This document shows positions 1 through 64,000 of a stretch of 64,000 nt of DNA, one piece after another. Each line of letters begins with the position of its first letter. Position 1 is the stretch's first letter. A program made the translations under genes and the position numbers. Location: assembly GCA_025917655.1 (NCBI GenBank), contig CP084608.1, positions 2,356,001-2,420,000 of the forward strand, read 5' to 3'. The notes beneath the pieces are model-generated. The model was not told where the DNA came from, made no database searches, and worked only from the letters and a program-made list of their open reading frames with translations. This DNA is from Chlorella sorokiniana (lineage: Eukaryota > Chlorophyta > Trebouxiophyceae > Chlorellales > Chlorellaceae).

Positions 1-881
1 GCACTACCCGCCGCGGCCGCGCCTGGGAGAGCTGCTGGGTGGGCTGCTGGCCCCCGCCGCCGCCAGCCGCTTTGTGGAGCCGCCCCCTGTGGTGGATGTG
101 GTGGGCGACGCGCCGCGCAGCTTCCCGCTCACCCTGCAGCACGCAGGCAAGCAGCTGCCGGGCAGCTTGACGAGCTGCCGGGCAGCGTCGCCAGCTCATG
201 AGTATGCTATGCTGGGCCGGGGGAGGAGGCAGGCGCGTTTGCGCGTGGGCGTGTGCTTTCCCATGGTGCCCACTGTTGCTGCGCTGCTGGAGGGTGGCCG
301 CAGCGCCGCACCCTCCAACCCAAGTGCTCTCGCCTCCCCCTCCCCCGGCAGGCCGCTACGTGCGGCCGCGTGTGGCATTAATTGGCGACGCGGCCCACGC
401 CGTGCACCCTCTGGCTGGTCAGGGCGTGAACCTGGGCTTTGCCGACGCGGCGGCGCTGGCGGGCGCGGTGGCGGGGGCGGTGGAGGCGGGGCAGGATGTG
501 GGGGCGTCGGCGGTGCTGGCGCAGCGGTACGAGGCGCCACGTCAGCGCGCCAACTCAGCCATGATCGCAGCGCTGGACACGCTGAAGGCGGTGTACCAGC
601 CGCAGGCAAGCTCCGCGCGTGCAGCGGCCGCTGCTGCCTGAAACGCATGGTCCGTGCGCTGGGCACAACAATCGTTCCAGCTACCCACCCGGCGCTGCCG
701 TGCCTGCGGCTGCCGCCCTGACTGAGCAAGCCGCTAACCCGCCACCCGCTCCCTGCCCATGCCTCCCACACCGCGTGCAGGAGGGCCGGCGGCGGCGCTG
801 CGCGGCCTGGGCCTCGATGTGCTGAACAGCGCCCCGCTGCTGAAGCAGACCATCATGCGGCTGGCCATGCACGGGGCGTGA
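1..881 (+). CDS. COQ6: COQ6-type FAD-dependent monooxygenase, C-terminal part (5' end outside window)
   Basis: C-terminal part of a UbiH/COQ6 flavoprotein hydroxylase, which in mitochondria hydroxylates the ring of the ubiquinone precursor. Three exons are visible: 1-146, 352-605 and 781-881. The second exon carries the family's second FAD motif, VALIGDAAHAVHPLAGQG, followed by VNLGFADA, which is the best evidence for the call. The last exon gives LNSAPLLKQTIMRLAMHGA and a stop, matching the usual COQ6 tail. Both introns begin with GCAAGC, so both appear to be GC-AG introns. The last exon is in frame only if the G run at 783-785 is one base longer than written. Other UbiH-family hydroxylases cannot be excluded, but the tail favours COQ6. 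The gene is tail-to-tail with the next one. Confidence 0.85.
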
Positions 882-1281
882 GTGCGAGCCCTCCCGCCGC
901 GTGCCCAAACACGTCCTTGCTTGCATCTGGCAGCATGCGCGTCGCGGCGAGAGCCTGCCTGGATGCTGTGACCAGTGCAGTGAGTGGGCTTGCAAGTCGC
1001 GCAGCAAGGCATCAGTCAGGGGTTGAATAAGGGCGGTCGGCTGGGATCACCGCCACGGGAGCGGCTGCGGCCCCAGCTCGCAATACAGTCCAAGTGCAAG
1101 GTTTTTGCCCCGCGTGGGGCCCAAGGGCGCCTGGGGCAGGCTGTGATGCCGTTTCACGGCGGCCAAGGTCGTGGCTTGTCAGATGCGTGGCGGTGCGGCG
1201 AGCACGGAGGGGGCCGAGGCCCCCATGCCTCCCACCACCGCCAGCGATGCCGACGCCGGCTGGAGGCGGCCCCAGGCACGG
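882..1281. other. Convergent intergenic region, nothing recognised
   Basis: This stretch lies between the stop of the COQ6-type gene and the stop of the UBC9 gene on the opposite strand. It should hold both 3' untranslated regions. I see no third gene, repeat or RNA in it. Confidence 0.5.
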
Positions 1282-2649
1282 CTAGATGGGCGGCGGATAC
1301 TTGGCCGCCTCTTGCCGCACGCGCTTCTTGTACTCATCTGGCCGCTGCTGAAGCATGACGTATGCATCTGCATGGGACAGGCGGCGGCGCCGCCAGCAGA
1401 CGGCTCAGCACGAGCCGGATGGCCGCCGCCACCAGGCCCGGCACAGACGCTGGCAGCGCGCAGAGGGGAGCCAGGTGACCCGAGCTGGACGGTGCGGCAA
1501 GCAGCGGGGCTGGGTTGTCGTGCTGCGAATGCAAGGGAGATGGAGCGGGGCCACGCGCGCCCATCGCCACGCACCCGCTTGCGCTGGCGACAGCAGGTTG
1601 GGTGTGTCCAGGAGCTCCTGCAGTGCGAACACACCAGGACTTCCAGGGGAGGGTGAGAAGCTGGGATGATGGCTGGCGGCTGGTGGTGGCCAGCCACCCA
1701 GATGGGGCCAGGGCCGCGGGCGGGGCAGCAGCCACATACTGCTGCAGCCATGTGACGACCCCCGCGCGCTCCCGCCCTCGCAACCCCGCCACGCCTGCAC
1801 CGCCACCCACACATGCCACCACGACACCACCACCATCCTTTGTGCTCCAAGTAAACATTTGTAACTGGCCACTATGCCACAAATCCCCCCCTTCCCACCT
1901 GGATGCCTGTCAGGATCTGCTTGATGGTGATGGACGGCCGCCAGCCCTCGTCCTCATTCAGGATGGAGAGGCAGACGGTGCCGGAGGGGTAGATGTTGGG
2001 GTGGAAGAAGTCTTTAGGGAACTTGCACTGCAAGGGGAGCAGCGGCGGCGGCGGCGGCAGCGAGCTTAGCTCGGGCGCTGCGGCAGGCGGGCAAGGCGCA
2101 GGGCGGGCACAGCACCCCGGGGGCGGCGTCCTGCCAGGCCGAGGCTTCACACGCCGGCATGCCTGAAACACTGTGGGTGCCCCTCACAGCGCTAGCGAGC
2201 GGAAGAACAGCAGGAGAGGGCACCTTGGGCGGCTTGGCTGGGTAGTCCTCTGTGAACTCCATGGTCAGCGGCAAGAAGGCGCCCTCCCAGATCGTGCCCT
2301 CCTTGCCCGGGATGAAACACTTCCACCGCATGATGTTGGTCTCCCTGCATACAAGGAAAGACCAGGCTCCCGTTGGCTGCTGGTCGACCAGCTGGAAGCT
2401 TGCAGCGGTGGCGGTGGGCCTGCCTAAGCCGGCGGCGGGAGGCGGCAGGCGGCGGCAGGTCTTACCCAGTCTCTGCGTTGGTTTCAGGTCGCGCGTGGAA
2501 TCCAAACGGCTTGTCCTGCGACACATGGTAGTGGGCTGAGCAAGTCTGGAGGTCATCCTGCGGCGATCCACCCGCGATTGCACTCGAGCGCTCACCTTTC
2601 TCCATGCCTTGCGCTCCTCTGCTAGCCTTGCTCGCGCCACGCCTGCCAT
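1282..2649 (-). CDS. UBC9: SUMO-conjugating enzyme E2 (UBC9/SCE1)
   Basis: E2 enzyme that accepts activated SUMO on a cysteine and passes it to lysines of target proteins, in nucleus and cytosol. Six exons read cleanly: 2649-2596, 2515-2466, 2344-2224, 2027-1899, 1617-1575 and 1367-1282. They sum to 483 nt, or 160 residues, the normal UBC9 length. The start gives [18 protein letters not shown], close to the UBC9 N-terminus. The active-site segment is [15 protein letters not shown], with the catalytic Cys at residue 94 (codon 1971-1973). The C-terminus reads [18 protein letters not shown] then PPPI. All splice junctions are GT-AG and no frame problem is seen, unlike most genes here. General ubiquitin E2s are unlikely, because the basic N-terminal helix is UBC9-specific. 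Confidence 0.96.
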
Positions 2650-3140
2650 CGCCTATATTACCTCGATTTCTCCAGCGCTTGTTGTTCCTGCACCCGACAC
2701 TTCCTCTGCAGCCTCCCTTTAAGCCCTCAAAAGCATGCAATGTCGGAGCTACAAGCGACTTGAAGAAACAAAGGAACCGGTAGGCAGTGCTACCCACCAC
2801 CGCACACTGCTGTCGATGCTGCCTGCGCTATGCCACAACCGCCGTTCACCGGCGTGCGATAGCCTCACCCAGCTGCTCTTTAGCAGCAGTAGATCAAAAT
2901 TCAAATGATTGTCAACGCATTGTCAATGCAGCGATTGATGCAGCAACAAGTTGAAAGAATGAAAACTACAAAAAGAGGGGGTTCACTCATTGGCTGCTCA
3001 GTCCAAGCGTTGCGATTGAATATTCGCTCACTAGCACCTCTCTGTCATGACACTCGCCCGCATGGTTGCGCCACAGCGGGAACCACCGGCAGGAGCCGCA
3101 GTGGGTGCATCGCCGTGCTTCGCGGCTCCTGGGCAGGCAC
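2650..3140. other. Intergenic region upstream of UBC9
   Basis: It separates the UBC9 start from the stop of the DMT transporter gene; both genes are on the minus strand. It presumably contains the UBC9 promoter and the transporter 3' UTR. The part around 2890-3000 is noticeably less GC-rich than the rest of the window. No motif was identified with confidence. Confidence 0.4.
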
Positions 3141-4882
3141 TCAGCTGTGTGTGACGCCGCCGCTGCCGCCCTCTGCTGCATCCCCACCTCTGCCTGCTGC
3201 ACTGGGCAGCTCCACTCGAAAGCTGCTCTTGGCCTTGAGCCTGCCCTGCCAGTCCAGACCTGCTGTGCCGTTTAGCGGCCAGCCCTCCAGCCCCTGTCCC
3301 CCTCGCAACCAGGGCCCTGCCCCGGGCTGCACCCGGTCAGGAGCGGCTACGACAGGCAGGCCCGGCTCACCACCTGCCTTGTCACCCGCACTGCCCGCCA
3401 TCGCTGCCGCCGCGCCACTGCCTGGCTGCCGCACCATCTTTTCCAGGTTAACCGCTATCACGCCAGCAGCGATGAGAAGCGTGCCCGCAACGCCGATCGG
3501 AGTGATTGGGTCGCCAAAGAACACGGAACCGATGATCCAGGCGAAAATGACCTGCAGCAACGCAGGGCAAGGCAGACGGGTGTAAGGAACTGCATAGACA
3601 AGCACAGTGCATGCCCCTACCACTGGAACGCCCTGGCCCGCTGTGCTTGTTCTTTCATATGCCTCAGGCTGTTGCATCTGATTGGCGCCGCTGGCGCCTC
3701 CGCACATCGATGGGAGGGACCGAGGCAGCCTCTTGCCTGTGTGAAGTTTATTGCGGTGGCCTTGGCCGCCATTTCTATCTGGAGTGCGCGGCTGACCAGC
3801 AGGTTTGCCACAAACGAGCAGCTGGCCAGCATCAGCAGCAGGACAGCCTCGACGGGCGACGGAAGTACCGCGGGGGCGGGATACCCCAGAGCCAGCGGGA
3901 CCACGGACAGCAGCAGTGAGAAGGTGTGGAAGTACATGGCGATCGTGAGAGGGTGCTCCCTCCTGCAGTGACATTGCCATGGCACCAGCGGGCATTTATC
4001 AGCGGGGGACAGCGGCGTCTAGGCGGTGGGCGGCCGCTCAATGCCAAGCTCCGCATACAAACAGGCGTCGCCCACAGGGAGGGGAACACTCACTTGCCAA
4101 TCAAGCGGATGCAGATGTAGGCGCCCGCTGCCAGCACAGCGCCGCCAAAGCCGAAGGCCATGCCCCATAGGCGCTGCCGCCCCAGCCCACGGCGGCGGAG
4201 CCGGGCTGCGCCACCAGCGCCACACCCGCCAGGCTGGCGCAGCAGCCCAGGGAGGTGCGCCAGCCAAAGCTCTCTCCGAGGAGCGGAAGGCCCAGCAGGG
4301 CGGTGAAGACGGGGCTCAAGTAGAAGATGATGGTCTGCAGGGTGGCAGGGGAGTGATGATGCTTGGCTGCAGGCGCGAGAAGGACGCCAATGGGCCTGAA
4401 AGGTGATCAGTCATAAGGCTGTGGACAAGCAGCAGGGCGCACCGAGTCGGCCAGCGGCAGCCGCGTGATGGACTCGTATGCGCAGACCATGGCCGAGGCG
4501 CCGATCAGGCCGCGAGCGAGCTTCAGCGGCAGCGGCGCCGTGCGCCCAAACACCGACACGCCGCGCAAGCGCGCGGTGGCGGCGGTGATGGTGGTGCTGA
4601 ACACGGCACGGCTTAGCACCATCTCGAACACCGGGATGCGCCCTTGCACCAGCTTCACGCAGGCGGACGCTACGCTGAAGGCAAAGGCCGACACCAGCAC
4701 ACACGCCACCCCGTTGTTCCACAGCGCGGCCAGAGGCCGGCGCCAGGCAGGGAGCGCGCGGCGGCGCCGCTGCTCCCGCCGCCTGCAGGCGGCGCAGCGG
4801 CTGCATCTATAAGAGGCGCGTTTTCATCGTCGCGATGGTAGGGGCTGGGTTCCTGGGGCCCCTCTTCGGCATCTCGCGCCAT
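3141..4882 (-). CDS. EamA-type drug/metabolite transporter (DMT superfamily, SLC35G-like)
   Basis: Multi-pass membrane transporter with two EamA halves; substrate unknown. The N-terminal region (from 4882) is hydrophilic, then hydrophobic segments follow: VACVLVSAFAFSVASACVKL and AVFSTTITAATARLRG (near 4700-4560), FYLSPVFTALLGLPLLGES (near 4330-4270), YFHTFSLLLSVVPLALGYPA (near 3950-3890), and finally FAWIIGSVFFGDP, PIGVAGTLLIAAGVIAVNLE in the last exon (3551-3141). The sequence AINFTQ joined to VIFAWIIG is typical of the second EamA repeat. The intron between them starts with GC (3736-3731 region). A hydrophilic tail of roughly 90 residues follows. The frame slips near 4770 and near 4175, each at a G run on the coding strand, and the family-like sequence continues after adding one G. 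The exact substrate class cannot be told from sequence alone. Confidence 0.82.
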
Positions 4883-5404
4883 CCCGCAGCTAAGCAGCCG
4901 CCCCGACGCTCAAAGATGTGTTCAGTGCATATAGCGAATTGGTGCTGGAGTTTTTGTTGTTTACTAATCAGCGCATGGCGTGCCGCACATGCCGACCCCG
5001 CCCGCTGAGCCACGCTGTCGGACTTGAATGGTGGTCATTGGCTGCTGGACCTTGCCAAATGCCTTCTACGATCCCTTGGATATCTTTTCAAGTATTTTAA
5101 GCCACATTCACGCACCCTTGCAACGCGACAAGGTTGCTGCAGATGAGCCACCGTATGGCGGCTCCCACACCCTCAGCTGCCCCCAGTTGTCTCTCGGCAC
5201 ACCCCATCTATGCTGTCCAAAGGGCAGCTCACATCATTGTGCCCAATCGGCAGTGTAAGGTTTTGAAACCATAACTGACATTTCTCAGTGCTGTAAATGG
5301 TGGCACGACGCGCCCCCAAAATTGCGCTGCCGCCAGCAAAGGGTCCTGTCCCTTGGCAGCCGGCCTACGCCCGGCAGAGCTCCGACCTCAAGACGAGCTC
5401 CCCT
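4883..5404. other. Intergenic region between DMT transporter and PMM genes
   Basis: Both flanking genes are on the minus strand. The stretch should contain the promoter of the transporter and the 3' UTR of the phosphomannomutase. Locally AT-richer sequence lies around 4920-5110. Nothing else was recognised. Confidence 0.4.
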
Positions 5405-7736
5405 TCATGCAGCTGGGAAGAGATCGCGCAGCTGGCGGATCGTGTCTGCGGGCCCGGTCACGGTGTGGCCTACGGTCAGCTCAGACTCAAAGATCTCAAA
5501 ATCATTGCCGCCCTGCACACACGGCGCAGCCACACAACAGCATCAGCCAACACCTCCATGCTCAGGCGGGCAGGGAGTGAAGCGGCCCCCAAAGAAGAAA
5601 CAAGGAACTGCGGCGACCCCAACCAGCCTGTACAGCAATAAGCAGCATGCAGGACCCGCGTGCTGCGCCGCAGGCGGAGCATCTGGGGGGTGCTGCGGCA
5701 GCGGCAACAGGAGGGCGACAGCAAGAGCCGCAGGCAGAAGGCGAGATAGAGAGGCAGGCAAGAGCGAGGGGTACAGCGACAGCGATGGACTGCAGCAGGC
5801 GCGCCTTGAAGGTCTTGTCGCCGAAGAAGTGGATCTCGTCAAAGTCGTCCTTGACGTACCGCAGGCAGTACGTCTTGTCCCAGCCCTGCAGCACGATGCA
5901 TGCACAGCGGTGCGCCGCCCTCTCAGCTGGAGGGTCTGCCCACCTGCAGCACTCACTACTGACGCCCCACGCATCTTCTTCTTCTCTCCTTCTCCTATTG
6001 ACGCTCAGCACGACCGGAGCCACCACCCCACTGCTTCCCGTGCCGAGCGCCAAGCAACAGCACCACCCGAGCTGGAGCTGGTGCTGCCGCGGGCTGAGGC
6101 AGCGCTGTCAGCCCGGCGGCACATCGCCGCACCCGGGGAAGACGTCGAAGGAAATCTGGCCGCCGATGGAGAAGGTGAGGTCGAGGTGGGCAAAGCGCTC
6201 GCGCAGCACCTCCACAAACTTGGCCCTGGGGGAGGCGGCGGCGGGGGGGGTTTGTGGGGTGCTTGTGGGCAGATACGTGTGGTGCGACGTAGCGTTGTGC
6301 ATGGGCGGAGGTCATGTGCGGCAAAGCGAACCAGATTATGGGACAATGTGTGGAAAGCAAGTAGCTGGCAGGAACCAGGGGAGCAAGCACTGCCAGCCCC
6401 CCACACAAACCACCACACACACCTAACCCCCTCCCACACACCATCGCCACAAACACCCTCCCCGGCCACCCACCTGATGCCGTTGGCCAGGTCGTACTTC
6501 TCAAATGCGTCCCGCTCCTCCTGGCTGCAGTTGCGCCCCACGGGGCTCACGTTCAGCATGCCGGCGCGGAACTCGATGAACGTGCCGCGCTTGACCGGGA
6601 TGTCGATGTCTGCAGGCGACGGAGCAAGCAGAGGAGCCAGCAGCTTGCGGTGCTGGAGACCAGTGGCGGCAGCGGGCAGCCAGCAGGCTGCGATGCCAGA
6701 AACACATGGCGGCTGTAGCGCTGGCGCAGGGAGGAGCAGCTGACAGCGGGCCGTGTCGAGGGCGGCTGCAGCTGCCGTGCTTGCTGCCGCAGGGTTGATC
6801 TGTGGCGGCAGCGCAGAGCGCAAGGCGTGGGGCGCGTTGTGCCCCACCCGCAAGGTACTTGAGGCAGAAATTGATGAACTCCTTCAGGTTTGCCTCCCCA
6901 GGTGGCTGCTCAGCGACTGCGACGCATGAGAGCGAAGAGGGAACAGAAAGAGGGACAACAATGGCAAAGCTCTTGGAATGCCGACGGAGCATTGGCGTCA
7001 TCTGCTGGTCGGCTCAGAACCGCGGGCTTGCGGCCACCGGAACACACTCCCACAATGCGCGCCATTCAGCGGCGCATTTGCTGCTGCTCGCCTGCACCGC
7101 CAGCAGCTCCCCCTCTTGTAAGCCACCAGCCCGTTCTCGGAGAAGACGTAGTCGAAGTCTTGGAGCACTGCGGGATGGAGCAAATGATTGGGGAGTGGGA
7201 CAGGAAAGTGAGAGGACAGTGGTGGGCAGAGGGGCGACAAAGGAGGGCGCCTGCAAACCAGGAGCGCACCAAGACGCACGAAACACGACGAAACAAACTA
7301 CAGAATGATGGAAGCTGGGAACCCGACAGAAGCCGCAGGATAATGAAAGCAGTAGGATGCAGGATTAAAGGTGTCTGCCATGACGGAGGCGGCGGTAGGT
7401 GGCGGCTCCCGATTGCTGCCACGCACCGCCCTTCCCCAGCTGCTCCATCTGCTTGACGAGGTCGGAGCCGCCGACGGTGCCAATGGTCACCAGCTGCAGC
7501 GCATGGCCAGGAGGTCGGAAGAGGCGCTGGAGGCGGCCGCAGGCGGGGGGAGTGTGCAGCTGGCCTGCGGAGAGAGAGGGGTGCCCGGCCGGGAGAGCAG
7601 CACCAAGCGGGCAGCGAGCGCAGCTGCCCACCTGCCGCAGCCGCTTCATCTCGTCCAACATGCTCTGCTCAACCTCCTTCCGCGGCTCCGTGAGCGTCCC
7701 GTCCACATCAAACAAACACAGCACTCGCTTGGTCAT
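5405..7736 (-). CDS. PMM: Phosphomannomutase (eukaryotic PMM, HAD superfamily)
   Basis: Cytosolic enzyme converting mannose-6-phosphate to mannose-1-phosphate, the route to GDP-mannose for N-glycans, GPI anchors and ascorbate. Eight exons: 7736-7632, 7493-7427, 7167-7092, 6916-6848, 6609-6474, 6225-6133, 5885-5805 and 5512-5405, for about 245 residues, the normal length. The start gives [14 protein letters not shown], with the HAD DxDGT nucleophile motif. Further conserved blocks are [37 protein letters not shown]-type [23 protein letters not shown] and IHFFGDKT followed by GGNDFEIF. Two introns (after exons 3 and 7) start with GC. One extra base is needed in the runs at 7109-7113, 6896-6899 and at the start of exon 7 to keep the frame. 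These look like assembly errors because every motif is intact. Confidence 0.95.
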
Positions 7737-8610
7737 TGCCACAGCAGCCTGCGCAGAAGCGCAAACGTGGGCGGCGGAGCAGCGGCGGCGAGCAGTTGGC
7801 GTGTGAGGGCCGCAAAGTGGCTGCTGGGCGGGGATGCATATGCAATCACGTTGTTAATGGCGCAGCGGGGCAACCTGTGAACTCGCAAGCACGCCGGTGA
7901 GCTGCGAACAACTCTAGGAAGAAGAGCGGGGAAGCCGAATGCCAAGGCAGCAACGTTACAAGATGTGAGCAAGTTGAACCTCAGATCACGGCAGAACACA
8001 GAGCAAGCGAACATTGGCTTCCTCTGCTCGCAACCTTTCCTCATCGCCGCCACCCGTCCGGACGCGTCCACTCTCAATGCAACCTGTCTTCTGCATAACG
8101 CCTTTGGACACCATTATGTTCAACTTGAGCGGCAGAAGCACTATTTCGTGACATTAATCATGCATGTAAACACAAGCGGGGTCCAGAGTCCATGGGGGCA
8201 TAGGTGATGCAGACCCGCCGCCGACAAGCCCCGACCGCCTGTATTCAGGCATTAGGTAAGAAGAAACGGACCAAGCGTTTGTACTCGTGAAACATGTGAG
8301 GATGTGGCCGGGAGACTGCTCCATCCAACAGATCTCGTGGCGGCATGCGGGTGCCCGCCACCAGCAGCTCAACCACCGACCTGCTTGTCGCTGTGTCCCG
8401 CCGCAGTACACATACAACACATCAATTTTGTTTCGGGTATGGGTAAAGCCTGGGATTCATCCGAGGGAAACTCCTAAGAGATCAACTATTGCTGCAGCCT
8501 TCACACGGCCTCCCGCTTTCCCAGGCCTCGCTCGTCTTCCTGGCCTCGGGCCGAATCCCCGGACAGTAGGCTTCGCGCTTGGCAGCCCACGTGGCGCACT
8601 TGGGCATAGA
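7737..8610. other. Divergent upstream region of PMM and the ER J-protein gene
   Basis: PMM starts leftwards at 7736 and the J-domain gene starts rightwards at 8611, so this segment should contain both promoters and 5' UTRs. The segment 8080-8290 is less GC-rich than its surroundings. I recognised no individual regulatory element and no additional gene. Confidence 0.45.
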
Positions 8611-11600
8611 ATGCGGCGCTCCTGGGCCGTGAGCCTGGGGAGCAGCCTGCTGGTGCTGCTGGCGGCGGCCGTGGGCGCCGTGCGCGAGACCAAGTATTAC
8701 GACGCGCTGGGCGTGTCGCCGGATGCCGACGATCGCACAATCCAGAAGGCCTACCGCAGAGCAGCCCTGTGCGTGCAGCAGCCGCTGTAGGGGCCTGCAG
8801 GACGAGCCATGCTCTGGCGCCGCCAGACCTGCCGCCTCCGGATGCGCGTTTTCTGTTGCCGCCTGGTGGGCTGCCAGGACGGTTCTGGATGCGCAGCCCC
8901 CAATGATGCACACATCTGCTGGTGTGTGCAGGCGGTACCATCCCGACCGCAACCCGGACAAGCCCGATGCCGAGGAGCGGTTCAGAGCGGTGGCAGAGGC
9001 GTACGAGGTGCTGTCGGGTGAGAGCAGCCGCCGCCGCTGCTGGGCTGCACGCGCTCCTTTCTTTCTATCTGTGCAGCGTGTGCACATGTCACATTTGTAC
9101 CAGCATTTGCCAGCCTCCCGCTGTGCCGGTGTGGCTTGGCCGCACTGGGGTGGGGTCTTAGTGTGCCCGCTTGCAGGGAAGCGCTACCGGACCCCTGGTC
9201 TCTTCATCTCTGGCCATGACCCCCTGTTTCCTCTTCTTTCTTCCTTGCAGACTCCCAGAAACGGGAGGTGTACGATCGCTACGGCGAGCAGGGCCTGAAG
9301 CAGGGCGGCCCCGGGGGCCCGGCGGCGCCCCGGCGGCGGCTTCCACTTCCAAGGTTCAGACGCCTTCAACATCTTTGAGACCGTGTTTGGCGGCATGGGC
9401 GGCGGCGGCGGCGGCCAGCGCGTGCACTTCCAGTTTGGCGGCGGCGGCATGGGTGGAGGTGGGCTCGCCGCATCGGGGTTGCGTGGCAGGGCAGGCGTGC
9501 TGAGGGCTTACCAACCCTCAGCGGGTTGCTACACAAAGCGCCTAGCTTGTCCCAGGTATGGCCAGATCACCCTGCCGTGACAAACACATGCGCCGCTGCG
9601 CTCTCCCCCTGTTGCAGGTCCCTTTGGCGGCGGCATGGGCGGCGGCGGCGGCGGCGGGGGCGGCGGCGGCAGCGGGACTCGGCAGGGCTGTACGACAACG
9701 ACGCCTTTGTGCAGGTGGGGCGGCACACCCAGGGTTGGCCTCCAGTCAGAGCCCTTTGTGGGGCGGGAGGGTGCACCTGGGCAGCCGGACGCCTCCACTC
9801 GGCATCCGGGCCTCCAGGCATGCCCGCACAGCATTTGCCTCACACCCTTTGACGCCGCCGACGGCTCTCTGGCTGCCCTGCGCGCGGCCCTGCCAGCCAT
9901 CAAATGTTGCTGCCGCTGCTCTCCACTGTCCAAATCGCAGGATCTTACAGAAGACACCTTCCCCGAGGGCGACGGCGACGGCTGGATCTGGCTGATTGAG
10001 TTTTACGCCCCCTGGTGGTGAGGCGGGCAGCTGGGTGTGGGCCCCTGCGCCTCCCTGCTTTCTAGCCCCCTGCTTGCTGGTCCCTGCGGGTGCCATCCCC
10101 GTGCCTCCTTTCTTTGTGGCACGCCCCCTAAATCCCCCTTAACAGCTGCACCTCTGCAGCGCTGAACAGCGCCGCACTGGCTGGCACTCGCACGTCGCCG
10201 CAAGCCATGCGCTCCTCGGTGCGACCTGGCCGCCCTCTCCCTTGCCCCTGCAGCGGCCACTGCCGCCAGCTGGCGCCCAAGTGGCGCAAGGTGGCCGAGG
10301 CGCTGCACGGCGTGGCAAAAGTGGCGGCCGTCAACTGCGAGCAGCAGCAGGGGCTGTGCCAGGAGCACGGCGTGCGCGGCTACCCAACCATCATGGCCCT
10401 CAGGTGCGCCGGCCCAGCGGCGCCAGCTCAGCAGGTGCTCGAAATGGACGCGCGCCTGGCGCAGCGCCAACTCCGGGCCGCTCGCCAGCCTGCACCCTTC
10501 TTGCGCCTCCCTCCCTGAACACCCCCTCCCCCGTCCTCCTGCTTCTTTGACGGGCACCTGGGTGCAGCGAGGGGCGGTTGCGAGAGTACAGCGGCGATCG
10601 CTCGGCGCGACACCTCAAGGACTGGGCGCTCGGCCTGCTCCCCAAGCACATCAAGAGCCTGAGCAAGGCGTCGCAGCTGCCGGACTTCCTGCGGCAGTGC
10701 ACCGCGGGCGCGGGCAGCGCCGCCAAGTGGGGGCGTGTGCGCGCTGCTGCTCAGCGACAAGAGCGAGACGAGCGCGCTGTACAAGAGCCTGGCGCTCAGG
10801 TGTGTGCCCAAGGGTGGGTCGTGAATGGAAGCGTCTTGCTGCATTTTGTGGGAATGGGGATATAGGGGGCAGCTGCTCTGGACAGGAGGGAGGGGGCATG
10901 CTGCACCTACCGCTGGCCGCCTGTTTGCTACCGCTGTCATGGGCTACTAGCCGCCTCGCGCTGGCCGGTGTCAACTGCCGCCGCCGCGCCGCCGCAGGTA
11001 CAAGGGCAAGATTGCGTTTGGCGAGGCTCTGCGCTCCAACCCGGAGCTCAGCGGCACGTTTGGCGTGCACGAGTACCCCTCCCTGCTGGTGGTCTGCGGC
11101 GGCAACAAGGACGTCGTGGTGAAGTATGAAGGTGTGCGAGGGTTCTCCAAAAACACAAGGCGGCGGTTCTTCTTCCCACCCAACCCTGGGCTGTCGACGC
11201 CAGCTTTGCACTGGCCGTGCTGGCCTGTCCCTCAACCGGCAGCTGTCGTTGGTGGGGACAGGTGGACGGGTGTTTGGGAGCGCTGCAGCCGCCGATGCCG
11301 TGCCCCGTGGACTTCACGGAACACACTGCCATGCCCAGCTTCTTCACAACCCGCTCAACCTGCCTGGCTGCAGGGGAGTTGAAGTCGACAAAGCTCTCGC
11401 GCTTCCTCAACCAGTTTTACAACGGCAAGGCATGCGCCGCAGCGGTCAAAATAGGTGCGAGCATTGCCTCCACCCACCGCTGCGCATGCACACCCGCTCG
11501 CCTGCTTTGAGCAACCTAGGCCCTGCGTCTCCGGCACGGTTGTTGGTGTGCTGCTTTGGAGGGCCTCCTGTTGCCTTGCTGGCCTTTGCGTTGCTGAGCA

Positions 11601-11785
11601 CTGCTGCCGCCGCTGCTGCCGATGCAGACGCAAACACGGACCTCAGCAAGATGCGGGTGGGCCAGCTGAAGCAGATCCTGGAGACGCGGGGAGAAAAGTG
11701 CAAGGAGTGCGTGGAGAAGGGAGACTACATCGCCAAGATCCGGCAGGTGTTTGGCGTCGACAGCGGCGCGCACTCCGAGCTGTGA
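8611..11785 (+). CDS. ER-type DnaJ/thioredoxin fusion protein with C-terminal CxxC (MANF/SAP-like) domain
   Basis: Predicted ER-lumen co-chaperone and oxidoreductase, comparable to ERdj5/DNAJC10. The N-terminus is a clear signal peptide ([17 protein letters not shown]). A J domain follows ([20 protein letters not shown]), with the HPD motif split over the first intron ([16 protein letters not shown], exon 8932-9017). A Gly-rich segment with [18 protein letters not shown] comes next. A thioredoxin fold follows with active site [16 protein letters not shown], the APWCGHC junction lying across an intron (10017/10254). A further thioredoxin-like region carries the hydrophobic strand [19 protein letters not shown]. 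The last exon (11628-11785) has [20 protein letters not shown], resembling the C-terminal SAP-like domain of MANF. The protein ends in HSEL, a plausible HDEL-type retention signal. Frame slips at G/C runs (9313-9317, 9328-9331, 9656-9660, 10729-10733) probably reflect sequencing. Confidence 0.88.
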
Positions 11786-12124
11786 GCGACCCCTGCCGTG
11801 CGTTTCCCTTCCATCCCCCATTTCATGGCTGCCTTCCCCCACTCATTTGAACTTCCCATTAAAATGTCAGAGCATATAACACATGCCAAAGAGCACAGCC
11901 AAACACTAGTACGGTACATCTCCACACACGGGAGGCGGTGGCATCAAGAGGGGGCTTTAGCAGCGCCGCCAAGCGAGTCTTGCACCTGCTAACGCCCGTG
12001 GCTGGCCCAGCACATTGCTGGCTTGTAGCACCGGCAGGCACCTCGATACGAGTGGTTGCGCATGACAGCGGCATGGGCCACTGCTCCCAGCGACAAACAC
12101 AGGCCGGCAGGCTTGCGCTCCCCC
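11786..12124. other. Convergent intergenic region
   Basis: This is the short gap between the stop of the J-protein gene and the stop of the minus-strand MYND gene. It should hold the two 3' UTRs, and no other feature was seen. Confidence 0.45.
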
Positions 12125-14734
12125 TCAGCCGCGCGGCACAGGGGCGGCCCGCGCCTGCATGCACCCCTCCCTGTGCGCCTCCCAGTCCGCCCGCTGGCAG
12201 TCGACGCCGCAGTACCTGCAGGTACAGGGAGTTGCACGGCAACAATTATACGGGTGCTGACGTGCCAGGACATGGAGAGGCAGGTGTGGATGGCCTAGAG
12301 CAGGCCAGGCAGCGCGTCGCGGCGGCGCCGGCCCGTGCCCCCAGCATGCCTTGGATGGACTGCGTGCAGCAGGAGCTTCGACCCCGTCTCTTGCCTACCT
12401 GGCCCGCATGCAGCCGCGGCATTTCTTGAGGCGGCCGCCGTCGGGAGCGCGGGTGGCGCCGCACACGGAACACATCTTGGGCGGGCGGCGGGCGGCGGCA
12501 GCCTCGGCAGTCGCCTCGCCGCCCTGCTGCCCTACGGCAGCCGCAGCAGAGGCGCTGCCAGAGCGCTGCACGGGCGGGGGCGCCGGGCGCGCTGCGCGCG
12601 CTGTGGTGCGCTGTGCTGGCGTGGTCGTTGCAGGGGGCGGCGGCGAGGCGCCCGCCAGGTACCTAGACATGACGCTGTGCAGGCGAGCCACGACAGCCTC
12701 CTGCTGCGGGGCGGGCCACAGGCCGGCGGGCAGCTCAGTGAGCAGGCGGGAGCCGTCCACAGCCACCAGCTCCTGAGCGGCTTCAGGGAAGGCCTCACAC
12801 AGCAGCACGCAGCCCATGACGGCGTTGCGCTGCAGGGGGAGGCGGCACAGGCGAGCGGATGGTCAGGCCAACTTGGGCAAGTGGCAGAATCCCTTCAGCT
12901 TGCCATGTATGCAGCAAACAAGGCATGCTGGCGCCAGGCCTGCCACGCAGCTCAAGCGCGGCCGGAGCAGCCGGGGGACACAGCAGGCAGGTGGACTAGC
13001 CCTGGCAGCGCTGGCAGTGCCTGAATCCATCCGATCAGCTGGGGTGAGCTGCCGGCCGTCCGCGCCGTCCGCATCCATTGCATCCCAGTCATGCAACCCA
13101 AAGAGGGTGTGCTGAGCAGGTGGGAAACACCGGCCAGGGCAACCCACCCGATCGGCTGCTGTGTAGGCGTCCAGGGGCGAGAGGGCCACCTCCATCACAT
13201 GCCCCCACAGCAGCAGGCCACCCCCGCCGACCAGCATCTGCACCAGAGGGCGGTGCTGGTGTGCGCGCATGGTTGTGGGGGTGGCGGCGTCTCCCCTGCC
13301 GCCTTTGCGCCTCGGCAGCACCCAGAGCGGCGTGGCCCCTGCCCTCCCGCCCACCTGCTCAAATGCCCAGCGTGTGGGCACCCGCCTGCCATCTTGCAGC
13401 GTGGTGCTGCCAGCGGTGGGCCCATGCACCATGTCTTGCATGACAATGCCAGCCACGTGCGCTGAGGCAGCCTGCGCGTGGCAGGAACCACCCAGCGAGG
13501 GCAATGGAGGAGATGGAAATCATGGAAGCACCACGCTGGAGTCGCGACGCGAGCTCTCGACCCTCCCCCGTCTCAGCATGCCACTGCGCATCCCATGCGC
13601 CTGGCTCCTGCCTGGTAGCGGCGAAACTTCACGCGGTTGGGCTCGCCCAGGCTGCCGTCGTCCCTACCCCCACTCTCCACTGCGCAGAAGGACGAGTTGC
13701 GCTGCAAGTGTGAGGCTGCGGAGGGAGCACGCCTTGTCGCAGACAGCCGCAGCAGGTGAGGCTGGCGAGCGCGCTCGGAACGCTGGCAGCAGCTGGAGAG
13801 CCGGGCCCGCAGCGGCAAGCAGCAGCGGCCGGGCGCCCCCGCTGGCCCTCACTTGCGCTGCCGCTCTGGCTGGCCGGTCAGCAGGCTCAGCGTGATGTTG
13901 GCTGCGGCCAGCTGGTGGGTTGGGAAGATGCACATGAACTCTGCCATGAAAGCAGTCAGCAGCTCCAACACCTGAACTAGCGCAAGGGAGGGCTGCCACA
14001 GCAATGTGAAGGGTTACGCATCTGCGTGCGCAGCATCACAGCCCAGCTGGAAGGGAGGCGGCTTGCGCAGCCGGCCTGCAGTTGCAGGATGCCGGGCACG
14101 CAGGCCAGCGGCGCACCGTTGTGGCGTCGCCCCAGCCAAAGCGACCCAGGTCGTACGATTGCAGGAGCATCAGGGCGGCGCCGCAGGCATCCTCCGGGAT
14201 GTCCATGAGCTGCAGGTCCTCGAAACTGGCGTGAAGCACGCTACCGCCCGTAGCGTGGAGCAAGAGGCCCCGGGGGGCGGGGCATCAAGCCTTGCTGTCC
14301 TCGGCGGCGGCCGCAGGCGCAGCGCTGGCAGGATGAGGCGACGCAGGTCTTGCATGTCCAGCAGGCCCTTCGGCACTGTGTGTCCCCGCTCCGTGGCGTT
14401 CAGCAGGGGCTCCCGTAAAGCCTGCAGGGCATGGTGCGCCCCAGGGAGGATGGCGCGCGGCGAGGGCGGCCAACGCCGCCACGGCAGTGCCGCTCGGCGG
14501 GGCATACGGCAGTCAGCTCACCGCCATCGTGTCTACTTTTAGGCCTCCAGGTGTCAGAGACTCCTGCACAGCCGCCTCCAGCAGTTTAGAATAGCCTGCG
14601 ATCGCCTGATTGCAGGCCTGTGCGCTGCAGGCGTGCCTTGAATGAAACGAGCTCTGGAGATGCTGCCATGACTGTCGAGCGCCGAGATAGAAGCAGCTGG
14701 GCCTGTGAGAGGTCACGAGGTTGGCCAATGGCAT
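12125..14734 (-). CDS. MYND-type zinc finger protein of unknown function
   Basis: A multi-exon gene ending in a MYND zinc finger, a protein-interaction module. The finger is built from two exons: KMCSVCGATRAPDGGRLKKC and RGCMRAR (exon 12829-12399), then YCGVDCQRADWEAHREGC (stop at 12125-12127). This gives the family Cys/His spacing. Upstream exons encode a helical region of no recognised family: LLTAFMAEFMCIFPTHQLAA (near 13970-13850), VKFRRYQ (near 13620), IVMQDMVHGPTAGSTTLQDG (near 13440-13380), VQMLVGGGGLLLWGHVMEVA (near 13240-13170) and NAVMGCVLLCEAFPEAAQEL. The exon ending near 14520 begins in a frame open from an ATG at 14734; another ATG lies at 14669, so the start is uncertain. Many algal MYND proteins have no assigned role, and none is proposed here. 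Exon borders upstream of 13000 are approximate. Confidence 0.7.
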
Positions 14735-15332
14735 GCTGTGAGCGCTGTGGCGCTGCACCTGCAGACGGCCCCCTCCCATCCACTCCTGTTCAATTTACCG
14801 TAGGTGGTGTGATATATCCTGCCTATAATCTTGCGCACAATTTGGTGCACAAGCCTGGCGCGCTGTTCTTCCTGCTCTTAGCACCTCTGCGCACCGCCTG
14901 CCAGCACCCCACCCTCCAGAAGCTGTCCGCATGCATGCTTCACTTTTCCTGAAGCTCCTCCCTGTTTTCTGAGATGCTCATCATGATATCTCGTATGCCA
15001 GACCTGCTGCATTGGTGGCGACGCTGCTGATGCCGATGCTGGCCACCTGGGCGCGGCGCCGCGGCGGTGTACCTGGAGGCCCACCCGCCAGCCTGCAAGC
15101 AATCCTTCGGTCGGCAGCTCATTGATCACTTTGAAAACCTCGGCCTGCTGTAGCTTGCCCTGTAAGCGCGCGCACCCCGGAAGGAACCAGTATAAGCGCG
15201 CTTCACGGAAGCACGGGTTCGCGATGAGCACGTCGTTGTTGAATCTGCGCCACAACAGAACGTGCTCATAGTCGCCCGTTGAACGCAACCTAGCTTGTCG
15301 CGCCTCTCAGTGCGGAAGACGCTGCCCAAACC
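14735..15332. other. Divergent upstream region of the MYND gene and DAGL copy 1
   Basis: It lies between two divergent genes. The last 52 bases (from 15281) belong to the duplicated unit and recur at 24756-24807. A minus-strand open frame of about 136 codons (15288-14878) resembles nothing I know and lacks support from a partner exon. AT-richer sequence with TATAATC-like text lies near 14810-14850. Confidence 0.4.
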
Positions 15333-18300
15333 ATGCCCGAGCTAACGCTCTTTAGGAGACGTTGGCATACCGCCACCGGTGAGAGCGGCACGATAGCATG
15401 GGCCGCGGGGGTGGCCCCGGCGGCAGTGCTGCGTTGCCGCCTCCGGCGTTGGCCCTCCGCCCCCTCTGCCGAATTGTTACTCTGCACCCCTTGCAGATGC
15501 GCTGCCCCTCCTAATGGTTCTGCTGTGCGTCTTCCACCTGCTGTGGTTTGTGCCGTATGCAACAGGTGCGTTGCCTGCCGCAATCTGTTGGCCTAGCACG
15601 CGGTTTGCTGGGTGCTGCCGCTCATGCCGCCATCGTTCTGCGCTTTGCAGGCGCGTATTCCATTGAGGGCACAGGCCTCAAATACGAATGCGCGCATGCC
15701 ACCGAGCTGCGCGTGGCCAACTACAGCCTGTTTGCCACCTTTGGGCTGGCTGCAATCAACGAGGCGGTGCTGACGGTTCTGGGCCTGCGAGGTGCGGTCT
15801 CTTCGCCAAGCTGCTGTGCCGTGCACAGAGCGGAGCAGCATTGTCACGGAGGCTGGCTTCCACATGACATGATTGCTGCAAACGATGGGCAGTACAAAGG
15901 GTGGCGCATGCATTGCCTGCCGCAGGAGGGCCGTTTGAGACGCGGAAGCGGCGCTTCATGAACCCGCTTCTGTACCTGGAGATCGTGCTCTGGGGGCTGC
16001 TGCTGGCCTTCACAAGTGAGCGGCATGCTGCGCAGCGCGATTTCACTATTAGCTGTCAACCTTGTAGTTCTACTTTTTTAGTTTCCGTTATGTAGTTTCC
16101 TTTGTAGCATGGGTCACTCCTTCCTTGAAGTTCATGCTTGTCTGCGTGCTACGCCCCTCCCACACACCCTCTCCAGTCTATGCCACCGTGACGGTCTACT
16201 CACCCGCGGTTGCCGACAGCTGCTGGTCCAACAACCCATGCCAGTACAACCCCGACCTTTTCCCGCTAGCATGCCGCGACAAGAGGGGCACAGGTGAGCT
16301 CAGCAACAGATGCCTCCCTGGGTGTGGGCAGTTGCAGCGTTGCACGCGGCGCTGTGTCGCCTCCCATGTGCTGCCCCCCAAAAAAAAAAAAACATACACA
16401 CACACACACCACACGCATTCGCACGGGCCACCCCGGTGTAGGCGCCATACGATCGCTGCCTGAGACCTGCCAGAAGTTGCTGCAGGCGGGGCCCAATTTC
16501 ATGTGAGCTTGCAGCATCCTCCACTTTTCGCAGTGTTGCTTACATGCAGGGGTTGCAGCTCTGCTCCCACCTCGCCAGCGGCGGGCATCTGAAACAGTCC
16601 TGCTGGCCACTCCATCTTTGGACGGTACCGCCGTACTACCAACTATCCCTGACGCAGGTACTGCTGGCTGACGTGGCTGGTGAACGGTGCCAACTGGGCG
16701 GGGACGGCTGTGTACGACATTGTGGCCTTCTTCACACGACTCGAGGAGGAGGGATTCCCTGGAATAGACATCACCCCGGCCGGCGACGTCAACGTCACAA
16801 GCAACGCCACCGCGGTCATAGTGGCGGAGTGGTTCGTCTGCTTCATCAAGTGCGTTCTCCACAGCTCAGCTCATCTTTGCGGTTGGAACCAGGCGTGGGT
16901 GCCCGTGAAGCACTGCCTGCATGCACCGCAGCAGCTGCAGAGCGCCGGCACTGCGGGCCTCCCCTCGGCAGCTGCAGCACGACAGCCTGGCCGTTGCATT
17001 GCCGTCGTGCACGTTTGGGGGTACCTGGCTCGTTCGACGCGCCGTGGTGGGGTCGCCCTGATGCATGGCCCGGCTGCGGCCTTGCGCATGTGCCTGGCTG
17101 CAGGAGCAGGACGAGCGACAGCGACGCCGTGCTGGACAACCTGCTGGCCACCACAGGCTCCACAGAGGACGACAGCGAGGAGGTGGACTTCATCCGGGAG
17201 TATGCAGACGACCCCGATCTCAACTGCACCGGCGTGCTGGAGCGCTGGAACAAGTGAGGGGCTGCTTTCTTTCCTGGGGCAGCTGGGAAAGGTGTGTGTG
17301 GGGTGTGTGTGGGGGTGGAGGGGAGGGGAGGGGGAGGCGCGCGTGCGTGCACATGCCCATGGCAATTTCGCTGCGTTTGGCCAGGGCCCCCCCCTCTCCC
17401 CCGCCCCCCGGGGGCAGTGCTTGGGCCCAAGTGGCAGCATGCCTGCTGACTGTTAGGCTGGTGCGCAGCTGGCGCAGCTTGTAACGAACTGGCCGCATTT
17501 ACTCCCTCTCTTCCCGCAGCGGGCAACTGTTCTCGCAGTGCAATTCCACCAATGACCCCGTTTTTTGGAACCAAACCCGTAAGCGCGGGCGGTGCCATGG
17601 CAGCTGCTGCCTTATGCTGCAGCGTTGTGCCGCCGCTAGAGGTTGCCGGCCGTGCCTCCTGCCGTGCTTCCAAAGTGCCTCCTCCCCCTGCGGCGCTCTA
17701 TTGCAGTTGCGTTGCAGTTGGTAAGGTTGCGGTGCCAACTGTTCCTGCCCTCTTGGTCCTCCTGCTGCAGTGGAGATCGATCTAGATGTGTCGGCAGGGG
17801 CTGTGGAGGGCGAGGATGGCAACGTCCTGTTTGACGTCCCGGTGGGTGGGGTGCCAGCCTGGCTGTCAAATCTGTGAACAACCATCAGTCAGTGGGTCCT
17901 TGCACTTGATCGCCTTGCGTGCGTCGCTGCGCCTGTCCGCCGCGCAGCGCCCTGTGACCACGCCTGCTGTGGCTCTGCGCAACTTGCACAGGGCGTCACC
18001 ACCATCTCGGAGTACAATGCGTTCCTGCGGGAGCACCCCAACCTCTTCCAGTGTGAGTGTGCTTCGGGAGCTCCCTCCCTCACCGGGAACTGCCCTGCAT
18101 GTGGCCCCGACATGCAAGCAGCTGGGCAGGGTGCTCCTTCCCCACAGGCTGCACCTCCTTTTTAACATACGCCGTCCCATCGCACACGCCCCCAACCCCT
18201 GCCGCAGTCTACAACCAGCAGATGCTGGAGGCCATTCGGCAGTCCGGCATCCTGGACATCGGGATAGGCGGCAACTTCAACCTGTCCAAGGCCTCGGTGG

Positions 18301-21300
18301 GATGCCGTCGCCAGCAGCTTGCTTAGCTTGTGCAACTTGGTGCCCTGGTCACATTGCCGGCTGCTGCAAGGCAGCTGCCCCCTCAGCGACTCGCCCGTGT
18401 GCTCCCTCTGCAGGACACGCCGTGGTTCTCCTGCATGAATGCAACCTGCCAGGAGCAAACCTAGTGAGGATCTCTTTGCATGTTGCTTGTGTTCACCTGA
18501 ACATACTTCGCAGGGCCGTGTGCACTGTACATCGCTGTGTGCCCTGCACCCCTGCCTGCAGCTGGGCTGATGACTGCCAGGAATGGGCGCAGATTCTCGC
18601 ACTGCCCCAGCCGAAAAACAGGCGAGCTGTCCCTTTCGCTGCTTGGTGGCACACTGGGCTGTCAATGTGCTCATCACCATCTCGCGCTCTTGGTGCAGCA
18701 AGCCGTTCTTTGAGATCCTGGTCATCACCTCGTGGACCGTGCTGGCCATCACAGCGTGAGGACTGCTCGGCCCCCCGCATGCCCTGCCCCGTGCACCATT
18801 AAGCTGGCCCAACTCGGTTGCGGCCACTCAGCCTGGCCATACGTTCTTGCTATCTGCCAAGGGCCTCCCTCCCACCTGCAGCTTGGTGCTGTTCCTGTGC
18901 TTCAACGCCTTCCCCGACTACAACGACGTGGACAGCTGGGAGGGCACGCTGCGCAGCATCGACCGCATGTGCCTGTGCGGCGGCGGCCTGGCCGCCTCGG
19001 CCAACGTCAGTGGCAGGTGTGCTGGCCGGAGGCAGGCCAGCCCCACTGCATCCAGAGCCGCGCTGCGCTGGTTCTCTGCCAGCGTTCCTCATTCCTCACC
19101 CTCCTTTCGTCCCCGGCTGCAGCGACATGAGTGTTTCGCGGGAAATTGCTCAGTTGCTGAACCTGCTCTTTGGGGGCATTGACATGGACCCCACGGGTGG
19201 GCCCCCAGCAAGCGTTGCTGCCTAGTTTCTGCTGCCATATATGGCGCTGACTGTCCTGGCAAGCGAATTTGCTTGAGAGACCTATAACCACCCCGCCCTG
19301 TCTCCTGCAGACCGCCTGCTGGGTGTTTATCTGGTTAGCGAGCGACAGCACCGGCGGCGGCAGCACGACGTCCTTGCGGCGTTGCAGAAGGCTGGTGAGT
19401 CCTCTTGTGCAGTGTCGTTGCAAGCGCCCACTTTTAGTTTCCTTCAGCTCAGACTCCACAACAAAGGCGCGCTCTTCCCCTTGGGGCAGGCATTATTGCG
19501 GAACAGAAGCGCACGCGGTCAAGGAGGCTCCGCGATGCCTTGTCCAAGCTGAACCCGAAGCGATCCAGCGGCAGCAAGCAGCAGCAGCCTGGCAGCCCAG
19601 CAGCCGCGGCCCTCCCCTCGCATCCAGAGACGACCGATAAGGGTTCAGCAGCCAGCGCCGATGGCGCCGAGCCCCCGCTGGCTGTCCCGCTGAACGGCAG
19701 CAACGCGGGCGACAGCAGCGGCAGCGGCCCCGGCCGCCCTCGGCTTGCCGCTGAGGTGCCCGCAGCAGCAGCAGCAGCAGCAGCAGACGGCAAGCTTCTG
19801 GCGTCGCCTTTTGACGTTTCTGCAGCGCCAGCCGCCTCCCCCGCACTCAGCTGGGCCAGCCTCCCAGGTCCAGCGACCCCCGGCTGTTGATGTACCAGCA
19901 CAGCATGGTGCGTCTGCAGAGCAGGGTAGCACGCAGCATCAGCGCCGGCTCCCCCATGGCCGAGGACAGCGCTGCTGAAGACCTAGCTGCAGCAGAGGCG
20001 GGGCGGGCTGCCGGCGGCGAGCAAGCCGCCGGCGTGGCGGAAGCCGAGCCAGAGCAAGTGCTGGAGGGGCCTGCGGACAGCGGCAGCACGCAGCAGAGCG
20101 GTCAGAAGCAGGCAGCGGCGCAGCAAAGCACAGCTGCGTTCCAGAGTTCGGCGGTCAGAGTTGTGGCCAGGCAAGGCTGCCCGGCACTGTACATCCTGCT
20201 ATTGGCGTGTTTGTCGAGCCGCTTACCGTCTCCTGTGTGTGCCCTTGCCGCAGCTTCCACCCACTGCTGACGCCAAGCGGATGTGCGTCTGCCGGGAAGC
20301 TGTGCGGGCCGCCCCCTCTCGCCCCAGGAGGCGGCTGAGATTTATGCGGGTGAGCGGCTGCCCTCTCCTGCAGGGGTGGACGGCCGCTGCCTGCCTGGTG
20401 TGCCATGCCGCCAGCAGCCGCGATGTTGTGCACAGCTTGCCCCGCTCCTTCGCTCCACCCTGCGGCAGGCAAGCTGGATCCGGTGGATCACGGCACGCTG
20501 CGGCAGGCACAGCGCATCAGTCGCTCGCGGTGGCGGCATACGGCCTGCAAGGCGTCATCTGGGCCAAGGGCCAGTGAGTGGCTGCCCTGTCTGACGCCCT
20601 TTCGTGGAAGCTGCTCACCCTTTCAGCCCGGCCCCTGCTAGCCTGCGCTTTGCTGCTGGCAGCTGCAGCCGCAGCGCGTTCCCGACCCAGCACGGCCTCT
20701 GCGTGTCGCTCCGCTGAGCGCAGGCGGCCCACAATGTGCCTGGCCAACGCCAACCGCCTGGTCAAGTGCTTCAAGCGGCCGCTGGGCCTGGAGAACAAGT
20801 TCCGCAAGCAGAACTTTGACACCATCCTGCAGATGACAGGCAAGATCGAAAGGCGGGCGCGTGTGCCCGGCGTGCGCTGAGCACGCTGCCTGTGGTTTTC
20901 GGTAGAGTGGAAGGGCTCTATGTGTTGATGGACAGTGCATCATCCACCGTTTCAGCTGCCCTTGGTCAACAACCTCTTCCACCCCCGTTCCCCACCCCCA
21001 CCCAATCTCTCCCACATCATCGTTTGGGTCATCAGCGCGCGCTCACACCCCGCCTCACCCGCCGCACCCGCAGGCGTGGCCCCCGCCGACCTGCTGTACG
21101 TCAACTACACCAACGTCGCGGGCGGGGTACTGCCCTACCTGCTCATGCTGCACCGCCCCTCCAAGTCGGTGGTGCTGTCGGTGCGCGGCACAGGTGGGCT
21201 GGGGAGCTCGGGTTGAGCGAGAGGGTGTGGTGGTGAGGACATGGCGCCTGCAAGGCAAAGCGGCGCGCCGTGGGCACTCAAGACGCCCCCCTCCACATGC

Positions 21301-23847
21301 ACTGCAGCCTGCAGGATGTTGGGGCCGTGTGCACGCCAGCGCGGGCGCTGCTGACAGCCACCCCCTCTATGTTGCTTTCCACCCCCTCTCCGCTTCGTTC
21401 CACCCCTCGCAGTGAGCATGGAGGATCTGATCACTGACCTGCTCTCAAACCCCGTGGATGTGGCGGGCTGGGTGCCGCAGTGGGTGCGCGAGGAGCGCGG
21501 CTGCGCCAGGCATCTGGGGCAGCGGGGACGCCAGCGGCGACGGCCTCAAGGCCCACATCGGCATCGTCAGCAGCGCCACCGCCATTCTGAAGGACCTGGA
21601 GGAGAGGGGGCTGCTGCGGGTGAGGCGTCGAGGGGGGAGTGGCACTGCTGGGTGGGGCAGCGGCAGCTTGGCCTGGCGCATCCGACATTCCCTGGCGGGC
21701 GCGCACTACATCCGTTGCCGTGGCGGCGGGGCGATTGTTTTGCTCCCAACAGCACCCGGCTCTCCTGCTGCCCCTGCTCCTGCAGGAGATGCTGCTGTCC
21801 AAGCTGCTGAGGGCTGCCACGCTGGCGGGACGCGACTCGCAGGCTGTCATCGCCGAGTTCCTGGCCGGCCACAAGGGCGGCGAGCTTCCGGAGCTGCCGG
21901 TTAGGCCAGCTGGCATGAGCGGCGGGGCTCGCAGCTGGGCGGCGACCCCTTGGCTGCGGCGGCGGCAGGGAGCGGCATTGGTGCGCCCAGCGGCGGCGAG
22001 GAGGAGGATGCGCAGTTTGCCGAGGCAGAGGAGCGACACCTGTCCCGCCTGCGCCGGCTGGACGAGGGGCGCGAGGTGGAGCTGCCCCTCAAGCGGGCGC
22101 AGACCATCATCCGGTGGGCAGGCCGAGCATGCAGGCGCCGCTCGTTGACATTGTTGACAGACCGCCAGCTGGCCAGCTCTGCCTAGAAAGCACGGCCGAG
22201 GAGGCGAGGTGCATCTCAACTCCTCACGCTCGCGCTCCCAGCCCCCGCCATCCGTCGTTGCCGACCCGCAGGTCCAAGCTGCAGCTGCAGGGTTGGAAGG
22301 TGGTGGTTACAGGGCACTCCCTGGGCGCGGCGGTGGCCACGCTGCTGGGCATGCAGCTGCGCGAGCGCTTTGCCGACCTTGAGTGCTGGGCCTTCAACCC
22401 GCCGGGCGGGCTGCTGAGCTGGGAGCTGTCTCAGATTGCACAGTGCTACTGCACCAGCGTGGTGGTGGGCAAGGACGTGATCAGCCGGCTGAGGTGAGAG
22501 GGGGGAAGGGGGCTTTGCGGGGGGCTGTGGGGGAACCACAAGGCGGCTGAGGGGTCGGTGGGAGAGGAGGAGGCACCACAGGACCGTCCGCACCCACCCA
22601 CCCACCCACCCACCCTCACACCCCCACAGCAGCATCCATGCTGCCATCTCTGCATGTTCTCCAGCTTTTGCCTCCCCCTTTCTTCCCTCCGGCAGCTTCA
22701 CCACCTCCAAGCGGGTGGTGGACGAGATGGTGGTGAGCCTGGCGCGGTGCAAGCGCCCCAAGCTGAAGGTGCTGCTGGATGTGGCCCTGGGGCGGCGCAA
22801 GCGCGCCGCCTCCACCCCCACACCTTCTGCAAGTTCGAGGAGGTCGGGCCCGAGGCGCTTCAGCTGGTGGAGCAGTGAGTCGGGGGCGGATGGCCGCGGC
22901 CTGTGCGCTGGTTCTGCATGCACGGCTGCAGTTGGGCAGGCAGCCGCAGGCCACGCGTGGTGCTCCAGCGGCGCGCTCATGAGCTCACGCCCTGCCGTGG
23001 GCGCGCCGCTGTGTGCAGGTATTACCGCGCCAGCCACCTGCACATGCAGGGCGCCGACACGACTGAGATGTACCCTCCGGGTGAAGGGGCAGGGGCAGAG
23101 GGGCAGCGCCTGCACGTGCAGTACGCGGCCAGGCTGTACTGCGAGGGCTGCACTGCCGTACCGCAGCTGCGTTGCTGCCACCGCTTCGCCACAGAATGGG
23201 CCGCACCGCCGTCCCCTCACCCCTGCCATCCTTGCTGCTGCAGGCAAGCTGGTGTTCATGCGGCCCTTCAAGGGCAAGAAGAAGCAGCAGACGGTGTGGG
23301 ACGCGGTGTGGATCGACGCAGCCAGTGAGTGCAGCTGGGTGCCAGCTGGCGATCAACTGGGCTGCTGCGCACTGCTTTCTCAGTTGGCATGCCGCTGCAC
23401 AGCCATGCACGCTAGAGGGGGTGCAATAGAGGAGCTGTTTGGCTCAACCCCCCCCACCCCACCCCACCCCACCCCACCCACACACACACACACACACACC
23501 CGCCCCCTGCAGCCCTGATTTCTGAGGGCATCCTGGTGACCCCCACCATGATGGCCCACCACCGCCTGTTTGTGCTGGCAGAGGCGTTCGAGGTGTGCTG
23601 GCTCTCAGGGGAGGGGAACCCAGCAGCTGTGGGTTGTTGAGCAACGCTCAGCATGCTGAGAACCATCGTCGCGGGAGGCGCCGTGCCTGCCCTGTGAACG
23701 GCAGGTTTCGCATGCAGCCCCTCAGGCATCCGCGTGCTCCCCGGCCGCCCAAACCCTGGCCTGCAGTCCATCTTTGCTGGGGAGGTGGCCACCGATGCGG
23801 CAGCACCTGACGAGCAGGCAGAGGAGGAGGACCTCATGTTCCAGTGA
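15333..23847 (+). CDS. sn-1-specific diacylglycerol lipase (DAGL family), copy 1
   Basis: Membrane lipase expected to cut diacylglycerol at sn-1, giving 2-monoacylglycerol and a fatty acid. The start MPELTLFRRRW resembles animal DAGL. Four membrane segments follow: LPLLMVLLCVFHLLWFV, FATFGLAAINEAVLTVLGL, LLYLEIVLWGLLLAFTIYAT and FEILVITSWTVLAITALVLF. Between the third and fourth lies a loop of roughly 300 residues (exons 16177 to about 18620) rich in Cys and N-glycosylation sequons. Then come IAQLLNLLFGGIDMDPTDRL (matching the DAGL segment before the catalytic core), a low-complexity linker and a class 3 lipase domain: LSVRGT, the nucleophile in GHSLG (22312-22326), the Asp in VVGKDVISRL and the His in MMAHHRLF. 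More than 20 exons; stop 23845-23847. One intron (18622) starts GC where copy 2 has GT. Several frame slips (near 20300, 20530, 21500, 21930, 22815) are mostly absent from copy 2. Confidence 0.9.
22596..22625 (+). repeat. (CCCA)n-type simple repeat in a DAGL intron, shared by both copies
   Basis: A run of CCCA units sits in an intron of DAGL copy 1 and recurs in the same intron of copy 2 near 31948-31975. Flanking intron sequence is also almost unchanged, which supports recent exchange between the two copies in this part. Confidence 0.75.
23443..23500 (+). repeat. C-rich (CCCCA)n followed by (CA)n microsatellite
   Basis: A compound simple repeat lies in a DAGL copy 1 intron just before the exon starting near 23515. 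The matching intron of copy 2 (32860-32915) is C-rich but lacks the array, so the two copies differ here. Confidence 0.85.
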
Positions 23848-24057
23848 GGGCGGCGAGCGCCACCAAGCGCCTCGCACCTCATGCGCTGGCGCACGGCGGC
23901 TGTGCCGCCGCTGAAGGCGCCGCGCAGCGGTTTGTTGTCAAGTTTTGTCGTCGGAAGGCGAACGTCGACACAGCCGTTGACCACTCAGTGCAGCTGCGCA
24001 GCCTTGCAGGCTTTGCAGTTGCGGCTGCCCTTATTGACCTCAACCATCTCTTATCCT

Positions 24058-24266
24058 TGGTTTGCATCTGCGGTTAGCAGAAATGATGCGAGTCTCACAG
24101 CTGGTGCAGTGTGGGAGCAGGTCAGGGGGTGGCGATGTGCGAGTCGCCCTGGGGCAAGGTCTGCGCAGGAGAGGCTGTCCCGTTCATCAGAAGCTCTGCT
24201 GCTGGCTGGCACGATGCCTGGCCACCGTAGGCAGGGCGGATAGCTTCTTGGCATCCAGTTGTGGTG

Positions 24267-24300
<34 letters not shown>

Positions 24301-24755
24301 GCCTGCGCCGCTAGCCAGCCTCCTCCCCTGCGGGCAGCCACCCACTATGCAGGCCTCCTGGCCAGACCCCTTTGTGGCTCAATTGGCATTCAGCGCGTTC
24401 AGTGTTGGTTATGATTCGATAAGACTCGACTGCGCGAGGAAGAACGGCCTAACATTTCCCACCTGGGACGCCAACCATGAGCTTTATCGAGGAGATGCTT
24501 GGCATGTCTGACACATAACCTGTCAAACAGGCGAACACGCAGCTAGAACCTCTTTTAAAGCCTCCCAATGTACGCATTCCATGACAGCCTGGCAGCACTG
24601 CCACTTGGCAACTGTAAACAGGGCTTGTCTGACCACTGCCATGCCAAGCAACCGACCCTATTGTCCTGTTATCCCTTGGCAACGGCCCATATGCGGTGAA
24701 CACGTCTATGTGGAATGCTCCTCAAGAGACTGTGCTCATCTATGATATAGCCTCG
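24058..24755. other. Spacer between the two tandem units, with a (CTG)n microsatellite
   Basis: About 700 bases separate the two duplicated units and are not repeated elsewhere in the window. A run of about ten CTG units lies at 24269-24299. The second half (24360-24750) is less GC-rich and probably contains upstream sequence of DAGL copy 2 that differs from the upstream sequence of copy 1. No gene was recognised. Confidence 0.6.
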
Positions 24756-24807
24756 TGAACGCAACTTAGCTTGTCGCGCCTCTCAGTGCGGAGACGCTGC
24801 CCAGGCC

Positions 24808-27800
24808 ATGCCCGAGCTAACGCTCTTTAGGAGACGTTGGCATACCGCCACTGGTGGGAGGGGCAAGATAAACCTGGGCAACGGGGTGGCCCCGGCGGCA
24901 GCTGCGTTGCTGCCTCCGGCGTTGGCCCTCCGCCCCCTCTGCCGAACCTTCACATTGCACCCCATGCAGATGCGCTGCCCCTCCTCATGGTTCTGCTGTG
25001 CGTCTTCCACCTGCTGTGGTTTGTACCGTATGCAACAGGTGCGTTGCCTGCCGCTGTTGGCGCAGCACGCGGTTTGTTGGGTGCTGCCGCTCATGCCGCC
25101 ATCGTTCTGCGCTTTGCAGGCGCGTACTCCATTGAGGGCACAGGCCTGAAGTATGAATGCGCGCACGCCACCGAGCTGCGCGTGGCCAACTACAGCCTGT
25201 TTGCCACCTTTGGGCTGGCGGCAATCAACGAGGCGGTGCTGACGGTTCTGGGCCTGCGAGGTGCGGTCGCTTCGCCAAGCTGCTGTGCCGTGCACAGAGC
25301 GGAGCAGCATTGTCACGGAGGCTGGCTTCCACATGACATGGTTGCTGCAAACGATGGGCAGTACAAAGGGTGGCGCATGCATTGCCTGCCGCAGGAGGGC
25401 CGTTTGAGACGCGGAAGCGGCGCTTCATGAACCCGCTTCTGTACCTGGAGATCGTGCTTTGGGGGCTGCTGCTGGCCTTCACAAGTGAGCGGCATGCTGC
25501 GCAGCGCAGTTTCCACTTTACTATGGTTTGTTGCAAGGAACACGCTTTCTTGAGCTTCATGCGTAAGGTTGGGCCGCGCCCTTCCAACCCCCTCCAGTCT
25601 ATGCCACCGTGACGGTCTACTCACCCGCGGTTGCCGACAGCTGCTGGTCCAACAACCCATGCCAGTACAACCCCGACCTTTTCCCGCTAGCATGCCGTGA
25701 CCAGCAGGGCACGGGTGAGCTCAGCAACAGATGCCTCCCTGGCTGTGGGGAGTTGCGCCGTAGCATGCCTCAGTGTGTCGCCTCCCATGTGCTGGCGCCC
25801 CCCCCCACCCCACCCACACACACACACACGTACACAAGTGTTACCCCGGTGTAGGTACAATACGATCGCTACCCCAGACTTGCCAGAAACTGCTGGAGGC
25901 GGGGCCGAATTTCATGTAAGCTTCCAGCGCCCTCCGCTTTTGCAGTGTTGCCCAAGACGCCAAAAGATTTAGTGCAGGGGACGCATTCAAGCTTTACTTT
26001 CTCATCCTGCGGTGGTGGCCATCTGGTACAACCCTGTTGGCCACTTCTTTCTTGGACGGTACCATTGTCCTGCCACTCTTCCATGCTGCAGGTACTGCTG
26101 GCTAACGTGGCTGGCCAATGGCGCGAACTGGGCAGGGGCCGTTGTGTACGACATTGTGGTCTTCTTCAAATTGCTTGAGGAGGATGGATTCCATGGAATA
26201 GACATCAACCCGGCTGGCAACGTCGAATTCACAAGCAACGTCACCACGCGCATAGTTGCAGGGTGGTTTGTTTGCTTTATCAGGTGCGGTCTGCACAGAT
26301 TAGCCCCGCTTTGCGGTAGTAGCCCATGGCATTGCGGGCCTTCCCTCTGCAGCTGCAGCACGACAGCCGGGCGCCGCATTGCCGTCGTGCACGTTTGGGG
26401 GTTGCTGGCCTGCTCAACGAGCCGTGGTGGCGTCGCCCTGATGCGTGACCGACTCCTGCATTGCGCATGTGGTTGCAGGAGCAGGACGAGCGACAGCGAC
26501 GCCGTGCTGGACAACCTGCTGGCCACTGCGGGCTCCACCGAGGATGACAGCGAGGGGGTGGACTTCATCCGGGAGTATGCAGACGACCCCGACCTCAACT
26601 GCACTGGCGTGTTGGAGCGATGGAACAGGTGAGGGGCCGCTTTCTTTGGTGGTGGGGTGGTGTGTGTCTGTGTGTGGGTGGGGGTGGGGGTGGGGGTGGG
26701 GGGTGGGGGGGGCAGGGGGGCAGGGGGAGGAGGGGCCCGGGGGGCGGGAGGAGCGGGGGAGGAGGGGCGATGGGGGAGGGGGGGGGGAGGAGGGGGGTTG
26801 AGGAGGGGGAGGCGGGGGGGGAGGGGGCTCGCGCGTATGCTCATGGGATCTTGGCTGCAGCGCTTGGCCCAAGTTGCAGTATGCCTGACGGTTAACCCGG
26901 TGTGCAGCTGGCGTAGCTTGTAAAGAACTTGCCGCGCTCCTCCTTCTCTGCGCGCAGCCGGCAAATGTTCTCGCAATGCAACTCCACAAACGACCCCGTC
27001 TTTTGGAACCAAACGCGTGAGTGGGGCGGTGCCAAGGCAGCTGCTGCCTTGTGCTGCCGCAGCAAATTTGCCTTTAATGGGTTTGCCGTGCAGTGCTTTA
27101 AGAGTGCCCACTACCATACTTGCAGTTGCTGAGATTGCTGTGCGAACTGTTGCTGCCCTCGTGGTCCTCCCGCTGCAGTTGGGATCGAGCTGGATGTGTC
27201 GGCAGGGGCTGTGGAGGGGGAGGATGGCTCCGTGCAGTATGGTATCCCGGTGGGTGGAGCGCCAGTCAGGCTTGTTTCTAAAATAATTGGCTGTGGTTTC
27301 GTCTGCTAGGTCGCCTAGCGTGCGTCGCTGCACCTGTCTGCTGCGCAGCACGCCCTAAGACCACGCCTGCTGTGAACCTGCGCACATTCTGCAGGGCTTC
27401 ACCACCGTTTCGGAGTACAATGCGTTCCTGCGGGAGTACCCCAACCTCTTCCAGCGTGAGTGTGCTTCGGGAGCTCCCTCCCTCACCAAGAACTGCCCTG
27501 CATATGCATGCGTGTGGCCCCGACATGCGAGCAGCTGGGCAGGATGCTCCTTCCCGCAGGCTGCGCCTCCTTCTCAAATACGCGCGGTCGCATCGCGTGT
27601 GCCCCTCATCCCTTCCGCAGTGTACAACCAGTTCTTTCTGGAGGCTATCCGGCAGACCGGCATCCTGGACATCGGCATAGGCGGCAACTTCAACCTGTCC
27701 AAGGCCTCGGTGCGATGCCGTCGCCAGCAGCTTGCTTAGCTTGTGCAACACGGTGCCCTGCTGCAAGGCAGCTGCCCCTCCAGCGACTGGCCCCTATGCT

Positions 27801-30800
27801 CCCTCTACAGGACACGCCGTGGTTCTCCTGCATGAATGCAACCTGCCAGGAGCAAACCTAGTGAGGATCTCTGCGCATTCTGCTTGCGTGCACCTGACAT
27901 ACCTTGCGGGGCTGTGTTCACTGTGCACTGCTGTGTACCCTGCACCCCTCCTGCAGCTGGGCTGAAGACTGCCAGGAGTGGGCGCAGATTCTCGCGCTGC
28001 CCCAGACTAAGAACAGGTGAGCTGTCACTTTTCGCTGCTTGGTAGCTCACTGGGATTTCACTGTGCTGATCACCGTCTCGCGCTCTTGGTGCAGCAAGCC
28101 GTTCTTCGAGATCCTGGTCATCACCTCGTGGACCGTGCTGGCCATCACAGCGTGAGAACTGCTCAGCCCACCTCTTGCATGCCCTGCCCCGTGCACCATC
28201 AAGCTGGCCCAATCTCGGTTGCGGCCACTCAGCCAGGCCATACGTTTCTTGCTTTTTGCCAAGGGCCTCCCTCCCACCTGCAGCTTGGTGCTGTTCCTGT
28301 GCTTCAACGCCTTCCCCGACTACAACGACGTGGACAGCTGGGAGGGCACGCTGCGCAGCATCGACCGCATGTGCCTGTGCGGCGGCGGCCTGGCCGGCTC
28401 GGCCAACGTCAGTGGCAGGTGTGCTGGCCGGAGGCAGGCCAGCCCCACTGCATCCAGAGCCGCGCTGCGCTGGTTCTCTACCAGCGTTCCTCATTCCTCA
28501 CCCTCCTTTCGTCCCCGGCTGCAGCGACATGAGTGTTTCGCGGGAAATTGCTCAGTTGCTGAACCTGCTCTTTGGGGGCATTGACATGGACCCCACGGGT
28601 GGGCCCCCAGCAAGCGTTGCTGCCTAGTTTCTGCTGCCATATATGGCGCTGACTGTCCTGGCAAGCGAATTTGCTTGGAGAGACCTATAACCACCCCGCC
28701 CTGTCTCCTGCAGACCGCCTGCTGGGTGTTTATCTGGTTAGCGAGCGACAGCACCGGCGGCGGCAGCACGACGTCCTCGCGGCGTTGCAGAAGGCTGGTG
28801 AGTGCTTTGGTGCAGTGTCGTTGCAAGCGCCCACTTTTAGTTTCCTTCAGCTCAGACTCCACAACAAAGGCGCGCTCTTCCCCTTGGGGCAGGCATTATT
28901 GCGGAACAGAAGCGCACGCGGTCAAGGAGGCTCCGCGATGCCTTGTCCAAGCTGAACCCGAAGCGATCCAGCGGCAGCAAGCAGCAGCAGCCTGGCAGCC
29001 CAGCAGCCGCGGCCCCCCCTCGCATCCAGAGACGACCGATAAGGGTTCAGCAGCCAGCGCAGATGGCGCCGAGCCCCCGCTGGCTGTCACGCTGAACGGC
29101 AGAAACGCGGGCGACAGCAGCGGCAGCGGCCCCGGCCGCCCTCGGCTTGCCGCTGAGGTGCCCGCAGCAGCAGCAGCAGCAGCAGCAGACGGCAAGCTTC
29201 TGGCGTCGCCTTTTGACGTTCCTGCAGCGCCAGCCGCCTCCCCCCACTCAGCTGGGCCAGCCTCCCAGGTCCAGCGACCCCCGGCTGTTGATGTACCAGC
29301 ACAGCATGGTGCGTCTGCAGAGCAGGGTAGCACGCGGCATCAGCGCCGGCTCCCCCTCGGCCGAGGACAGCGCTGCTGAAGACCTGGCTGCAGCAGAGGC
29401 GGGGCGGGCTGTCGGCGGCGAGCAAGCCGCCGGCGTGGCGGAAGCCGAGCCAGAGCAAGTGCTGGAGGGGCCTGCGGACAGCAGCAGCACGCAGCAGAGC
29501 GGTCAGAAGCAGGCAGCGGCGCAGCAAAGCACAGCTGTGTTCCAGAGATCGGCGGTCGGAGTCGTGCCTAGGCAAGGCTGACGTTCACTGTGCATGGTGT
29601 TTCTGGCGTATTTGCCGAGCCGCTTACCGTCTCCTGTGTGTGCCCTTGCCGCAGCTTTCACCCACTGCTGACGCCAAGCGGATGTGCGGCTGCCGGGAAG
29701 CTGTCTGGGCCGCCCGTCTCGCCTCAGGAGGCGGCTGAGATCTATGCGGGTGAGCGGCTGCCCTCTCCTGCTGGGGCGGACCGCCACTGCCTGCCTGGTG
29801 TGCCATGCCGCCAGCAGCCGCGATGTTTTGCCCAGCTTGCCGCACTCTTTTGTTCCACCATGCGGCAGGCAAGCTGGACCCAGTGGATCACGGCACGCTG
29901 CGGCAGGCACAGCGCATCAGCCGCTTCGCGGTGGCGGCATACGGCTTGCAGGGCGTCATCTGGGCCAAGGGCCAGTGAGTGATTGCTGTCTTTCCTTTGC
30001 GGCGGCTGCTCAGCCGTGCAGCCGGGACCTTGCCAGCTTGCGCTTGCCTGCTGGCAGCTGCAGCCGTCGCTTGTCTTCGACAGCACACCGCCTCTGCGCG
30101 TCACTCCGCGCAGGCGGCCGACAATGTGCCTGGCCATCGCCAACCGCCTGGTCAAGTGCTTCAAGCGGCCGCTGGGCCTGGAGAACAAGTTCCGCAAGCA
30201 TAATTTTGACACCATCCTGCAGATGACAGGCAAGATCGAAAGGCGGGGGTGTGCTCATCTACCCCTGCCGACCAGAAGAGGGGCACCCTACCTGCACATG
30301 CGCCTCTGCGGCGTCGCCGTTGGCGAGCTCCGCTGTTTGTTGACGGACAGCGCTTATGTCGCATTATCCACCGTTTCAGCTGCCCTTGGTCCAACCACCT
30401 CGTCTACTTTCACTTCCCACCCCCTCCCCAGCTGCTTCCCCATCATAATTTGGGTCGCAAAGCGCGCGCTCACACCCCGCATCAGCCGCCGCACCCGCAG
30501 GCGTGGCCCCCGCCGACCTGCTGTACGTCAACTACACCAACGTCGCGGGCGGGGTGCTGCCCTACCTGCTCATGTTGCACCGCCCTCCAAGTCGGTGGTG
30601 CTGTCGGTGCGCGGCACAGGTGGGCGCAGCTGTGAAGCCGGGGCTGAGTGAGCAGGTGGATTGGTGGGGGCGTGGTGGTTGCAAAGGGACGCGCCTTGTG
30701 TACACAAGTTCGCCCCTCCACAGCAGCCTGTCCTGCGCCCACAGCCACCCCCTCTCCGCTTCTCTCCAACCCCTCTCCGCTTCGTTCCACCCCTCGCAGT

Positions 30801-33248
30801 GAGCATGGAGGATATGATCACCGACCTGCTCTCAAACCCCGTGGATGTGGCGGACTGGGTGCCTGAGTGGGTGCGCGAAGAGGCGCGGCTGCGCCGGGCG
30901 GCGAGCACCGCGGGGGGACGCCAGCGGCGACGGCCACAAGGCCCACATCGGCATCGTCAGCAGCGCCACCGCCATTCTGAAGGACCTGGAGGAGAGGGGG
31001 CTGCTGCGGGTGAGGCGCAGGGGCCCGGGGGTGGGGGGCTGGGGGGCTGCTGGCAGCGGCAGGCTTATTGCCTGGTGGGTGCTCGATCCTTCCTGTGCAA
31101 TGGCGGCTGCGGCGACCGTTTTTCTCCCAACAGCACCCAGCTTTCCTGCTGCCCCTGGCCCTGCAGGATATGCTGCTGCCCAAGCTGCTGCGGGCGGCCA
31201 CGCTGGCGGGACGCGACTCGCAGGCCGTCATCGCCGAGTTCCTGGCCGGCCACAAGGGCGGAGAGATTCCGGAGCTGCCGGCCAGGCCAGCTAGCATGCA
31301 ACGGCGGGGCCCACAGCTGAGCGGCGACCCCTTGGCTGCGGCGGCGGCAGGGAGCGGCATTGGTGCACCCAGCGGCGGCGAGGAGGAGGATGCGCAGTTT
31401 GCCGAGGCAGAGGAGCGACACCTGTCCCGCTTGCGCCGCCTGGACGAGGGGCGCGAGGTGGAGCTGCCCCTCAAGCGGGCGCAGACCATCATCCGGTGGG
31501 CAGGCCGAGCATGCAGGCGTCGGCTGTTGACCCCAGCTGGCCAACTCTGCCTGGGAAGCATGGCTGAGGAGGCGAGGTGCAGTCCCAACTCCTCACAGAC
31601 ACCCTCACAGCCTCCGCTGCCCGTCGTCGTTGCTTCCCCGCAGGTCCAAGCTGCGGCTGCAGGGTTGGAAGGTGGTGGTTACAGGGCACTCCCTGGGCGC
31701 GGCGGTGGCCACGCTGCTGGGCATGCAGCTGCGCGAGCGCTTTGCCGACCTTGAGTGCTGGGCCTTCAACCCGCCGGGCGGGCTGCTGAGCTGGGAGCTG
31801 TCCCACATTGCACGGTGCTACTGCACCAGCGTGGTGGTGGGCAAGGACGTGATCAGCCGGCTGAGGTGAGAGGGGGGCGGGTGAGGGGAAGATGAAGCCG
31901 GGCTGAGGGGTCGGCGGGAGAGGAGGAGGCACCACAGGACCGTCCGCACCCACCCACCCACCCACCCACCCTCACACCCCCACAGCAGCATCCATGCTGC
32001 CATCTCTGCATGTTCTCCAGCTTTTGCCTCCCCCTTTCTTCCCTCCGGCAGCTTCACCACCTCCAAGCGGGTGGTGGACGAGATGGTGGTGAGCCTGGCG
32101 CGGTGCAAGCGCCCCAAGCTGAAGGTGCTGCTGGATGTGGCCCTGGGGCGGCGCAAGCGCGCCGCCTCCACCCCCCACACCTTCTGCAAGTTCGAGGAGG
32201 TCGGGCCCGAGGCGCTTCAGCTGGTGGAGCAGTGAGTCGGGGGCGGATGGCCGCGGCCTGTGCGCTGGTTCTGCATGCACGGCTGCAGTTGGGCAGGCAG
32301 CCGCAGGCCACGCGTGGTGCTCCAGCGGCGCGCTCATGAGCTCACGCCCTGCCGTGGGCGCGCCGCTGTGTGCAGGTATTACCGCGCCAGCCACCTGCAC
32401 ATGCAGGGCGCCGACACGACTGAGATGTACCCTCCGGGTGGGGGTCCGGGGCGGAGGAGCAGCGCCTGCACGTGCACTATGGGTCCAGGATGTACCGCAG
32501 GGGCGGCTGCACTGCCTGCCGCTGGACCGCACCTGGCTGCGTTGCTGCCACCGCTGGGCCGCCCCCTGGCTGTTTGCTGCCATCGCTGCACCACAGCATG
32601 GGCTGTACCGCCGCCCCTTCACCCCTGTCATCCTTGCTGCTGTATTCTTGCTGCTGCAGGCAAGCTGGTGTTCATGCGGCCCTTCAAGGGCAAGAAGAAG
32701 AAGCAGACGGTGTGGGACGCGGTGTGGATCGACGCAGCCAGTGAGTGCGGCTGGGCGCCAGCTGACGAGCACCAGGGCTGCTGCGTATTGCTGCTTTCTC
32801 AGCTGCGCATGCTGCAGCGCAGCCGTGCACGCTAGAGGGGCGCAGTCAGGGAGCTGTTTGGCTCACATTCTCCACATCCCCCTCCCGCACCCCTCCCCTC
32901 CCTGGTTTTCTGCAGCCCTGATTTCTGAGGGCATCCTGGTGACCCCACCATGATGGCCCACCACCGCCTGTTTGTGCTGGCAGAGGCCTTCGAGGTGTGC
33001 TGGCGCTCAGAAGAGGGGAACCCAGCAGCCGTGGGCTGTTGTTGAGCAACGCTCAGCCTGCTGAGAGTGGTTGCCACGCAAGGCGCCGTGCCTGCCGTGC
33101 CTGGCAGTTTGCGTGCAGCCCCTCAGGCTTCCCGCATGCTTCCCGGCCGCCCTACCCTAGCCTGCAGTCCATATTTGCTGGGGAGGTGGCCACCGATGCG
33201 GCGGCGCCCGACGAGCAGGCAGAGGAGGAGGACCTCATGTTCCTGTGA
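24808..33248 (+). CDS. sn-1-specific diacylglycerol lipase (DAGL family), copy 2
   Basis: Tandem paralogue of the preceding gene with the same architecture: MPELTLFRRRW start, four membrane segments, the long non-cytosolic loop, a linker and the class 3 lipase core. The nucleophile motif GHSLG is at 31684-31698; the Asp (VVGKDVISRL) and His (MMAHHRLF) regions are also present. This copy reads through several places where copy 1 slips, for example ISRFAVAAYGLQGVIWAKG near 29920 and HTFCKFEEVGPEALQLVEQ near 32170-32235. It has its own slips at 30583-30585 and 32943-32946, where copy 1 has one more C. Amino-acid changes cluster in the loop (PNFM flanks, ASGSTEDDSEG region, KPF exon borders) and the linker. 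The upstream DNA differs from that of copy 1 beyond 52 bases, so regulation could differ. Stop at 33246-33248. Confidence 0.9.
26643..26830 (+). repeat. Strongly G-rich intron tract in DAGL copy 2
   Basis: Nearly pure G and T at first, then G with scattered A and C, for almost 190 bases on the coding strand of an intron. Many separate runs of four or more G could form G-quadruplexes in DNA or pre-mRNA. The corresponding intron of copy 1 (17254-17519) has only a shorter G-rich start. Confidence 0.85.
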
Positions 33249-33487
33249 GGGAGGCGAGCGCCACCAGCGCCGCGCGATTGTCAGGCGGTGGCGCCCGGCG
33301 GCTGTACCGCCGCTGAAGGCGCCGCACAGTCGGTTGCACCGCCGCTGAGGCGCTGCGAGCGACTCGTTGTCGAATTTTGTCCCAAGTCATACGTCGATCC
33401 AGCCGTTGAGAACTCAGAGTGGCTGCGCATCCTTGCCAGGCCTTGCATTCAAGGTTGCCCTTACTGACCTCAAGCCCCTCTCTTATC

Positions 33488-33825
33488 ACTGATGCATAAC
33501 TGTTGCTGCTGCCGGCAGCTAACCATCAGATACATCCCAACGGTACACTGTTTTACAGCCCGCTCCCAGCGGTGCATCATGGTACATGTGCTATAAAGGA
33601 AGTGCTGCGGATAAAGTGCGTGGATGCGATGGGTAAAACAGGGTTGCGGCAGGGGGAAGGATGCTTTCAGTCTTGCCTGGAGCAGATCAAAGAACAGCTT
33701 GCATGTGTGAAAGATGAAAAGAGGCTAAAGCTACACTGTACATGGTGAAAATACAGATCAGACGCATGGTGCACGTTGCAGCGGGGTCTGTGCTTTTGTC
33801 CGGCGGTGGCAGCGCTGCCGCCGCC
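33488..33825. other. Convergent intergenic region
   Basis: It lies between unit B and the stop of the minus-strand dioxygenase gene. The stretch 33490-33770 is clearly less GC-rich than the genes around it. Nothing else was recognised. Confidence 0.45.
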
Positions 33826-35484
33826 TCACACCTCGTCGGCTTCGGCGCTGAGCGGCACGTGGAAGGCTGCTGGGTCTGGCTTCATGAGCCCCACGAAGCG
33901 CTCGCGCTCGTAGCCAGCGGTGTAGGAGCGGGGAAGTCGAGGTGGGGCGGCTGCGGGCGGTCGTCGGGGCAGCCCAGCCACAGGCGCACGAGGTGGCGGC
34001 GCTCGTGCGGGCGTCGCCGTCTTGGAAGGCGGAGCGGGCGTGGAGGATGGAGGAGTTGTGCAGCAGGATGACGTCGCCGGGCTGGAGGAGGTAGGAGATG
34101 GCGAAGTCGGGGTGCCCGCCGATCTCCTCAAACATCTGCAGCGCCTCCAGCTGCAGCGGGCTGAGCGGGCCCGCCAGCACCGGGTACTTGGCGGCGCAGA
34201 GCTTGTAGTGGGAGGAGTTGTAGTGGGTGGTGAGGAAGCCGGCGTGGTAGCTGAACACGGGCATCTCCCACAGGGGGCTGTCCTCCGGGGCCAGGTCCTG
34301 GTACCGCGAGCGGTCCCGGAAGAAGCCGGGCCCCGCCAGTGCCGCCACCAGGTCGCCGCGCGCCCCGCCGCAGCATCTCGTTGTGCACCGCCAGGGTGGA
34401 GGAGAAGGAGGAGACGCCGCCGTGCTTGGCCTGGCTGATGCAGAGCAGGCCTGGGGGTGGGGGTGGGGGGGGAGGCTGGCAGGCGTCAGCAGGGTTCTGC
34501 GGAGGTGGAGCCAGGTGCAGGGCCTGGTAGGGGCACAGTCGGGCGCTGGCCAGAGGGCAGAGGCAGGGGCTTTCCCCGAATCCACACCCACCCACCCACC
34601 CTACCACTTACATCACCACCCCGCCACACCCTCAGAGCAAAAACCAGAGAAGAGTTTGGAGCATGAACCCGCACCAGCGGCCGCACTCACCGAGCACGTC
34701 CGCTTGGCCGTCGGTGTGCAGCCCAAACTCGAGGTTGTGTGCGTGCTCGCGCTGCGGCACCGGGGCGGCGCCCGCTGCGGCGGCCCCGGAGGGGCGGTGC
34801 ATCTTGACGTGGTTGACCAGCTTGCCGTCCTTGGACTGCGGCTGGGGGCGGCCCAGGTGCACCCCCAGGCCCAGGTAGGCGGCCAGGCACTGAGCCTCAC
34901 TCCAGCGGCCCACCGGCAGCCCCGCAGCAGCGCAAAGCCGCGGCCGCGCAGCAGGTCGCGGCGCGTGGCCGCCAGCTTGCGGCCAGGCCGCCGCACAGGG
35001 GGAAGTCGGAGGGGCGCTGCAGGGCGGCCAGGGGGCGGCGCTGGCGGAGAAGGCGGCCACGGCGCGCTCCAGCTGCGCCACGTCAGCGGCATCCAGCTGC
35101 AGCACAGCCTCCTGCTCCCGCCCCGCCCAGTCGCATGCCCTCCAGGCGGCGGGGTCGTTGATGAGTGTGAAGGGGCGCACGCAGCCCTGGGGGCCGCTGG
35201 CGCTGCAGGGAGGGGAGCGAGCAAGGGGGCGGCGGTGACGGTCAGCACAGGTCGGCATGGGGGACCTGCGGGCAGCGGAACGGCAAGCAGCACACCGTGC
35301 TCCCATTTGCAATCGAATTGAGCAGGCAGGAAGCACACCTGGGAGCCGGTTCCAGGGCTGATAGGCGGCGGCTGGACAGGCGGCAGGACAGGCCGCGGAG
35401 GGAGCCAACGTTCACGTCCATGCTGCCGTGAGCGGTCAGCTCGGCATCGAAGGGCGAAGCCCCGGGAAGCTGCACGGTCGCCAT
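33826..35484 (-). CDS. TauD/TfdA-family Fe(II)/2-oxoglutarate-dependent dioxygenase
   Basis: Non-haem iron dioxygenase of the TauD/TfdA (clavaminate synthase-like) group; substrate unknown. The iron-binding HxD is in LEFGLHTDGQADVLG (codons for HTD at 34718-34710). The distal His is in GDVILLHNSSILHARSAF (His codon 34042-34040). Other family-like parts are GLGVHLGRPQPQSKDGKLV (near 34880-34820), QAKHGGVSSFSSTLAVHNEM (34440-34375) and WEMPVFSYHAGFLTTHYNSS (near 34270-34210). The C-terminus reads RERFVGLMKPDPAAFHVPLS and ends at 33826-33828. The start chosen is the ATG at 35484 (MATVQLPG); an in-frame ATG also exists at 35502. The N-terminal third crosses several frames at C-rich runs, so its exon structure is not settled. 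Similar proteins occur in plants and algae without a firm assigned reaction. Confidence 0.82.
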
Positions 35485-35949
35485 AATAAATTGCGGGAGC
35501 AAATAAAGGGCGAGGAGCGACTGAGCAGCTTGCTGTGAGGAGTGGGGACGCGGATGACACCGAGCGGCAGGGTCTCAGGAAAACACGTGTGGATTCGCAA
35601 GATTGGAGTTAGGATGGTTTAGAGGGGGAGACTTATAGGCACTGCGCCAGTGCCAGCTGCCCATGTGCAAACCGGCCAGCTGGCGTTCTCCATCGTCCAC
35701 ATGTGGCAGTGGTGGGAGCACAGGCCCTGCCAGCTGGTACTGCGGGCGCTTCGAGCTGCATCACAGGGCTGCAAACCTCCAGCCAGGGCGGGAACCTGCA
35801 GGTACCCGCCGCCGCCATGGTGGGCGCTGGCGTTGGTTGATCCGAGTGCAGGCCCTCTCCCATGCCCAGGCGACTCACTATTAAACAGTCCAGTGTGCAG
35901 TGCAAACCAGAGAACAAAGGCAAGCTTAAATCGTGGAGCAGGCTGCTCC
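35485..35949. other. Intergenic region between dioxygenase and ispE genes
   Basis: Both neighbours are on the minus strand. It should hold the promoter of the dioxygenase gene and the ispE 3' UTR. No separate gene or repeat was seen. Confidence 0.4.
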
Positions 35950-38393
35950 TCAAGCCAGCGCCGCAGGCGCCGCTGGCCCAGCCGCGGCTGCAGCTCGGGA
36001 CGGCGCCGCATACCACTCGTCTGGCCGCCGCGTGATGAGCGCGCGGGCGACACAAACAAGTCGGCATACTGGGCCTCTGACAGGAAGGCAGGGGCCTCTT
36101 CTGCAAGAGGGCAGCGCAGGAGGGAGGAGGTACAGGTGTGACGTGGCGCGCACAGCGGCAGAGCTGAGGGCAGCAGGGGGCTGCTGAAGCCAGGCAAGGG
36201 GGGTGCAACGGCGAGGGTCAGCTTCCCGACCTGCTGCCCGCCTTTCGGTTCAGCGACTCGTGCAAGCTGAGAGAGCTGCCCCTCCCACTTCCACAAACCA
36301 CACACACGCACACACAAAGCGCCCTGGACACAGCAACAGAAACCGCAGCCCGCTTGTGGCCCACCCCATCTCACGCCACCCCAAACCCCATCTCACAGCC
36401 ACCACACCCCCAGTGCGCACACACCTGAGCCCACACACACGATGGTGCTGCCGCTGCCCGTCATGAATACGCTGCTGTAGCCCGGCCCCTCCGCCTGCAG
36501 CCGCCGCTTCAGCTCAGCCAGGGCCGGCAGCCTGCGGTGCGAGTGAGGGTTAGTGGCGACGGTAAGAGAGAGAGAAGGGGAGCAGGGGAGGCGAAGGAGG
36601 GAGGTCGGGGCCGCACGGCACGCGTGCTCATGCAGGCACGAGGACACATCGCCGTGCAGCAGCACAGAAGCAGCGAGGGGTGTGCGGCGGTGCAGCAGCC
36701 ACCGCAGCGGCGGCGCCACCCCCACCGGTCGAACGCCGGCTGCTCCAAGTCGTTCACCGCCAGCTCCTGCCTGGCCCCCTCAGCGCCCAGCCGCTCCAGC
36801 AGCTTCCGGGGGTCTGCGGTGCTGCGGCGCTCCAGGTCCAACGCCCGGAAGATCTCCGGGGTGGAGAGACCCACGGGCGGCTTGACCAGCAGCAGCGGCG
36901 TGGACAGCGGCAGCGGCGGCGCCACGTCCTCCACAATCTCGCCCCTGCGTCAGCAACAAAGCGTTGGTCTAGCTGGCGGGGAGGAATGGGGTGTGGGGGA
37001 AGCGCTGGGCCTTGTCACAAGCAGCAGGATGAAGGGTGCGGCCTCTGCTGCAGCAGGGACAACCGGCTGGCAGGCAGGCCCCGCCGCACCGCTACGAGCC
37101 AGGCCGCCACCGCCTCGGCAGCCGACCCGGTGCACATGCCAGACCGCCACCGAGGCAGCCCCAGCGCTGTTGGGCCGTCTGCAGAGCACCCTGGGCGGCG
37201 GCGCAGAGCTGGCCCCGATGGCGGGTGCTTGCTCCCCGGCGGGTTTCACCTTCCGGTGCAGTAGGCCGCCCCTTGCGAGAAGAAGACGGAGATGTCGCTG
37301 CCTATTTCGCCCGACCACGCCAGCAGCTCCTGCGTCGTCGCCGGCCGCCCGCACAGCTCGTTGGCTGCCCACAGCGCGGTGGCGGCGTTGGCGGAGCCGC
37401 CGCCGAGGCCCGCGCCGTGGGGCACGCGCTTGTACAGGGCCACGCGGAAGCGCTGCTTGCGCCCCGTCTTGGCGCGGAACAGGTTCAGGGCCTGTCAGGG
37501 GCGCAGGCAAGAGAAGGAAAGCAGGCGTCGAGGCGGTGGTGAAGGGCGAGAGAAGGAAGAAAGTGTCGATGTGGTCCCCCTTAGCGGCTCGCTCCCCGCG
37601 GCCTGAGCACGCGCCAGGGCGGCGGCTGCGCCGCACGAGCACGCCCAGCCCACTCATGCATTCTTCGCGCAAGACCAGCAAGGCTTCCCTGAAACCCCAT
37701 GCCCTGGCACCGCCTGGAGCCGCGCTGCCAGCGGGGCACAGCCAAGCGCACGCAGCCCCATCCTCCTGCGGCATCCAGCGCAGGCGGACGGAGACGAAGG
37801 AGCGGCGCACCAGCCCACCAGGCCAGCTGCGCGCCCACCTTGATCACCAGGTTGCTGTCGTCGGTGGGCACGCCCTCCATGTTGCAGGCCAGCGCGTCGG
37901 CGGCGGCGGTGCCCGCCAGCTCCTCAAGCTCCATGTCGTCGCCCAGGTCGATTACGTGGAAGAGGGAGGCGAGGTCGTGGTAGCCGTCCTCGCGGCGGCG
38001 CACGACCCGCAGGAAGAGGTTGATCTGGAGGAGGAAGGAGGGGGCAGGGGAGAGGGAGGGGGAGATAAACACAGGGAGCTTGGGAGGGCGGCAGAGGGTG
38101 GAGATCATGAAAAAGTTGGTGAAGGCACGAGGGGGAGGAATGCAGGGGTATGCGAGAACTGGGAGAGACAGGCGGCCGCCGCAAAGCCTCCAACGGGCGT
38201 GATGTTCGACTTTCGTGGTGAATGCAGCGGGCTGGCGGCTCACCTTGGATGGAGAGAAGAGCTTCAGGGAGCTGCTGCCGTCGCTGGGCGCGGCTGCGGC
38301 GCGCACGGCTTGGCGGCGGCGGGCGGCTGCTGCTGCTCTGCTCGGTGGGCAGCGCTGCCAACAGGCACATTGTGATGACAGTAATGCCGGCAT
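35950..38393 (-). CDS. ispE: 4-diphosphocytidyl-2-C-methyl-D-erythritol kinase, plastid (IspE/CMK)
   Basis: GHMP-family kinase of the plastid MEP pathway, phosphorylating the 2-hydroxyl of CDP-methylerythritol on the way to isopentenyl diphosphate. The first exon (38393-38244) has a Ser/Ala/Arg-rich plastid transit-like leader and ends with SLKLFSPSK. The next exon (38024-37839) gives INLFLRVVRRREDGYHDL. A third exon carries the ATP-binding glycine loop PHGAGLGGGSANAATAL and the family block SDISVFFSQGAAYCTGR. Later exons give APPLPLSTPLLLVKPPVGLS, NDLEQPAF and the C-terminal glycine motif VFMTGSGSTIVCVGS. The tail reads SPARLITRRPDEWYAAP, which needs one base added near 36047; stop 35950-35952. 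Length and motif order match plant CMK. Confidence 0.94.
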
Positions 38394-38742
38394 GCTCGTT
38401 GTCAGCGCAGGGAGCGCGCAGCAACTGCTAAGAGAAGTGGGCAGGCGCCGCTCTTGATTTCCGCAATGTAGAGAGCTGCCTAATCAGTATGCTAGTGTTC
38501 AACAGTACTAAATTCACAGCAGCACAGAAGATCGGCGACCTGCAAAAATGCGGATAGCGGTGGAAAACGAGCTGTCCTCCCGAGGCTTTGCGGCGCCCGC
38601 AGGGCTTGCATACTTTACTATCGACATCCACATATGCCCATCCATCAATATCGCCCGCTTGCCGACACCCCCGAGAACCCAGAACGCAAACCTGATACCA
38701 ACCCTTCCATCCAGGGCTTTCCCCGAAGTGCAAACTCTGACC
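38394..38742. other. Divergent upstream region of ispE and the LMW-PTP-like gene
   Basis: A shared upstream region of about 350 bases between a minus-strand and a plus-strand gene. The plus-strand frame that holds the ATG at 38743 is also open back to an ATG at 38548, so part of this region may be coding or 5' UTR. It is AT-richer around 38450-38560. Confidence 0.45.
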
Positions 38743-40151
38743 ATGGCGTCCATGTTTGCACAGTGGTCGGTCAAGCTGCCCTCCGACGTATTGCGAGAGC
38801 GCACCTGTGCTCCCAAAGCGCCGCTGGTTGGGGGCGGCGGGCAGGCGGTCGGCACGTGTCCATGGCTGCGCCGGGCAGCTCCGCAGCCTCCACCCCGCAA
38901 CAGCAGGTGAGCCAATGCTTCAAGTTCGAGTCGGCTGTGGAGGCTGGCACCTGGCCGCTGGCGCCTCAGACTGCCGTGATGCAACGCCGTCCCCGCCCTT
39001 GCCGCCCGCCTGCCCCCAGGACGCAGCCTCCTTTGACGTCTCTGGCGCTGTGGTGCAGCCTGCCTACCGCCAGCGGCCCTGGGAGGCCGAGGCGGTGGAT
39101 GCCGCGAGCGCAGCCGCCGTGCGCATCGCATTCGTGTCCGAGGCCGGCATCTGCCGCTGCGTGCTGGCGGCGGCGGCCTTCCGCGCCGCGCTGGCCGCCC
39201 GCGCCCCCACCTCGCCGGCAGCGTGGAGTGCGGCTGCCGCGCCACCCGAGACTTCTGCGGGGGAGGGCCCCCCCGGCGGCGGCGGCGGCGGCGGCTGAGC
39301 TGGGGCTGGCGCTGCCTCAGCGGTACGAGGCGGAGGTGTTCCGGGACAGCCGGGACATCGTGTACTTCGACGTGGTACTGGTGATGGACAAATTCACGGC
39401 GGCAGACGTGCTGCGCGAGGCGCGTGAGGGGGACGCGCGCGTGCGCAAGCGGGGGCCTGAGGTGGAGGCCTTTGGGCAGGGTTGAGAAGGTTCAGGCGCG
39501 TTGCAGGGCGGGGGCGTCAAGCAAATGCCATTCGGACCTGCATGCCTCGATGGCGCACACAGTACGCTTGGGGCAAAACCATGTAACTCGAATCTTGCAG
39601 CTTTCCCCCATTCCCGCGTGCAGGTGTCTGTGTTTGACACCATCAAGACCTGGGGCCGTGCCGGCTACAGCAGCAAGGTGCGGCGGCTGGGCGAGTTTAG
39701 CGCTGCGCTGGCAGCGGCGCCGGTGGCAGCGCGCGACCCCGATGCGGCAGACATCGAGGATGCCCTGTATGGTGAGGAACCAATCTGATGGTCCCCACCT
39801 CTCTTCTTACAATCCGTTCTGTCTCGCGAGGAGGTTGCAGGGAGCTGCAACTGAACGGTTGACTACTGGGCGGTGCTGCTGTTGAACGCCAGCATATGCC
39901 ATCTGTTCATGGTCCAAGTGCTGTCGTCTATCCTCATCACGAAACACGAAGGAGAAACGCCCGCCCGCCGTTGCCCATCTCATCCCAGTGGTTCCCACCA
40001 CTCACTACACGCCAAAACCCCTGATGCCGCAGGCAACGTGGGCGGCGAGGAGGAGGAGGCGGCGGTGCGCAGCGCGGCGGCCGCCATCCAGGCAAGCTGC
40101 CAGGGGCTGGTGGACTTCCTTGTACAGGTGGAGCAGCAGCAGCAGCAGCGG

Positions 40152-40183
<32 letters not shown>

Positions 40184-40345
40184 GGAACAGCAGGAGGAGG
40201 AACTGCAGGGGGCAGCAGATGGGAGCCCCGAGAGCAGACCGACGGCGGCGGTGGCGGCCCGCGTCTGGGCGACGCGCTGACGGCGGCGGTGCGCGAGATG
40301 GAGGCAATGGACTGGCTGGTGCCGCCCATGCTGCAGCCACGCTAG
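38743..40345 (+). CDS. Low-molecular-weight phosphatase-fold protein with the nucleophilic Cys replaced
   Basis: The protein resembles LMW protein-tyrosine phosphatases but probably lacks their activity. The P-loop region reads RIAFVSEAGICRCVLAAAAF (39118-39177). In active enzymes the loop is CxxxxCRS, for example CLGNICRS; here the first Cys position is Ser and the last Ser is Cys. Downstream, the fold continues with YEAEVFRDSRDIVYFDVVLV and MDKFTAADVLRE. A later exon (39624-39773) gives SVFDTIKTWGRAGYSSKVRR, then LGEF. The sequence IEDALYGN, split by an intron near 39773/40033, matches the DPYYG general-acid loop and retains Asp. A poly-Gln run follows, then a short C-terminus ending MDWLVPPMLQPR (stop 40343-40345). 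The frame requires extra bases at 38830-38834, 39204-39208, 39268-39274 and near 40225. The start at 38743 (MASMFAQWSVKLPS) is the most likely. Confidence 0.72.
40132..40192 (+). repeat. (CAG)n/(CAA)n tract encoding poly-Gln
   Basis: CAG and CAA codons encode about 18 Gln residues, with single Arg and Glu interruptions, near the C-terminus of the LMW-phosphatase-like protein. Mixed CAG/CAA use suggests it is tolerated or kept as protein sequence. Confidence 0.9.
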
Positions 40346-40939
40346 CGGGGTCAAAGGGGTGGAAGCTGCTTGAAACTGACAGGGCGATGAGCAAGCCGCC
40401 ATTGGAGTCAACCGTCACCTTCACCCCCGTCCCGCTGGTGTGTGCCTGCCCGGGTGCTGCTGGAAGCGAGCCGTTTGTGTGCAACAGTGCGTTGTGAGCA
40501 AAGGTGCATTACAACAGGGTCCTGTCAGCTGAGTGCATGCGTGACATAACGGCAGCATGGCAGGGTTCTATCTATCAAGGGATTGCGCGGTACGGCATTG
40601 CACAAGCGCGAGGGGAAAGCGGGGACGCCCGCAGCAACTGTGCGACGAGACGACGTGGCGAGCGCCCGCCGCATGAAAGGCCAAAATCTGGGCCCCGCCG
40701 GGTCATGCCGGGTTGCCGCGACGGAAAAATGCGGGGCTAAGAATCAATGCACTACACGACATGCTAGCATGGGGGAGGGGTTTGTGAACGGTTCGCAAAA
40801 GGACTGGGGCGGGTTGTATTCTAAGGGCTGCAGGGGGAGGGGAGACTGTGTCCCGGCCGCCCAGCTCCTTTCCTGCCCAGCTCCTTCGCACGCCTGGCAG
40901 CGCGCCACGGACCGTCGCGCCGCCGTTGTCAAGGCCGCC
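40346..40939. other. Convergent intergenic region
   Basis: It lies between the stop of the LMW-phosphatase-like gene and the more distal isocitrate lyase end exon. I see nothing recognisable in it. The isocitrate lyase 3' UTR and polyadenylation site for the distal exon should be here. Confidence 0.4.
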
Positions 40940-41058
40940 TCAGAACTGGGCAGTCTCTGTGGATCCCTTGAGAGCGGTGGTGGAGGACGTGCCGCCGGAA
41001 ACCACCTCCGACACGGCGTCGAAATATCCGGTGGCGGCCTCCCGCTGGTGGCGCACGC
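40940..41058 (-). other. Duplicated, possibly alternative, terminal exon of isocitrate lyase
   Basis: A second version of the last isocitrate lyase exon lies 87 bases downstream of the first. It has the same length (119 nt) and the same phase, its own pyrimidine-rich acceptor (ccccccatcag on the coding strand) and its own stop. It encodes [20 protein letters not shown] and ends STETAQF, against SDIV and STEASQF in the proximal exon. Many third-position differences separate the two while only four residues change, which points to selection on the protein sequence. Confidence 0.85.
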
Positions 41059-41145
41059 CTGATGGGGGGAAAGACGCCAGGGGGAGGGGAGGGAGGGGGC
41101 CAGGAGCGGCTCAGCACTGTGTCGCCGCCGGCTCCTGCCGCCGCC

Positions 41146-42778
41146 TCAGAACTGGGAGGCCTCTGTGGATCCCTTCAGGGCGGTGGTCGAGGACGTGCCG
41201 CCGCTGACAATGTCCGACACAGCATCAAAGTAGCCAGTGGCGGCCTCCCGCTGGTGGCGCACGCCTGGCAAGCAAGAGCGGTGGGCGGGGGCGGGGCCGG
41301 CGGGTGGGCGGATCAGGTGGGCAAGCGAGCGGCGGTCATGCAAGCGAGCCGCGGCGGCGCCAGTGGGCAGCTGATGCGAGCGGCGGCAGCACACACAAAA
41401 TGCCAGCCCCCCGAACCAAGCCGGGAGAACAACACAAAAGCTGCAGAGCAAATGAAGCTTAAGCGACTCAACCCATGTCGATCCCGCCCACCCTCCAAGT
41501 TGTAGTGCATAACATCCCTCCCCCAACCCGGCCCTCACATGTGTATCCCTCCTTCTCGCGCGCAAACTCCTTCTGCTGCAGCTCCGAGTAGGCCGCCATG
41601 CCGCGGTCGCGATAGCCCGCCGCCAGCTCAAACATGGAGAAGTTGAGGGCGTGGTAGCCGGCCAGGGTGACAAACTGGAACTTGTACCCCATCTTGCCGA
41701 GCTCCTGCTGGAAGCTGGCAATCTGCTCCTTGCTCAGGTTCTTCTCCCAGTTGAAAGAGGGGGAGCAGTTGTAGGCGAGCATCTTGTCGGGGAACTTGGC
41801 GCGGATTCCCTCTGCCAGGGGGCAGGGGCACAGAGGGGGTGTGAGGGAGCGAGGCGAGGGGGAGGCCAGCAGAGGGCAGCTGTGCGATGGGGCATTCGTT
41901 GGCTGCAGCTCCACGGCTGGCTGCTGTTAAATGCGGCAATCGCGATGGCTGGCAACGAGACAGGGCCCACACATGCCATGCCCAAGGGTTCTCTGCTGAT
42001 TCAGCAAAACCAGCACACTCAGTCAAACTCTCCGTCCTCACCGGCAAACTCGCGAGCCTCCTCCAGGTCGGGCGTGGACGTTTCGCACCAGATGAGGTCG
42101 GCGTAGGGGGCGTAGGCCAGGCCGCGAGCAATGGCCAGCTGCAGCAGAGGCACCCGCAGCGCACTCAGTCGAGCAGCAGTGGGGCTGAAGGTCTCGTGAC
42201 AAGGGAGAGCCGACCACATTGCCGGCGCCCGCTGGTGGCCCAGCTGCGCTGCGACGACCGTCGGGCAGCCAAGCGGTGCAACCAACCAGCACAGCGGAGC
42301 AACCAGCAGCACGGCGGCGGCACCTTGACGCCGCAGTTGACGTAGTAGAAGCCCTCGGGGTGCGCTTGCCGGTGCAGAAGGGCTTGTCGGCGTCGTCGAC
42401 GTCGCTGGTGAGCAGGTTGGCGGAGTGGGCGTCGGTGCGGGCGATGAGCACGCTGGGGACGCCCGCCACGTCAGCCGCCAGGCGGGCTGCAAGCAGGGGG
42501 CAGGGCAAGGAGCATGATATTTAGCATGGAGCAAAGGTAAGGCAAGGAGGCGTCTGGCTGTAGGTGTGGGCCCACCCACCCACCAGCCAGGACAGTCTAT
42601 GGCGACAAACCACGAGCAACACGTGCAGGAAGATGACAGAGGGGCGAGTCGTCTACCCAGGTGCAGCCCACAGGATGCTGCTCAGCAGGCACACAAGGCA
42701 CGGCAGGTGCGCGCGCTGCAGCGGCGGCGCCGCCACGCACCCGCCACCAGGTTGCGCACTGCCTGCTGCGTGGGCACC

Positions 42779-42813
<35 letters not shown>

Positions 42814-44652
42814 CGAAGACAGCTGGTCCTCAAAGTGCACTGCGGAGAGGCAAGAGCGTGGGCGTGGGTTGGGTTTGGTGGTGGTGGTAGGGGAGAGGAG
42901 CGGGACGCGCACATGGGTTAGGAGGAGAGCAGGGTTTGCTGGGGGTCCGATGAGCAAGGCACAGCGAGCCCACTCAGGGACCCGGCTCTCGGCGCACAAG
43001 ACACATGCTCAAGCACAGCGGCAGAGATGAGATGAGGTGTGAGGAAGGCGCGAGGTGGGGCTCACCGCCGGCGGCGCCCGCCTCAATCAGGTGCTTGGTG
43101 AGCTCGTACGCGTTCAGGGGGCCGCCAAAGCCGGCCTCTGCGGGAGGGGAGGGAAGAAAGAGGAGCAGATGGTCGGTTGGGCAGGCAGCGGTCAGCGGGG
43201 TGGCACAGAGGAGAGCACAGCGAGGCAAAGCCGGTTCAGCAGCGAAACGGAAGGCTGGTCCAGCAGCGAAACAGAAGGCCAGAACAGCAGGAAACAAACA
43301 AATGCTGCGGGGGAAGCAGCCAGCGCACAGCGGAGCGGCAGCGGCCTGGCAGCAGCATGGGACAGTCCAGCACCGGGCGGCTGTCCACACAGGAGGCAGG
43401 GCTGCCGCCGAGCTGTGCTGTGGGGTGCCACGGAGGCCAAGCGTTGCCGCCAGCCGAGGCCAGGGCGGGGCCCACCATCTCACCGGCGTCGGCCACGATG
43501 GGCAGGAAGTAGTCGCGCGACACCTTGCCCTCCGCGAACTCAATCTGATCAGCGCGCTGCAAGGCCTGCAGGAGAGGGATTGGGGGCGGACCGGGCGTGA
43601 GGGACCAGGGAGAACACGTTCCTTGTACAGCGGGAGAGCCAGCAAGGGGCGTTGGCGGGACGTTGGCTGGAGGCGCAGGCCGCTCAGCCTGCCCTTCTCC
43701 AACCCCTCGCTGCCCACTCGCAGCACAAAGCGCGGCGCAGGAGCAGGAGCAGCCCCTCGTCCTCCCCCTCACCCTGACGTCCCCCATTCTAGGGCGCAAC
43801 ACATCCCCGATGCACCCCACCCTGGGCAGCCAGCCGCGCACACAGCAGGCCTCACGTTGTTGATGCGCTTCACCAGGACAGGCACGGAGTTGACGGGGTA
43901 GAGCGACTGGTCGGGGTAGGTCTGCCCCGCGGTGTTGGACTCCGCCGCCACCTGCCGGTGCAGCAAGAAGGGAATGCAAGCTCAGGTGCTTCGTGCTCTG
44001 CGAAGCCTGTTTCTAGCTGGTCAGGCCGAATCCGCGGGCGGCAATGCAGCATTGGGGGAGGGCCAGCCCCGGTCTGCCAGTCCCACCTGCCAACCAGACA
44101 GATAGATGGCCTTCAGGCCCGCCTTGGCCATCTGGACGGCCTGCGGGCAGAGCATGCGGGGGAGGCAAGGGGGAGGGAAGGCCTCAGGAAGGGGGCAGGC
44201 AAGCTAGGGCAGGAGCAAGAGATGACTGAACACGATTTCCTCAGCTACAAGCGGGACATGGGACGCTGGCCGCTGCCCATGCAACCGGAAGCCCTGCAAA
44301 GAGGCTGCCCATGCAGCCGCGAGGGCGCCGCTCCCTTGCCCACCTGGTTGCCCGAAAGTGCGCCCAAGGCATGCACGTAGGGCTCATTCTTGAGCAGCTT
44401 CCACAGCTTCTCGGCCCCCACCTGCCAAGGCACACGGCATTCAAACAATGGCGGCAAAACACTGTGTGCTGCCAACGTGCCAACTCCATGAAACCAACAC
44501 GGCACGCCCCACGCCACACACCCTCCGCATACCTGGGCCAGCGTGTTCTCCACATGCAGTGAGCCACGCAGGCGCTGGACGTCCTGCTCAGTGTAGGCAC
44601 GGGTGACACCGTCGAATCGGCCGGCAGGCGCCTTGATGTCGGCGAAAGTCAT
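41146..44652 (-). CDS. ICL1: Isocitrate lyase
   Basis: Glyoxylate-cycle enzyme splitting isocitrate into succinate and glyoxylate, needed for growth on acetate or stored lipid. The start gives [20 protein letters not shown] (exon 44652-44534). Later exons give [20 protein letters not shown] (joined across an intron), [39 protein letters not shown], and then the signature [17 protein letters not shown] with the active-site KKCGH (near 42810-42790). Downstream blocks are [40 protein letters not shown] and [20 protein letters not shown]. The proximal last exon (41264-41146) ends [14 protein letters not shown]. Total length is about 420 residues, in the range of algal and bacterial enzymes. No targeting peptide is obvious. 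A second end exon lies downstream (40940-41058). The next gene upstream on the same strand is a succinate/fumarate-type carrier. Confidence 0.96.
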
Positions 44653-45958
44653 CTGCTGAAGGGGGAGCCGAGCGGATGAGCGGATCAGTGGCGGCGGCGG
44701 CAGCAGCCAAGGCGGATGAACTGCCCAGGAACGCGACGGGGTTCCGGGGCGGGGTTCAAGACATCAAGGCGCGCTTCGGGTTCAGTGTGGTGGTGGCGGA
44801 CAGAGCAATAAAGAGTCCCAAGCCGTGAGTCAGGGGCCCATCTGGGCCGCCGCATCGAAGGCCCTCGGCGCCCCGAGGGTGTCGGGGGCGTTTAAGGGCG
44901 GCAACCGCGTTTCTTTTAAATGTTGACATGCTAAGCAAGGCTTGGGTTCGCTCACCGGTGCGTGTTTTGGTGGCGCTTCAACCGGTTGTTCCTAAGAGGC
45001 GTTGCGAGACCTGATAAAGGCAGCCAAGAGGACCGGCAGATAGACAGCAGCGCCAGAGCCAGCTTTCATGTACAATGCCGCCGTGACTAAGGCGCCTTTC
45101 CAATTGAACTGGAAGGGGGCCAGCGGCCCAGCACAGGCTTGCATAATCGCAATTGTAACGTGCATTTGCGACTGGACAACTTGACAATCACATGCAATTT
45201 GTCGTTTCAAAGCAGCGCTAGCTTTTTATCTGGTCTGCGGCGGCAGGCAGGCGACGGCAAGGCAACACGGCCGCAGCACAACGGGAAATTGGGAGTGAAG
45301 CACAACACGCGTTCAGCTTTAAGCCGAACCTGCATTCTTTTTGCACTTGTCTCACATCTGTGTAACGCTGTGTTTCAAGGAACCGCAACAAAATTGTTTG
45401 CGCTAGCAGGTACGGGCTGCACACAACTGGTAGGCCGGCGCAGCTGGGCTGCACACCGGAGGCACGCTAGGACGAGCTACAGGGGACGCAAGTGCGTACG
45501 TACAAAACGAAAAATGATCAAAAGAGAACGAAAAATTGGCGAGGGGCAAAATTTGTGTGGATTCAATCCTGGAAGCGGGGGGAAGAGCCAGGAGCAAAGG
45601 CATGGCGACTACACGAATCGAGGGTTTCAGGGTATGCAAGGAGTATATACGGAGCAGCGCAGGGGCAGCAGGGAGACACGGAGCCATGGTGGCGGGGTGG
45701 GGCGCAGGCGGGAAAACAGCGAGGCGTGAGGCGGGGGAGGCCAGCCAGCGGGCTCAGCCCAACTGAAGGGCCGGCCTGCCCTCCGGTGGCCACCGCGGCT
45801 GCGCCAACAACTGTAAGTCGCAAGGAAAAAGCTGAGCAGGCGGGCGGCGCGAGTGCAGGGCAAGAGGGGGTGCACTTGAAATCGCGTGGACGTCCTCATG
45901 CACACCGCCAGCGGCAGGGTGCAGGGTGAAGCCGGACGGCGCCACCCAGGCGGCAGGC
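44653..45958. other. Intergenic region upstream of isocitrate lyase
   Basis: A 1.3 kb gap between the isocitrate lyase start and the carrier stop, both minus strand. It should contain the isocitrate lyase promoter and carrier 3' UTR. The part 44880-45700 is markedly less GC-rich than the coding regions. A 50-codon plus-strand frame at 44676-44828 has no supporting evidence. No specific regulatory element was identified. Confidence 0.45.
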
Positions 45959-47909
45959 TCACTCAGCAGCCAGCTGCGCGCGCCGCTTGTTCTCGAAAAA
46001 CGCGGTGATCTGATCGCTGACGGTCCACACGATTGCCTGGCCGGGCGGCGTGCGGGCAAGGCGGGGGATGAGGCCCTTCCACAGCGCGACCATGCCCTCC
46101 GTTCTAGCAATGGTGGCCAGACAGTCGAAGAAGCCGCTGTACTGGGGGCCGCCCTTGCTGGCGGCTTGCCTGCAGGCGGAGGGAGGCCGGGGCTCGGTCG
46201 GCGGCAGGCGCCACGGCCATGCACAGCATGCACAGCGTGCACACAAGGAGCCCAGCCGGCCAAGGGCTTGCACGCTTGCCGGCAGCGCGAGGACAGGCTG
46301 CCCGGCCGCGGAGGACGGCGGTGGAGGGAGCCGGCAGGGCAGCGAGGCACGAGCGCAGGCGGGTGCTCACATGCGCGTCTTGACGACGTCAAAGGGGTTG
46401 TTCAGGATGGGGCCGATGCAGGCGGCCACAAAGCCGGAGGTGGCCGACTGGACGGGGCTCAGCACCTTGCCGTCGCCCTCGTGCTTGTCAAAGAAGATGC
46501 CGTCGCACACCGCCTTGCCCCAGAACAGGCTCATCTGGTTGCTGCCCTGGCGGATGGTGGTGGCGGTGGCACCGCTCCACAGCTTCATGACGCCCTCCTC
46601 CCGCGCCACAGTCAGCGCGGTGTGCACGGGGCCCTGTCACAGCAGGAGGGAGGGCGGGGTGGAGGGGCGGATGGAGAGAGGCAGCACAAGAATGGGCGGC
46701 TGCATGCAGCGCAGGCAGCAAGCCGGCACTGCCAGCCTGAGCCGCTGCGCAAGCTTGCAGCGGTCGCATTCAGCTGCTGCTGCGGCCTCTTAACCCCAAG
46801 ACAGCCCACGCACCCGGTATTTGAGCAGCGCCTTATCGGTGCCCCTCTGCTGCTGCAGCCGCGTCTTGACCACCTCAAAGGGCGTCACGATAAGCAGCGC
46901 CTCAGACACCCCCGCGCCCAGCCCCGCCGTCAGCCGCGCCCCCTGCGACAGCTTGCCCTCCTGCAGGCCAGAAACCGGGGCGGGCGCTCCCCTGCTATTG
47001 TCAGGCAAACGTGGCAAATGCGGAGCCAGGCAGGCGGGTGCTCGAAGCAGAGCGACGCGGGAAGCACAAGGGGTGGCATGGCGGGCGCCAGGCAGGCGTG
47101 TAGCCGCCGCTGCCGCAGCACTCAGCAGCCCGTGGCCGCAAGCTTGCGATTGGCACGTATGCTGCCCAAACATTGCGCAGCCCAGCCGCCGCGCACCTGG
47201 TCCCTCATGAGCTCCAGGAAGAAAGCGTTGGAGCCCATGCGTAGCGCGTACTTGAGCGTCAGCTGGCCCACAAACGGCGTCAAGCCCTTCCACAGCGACT
47301 TGATGCCCTCATCGCGGGCAATGGTGCGGCCACAATTGATCATGCCTGCAAGGCGGCAGGCAGGTGGGAAAGAGGGTGACAAGCGCGGTTGGGAACGGCA
47401 AGGCAAAGCCGCAGGTGCTTGGTGGCCAGTGCGGGCCAGCTCGCCCCAATCTTCTCTCAGCACTCCGGTCCGGAGGCAGCCCTTTATGAGCGGTACGGGC
47501 GGCGACAGCAGCAGTGCGCTCACCCTTGTACTGCCCCGAGTGGTCCAGCTGCAAGCGCGTCTTCATCACGTCGATGGGCTGCAGCATGCACGCCTCAACC
47601 ACTCCGCCGATGGAACCCGCCACCGCCTTCACAGTGGGGCTAACCTGCCAGGTGGCGGCGAGAGGGGCGGGACAAGCGGGGAAAGGTAGGCTGAGCGATG
47701 CGTGCAAGTCGCAGCGGCAGTGCAGACAGACAGACCAGATTGTTGAGGGGGAGGGGGTGTTCGGGAACCAGTGAAGAAGGCCGACTGCACAACAGTCTGG
47801 GCGGCAGCGGGAGCAATTGAGCCGGGGGCGCATGGGGTCGCTGCGCACCCACCGTCACAATTCGGACTTGCTGGTCCCCGCCCCCGGATGTGCTTGTTGT
47901 GCCCGACAT
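45959..47909 (-). CDS. SFC1: Mitochondrial succinate/fumarate-type carrier (SFC1/ACR1 family)
   Basis: Inner-membrane carrier of the SLC25 family. The closest resemblance is to yeast ACR1/SFC1 and plant SFC, which exchange cytosolic succinate for matrix fumarate. Six transmembrane helices are expected from three repeats, each with a PX(D/E)XX(K/R) signature: LQPIDVMKTRLQLDHSGQYK (exon near 47645-47523), VTPFEVVKTRLQQQRGTDKA and NNPFDVVKTRM. Further SFC-like sequence is SLWKGLTPFVGQLTLKYALR followed by MGSNAFFLELM. The start MSGTTSTSGGGDQQVRIVT at 47909 joins in phase to VSPTVKAVAGSIGGVVEA. The last exon gives PPGQAIVWTVSDQITAFFEN and stops at 45959-45961. It lies directly upstream of isocitrate lyase on the same strand, which supports a glyoxylate-cycle role. 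Substrate is inferred from family and context. Confidence 0.9.
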
Positions 47910-49676
47910 TGCTGCTGATCCTGTTGCACCCGGGTCCTGCCACGGATAAGCGGGTGACTGGCCGCACGGGAGAGTTGTGGAAGCGCGGCCAGGGCTTGGC
48001 TGGGGTCTGGGACTGATCCAGAGCCTGCACAGCTATGGAAGGTAAAGTGTTATGAGTAAATCATGCGCAGGCTTGAAGGTTTGAAAGAGATTGGCATGCA
48101 AGCAGCTCCGGCTCTCTCGAGATAGTGCTGGTTTGTCAACTGGCGGCGACACCGTGGGCAGTGCATGGCAGGTGCATTGCACGCGTTCGCTGGCCTCCAA
48201 CACATTCCCAAGGCCATTCAAAGTATGTGACAAAGCAATGGGGCGTCTCGGAGAGTGCAAGCAGGAAGCTGCGAAACCATTCGACCTGAGATTTGCGCTG
48301 CAGTGTCCCAAACGCGGGTGCAAAAGCTTTCGTTGCATCTCTGGCAAGTCACATGATGCCGCACGTGCCAGCGAGCACCTCGGTTTGAGTTGGGCGAGCG
48401 GCTCATGTCCCAATGACTACGCGCACCCCTCACCTCGTTGCTGTGGCCCGTGAGGGTCTCGAGCACCTCTCGCAGCCCAACCAGACCGCGGTCGAGGCGC
48501 AATGCGATACAAAGCCGCCTCATGAAATGCTGCCCATGCGGAGCACGGTGTTTACGCACAAAGTGAGTAGTGTTTTCAAGCAATTATGCAAACTTAGAAC
48601 AATTCACTTGCCCTGCCGGTTTTCGTTCTCTGGCCCAAGACAAGTTTGAGGTTGGCCCCCTGCGCCTTGCGTGCACAGCCTTCTCGGCGCGATTGGCACC
48701 GCAGCAAACGTGTGGTGAAGCTCTCGGAAGTCTGCTGGGAGTGTGCCGCAACCGGCGGTCCCTCCCGCCCGCTACTGCCGCCGCTTTGTGGGGGCGTTGC
48801 AGCCGCTTCGTGGGGCTGCTCTTGCTTCTATCAGGCGCTTTGTGGTAGTTTGTTTGATGCACACAGCGCATGATTTTCATGCCATACTCGCAATGGAGTG
48901 CTGCAGCCAACGTCCCGCACAGCAGCCGGTACACGACCAGTGAAGGGCTACCATGCTGACGGACTCAACTAGGTTTGCAGCGGATGACTCTGCCACAGCA
49001 AGTATTCACAGTAAAACTCAGGATCTTCATCAACCATTGAGATCGTCAAAGCCGTCCGCTTGCTTCGTTTTTGCACTGGAGCAGCAGGCAGGCACAATGG
49101 CCTGGAAAGGGGGAGGGGCGGGAGGACAAAAGCCTACACAAAAGCCCGTGTCATTGTTGATGGGGTTCAGTCTTCACTACATGGATTCGGCTGTGCAGTG
49201 CACTTGCATGGCAGGTGTACCCGGAGGAAGCATTCCTGCATCAGACGCAGCAAGGTGGCCTGTTCCGGCAAAGCCACGTTTCTCATGTGCCTGCCTAACA
49301 CTGGTACGGCGGGAACTTGCAGGCGGTGGCAGCAATCTTGGAAACTGCAGAGAGGAAGGCAAGCAACGGCAGGTGATGGACAGCCCAAAGTTGAACTGCT
49401 GCAAGCAAGCACTTGCTGGCCGGCACACATCCGTGCGCCGGGCGCTTCACCGCCAGCCAGGCCGGTAGGGGTGCTTTGAAAGCCAACAGCCGACAGCGAT
49501 TGGGCCAGCGATGCCTCGCAATGACAGCCAGTGCTATCAAACTGCAAGTGAGGAAAGGGCAGCCATGCAAGAAAGATTGGAATGTACGGCGTGGCAGCAC
49601 ACAGCCGCCCCCTTCCCGCTGCGCACGGCGTGCCTGCATTACGAGGGAGCCGAATGCGGCGGTTTCTGCAGCGCAC
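47910..49676. other. Long stretch without a confidently recognised gene
   Basis: It includes the upstream region of the carrier gene. Lower GC content and no family-like peptide are seen over most of it. One minus-strand block near 48520-48450 reads MRRLCIALRLDRGLVGLREV then LETLTGHSNE before a GTGAGG donor-like site; this could be an exon, but it is unsupported. Confidence 0.35.
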
Positions 49677-50953
49677 CTTCTGCACAGCAGCACAGCAGGC
49701 CTGGGAGGGGAGCTCCGATGGCAGGTTGCTCACGAGGGTGTCGACCTGGTCATCCGTAGGGGCTGTGGTGGAAGTCAAGCGGTAGTTGCTGGGCTGGTTC
49801 AGGTACTGACTGCGCGACACAGGCAGGGAGGAGGCCAGGTCACCCGGGATGAAGACCTGCCGAGTCATCAATGGCAAGGAGAAGCGGGGCAGGGCACAAA
49901 AAGAGTGTGCCGAGCCGCCCGTCCTGCCCCCTGCCGCCCGAGGCGCCCCGCTGTTCCGCCCTCTCACAGCTCCTCGCTACAGGTGGAGACCAGTGCCCCT
50001 CCCAGAGGGATGCACTGCTGTGCGCGGTTGGGCTGGCCTGCAGGAGGGCAGGGCGAAAGCGGCTGCAGTTGTCACAGCTGAACCCAACGTTTCCTGCTGG
50101 AGGTCCAATGGGAATGAAAAAATGGGCATCAAGGGACGTGCCAAGGTTGGTTTGAGGCTGGCGCTCAGCTCCAACTCACATGCAGCACAGCCTGCCAGCA
50201 GCAGTTTTTTTCTAAAATGAGGGCGCAAAGGCGAGCCATAGTGGGCAAATGCAGCGTATGGAACAGAGGCAGGGAACAAGGCATCCAGGGGAGTGTCAGG
50301 TGACAGAGGAAGGGCTTGGACGCTTTGTTGCCGCCCAGTCAGCGTCAGCGGCAAACCTGCGCCAATGCCAACCAGTTGAGCTGCCCATGCCAGTGCTGCA
50401 GCGCAGGCATAACCGTGCCTGTGGGCAGCTTCCACTCCCTGGTCCTGATCAACCAGGCCACCTATGCCACTGCTCAGCTCACGGGCAATCTCAGGAACGG
50501 CTCGCTTGTCGACTCAGACGGCCACGCCACCAGCCTGGTCGGCTTTGCTCCGCAGGCCAGGGTGGGCCAGCCATCTGCAAGCTGCGTGTGGGTAGAGGGC
50601 CTGGATGGCGCTACTGTCGAGGACCTGGATTGCGGCCACCACACCGTCCTGCTCGGCGCGGGTGGGCGACAGGGTGGTCAGCAGGCGTTTGGCGGCCCGC
50701 TGCCCGCTCTGCTCCTCCCAGCCCCCACAGTTGTCCACCCAACGCCTGCAGACGCGGACCAGCTGCGCCAGCCGCAGGAGGGCGCAGCAGAAGCGTCGCA
50801 GCTGCGCAATGCGCTCGCCGTGCAGGCGCCAGCCTGGTGACGGCGCAGGGGCTCCGTGCACTACAATCCGCACACCCAGAGGCAGGCACCCACGACTCCA
50901 CGCCCGCCGCCGCCGCTGCTGCAGCCCGCACCCTGCTGGCCGACGCCACCATG
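49677..50953 (-). CDS. Candidate minus-strand gene of unknown function (partial model)
   Basis: Two stretches have the strong GC-third-position bias of real exons here. The first (50953 down to about 50590) starts [20 protein letters not shown]; after one frame change it gives ERIAQLRRFCCALLRLAQLV and RLLTTLSPTRAEQDGVVAAI. The second (49856-49677) is a clean 180-nt exon between an AG acceptor and a GTGCGC donor and reads VFIPGDLASSLPVSRSQYLN, then TAPTDDQVDTLVSNLP. I know no family that matches. The region between them (50000-50560) is not explained by this model. On the other strand, 50412-50560 also shows exon-like codon use (PVGSFHSLVLINQATYATAQ), so two overlapping or interleaved genes are possible. 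The end of the gene was not found. Confidence 0.3.
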
Positions 50954-50983
50954 ACTGGGCGACGAGGCAAGGCTAAGGCTTGA

Positions 50984-51549
50984 AGGAATGGTATGCTGCC
51001 CTTGCAATCTGCACCTACTTCAAATGCCGTATTGGGCGGAGGTGATGCCCTGCTGGGTGTAGCACCCCACACACTGCTTCGGTGGCTGCCCGGTGCTGGT
51101 GCCGCCGCCAGCCATGCCAATGCAACGTCCCATTGCGAAGGTCTCTTTACAAGGCGATTTCGGCGCTTTTGCAGCCTCCAGGCGATGACGAATGGCTAGC
51201 AGCACAGGAGGGCGAAAAGAACAGCTCCCGCCGGTTGGCGGTGACACATGTTGCACATGTCAAGCCCTTCTCCGGCTTTGTTCGCCTGTTGGCCCTCCCG
51301 ACCCGTCCCTCCAGGTATAGAACATCTGCTGCAATGAGCGAATGCCTCCTCGAGAAGCCTTTCGAAAGGCAGCCTCCACGTCAAGCGGAAAGGTTGCCGA
51401 CAGCTTTGACTCCTTCCTGCTTGCCCAACACGGCGCTGTCAGCTGCTGGGCACAATTAGCATTGCTGGGCAGGATTGCGCGCTGCCCATGCTTCATCGCA
51501 TTGCTGGGCGGCTCAACCCCAAGCTGTAGCATAGGGCAGGCAGTCCACA
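50984..51549. other. Upstream region of mitochondrial EF-G
   Basis: The segment lies between the candidate minus-strand gene and the EF-G start and should contain the EF-G promoter. Nothing specific was recognised. Confidence 0.4.
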
Positions 51550-58407
<6,858 letters not shown>

Positions 58408-59103
58408 ACCGCGTGTGGACACCTTGCAGCCAACGCATGCCCTTTGCCCCGCTGGGGGACAGCCTGTCTGCTGCATAGGCCACTAGGTCCAATGCAGCGA
58501 TTGCACTCCCACCAGGCTTGGTCAATCAGAAACCTCAGACTCTGGCGACCAGCTCGCTGGCTCTCCATTGGAGCAGCGACGCTGCACGCCCGCTTTCATG
58601 CCCTCCCAATTTAACTTTATCGTCCCCTTTGCGGGCTGGGGCTGGCTGCTGCCAGCATCAGGCTGACGCCGGCTGGCCGCCCGTCGGCCCCACCCCTCGC
58701 TTCCGTTGTGCTTCTTGGTTGGCCCTACCTCTTGCTGCCACCATGCTTCTTGGTTGGCCCCACCTCTTGCTGCCACCATGCTGCTTGGTTGGCCCCACCT
58801 CTTGCTGCCACCATGCTTCTTGCTTCTACTTGCGCTGACTGTGCAAGCTGGATCCCCGGCACAGCCTGCGCCTCTGCCTGCGCCTGCACCAGGACTCTTC
58901 GACCTCGCACTTCTGCCCTTGTTGCACTTAGTTATCCCTTGCAATTCCTGCTGCGGCTTACAGACAGCGGCGCGGCCGTCCAGGCAAGGCTGTCCAGGGA
59001 CGTGGCTGTCTGGCTCTTCAACCATGGTGGTCCGCAGCCAGAGTTACAAACAGAGCCTGAGTCCCAGCGTGTAAAGCGCTCTCTCTGGGCCAATGCAGCG
59101 CTT
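58408..59103. other. Convergent intergenic region with a minisatellite
   Basis: It lies between the EF-G stop and the trehalase stop. It contains the 35-bp tandem repeat listed separately. No gene was recognised. Confidence 0.5.
58708..58822 (+). repeat. 35-bp minisatellite, just over three copies
   Basis: The unit begins atgcttcttggttggcccca and ends cctcttgctgccacc. Copies start near 58708, 58743, 58778 and (partial) 58813, differing by one or two bases. Confidence 0.93.
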
Positions 59104-62086
59104 CAGTGCTTGGGCAATGTGGCCGTTGCAGGCAGGCCCGCCAGTGCTTCAGGTCGCCACCCGAAAGCCTCCATCAGCAGCAGCGCCACGCCGTTGGTCC
59201 ACCCAAAGCCGTGCACAACCTCGTACTCGCCGCCACCGCCGGGGCGCCGCGCCTCGCGGCGTCAAACTTCTCCCAGTTGCGGCCACTGTCCCGCCACGCC
59301 GCGTGGGCGGTATCCAGGTACTGCTGAGCCAGGGCTGCCGCAAGCTGCGCGTTGACGGGTCGGCACACGGAACACCGGCTTCAAGACCAGCAGAAGCCCA
59401 GGCAGGCAGCACGGCATGCACAGCACAGAGATGCAGCAGGGTCTGACTGTTGCTGCCGAGCCGCACCTGCCCCCGGCCCGCCCGCCGTAGTCGCGGCACC
59501 CTTCCAGCAGCATGCAGGTGAGTGGCGGCCAGGCGTTTGGGGCGTCCCACTGCTGCCCCGTCTCTCGCAGGGTCACCGCCACCCCTGCCGCCTGCACCAG
59601 GCCCGAGGCCTGCAGGGAGGCTACCGCCGCAGCTGCCTGCGGGGAGCCCGCGACGGCACAGCCGCAGTACAGCGGTACCCAGTTGGAAGCCGCCACCACG
59701 GGGCTGTGCTGGAAGCCGCCGGAAGCTGCACAGTACACCTCTGCTGCCTCGGCTGGCTCCGCGGCTGGCTTGCCATCTGCCGCGGCACTGCTTGCCGCCT
59801 GCAGCAGCTCAGCCCCGCAACAACGCTCCGTGATGGCCGCTGCACCTCTTCCCCAGCTGTCCCTGCTGCGCCTGCTGCTGCTGCTGGTGCTGTCGGTACT
59901 GGTGCTCCTTCTGCTGTTCCTGGTGCTGCTGCTGCTGCTTCTGCTGCCGCTGCTTCTGCTGCTGTCGCTGCTGCTGTGCCTTCTGCCATTCCTGCTGCTG
60001 CTGCTGCTGCTGCGGCTGCGGCTGCACTAGGCTCCCCAGGACTAGGTCCCGCCACTGCCCGCCCGTTTCGTCCCATAGCAAGCACTGCATGGCACGCAGC
60101 CGAGCGGCGGCATGCAGGCGGAAGCGCGCTGCCACCTCAGCCTCCCCAGCTCCGCCGCAAATGAGGAAATGTTGCGCTCACTCTGCACGCAGCAAGCTTG
60201 CATGCCAGTAGGAGGCATGAAACTCTTGAAAGGGGCGCAGGTGACAGAGCCCCGGGAGGGGGACACAGCTGTCTGCGGGCAGTTCGGCCAGGGCTGCACA
60301 GCCACTGTTCTTTTGACTGCCAGCGGCGGCAATGTCGCTGCCGCCGCACCGCCCACCTGGTACAGCCAAGCGTTCAGGTCTGCCGGCACGACGCGCGTGG
60401 TACGGCAGCTGCGCAGGTTCGTGTCGCCGTCGGCTAGCCAGCGGGAGGAGAAGTCCCAGCCCGACTCGGCTGCGCTTGCCAGCTCGCGCCACAGGGCCGC
60501 AGCAGCCTTGGGGGAGCCCGGCAGCTGTGGCAGCGTCCTCCCTGCAGGCTGGAGGGATGGATGCTGTAAACTCTGAAAGCTGACAAGGCTGGGCAGCCCT
60601 GCAAGCGCGCCTGCTGCCGGTGCCTGCTTGTGCGAAAACCCGATTGCAGGCCCAGTGCCGCCTCCTGTCTGAGCATGCGGCGTCAATAAGCCTTGCCTGT
60701 AGGATTCCGGCCGCGGCTGGTCCCAGTCAGCCCAGTATCGCGACAGCCTGTGCAGCTTCCCATCAGCTGCTTGCAGCACCACCAGCTTCTGCCCAGTCGT
60801 CCAGTAGCGATGCTCCTTGACCAGAGCATGCAGAGCTCGGCGCACCAATGCAGCGTCGGGGGCCGCTGCGTGCAGGTGTGCCACCATCTGCAGGAAGGGT
60901 CACCGTGCATGAAGGGCGCCTGTGCTGAGTAGGGATAGGAACGCTTCGCATCCCACGGCATCCCAAACAACACAGCACAACAGCATCTGCAGTGCAAGCG
61001 GCAGGCTTCCCTGCTGCACGGCAGGCAGCTCGAGGCTGCTGGCGGCTGGCCCTCACCTGGCTCAGCAGCGGCGGCTGCGAGCGGTTGAGGTAATACGAGC
61101 GGAAGCCGTTGGGCACGAAGCCGTGCTGCTCCACCGCCCGAGCATGTTGCACACCACGCCCTGCTTAGGCAGGCAGGGAAGGCAGGGGCATGGAACGCAC
61201 GGCACCAGCTGCTCGGTCGCCCCCTCGGCAACCCAGCCGGTGGGAATAAGCAGCACGGCAGCCCTGCTGGAGTAGGCCGGGTCCGCATCTCGCAAGCAAG
61301 GCCTGCAAGGGCTGGGCAGCCGCGGGAAGCGTGGCGGCCGCCCAACCACACACCCGCGCCAGCTCAGCGAGGCCGCAGGCCAGCATGCCGCGCAGCGCCC
61401 ACAGCGTGTCCCAGTAGTACTGCTCCCTGAAGCGGGCCCCGGGCACCACAAACGGGCGCGGCGAGGGCGGCAGCAGCAGGCTGTGGCGGTCGGGGTGGGC
61501 AGCCACGGCGGGGGCAGCCTGCAAGAATGCAAAGCATGCTGCTCAGCTTGCTGGGCGTGCCGCCACCTCGGCTGGTTGCGGAGGGGGATCAGGGGCTTGT
61601 CACCTCTCGGCACAGCAGTCCCCACGTGTGGAACAGGCTCTCTGCCCACTCCCGAGCTGCGGGGTCGGCCACCAAGGGCAGCCAGCCGGGGCTGGTCCCG
61701 AAGCCAGCCCGGGGATCACGACCGGCTGCAGGTCGCTGCCCGCCGGCAACAGCCAGCGGTCACAGAACTGCTGCAGGGCAGCGTGCCGTGCCTCCTCGGC
61801 CACTGGCAGGTCCAGCGCGGCAAAGGCTGCTGCCACCTCCTCGGGTGCCGCGGCGAGGGCATGTCCCTGCAGCTCAGGAGGGCGTCGGCGTCGGGGGCCG
61901 TGGCTTGTCGAGAGCGGTGATGTGGGGCGCCCAGTGCGGAGCCGATCGGCCTATGCACACTCACAGCAGCGTCTTGCTGTCATTGTACAGCCGAGCAGCC
62001 TGGACAGCGTGCCGAAAGGGTGCCAACAAAGCGGAGGAGCGCTGCTGCGGCACTTCTGTCGGCCTGGATTGCATCTGATGACGCAT
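59104..62086 (-). CDS. Trehalase, glycoside hydrolase family 37, with a Gln-rich insertion
   Basis: Hydrolyses alpha,alpha-trehalose to two glucose molecules. The start (ATG at 62086, or in frame at 62074) leads to QAARLYNDSKTLL, with the DSKT block typical near trehalase N-termini. GH37 signature one is PGARFREQYYWDTLWALRGM (near 61445-61390). Next come NGFRSYYLNRSQPPLLSQ, ESGWDFSSRWLADGDTNLRS with the presumed acid Asp, and LNAWLYQ. Signature two reads ETGQQWDAPNAWPPL (59570-59540 region). The C-terminal GGGGEYEVVHGFGWTNGVAL, with the presumed base Glu, appears after adding one base at 59241-59244. Stop 59104-59106. An unusual Gln/Arg/His-rich segment of about 60 residues sits after LLWDETGGQWRDLVLG. 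No signal peptide is evident, so a cytosolic (neutral) enzyme is possible, but this is inference. Confidence 0.92.
59859..60030 (-). repeat. CAG/CAA-rich tract encoding a Gln-rich insertion in trehalase
   Basis: On the coding strand this is dominated by CAG with AAG, CGG, CAC and GAG codons and encodes a Gln-rich segment (QQQQQQQEWQKAQQQRQQQK and similar). It falls inside the catalytic domain between two conserved blocks and no splice signals clearly bound it, so it probably forms a long loop. Confidence 0.85.
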
Positions 62087-62313
62087 TACGAAACCCACAA
62101 CGCCTGCAACCTTCCCGAGCTGTTGGGGTCCCGGGCCATCAGCCTTGCTGGCGTCAAGTCAGCATGTGCAGCGGCATGCCAAAGACTTCCCCTTTCGTGA
62201 TTAGCGTCCTTGCATTGTGATCCTGGAGAATCTGATTACTGCACAGCGCAGCCTGCCCCCACGGGGCTACAGTGCCGTGGGGCTTACGTCGCAAAAAGGG
62301 CTACGCTATCGGG
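62087..62313. promoter_or_regulatory. Divergent promoter region, trehalase and PGM-like gene
   Basis: Only about 230 bases separate the start codons of two divergent genes, so both promoters must overlap or extend into the genes. No specific element was identified. Confidence 0.5.
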
Positions 62314-64000
62314 ATGTCGCCCAGTGAACGGGATGACCGGGTTAAGCAGTTCAAAGCCACCGTCGAGGCCCTGAACAACCAGTTCATGACATGGGCAAGC
62401 AAGCAGCTTGAGAACTCTCCCACTCGCTTTTGGAGCACTGGCATGCAGGTGGGGATCACAGTCAGCTGGGTTTGGTCCCCGCCAGTGATCGGATCATTGG
62501 CTGGGACGCCGGTTGTGCCCTCTCTGCCAGTGCCCTGCCGCCGCCTGTGACACCCAGTCCCTTGCCATTCAGGACTACCTGCGAGCCGTGGCCAAAGTGC
62601 GGCGGGAGTTCAGCGATGTTCTGGCAGACGATGGTGAACAGCTTGGCGTTTGGCTGGGGAATGCGGTGCTGTGATGTTCGGCAGGAGTTCCGGACCTGTG
62701 CGGCTGCCGACGTGCAGCCAGGATTGTCCCCACACCGCACCCCCTGCATGGCTGCTCCAACACGTCGACCTTGCCGCCCCGTGCAGACAACAACGGCGGG
62801 CGGACGAGCGGGCGCACCACCCCGGGCAGCAGCACGCCACCGCTGGGGAGCGCGGTCAACGTCCCGCTGCCCAAGTACGAGCCGCAGCTGTCCCTCACGC
62901 CATACTGCAACACCAAGGTCATCCACTTCATACGGCATGGGTGAGCCGCGGTGGGCCCAACTGACCCGCCTGGTTGCACGCCTGCAAGGGTGCTGTGGGG
63001 GCGGGCGTCTGTAGCACGGTGTGCCTTGTGTATGAGTCAAAGGTACTCCCCTCCTCCTCCTTACTGCTGCCCTGAACCTCCCTCGCGCCCCCCTCCCCCT
63101 GCGCTTCTCCTCCCGCTCTAACATGTTCTGGGTGTGCCGTTCTTTCTCTTCCTTGTCCCCCCATCGAGCGCTCCCACGGAGCCGGGTTTCAACACAACCC
63201 GACTCCTCCCGTGCACCGCCCCGCCCACACGCGCGCGCCCCCGCCCCCGGCCTGTTGCGCAGCGAGGGCTTCCACAACGTGGGCTACAGCAACAACCTGG
63301 ATGCGCAGCTGACGGAGCGCGGGTGGGACCAGGCCCACGCGCTGGGCCGCCACATGTACAGCCAAGCACCCACCTCGGGCGTGCAGCTGGTGGTGGTTAG
63401 CCCGCTGGTGCGTGCGCTGGAGACGGCGGCGGGCGTGTTTGGCGTGGACCCCAGCCAGTGCGACCTCGATCCCCCACCTGCCTGATGGCGGCGCAGCAGG
63501 CGGAGCGCAACGTGCGCACCGCGCACGGCGCGCGCGCGCTGCGGCCGGGGCTCAAGTTTGTGGCGCAGGAGCTGTGCCGGGAGCGGCTGGGTGAGGGCGC
63601 TTCCGCGTTCGCACAGGCTGGCACATGTACACATGGCAGGTGCAGCGACGCTGCTCTGTCTCGCGGTGATTGTCCTCCCCACCCTTTGCTGGCCTGCCAC
63701 CTTGCCCCTTGCTTTGCGGCAGGCCCCTCGCAGTGCGACAAGCGGCAGTCGTTGGAGGACACGCAGCAGCAATTCCCAGGCGTGGATTTCAGGTGCGGTG
63801 CCCTAACAACCTACCCAGCCAGCCACCAGCGATGTTCCAAACTGCCCAACATTGCCGCTACATCGTGCTGCTCCTGCTGCATATTTTGTTCGGTGAAATG
63901 CTGCTGGCCCCAACCCCGCCCCCACTCACCTGCTGGTGCGCTCCCTGACTATGCAGCTTGATAGAGAGCCCCACAGACAGCTCCTGGCAGGCGGGCAAGG
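62314..64000 (+). CDS. Histidine phosphatase/phosphoglycerate mutase-like protein (3' end outside window)
   Basis: Member of the histidine phosphatase superfamily, similar to plant proteins annotated as phosphoglycerate mutase-like; substrate unknown. Exons: 62314-62448, 62573-62633, 62787-62940, about 63266-63592, about 63722-63791 and one starting about 63959 that continues beyond the window. The start MSPSERDDRVKQFKATVEAL leads to a family-unspecific helical region. The catalytic motif is KVIHFIRHGEGFHNVG, with the phospho-accepting His, split by an intron after the Gly. Further family sequence is LDAQLTERGWDQAHALGRHM and VQLVVVSPLVRALETAAGVF. The frame slips at the C run 63471-63475; with one more C it continues as LMAAQQAERNVRTAHGARAL and FVAQELCRERLG. 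The last codons visible give SLIESPTDSSWQAGK. Confidence 0.88.

What the first reader, a model, noticed from the sequence alone, without database searches (positions are those of the whole stretch)
16177..18621. A large, sequon-rich ectodomain inserted between TM3 and TM4 of an algal diacylglycerol lipase
In animal DAGL the third and fourth membrane helices are joined by about 20 residues. Here about ten exons encode roughly 300 residues there, with many Cys (for example ADSCWSNNPCQYNPDL, LACRD, ETCQ) and repeated N-glycosylation sequons (NVTSNAT, NCTG, CNSTN, WNQT, NLSK, MNATC). The loop should face outside or the lumen. It resembles no domain I know and could be a ligand-binding or regulatory ectodomain. 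Both tandem copies keep it, while residue changes between copies seem frequent there.
Basis: partly seen in the sequence, partly recalled or inferred. Interest (0 to 1): 0.8.

Follow-up and report, generated by a model that had tools for sequence, protein, structure and literature searches.

The report
Algal diacylglycerol lipase with large ectodomain
An alga carries two neighbouring copies of a membrane lipase related to the animal enzyme that makes the endocannabinoid 2-AG, and both copies encode about 300 extra residues of unknown fold, predicted to lie on the outer side of the membrane, where the animal enzyme has only a short loop.

Summary
Exons 5-14 (16177-18621; copy 2 25598-28016) add 304 residues between TM3 and TM4 of a DAGL-type lipase. 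The stretch is coding: between copies 0 of 10 exons carry an indel against 36 gap runs in introns 4-14, dN/dS is 0.22 (Z 5.2), and splice sites are kept (one GC donor). Skipping the whole 910-nt block breaks the frame in both copies. Hydropathy and charge give four TM helices and an exoplasmic loop. It holds 11 conserved Cys, 7 sequons (6 in copy 2) and a folded-type composition. Pfam, NCBIfam and PDB sequences give no match. The many residue changes are general divergence: dS is raised too, and dN/dS is similar in readable catalytic exons (0.26). No other alga could be compared and the whole loop could not be modelled, so age, fold and ligand binding stay open. Best reading: a folded exoplasmic domain, perhaps regulatory, of an otherwise orthodox DAGL. 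Caveat: the catalytic half of both copies carries frameshifts, from assembly error or decay.

The parts
15333..15378 (+). Copy 1 exon 1, MPELTLFRRRWHTAT (cytosolic N-terminus, DAGL-like FRRRW)
   Evidence: similarity to recalled human DAGL-alpha
15499..15555 (+). Copy 1 TM1 (residues 17-35, exon 2 15497-15565)
   Evidence: KD19 2.30
15728..15784 (+). Copy 1 TM2 (residues 65-83, exon 3 15651-15791); Cys52 lies in the TM1-TM2 loop
   Evidence: KD19 1.67
15967..16184 (+). Copy 1 TM3 (residues 100-118; exon 4 15926-16015, running into exon 5)
   Evidence: KD19 2.01
16177..18621 (+). Copy 1 ectodomain, ten exons: 16177-16293, 16442-16502, 16658-16849, 17104-17253, 17520-17578, 17771-17841, 17992-18052, 18208-18296, 18414-18463, 18562-18621 (GC donor after the last; GT in copy 2); residues 116-419
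   Evidence: splice sites and frame; constraint
18715..18897 (+). Copy 1 TM4 (residues 425-443; exons 15 and 16, 18699-18755 and 18882-19016)
   Evidence: KD19 2.51
19123..19394 (+). Copy 1 exons 17-18 (19123-19196, 19311-19394), EIAQLLNLLFGGIDMDPTDRLLGVYLV, aligns to the region after TM4 of human DAGL
20469..23846 (+). Copy 1 catalytic part (exons C1-C11, boundaries by eye) with GHSLG, GKDV, MMAHH; Lipase_3 in 22276-22491; 1-2 base length differences against copy 2
24808..33247 (+). Copy 2, tandem, same exon structure; ectodomain exons 25598-25714, 25855-25915, 26092-26283, 26479-26628, 26958-27016, 27179-27249, 27395-27455, 27621-27709, 27811-27860, 27957-28016

Best explanation
The region is a genuine, conserved part of a DAGL-type membrane lipase: an exoplasmic (ER-lumen or extracellular) domain of about 300 residues carried on the TM3-TM4 loop of an otherwise orthodox four-TM, cytosolic Lipase_3 enzyme. 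Shown here: it is coding in both copies, under purifying selection as a whole, cannot be skipped as a block without losing the frame, and has no strong TM helix by hydropathy; the charge pattern puts it opposite the basic N-terminus and TM2-TM3 loop. Inferred: it folds as a globular domain, held by disulfides (eleven Cys, plus Cys52 of the TM1-TM2 loop, makes twelve) and N-glycosylated. Inferred and least certain: it sits as a cap on the TM bundle and, because it is tethered to TM3 and TM4 and TM4 leads into the catalytic part, passes the binding of an outside partner, ligand or wall component to the cytosolic lipase, or sets where the enzyme is sorted.
For: 0 of 10 loop exons with indels against 36 gap runs in introns 4-14; dN/dS 0.22, Z 5.2. 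Block skipping breaks the frame in both copies (910 nt). Four helices with KD19 1.67-2.51; best loop segments 0.98-1.37. K+R: 3 in the 16-residue N-terminus and 5 in the 16-residue TM2-TM3 loop, against 15 in 306 ectodomain residues with 43 D+E. Sequons 7 against 2.9 expected. Charge-hydropathy on the folded side (0.476 against a boundary of 0.446; scale and boundary recalled).
Against: No transcript, glycosylation or structure data. No second species: the viral and prokaryote collections gave no relative of the loop. Sequon enrichment in copy 2 is only P 0.053. Constraint is uneven: exons 10, 11 and 12 taken singly have omega 0.65, 0.92 and 0.46 on few changes, so part of the loop may be weakly constrained; exons 5 and 13 are nearly invariant but also have low or zero dS. 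The exon 7 segments are borderline hydrophobic. The catalytic halves carry frameshifts, so activity of either copy is not assured.
Confidence: 0.7

Rival explanations
1. A passive structural or trafficking extension: the domain folds, is glycosylated and stabilises or sorts the enzyme, with no ligand and no signal to the lipase.
For: Loop omega 0.22 is similar to that of readable catalytic exons (0.26) and constraint is weaker than in TM1-3 (6.5 nonsynonymous changes expected at loop omega, 0 seen, P 0.0015); exons 10-12 are only weakly constrained.
Against: Its size and Cys content are more than a spacer needs, and residues 116-150 and 366-401 do not differ between copies, though synonymous divergence is low in part of these.
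Confidence: 0.4
2. The exon 7 segments (about 177-200 and 226-238) enter or cross the membrane as a pair, so the exoplasmic part is split in two pieces of about 57 and 186 residues and the protein has six rather than four membrane segments.
For: KD19 0.98-1.37; the unreliable AlphaFold2 model of exon 7 shows helices 3-30 and 49-62 of the exon.
Against: Summed insertion scale (recalled values) 6.1-8.3 against -2.9 to 3.6 for the four TM helices; higher helical moment (0.21-0.36 against 0.06-0.16); the second segment is short; the linker between them carries sequons. The AlphaFold2 model has pLDDT 52.
Confidence: 0.15
3. Both copies are decaying pseudogenes, so the loop no longer matters.
For: Nine 1-2 nt length differences between copies in the linker and catalytic exons; in each copy the expected frame breaks at some of them, and in exon C4 neither copy reads through.
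Against: No frameshift in 18 upstream exons of either copy; six of the nine lie in or beside runs of G or C, as consensus errors do; in C1, C3, C5, C7 and C10 the other copy reads on; readable catalytic exons still have pooled dN/dS 0.26.
Confidence: 0.13
4. The exons are a separate gene or are spliced out of the lipase mRNA.
For: No transcript data were available.
Against: Frames run through from exon 4 to exon 15; the block is 910 nt, so full skipping gives a stop at codon 182 in both copies. Smaller frame-keeping skips are not excluded.
Confidence: 0.03

Closest known systems
Animal sn-1-specific diacylglycerol lipases (DAGL-alpha, DAGL-beta)
   Different: TM3-TM4 loop of 304 residues instead of about 14-20 (recalled); low-complexity linker before the catalytic part.
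Lipases of Chlorella vulgaris (PMC7910983, passages and tables seen)
   Same: Green-alga lipases, 13 of 14 assigned to Lipase_3, some with TM helices.
   Different: Of 14 listed proteins six have helices listed in the table; in none of these six is the gap between adjacent helices near 300 residues, the largest being 89 (Lip_3928).
Tetraspanins (comparison of layout only, recalled)
   Same: Four TM helices, small first and large Cys-rich second extracellular loop between TM3 and TM4.
   Different: No CCG motif, no adjacent Cys in the loop (positions), and a lipase at the C-terminus; no Pfam match of the N-terminal half.

Membership tests
DAGL (sn-1-specific diacylglycerol lipase) | Sequence similarity to animal DAGL in the N-terminal TM region | tested here: met
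DAGL (sn-1-specific diacylglycerol lipase) | Four TM helices before the catalytic part | tested here: met
   Four segments with KD19 above 1.6 in both copies; own hydropathy script, no trained predictor
DAGL (sn-1-specific diacylglycerol lipase) | Lipase_3 domain with GHSLG nucleophile elbow, Asp and His | tested here: met
   Lipase_3 E 4.6e-9; GKDV by alignment, MMAHH by eye
DAGL (sn-1-specific diacylglycerol lipase) | Short TM3-TM4 loop as in animals (typical, not defining; recalled) | tested here: not met
   304 residues in both copies
DAGL (sn-1-specific diacylglycerol lipase) | Hydrolysis of diacylglycerol at sn-1 | not testable with these tools
   Needs an assay
Tetraspanin | CCG motif in the large loop (recalled) | tested here: not met
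   No two adjacent Cys among loop positions 131, 137, 148, 164, 177, 236, 280, 296, 389, 394, 404
Any known ectodomain family | Match to a Pfam or NCBIfam profile or a PDB sequence | tested here: not met
   0 Pfam families up to E 1 for the copy 1 loop and up to E 10 for both N-terminal halves, 0 NCBIfam up to E 5 (copy 1; a library built for prokaryotes), 0 PDB sequences up to E 10; remote folds not excluded

The most novel reading that the evidence does not exclude
A receptor-lipase: an extracellular sensor domain of new fold built into a DAGL, so that an outside ligand directly gates the release of monoacylglycerol inside the algal cell.
Probability: 0.13. Interest if true: 0.78.

Novelty: new variant of a known kind. 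Interest (0 to 1): 0.42.

Why it matters
Animal DAGL makes 2-arachidonoylglycerol and, as recalled, exposes almost nothing outside the cell, so its control is sought in the cytosol. A relative with a folded exoplasmic domain of 300 residues would show that this enzyme family can carry an outward-facing module, and would offer a natural system to test whether signals cross the TM bundle to the lipase. If the loop proves to be merely a lineage-specific decoration, it matters little.

Tried and rejected
Relatives: a scan of viral contigs with the copy 1 loop found no pattern match. Scans with both copies' N-terminal halves found 46 (viral) and 52 (genome) stretches, none a relative by tblastn. 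A DNA pattern for WAFNPPGG gave 0 viral and 5 genome stretches; in 4 of 5 the reading frame has no GxSxG at all, in the fifth a GRSGG 285 residues away, so I took none for a DAGL. The own genome is not held. No third copy in the window: tblastn hits outside the two copies all have E above 0.3. No internal repeat in the loop by self-BLAST.

Structure: AlphaFold2 on exon 7 alone (two rows) gave pLDDT 52 and pTM 0.28, unusable; no fold search was made on it.

Exon 8 may start at 17104 or 6 nt later (two acceptors); I used 17104. Symmetric exon shuffling as origin is not favoured: the block enters in phase 1 and leaves in phase 2.

Literature: searches (open-licence PMC only; one search showed 20 of 143 papers) listed no title or abstract on an algal DAGL ectodomain. 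Of PMC7910983 I saw passages and the tables section, of PMC11314389 and PMC9205912 passages only; of all others only the search listing.
Full report
What was checked. The finding names 16177-18621 as a large TM3-TM4 loop in an algal diacylglycerol lipase. I rebuilt the gene by hand from splice sites and by aligning the two tandem copies. Copy 1 reads without interruption from ATG 15333 through 18 exons to 19394; copy 2 does the same from 24808 to 28797. Each of these exons has the same length in both copies, and each boundary keeps AG at the acceptor and GT at the donor, except one GC donor after exon 14 of copy 1, which is GT in copy 2. The finding's coordinates are exactly exons 5 to 14.

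Is it really coding? The strongest evidence is the contrast with the introns. Introns 4-14 are 80% identical over aligned bases and carry 36 gap runs in 1930 columns; the ten loop exons carry none in 910 columns (17 expected, P 4e-8). Substitutions fall 27/20/57 on codon positions 1/2/3. Synonymous divergence is 0.329, nonsynonymous 0.073, ratio 0.22, Z 5.2. Taken singly the exons differ: omega is 0.05-0.28 in exons 5-9 and 14, but 0.65, 0.92 and 0.46 in exons 10, 11 and 12, on few changes, and exon 13 has no change at all. The block is 910 nt long in both copies, so joining exon 4 directly to exon 15 loses the frame and meets a stop at codon 182. A productive lipase therefore needs at least part of the block; smaller frame-keeping skips are not excluded.

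Is it a DAGL? The piece 22276-22491 matches Pfam Lipase_3 at E 4.6e-9. Between the first two N-terminal matches the human sequence has 100 residues and the alga 367, a net excess of 267; from the alga's hydropathy and the recalled human topology this excess falls between TM3 and TM4.

Topology. A 19-residue Kyte-Doolittle scan gives four segments above 1.6 in each copy: 17-35, 65-83, 100-118, 425-443. The best segments in the loop, both in exon 7, reach 1.03 and 1.35 in copy 1 and 1.37 and 0.98 in copy 2. With a recalled biological insertion scale these score 6.1-8.3, against -2.9 to 3.6 for the four helices. The exon 7 segments have higher helical moments (0.21-0.36 against 0.06-0.16), as amphipathic helices of a folded domain do. 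The N-terminus and the TM2-TM3 loop carry 3 and 5 basic residues in 16 each, the TM1-TM2 loop 2 in 29; the ectodomain carries 15 basic and 43 acidic residues in 306. The positive-inside rule thus puts the loop outside, on the same side as the TM1-TM2 loop with Cys52. No trained topology predictor was at hand. A paired membrane entry of exon 7 is kept as a rival.

What the loop looks like. It has 3.6% Cys and 3.3% Trp, eleven Cys that are all identical in both copies, seven sequons in copy 1 (2.94 expected, P 0.017) and six in copy 2 (2.90 expected, P 0.053); one sequon, N479, lies on the predicted cytosolic side. Charge-hydropathy puts it on the folded side. No Pfam family up to E 1 for the copy 1 loop or E 10 for both N-terminal halves, no NCBIfam family up to E 5, no PDB sequence up to E 10, by single sequence or two-row profile. 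These tests are by sequence and do not exclude a known fold.

The changes between copies. But synonymous divergence differs too: 0.116 in TM1-3, 0.328 in the loop, 0.024 from TM4 on, and identity in 500-column windows swings from 0.79-0.88 over the loop to 0.98-0.99 at 19061-20060 and back to 0.80 at 20559. This is what patchy gene conversion between tandem copies would leave (inference). Omega in the loop is 0.22, in 182 codons of five catalytic exons readable in both copies 0.26 (0.015/0.057; 6 of 182 residues differ). The loop is less constrained than TM1-3 (6.5 changes expected at loop omega, 0 seen, P 0.0015), but it is not accelerated against the catalytic exons.

What it most likely does. 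It is part of a membrane lipase, on the outside. A folded, disulfide-bonded, glycosylated cap tethered to TM3 and TM4 could steer sorting, stabilise the TM bundle, or pass an outside signal to the cytosolic lipase. I commit to an exoplasmic folded domain with fair confidence and to a regulatory role with low confidence; a passive role is about as likely.

Limits. In a Chlorella vulgaris survey of 14 lipases (PMC7910983, passages and tables) six have helices listed and none of the six shows a gap near 300 residues between adjacent helices, but that list is not a survey of algal DAGLs. Whether the loop is an algal gain, an animal loss or specific to one genus is unknown.

A caution about the gene. 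In the linker and catalytic half, nine 1-2 nt length differences separate the copies (two in the linker, seven in exons C1-C11), and one more lies near 20312 in what may be an exon. In each copy the expected frame breaks at some of them. Six of the nine lie in or beside runs of G or C; in C1, C3, C5, C7 and C10 the other copy reads through, in C4 neither does. Assembly error is the simpler reading because 18 upstream exons have none, but decay is not excluded.

Noticed in passing
19490-23846 and copy 2 28893-33247: Nine single- or two-base length differences between the copies in the linker and catalytic exons, and one more near 20312, break the expected frame in one copy or the other; six of the nine lie in or beside G or C runs. 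Assembly error or decay of both copies.
   Followed up: partly
19061-20060 and 22502-23000 (copy 1 coordinates): Stretches 97-99% identical between copies, introns included, alternate with stretches of 79-89%; a mosaic as left by gene conversion between tandem copies.
   Followed up: partly
18622 (copy 1); 20840: GC-AG intron after exon 14 of copy 1 where copy 2 has GT-AG; exon C2 of both copies also seems to end at a GC donor.
   Followed up: no
9581-11785 (+): Thioredoxin-like stretch by eye (EFYAPWW; no Pfam match for that single frame) followed by an ARMET_C end (E 2.4e-14): possibly a disulfide isomerase joined to a MANF/ARMET-type tail.
   Followed up: no
33758-34597 (-): TauD/TfdA-type dioxygenase (E 1.5e-10) downstream of copy 2 on the other strand.
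   Followed up: no
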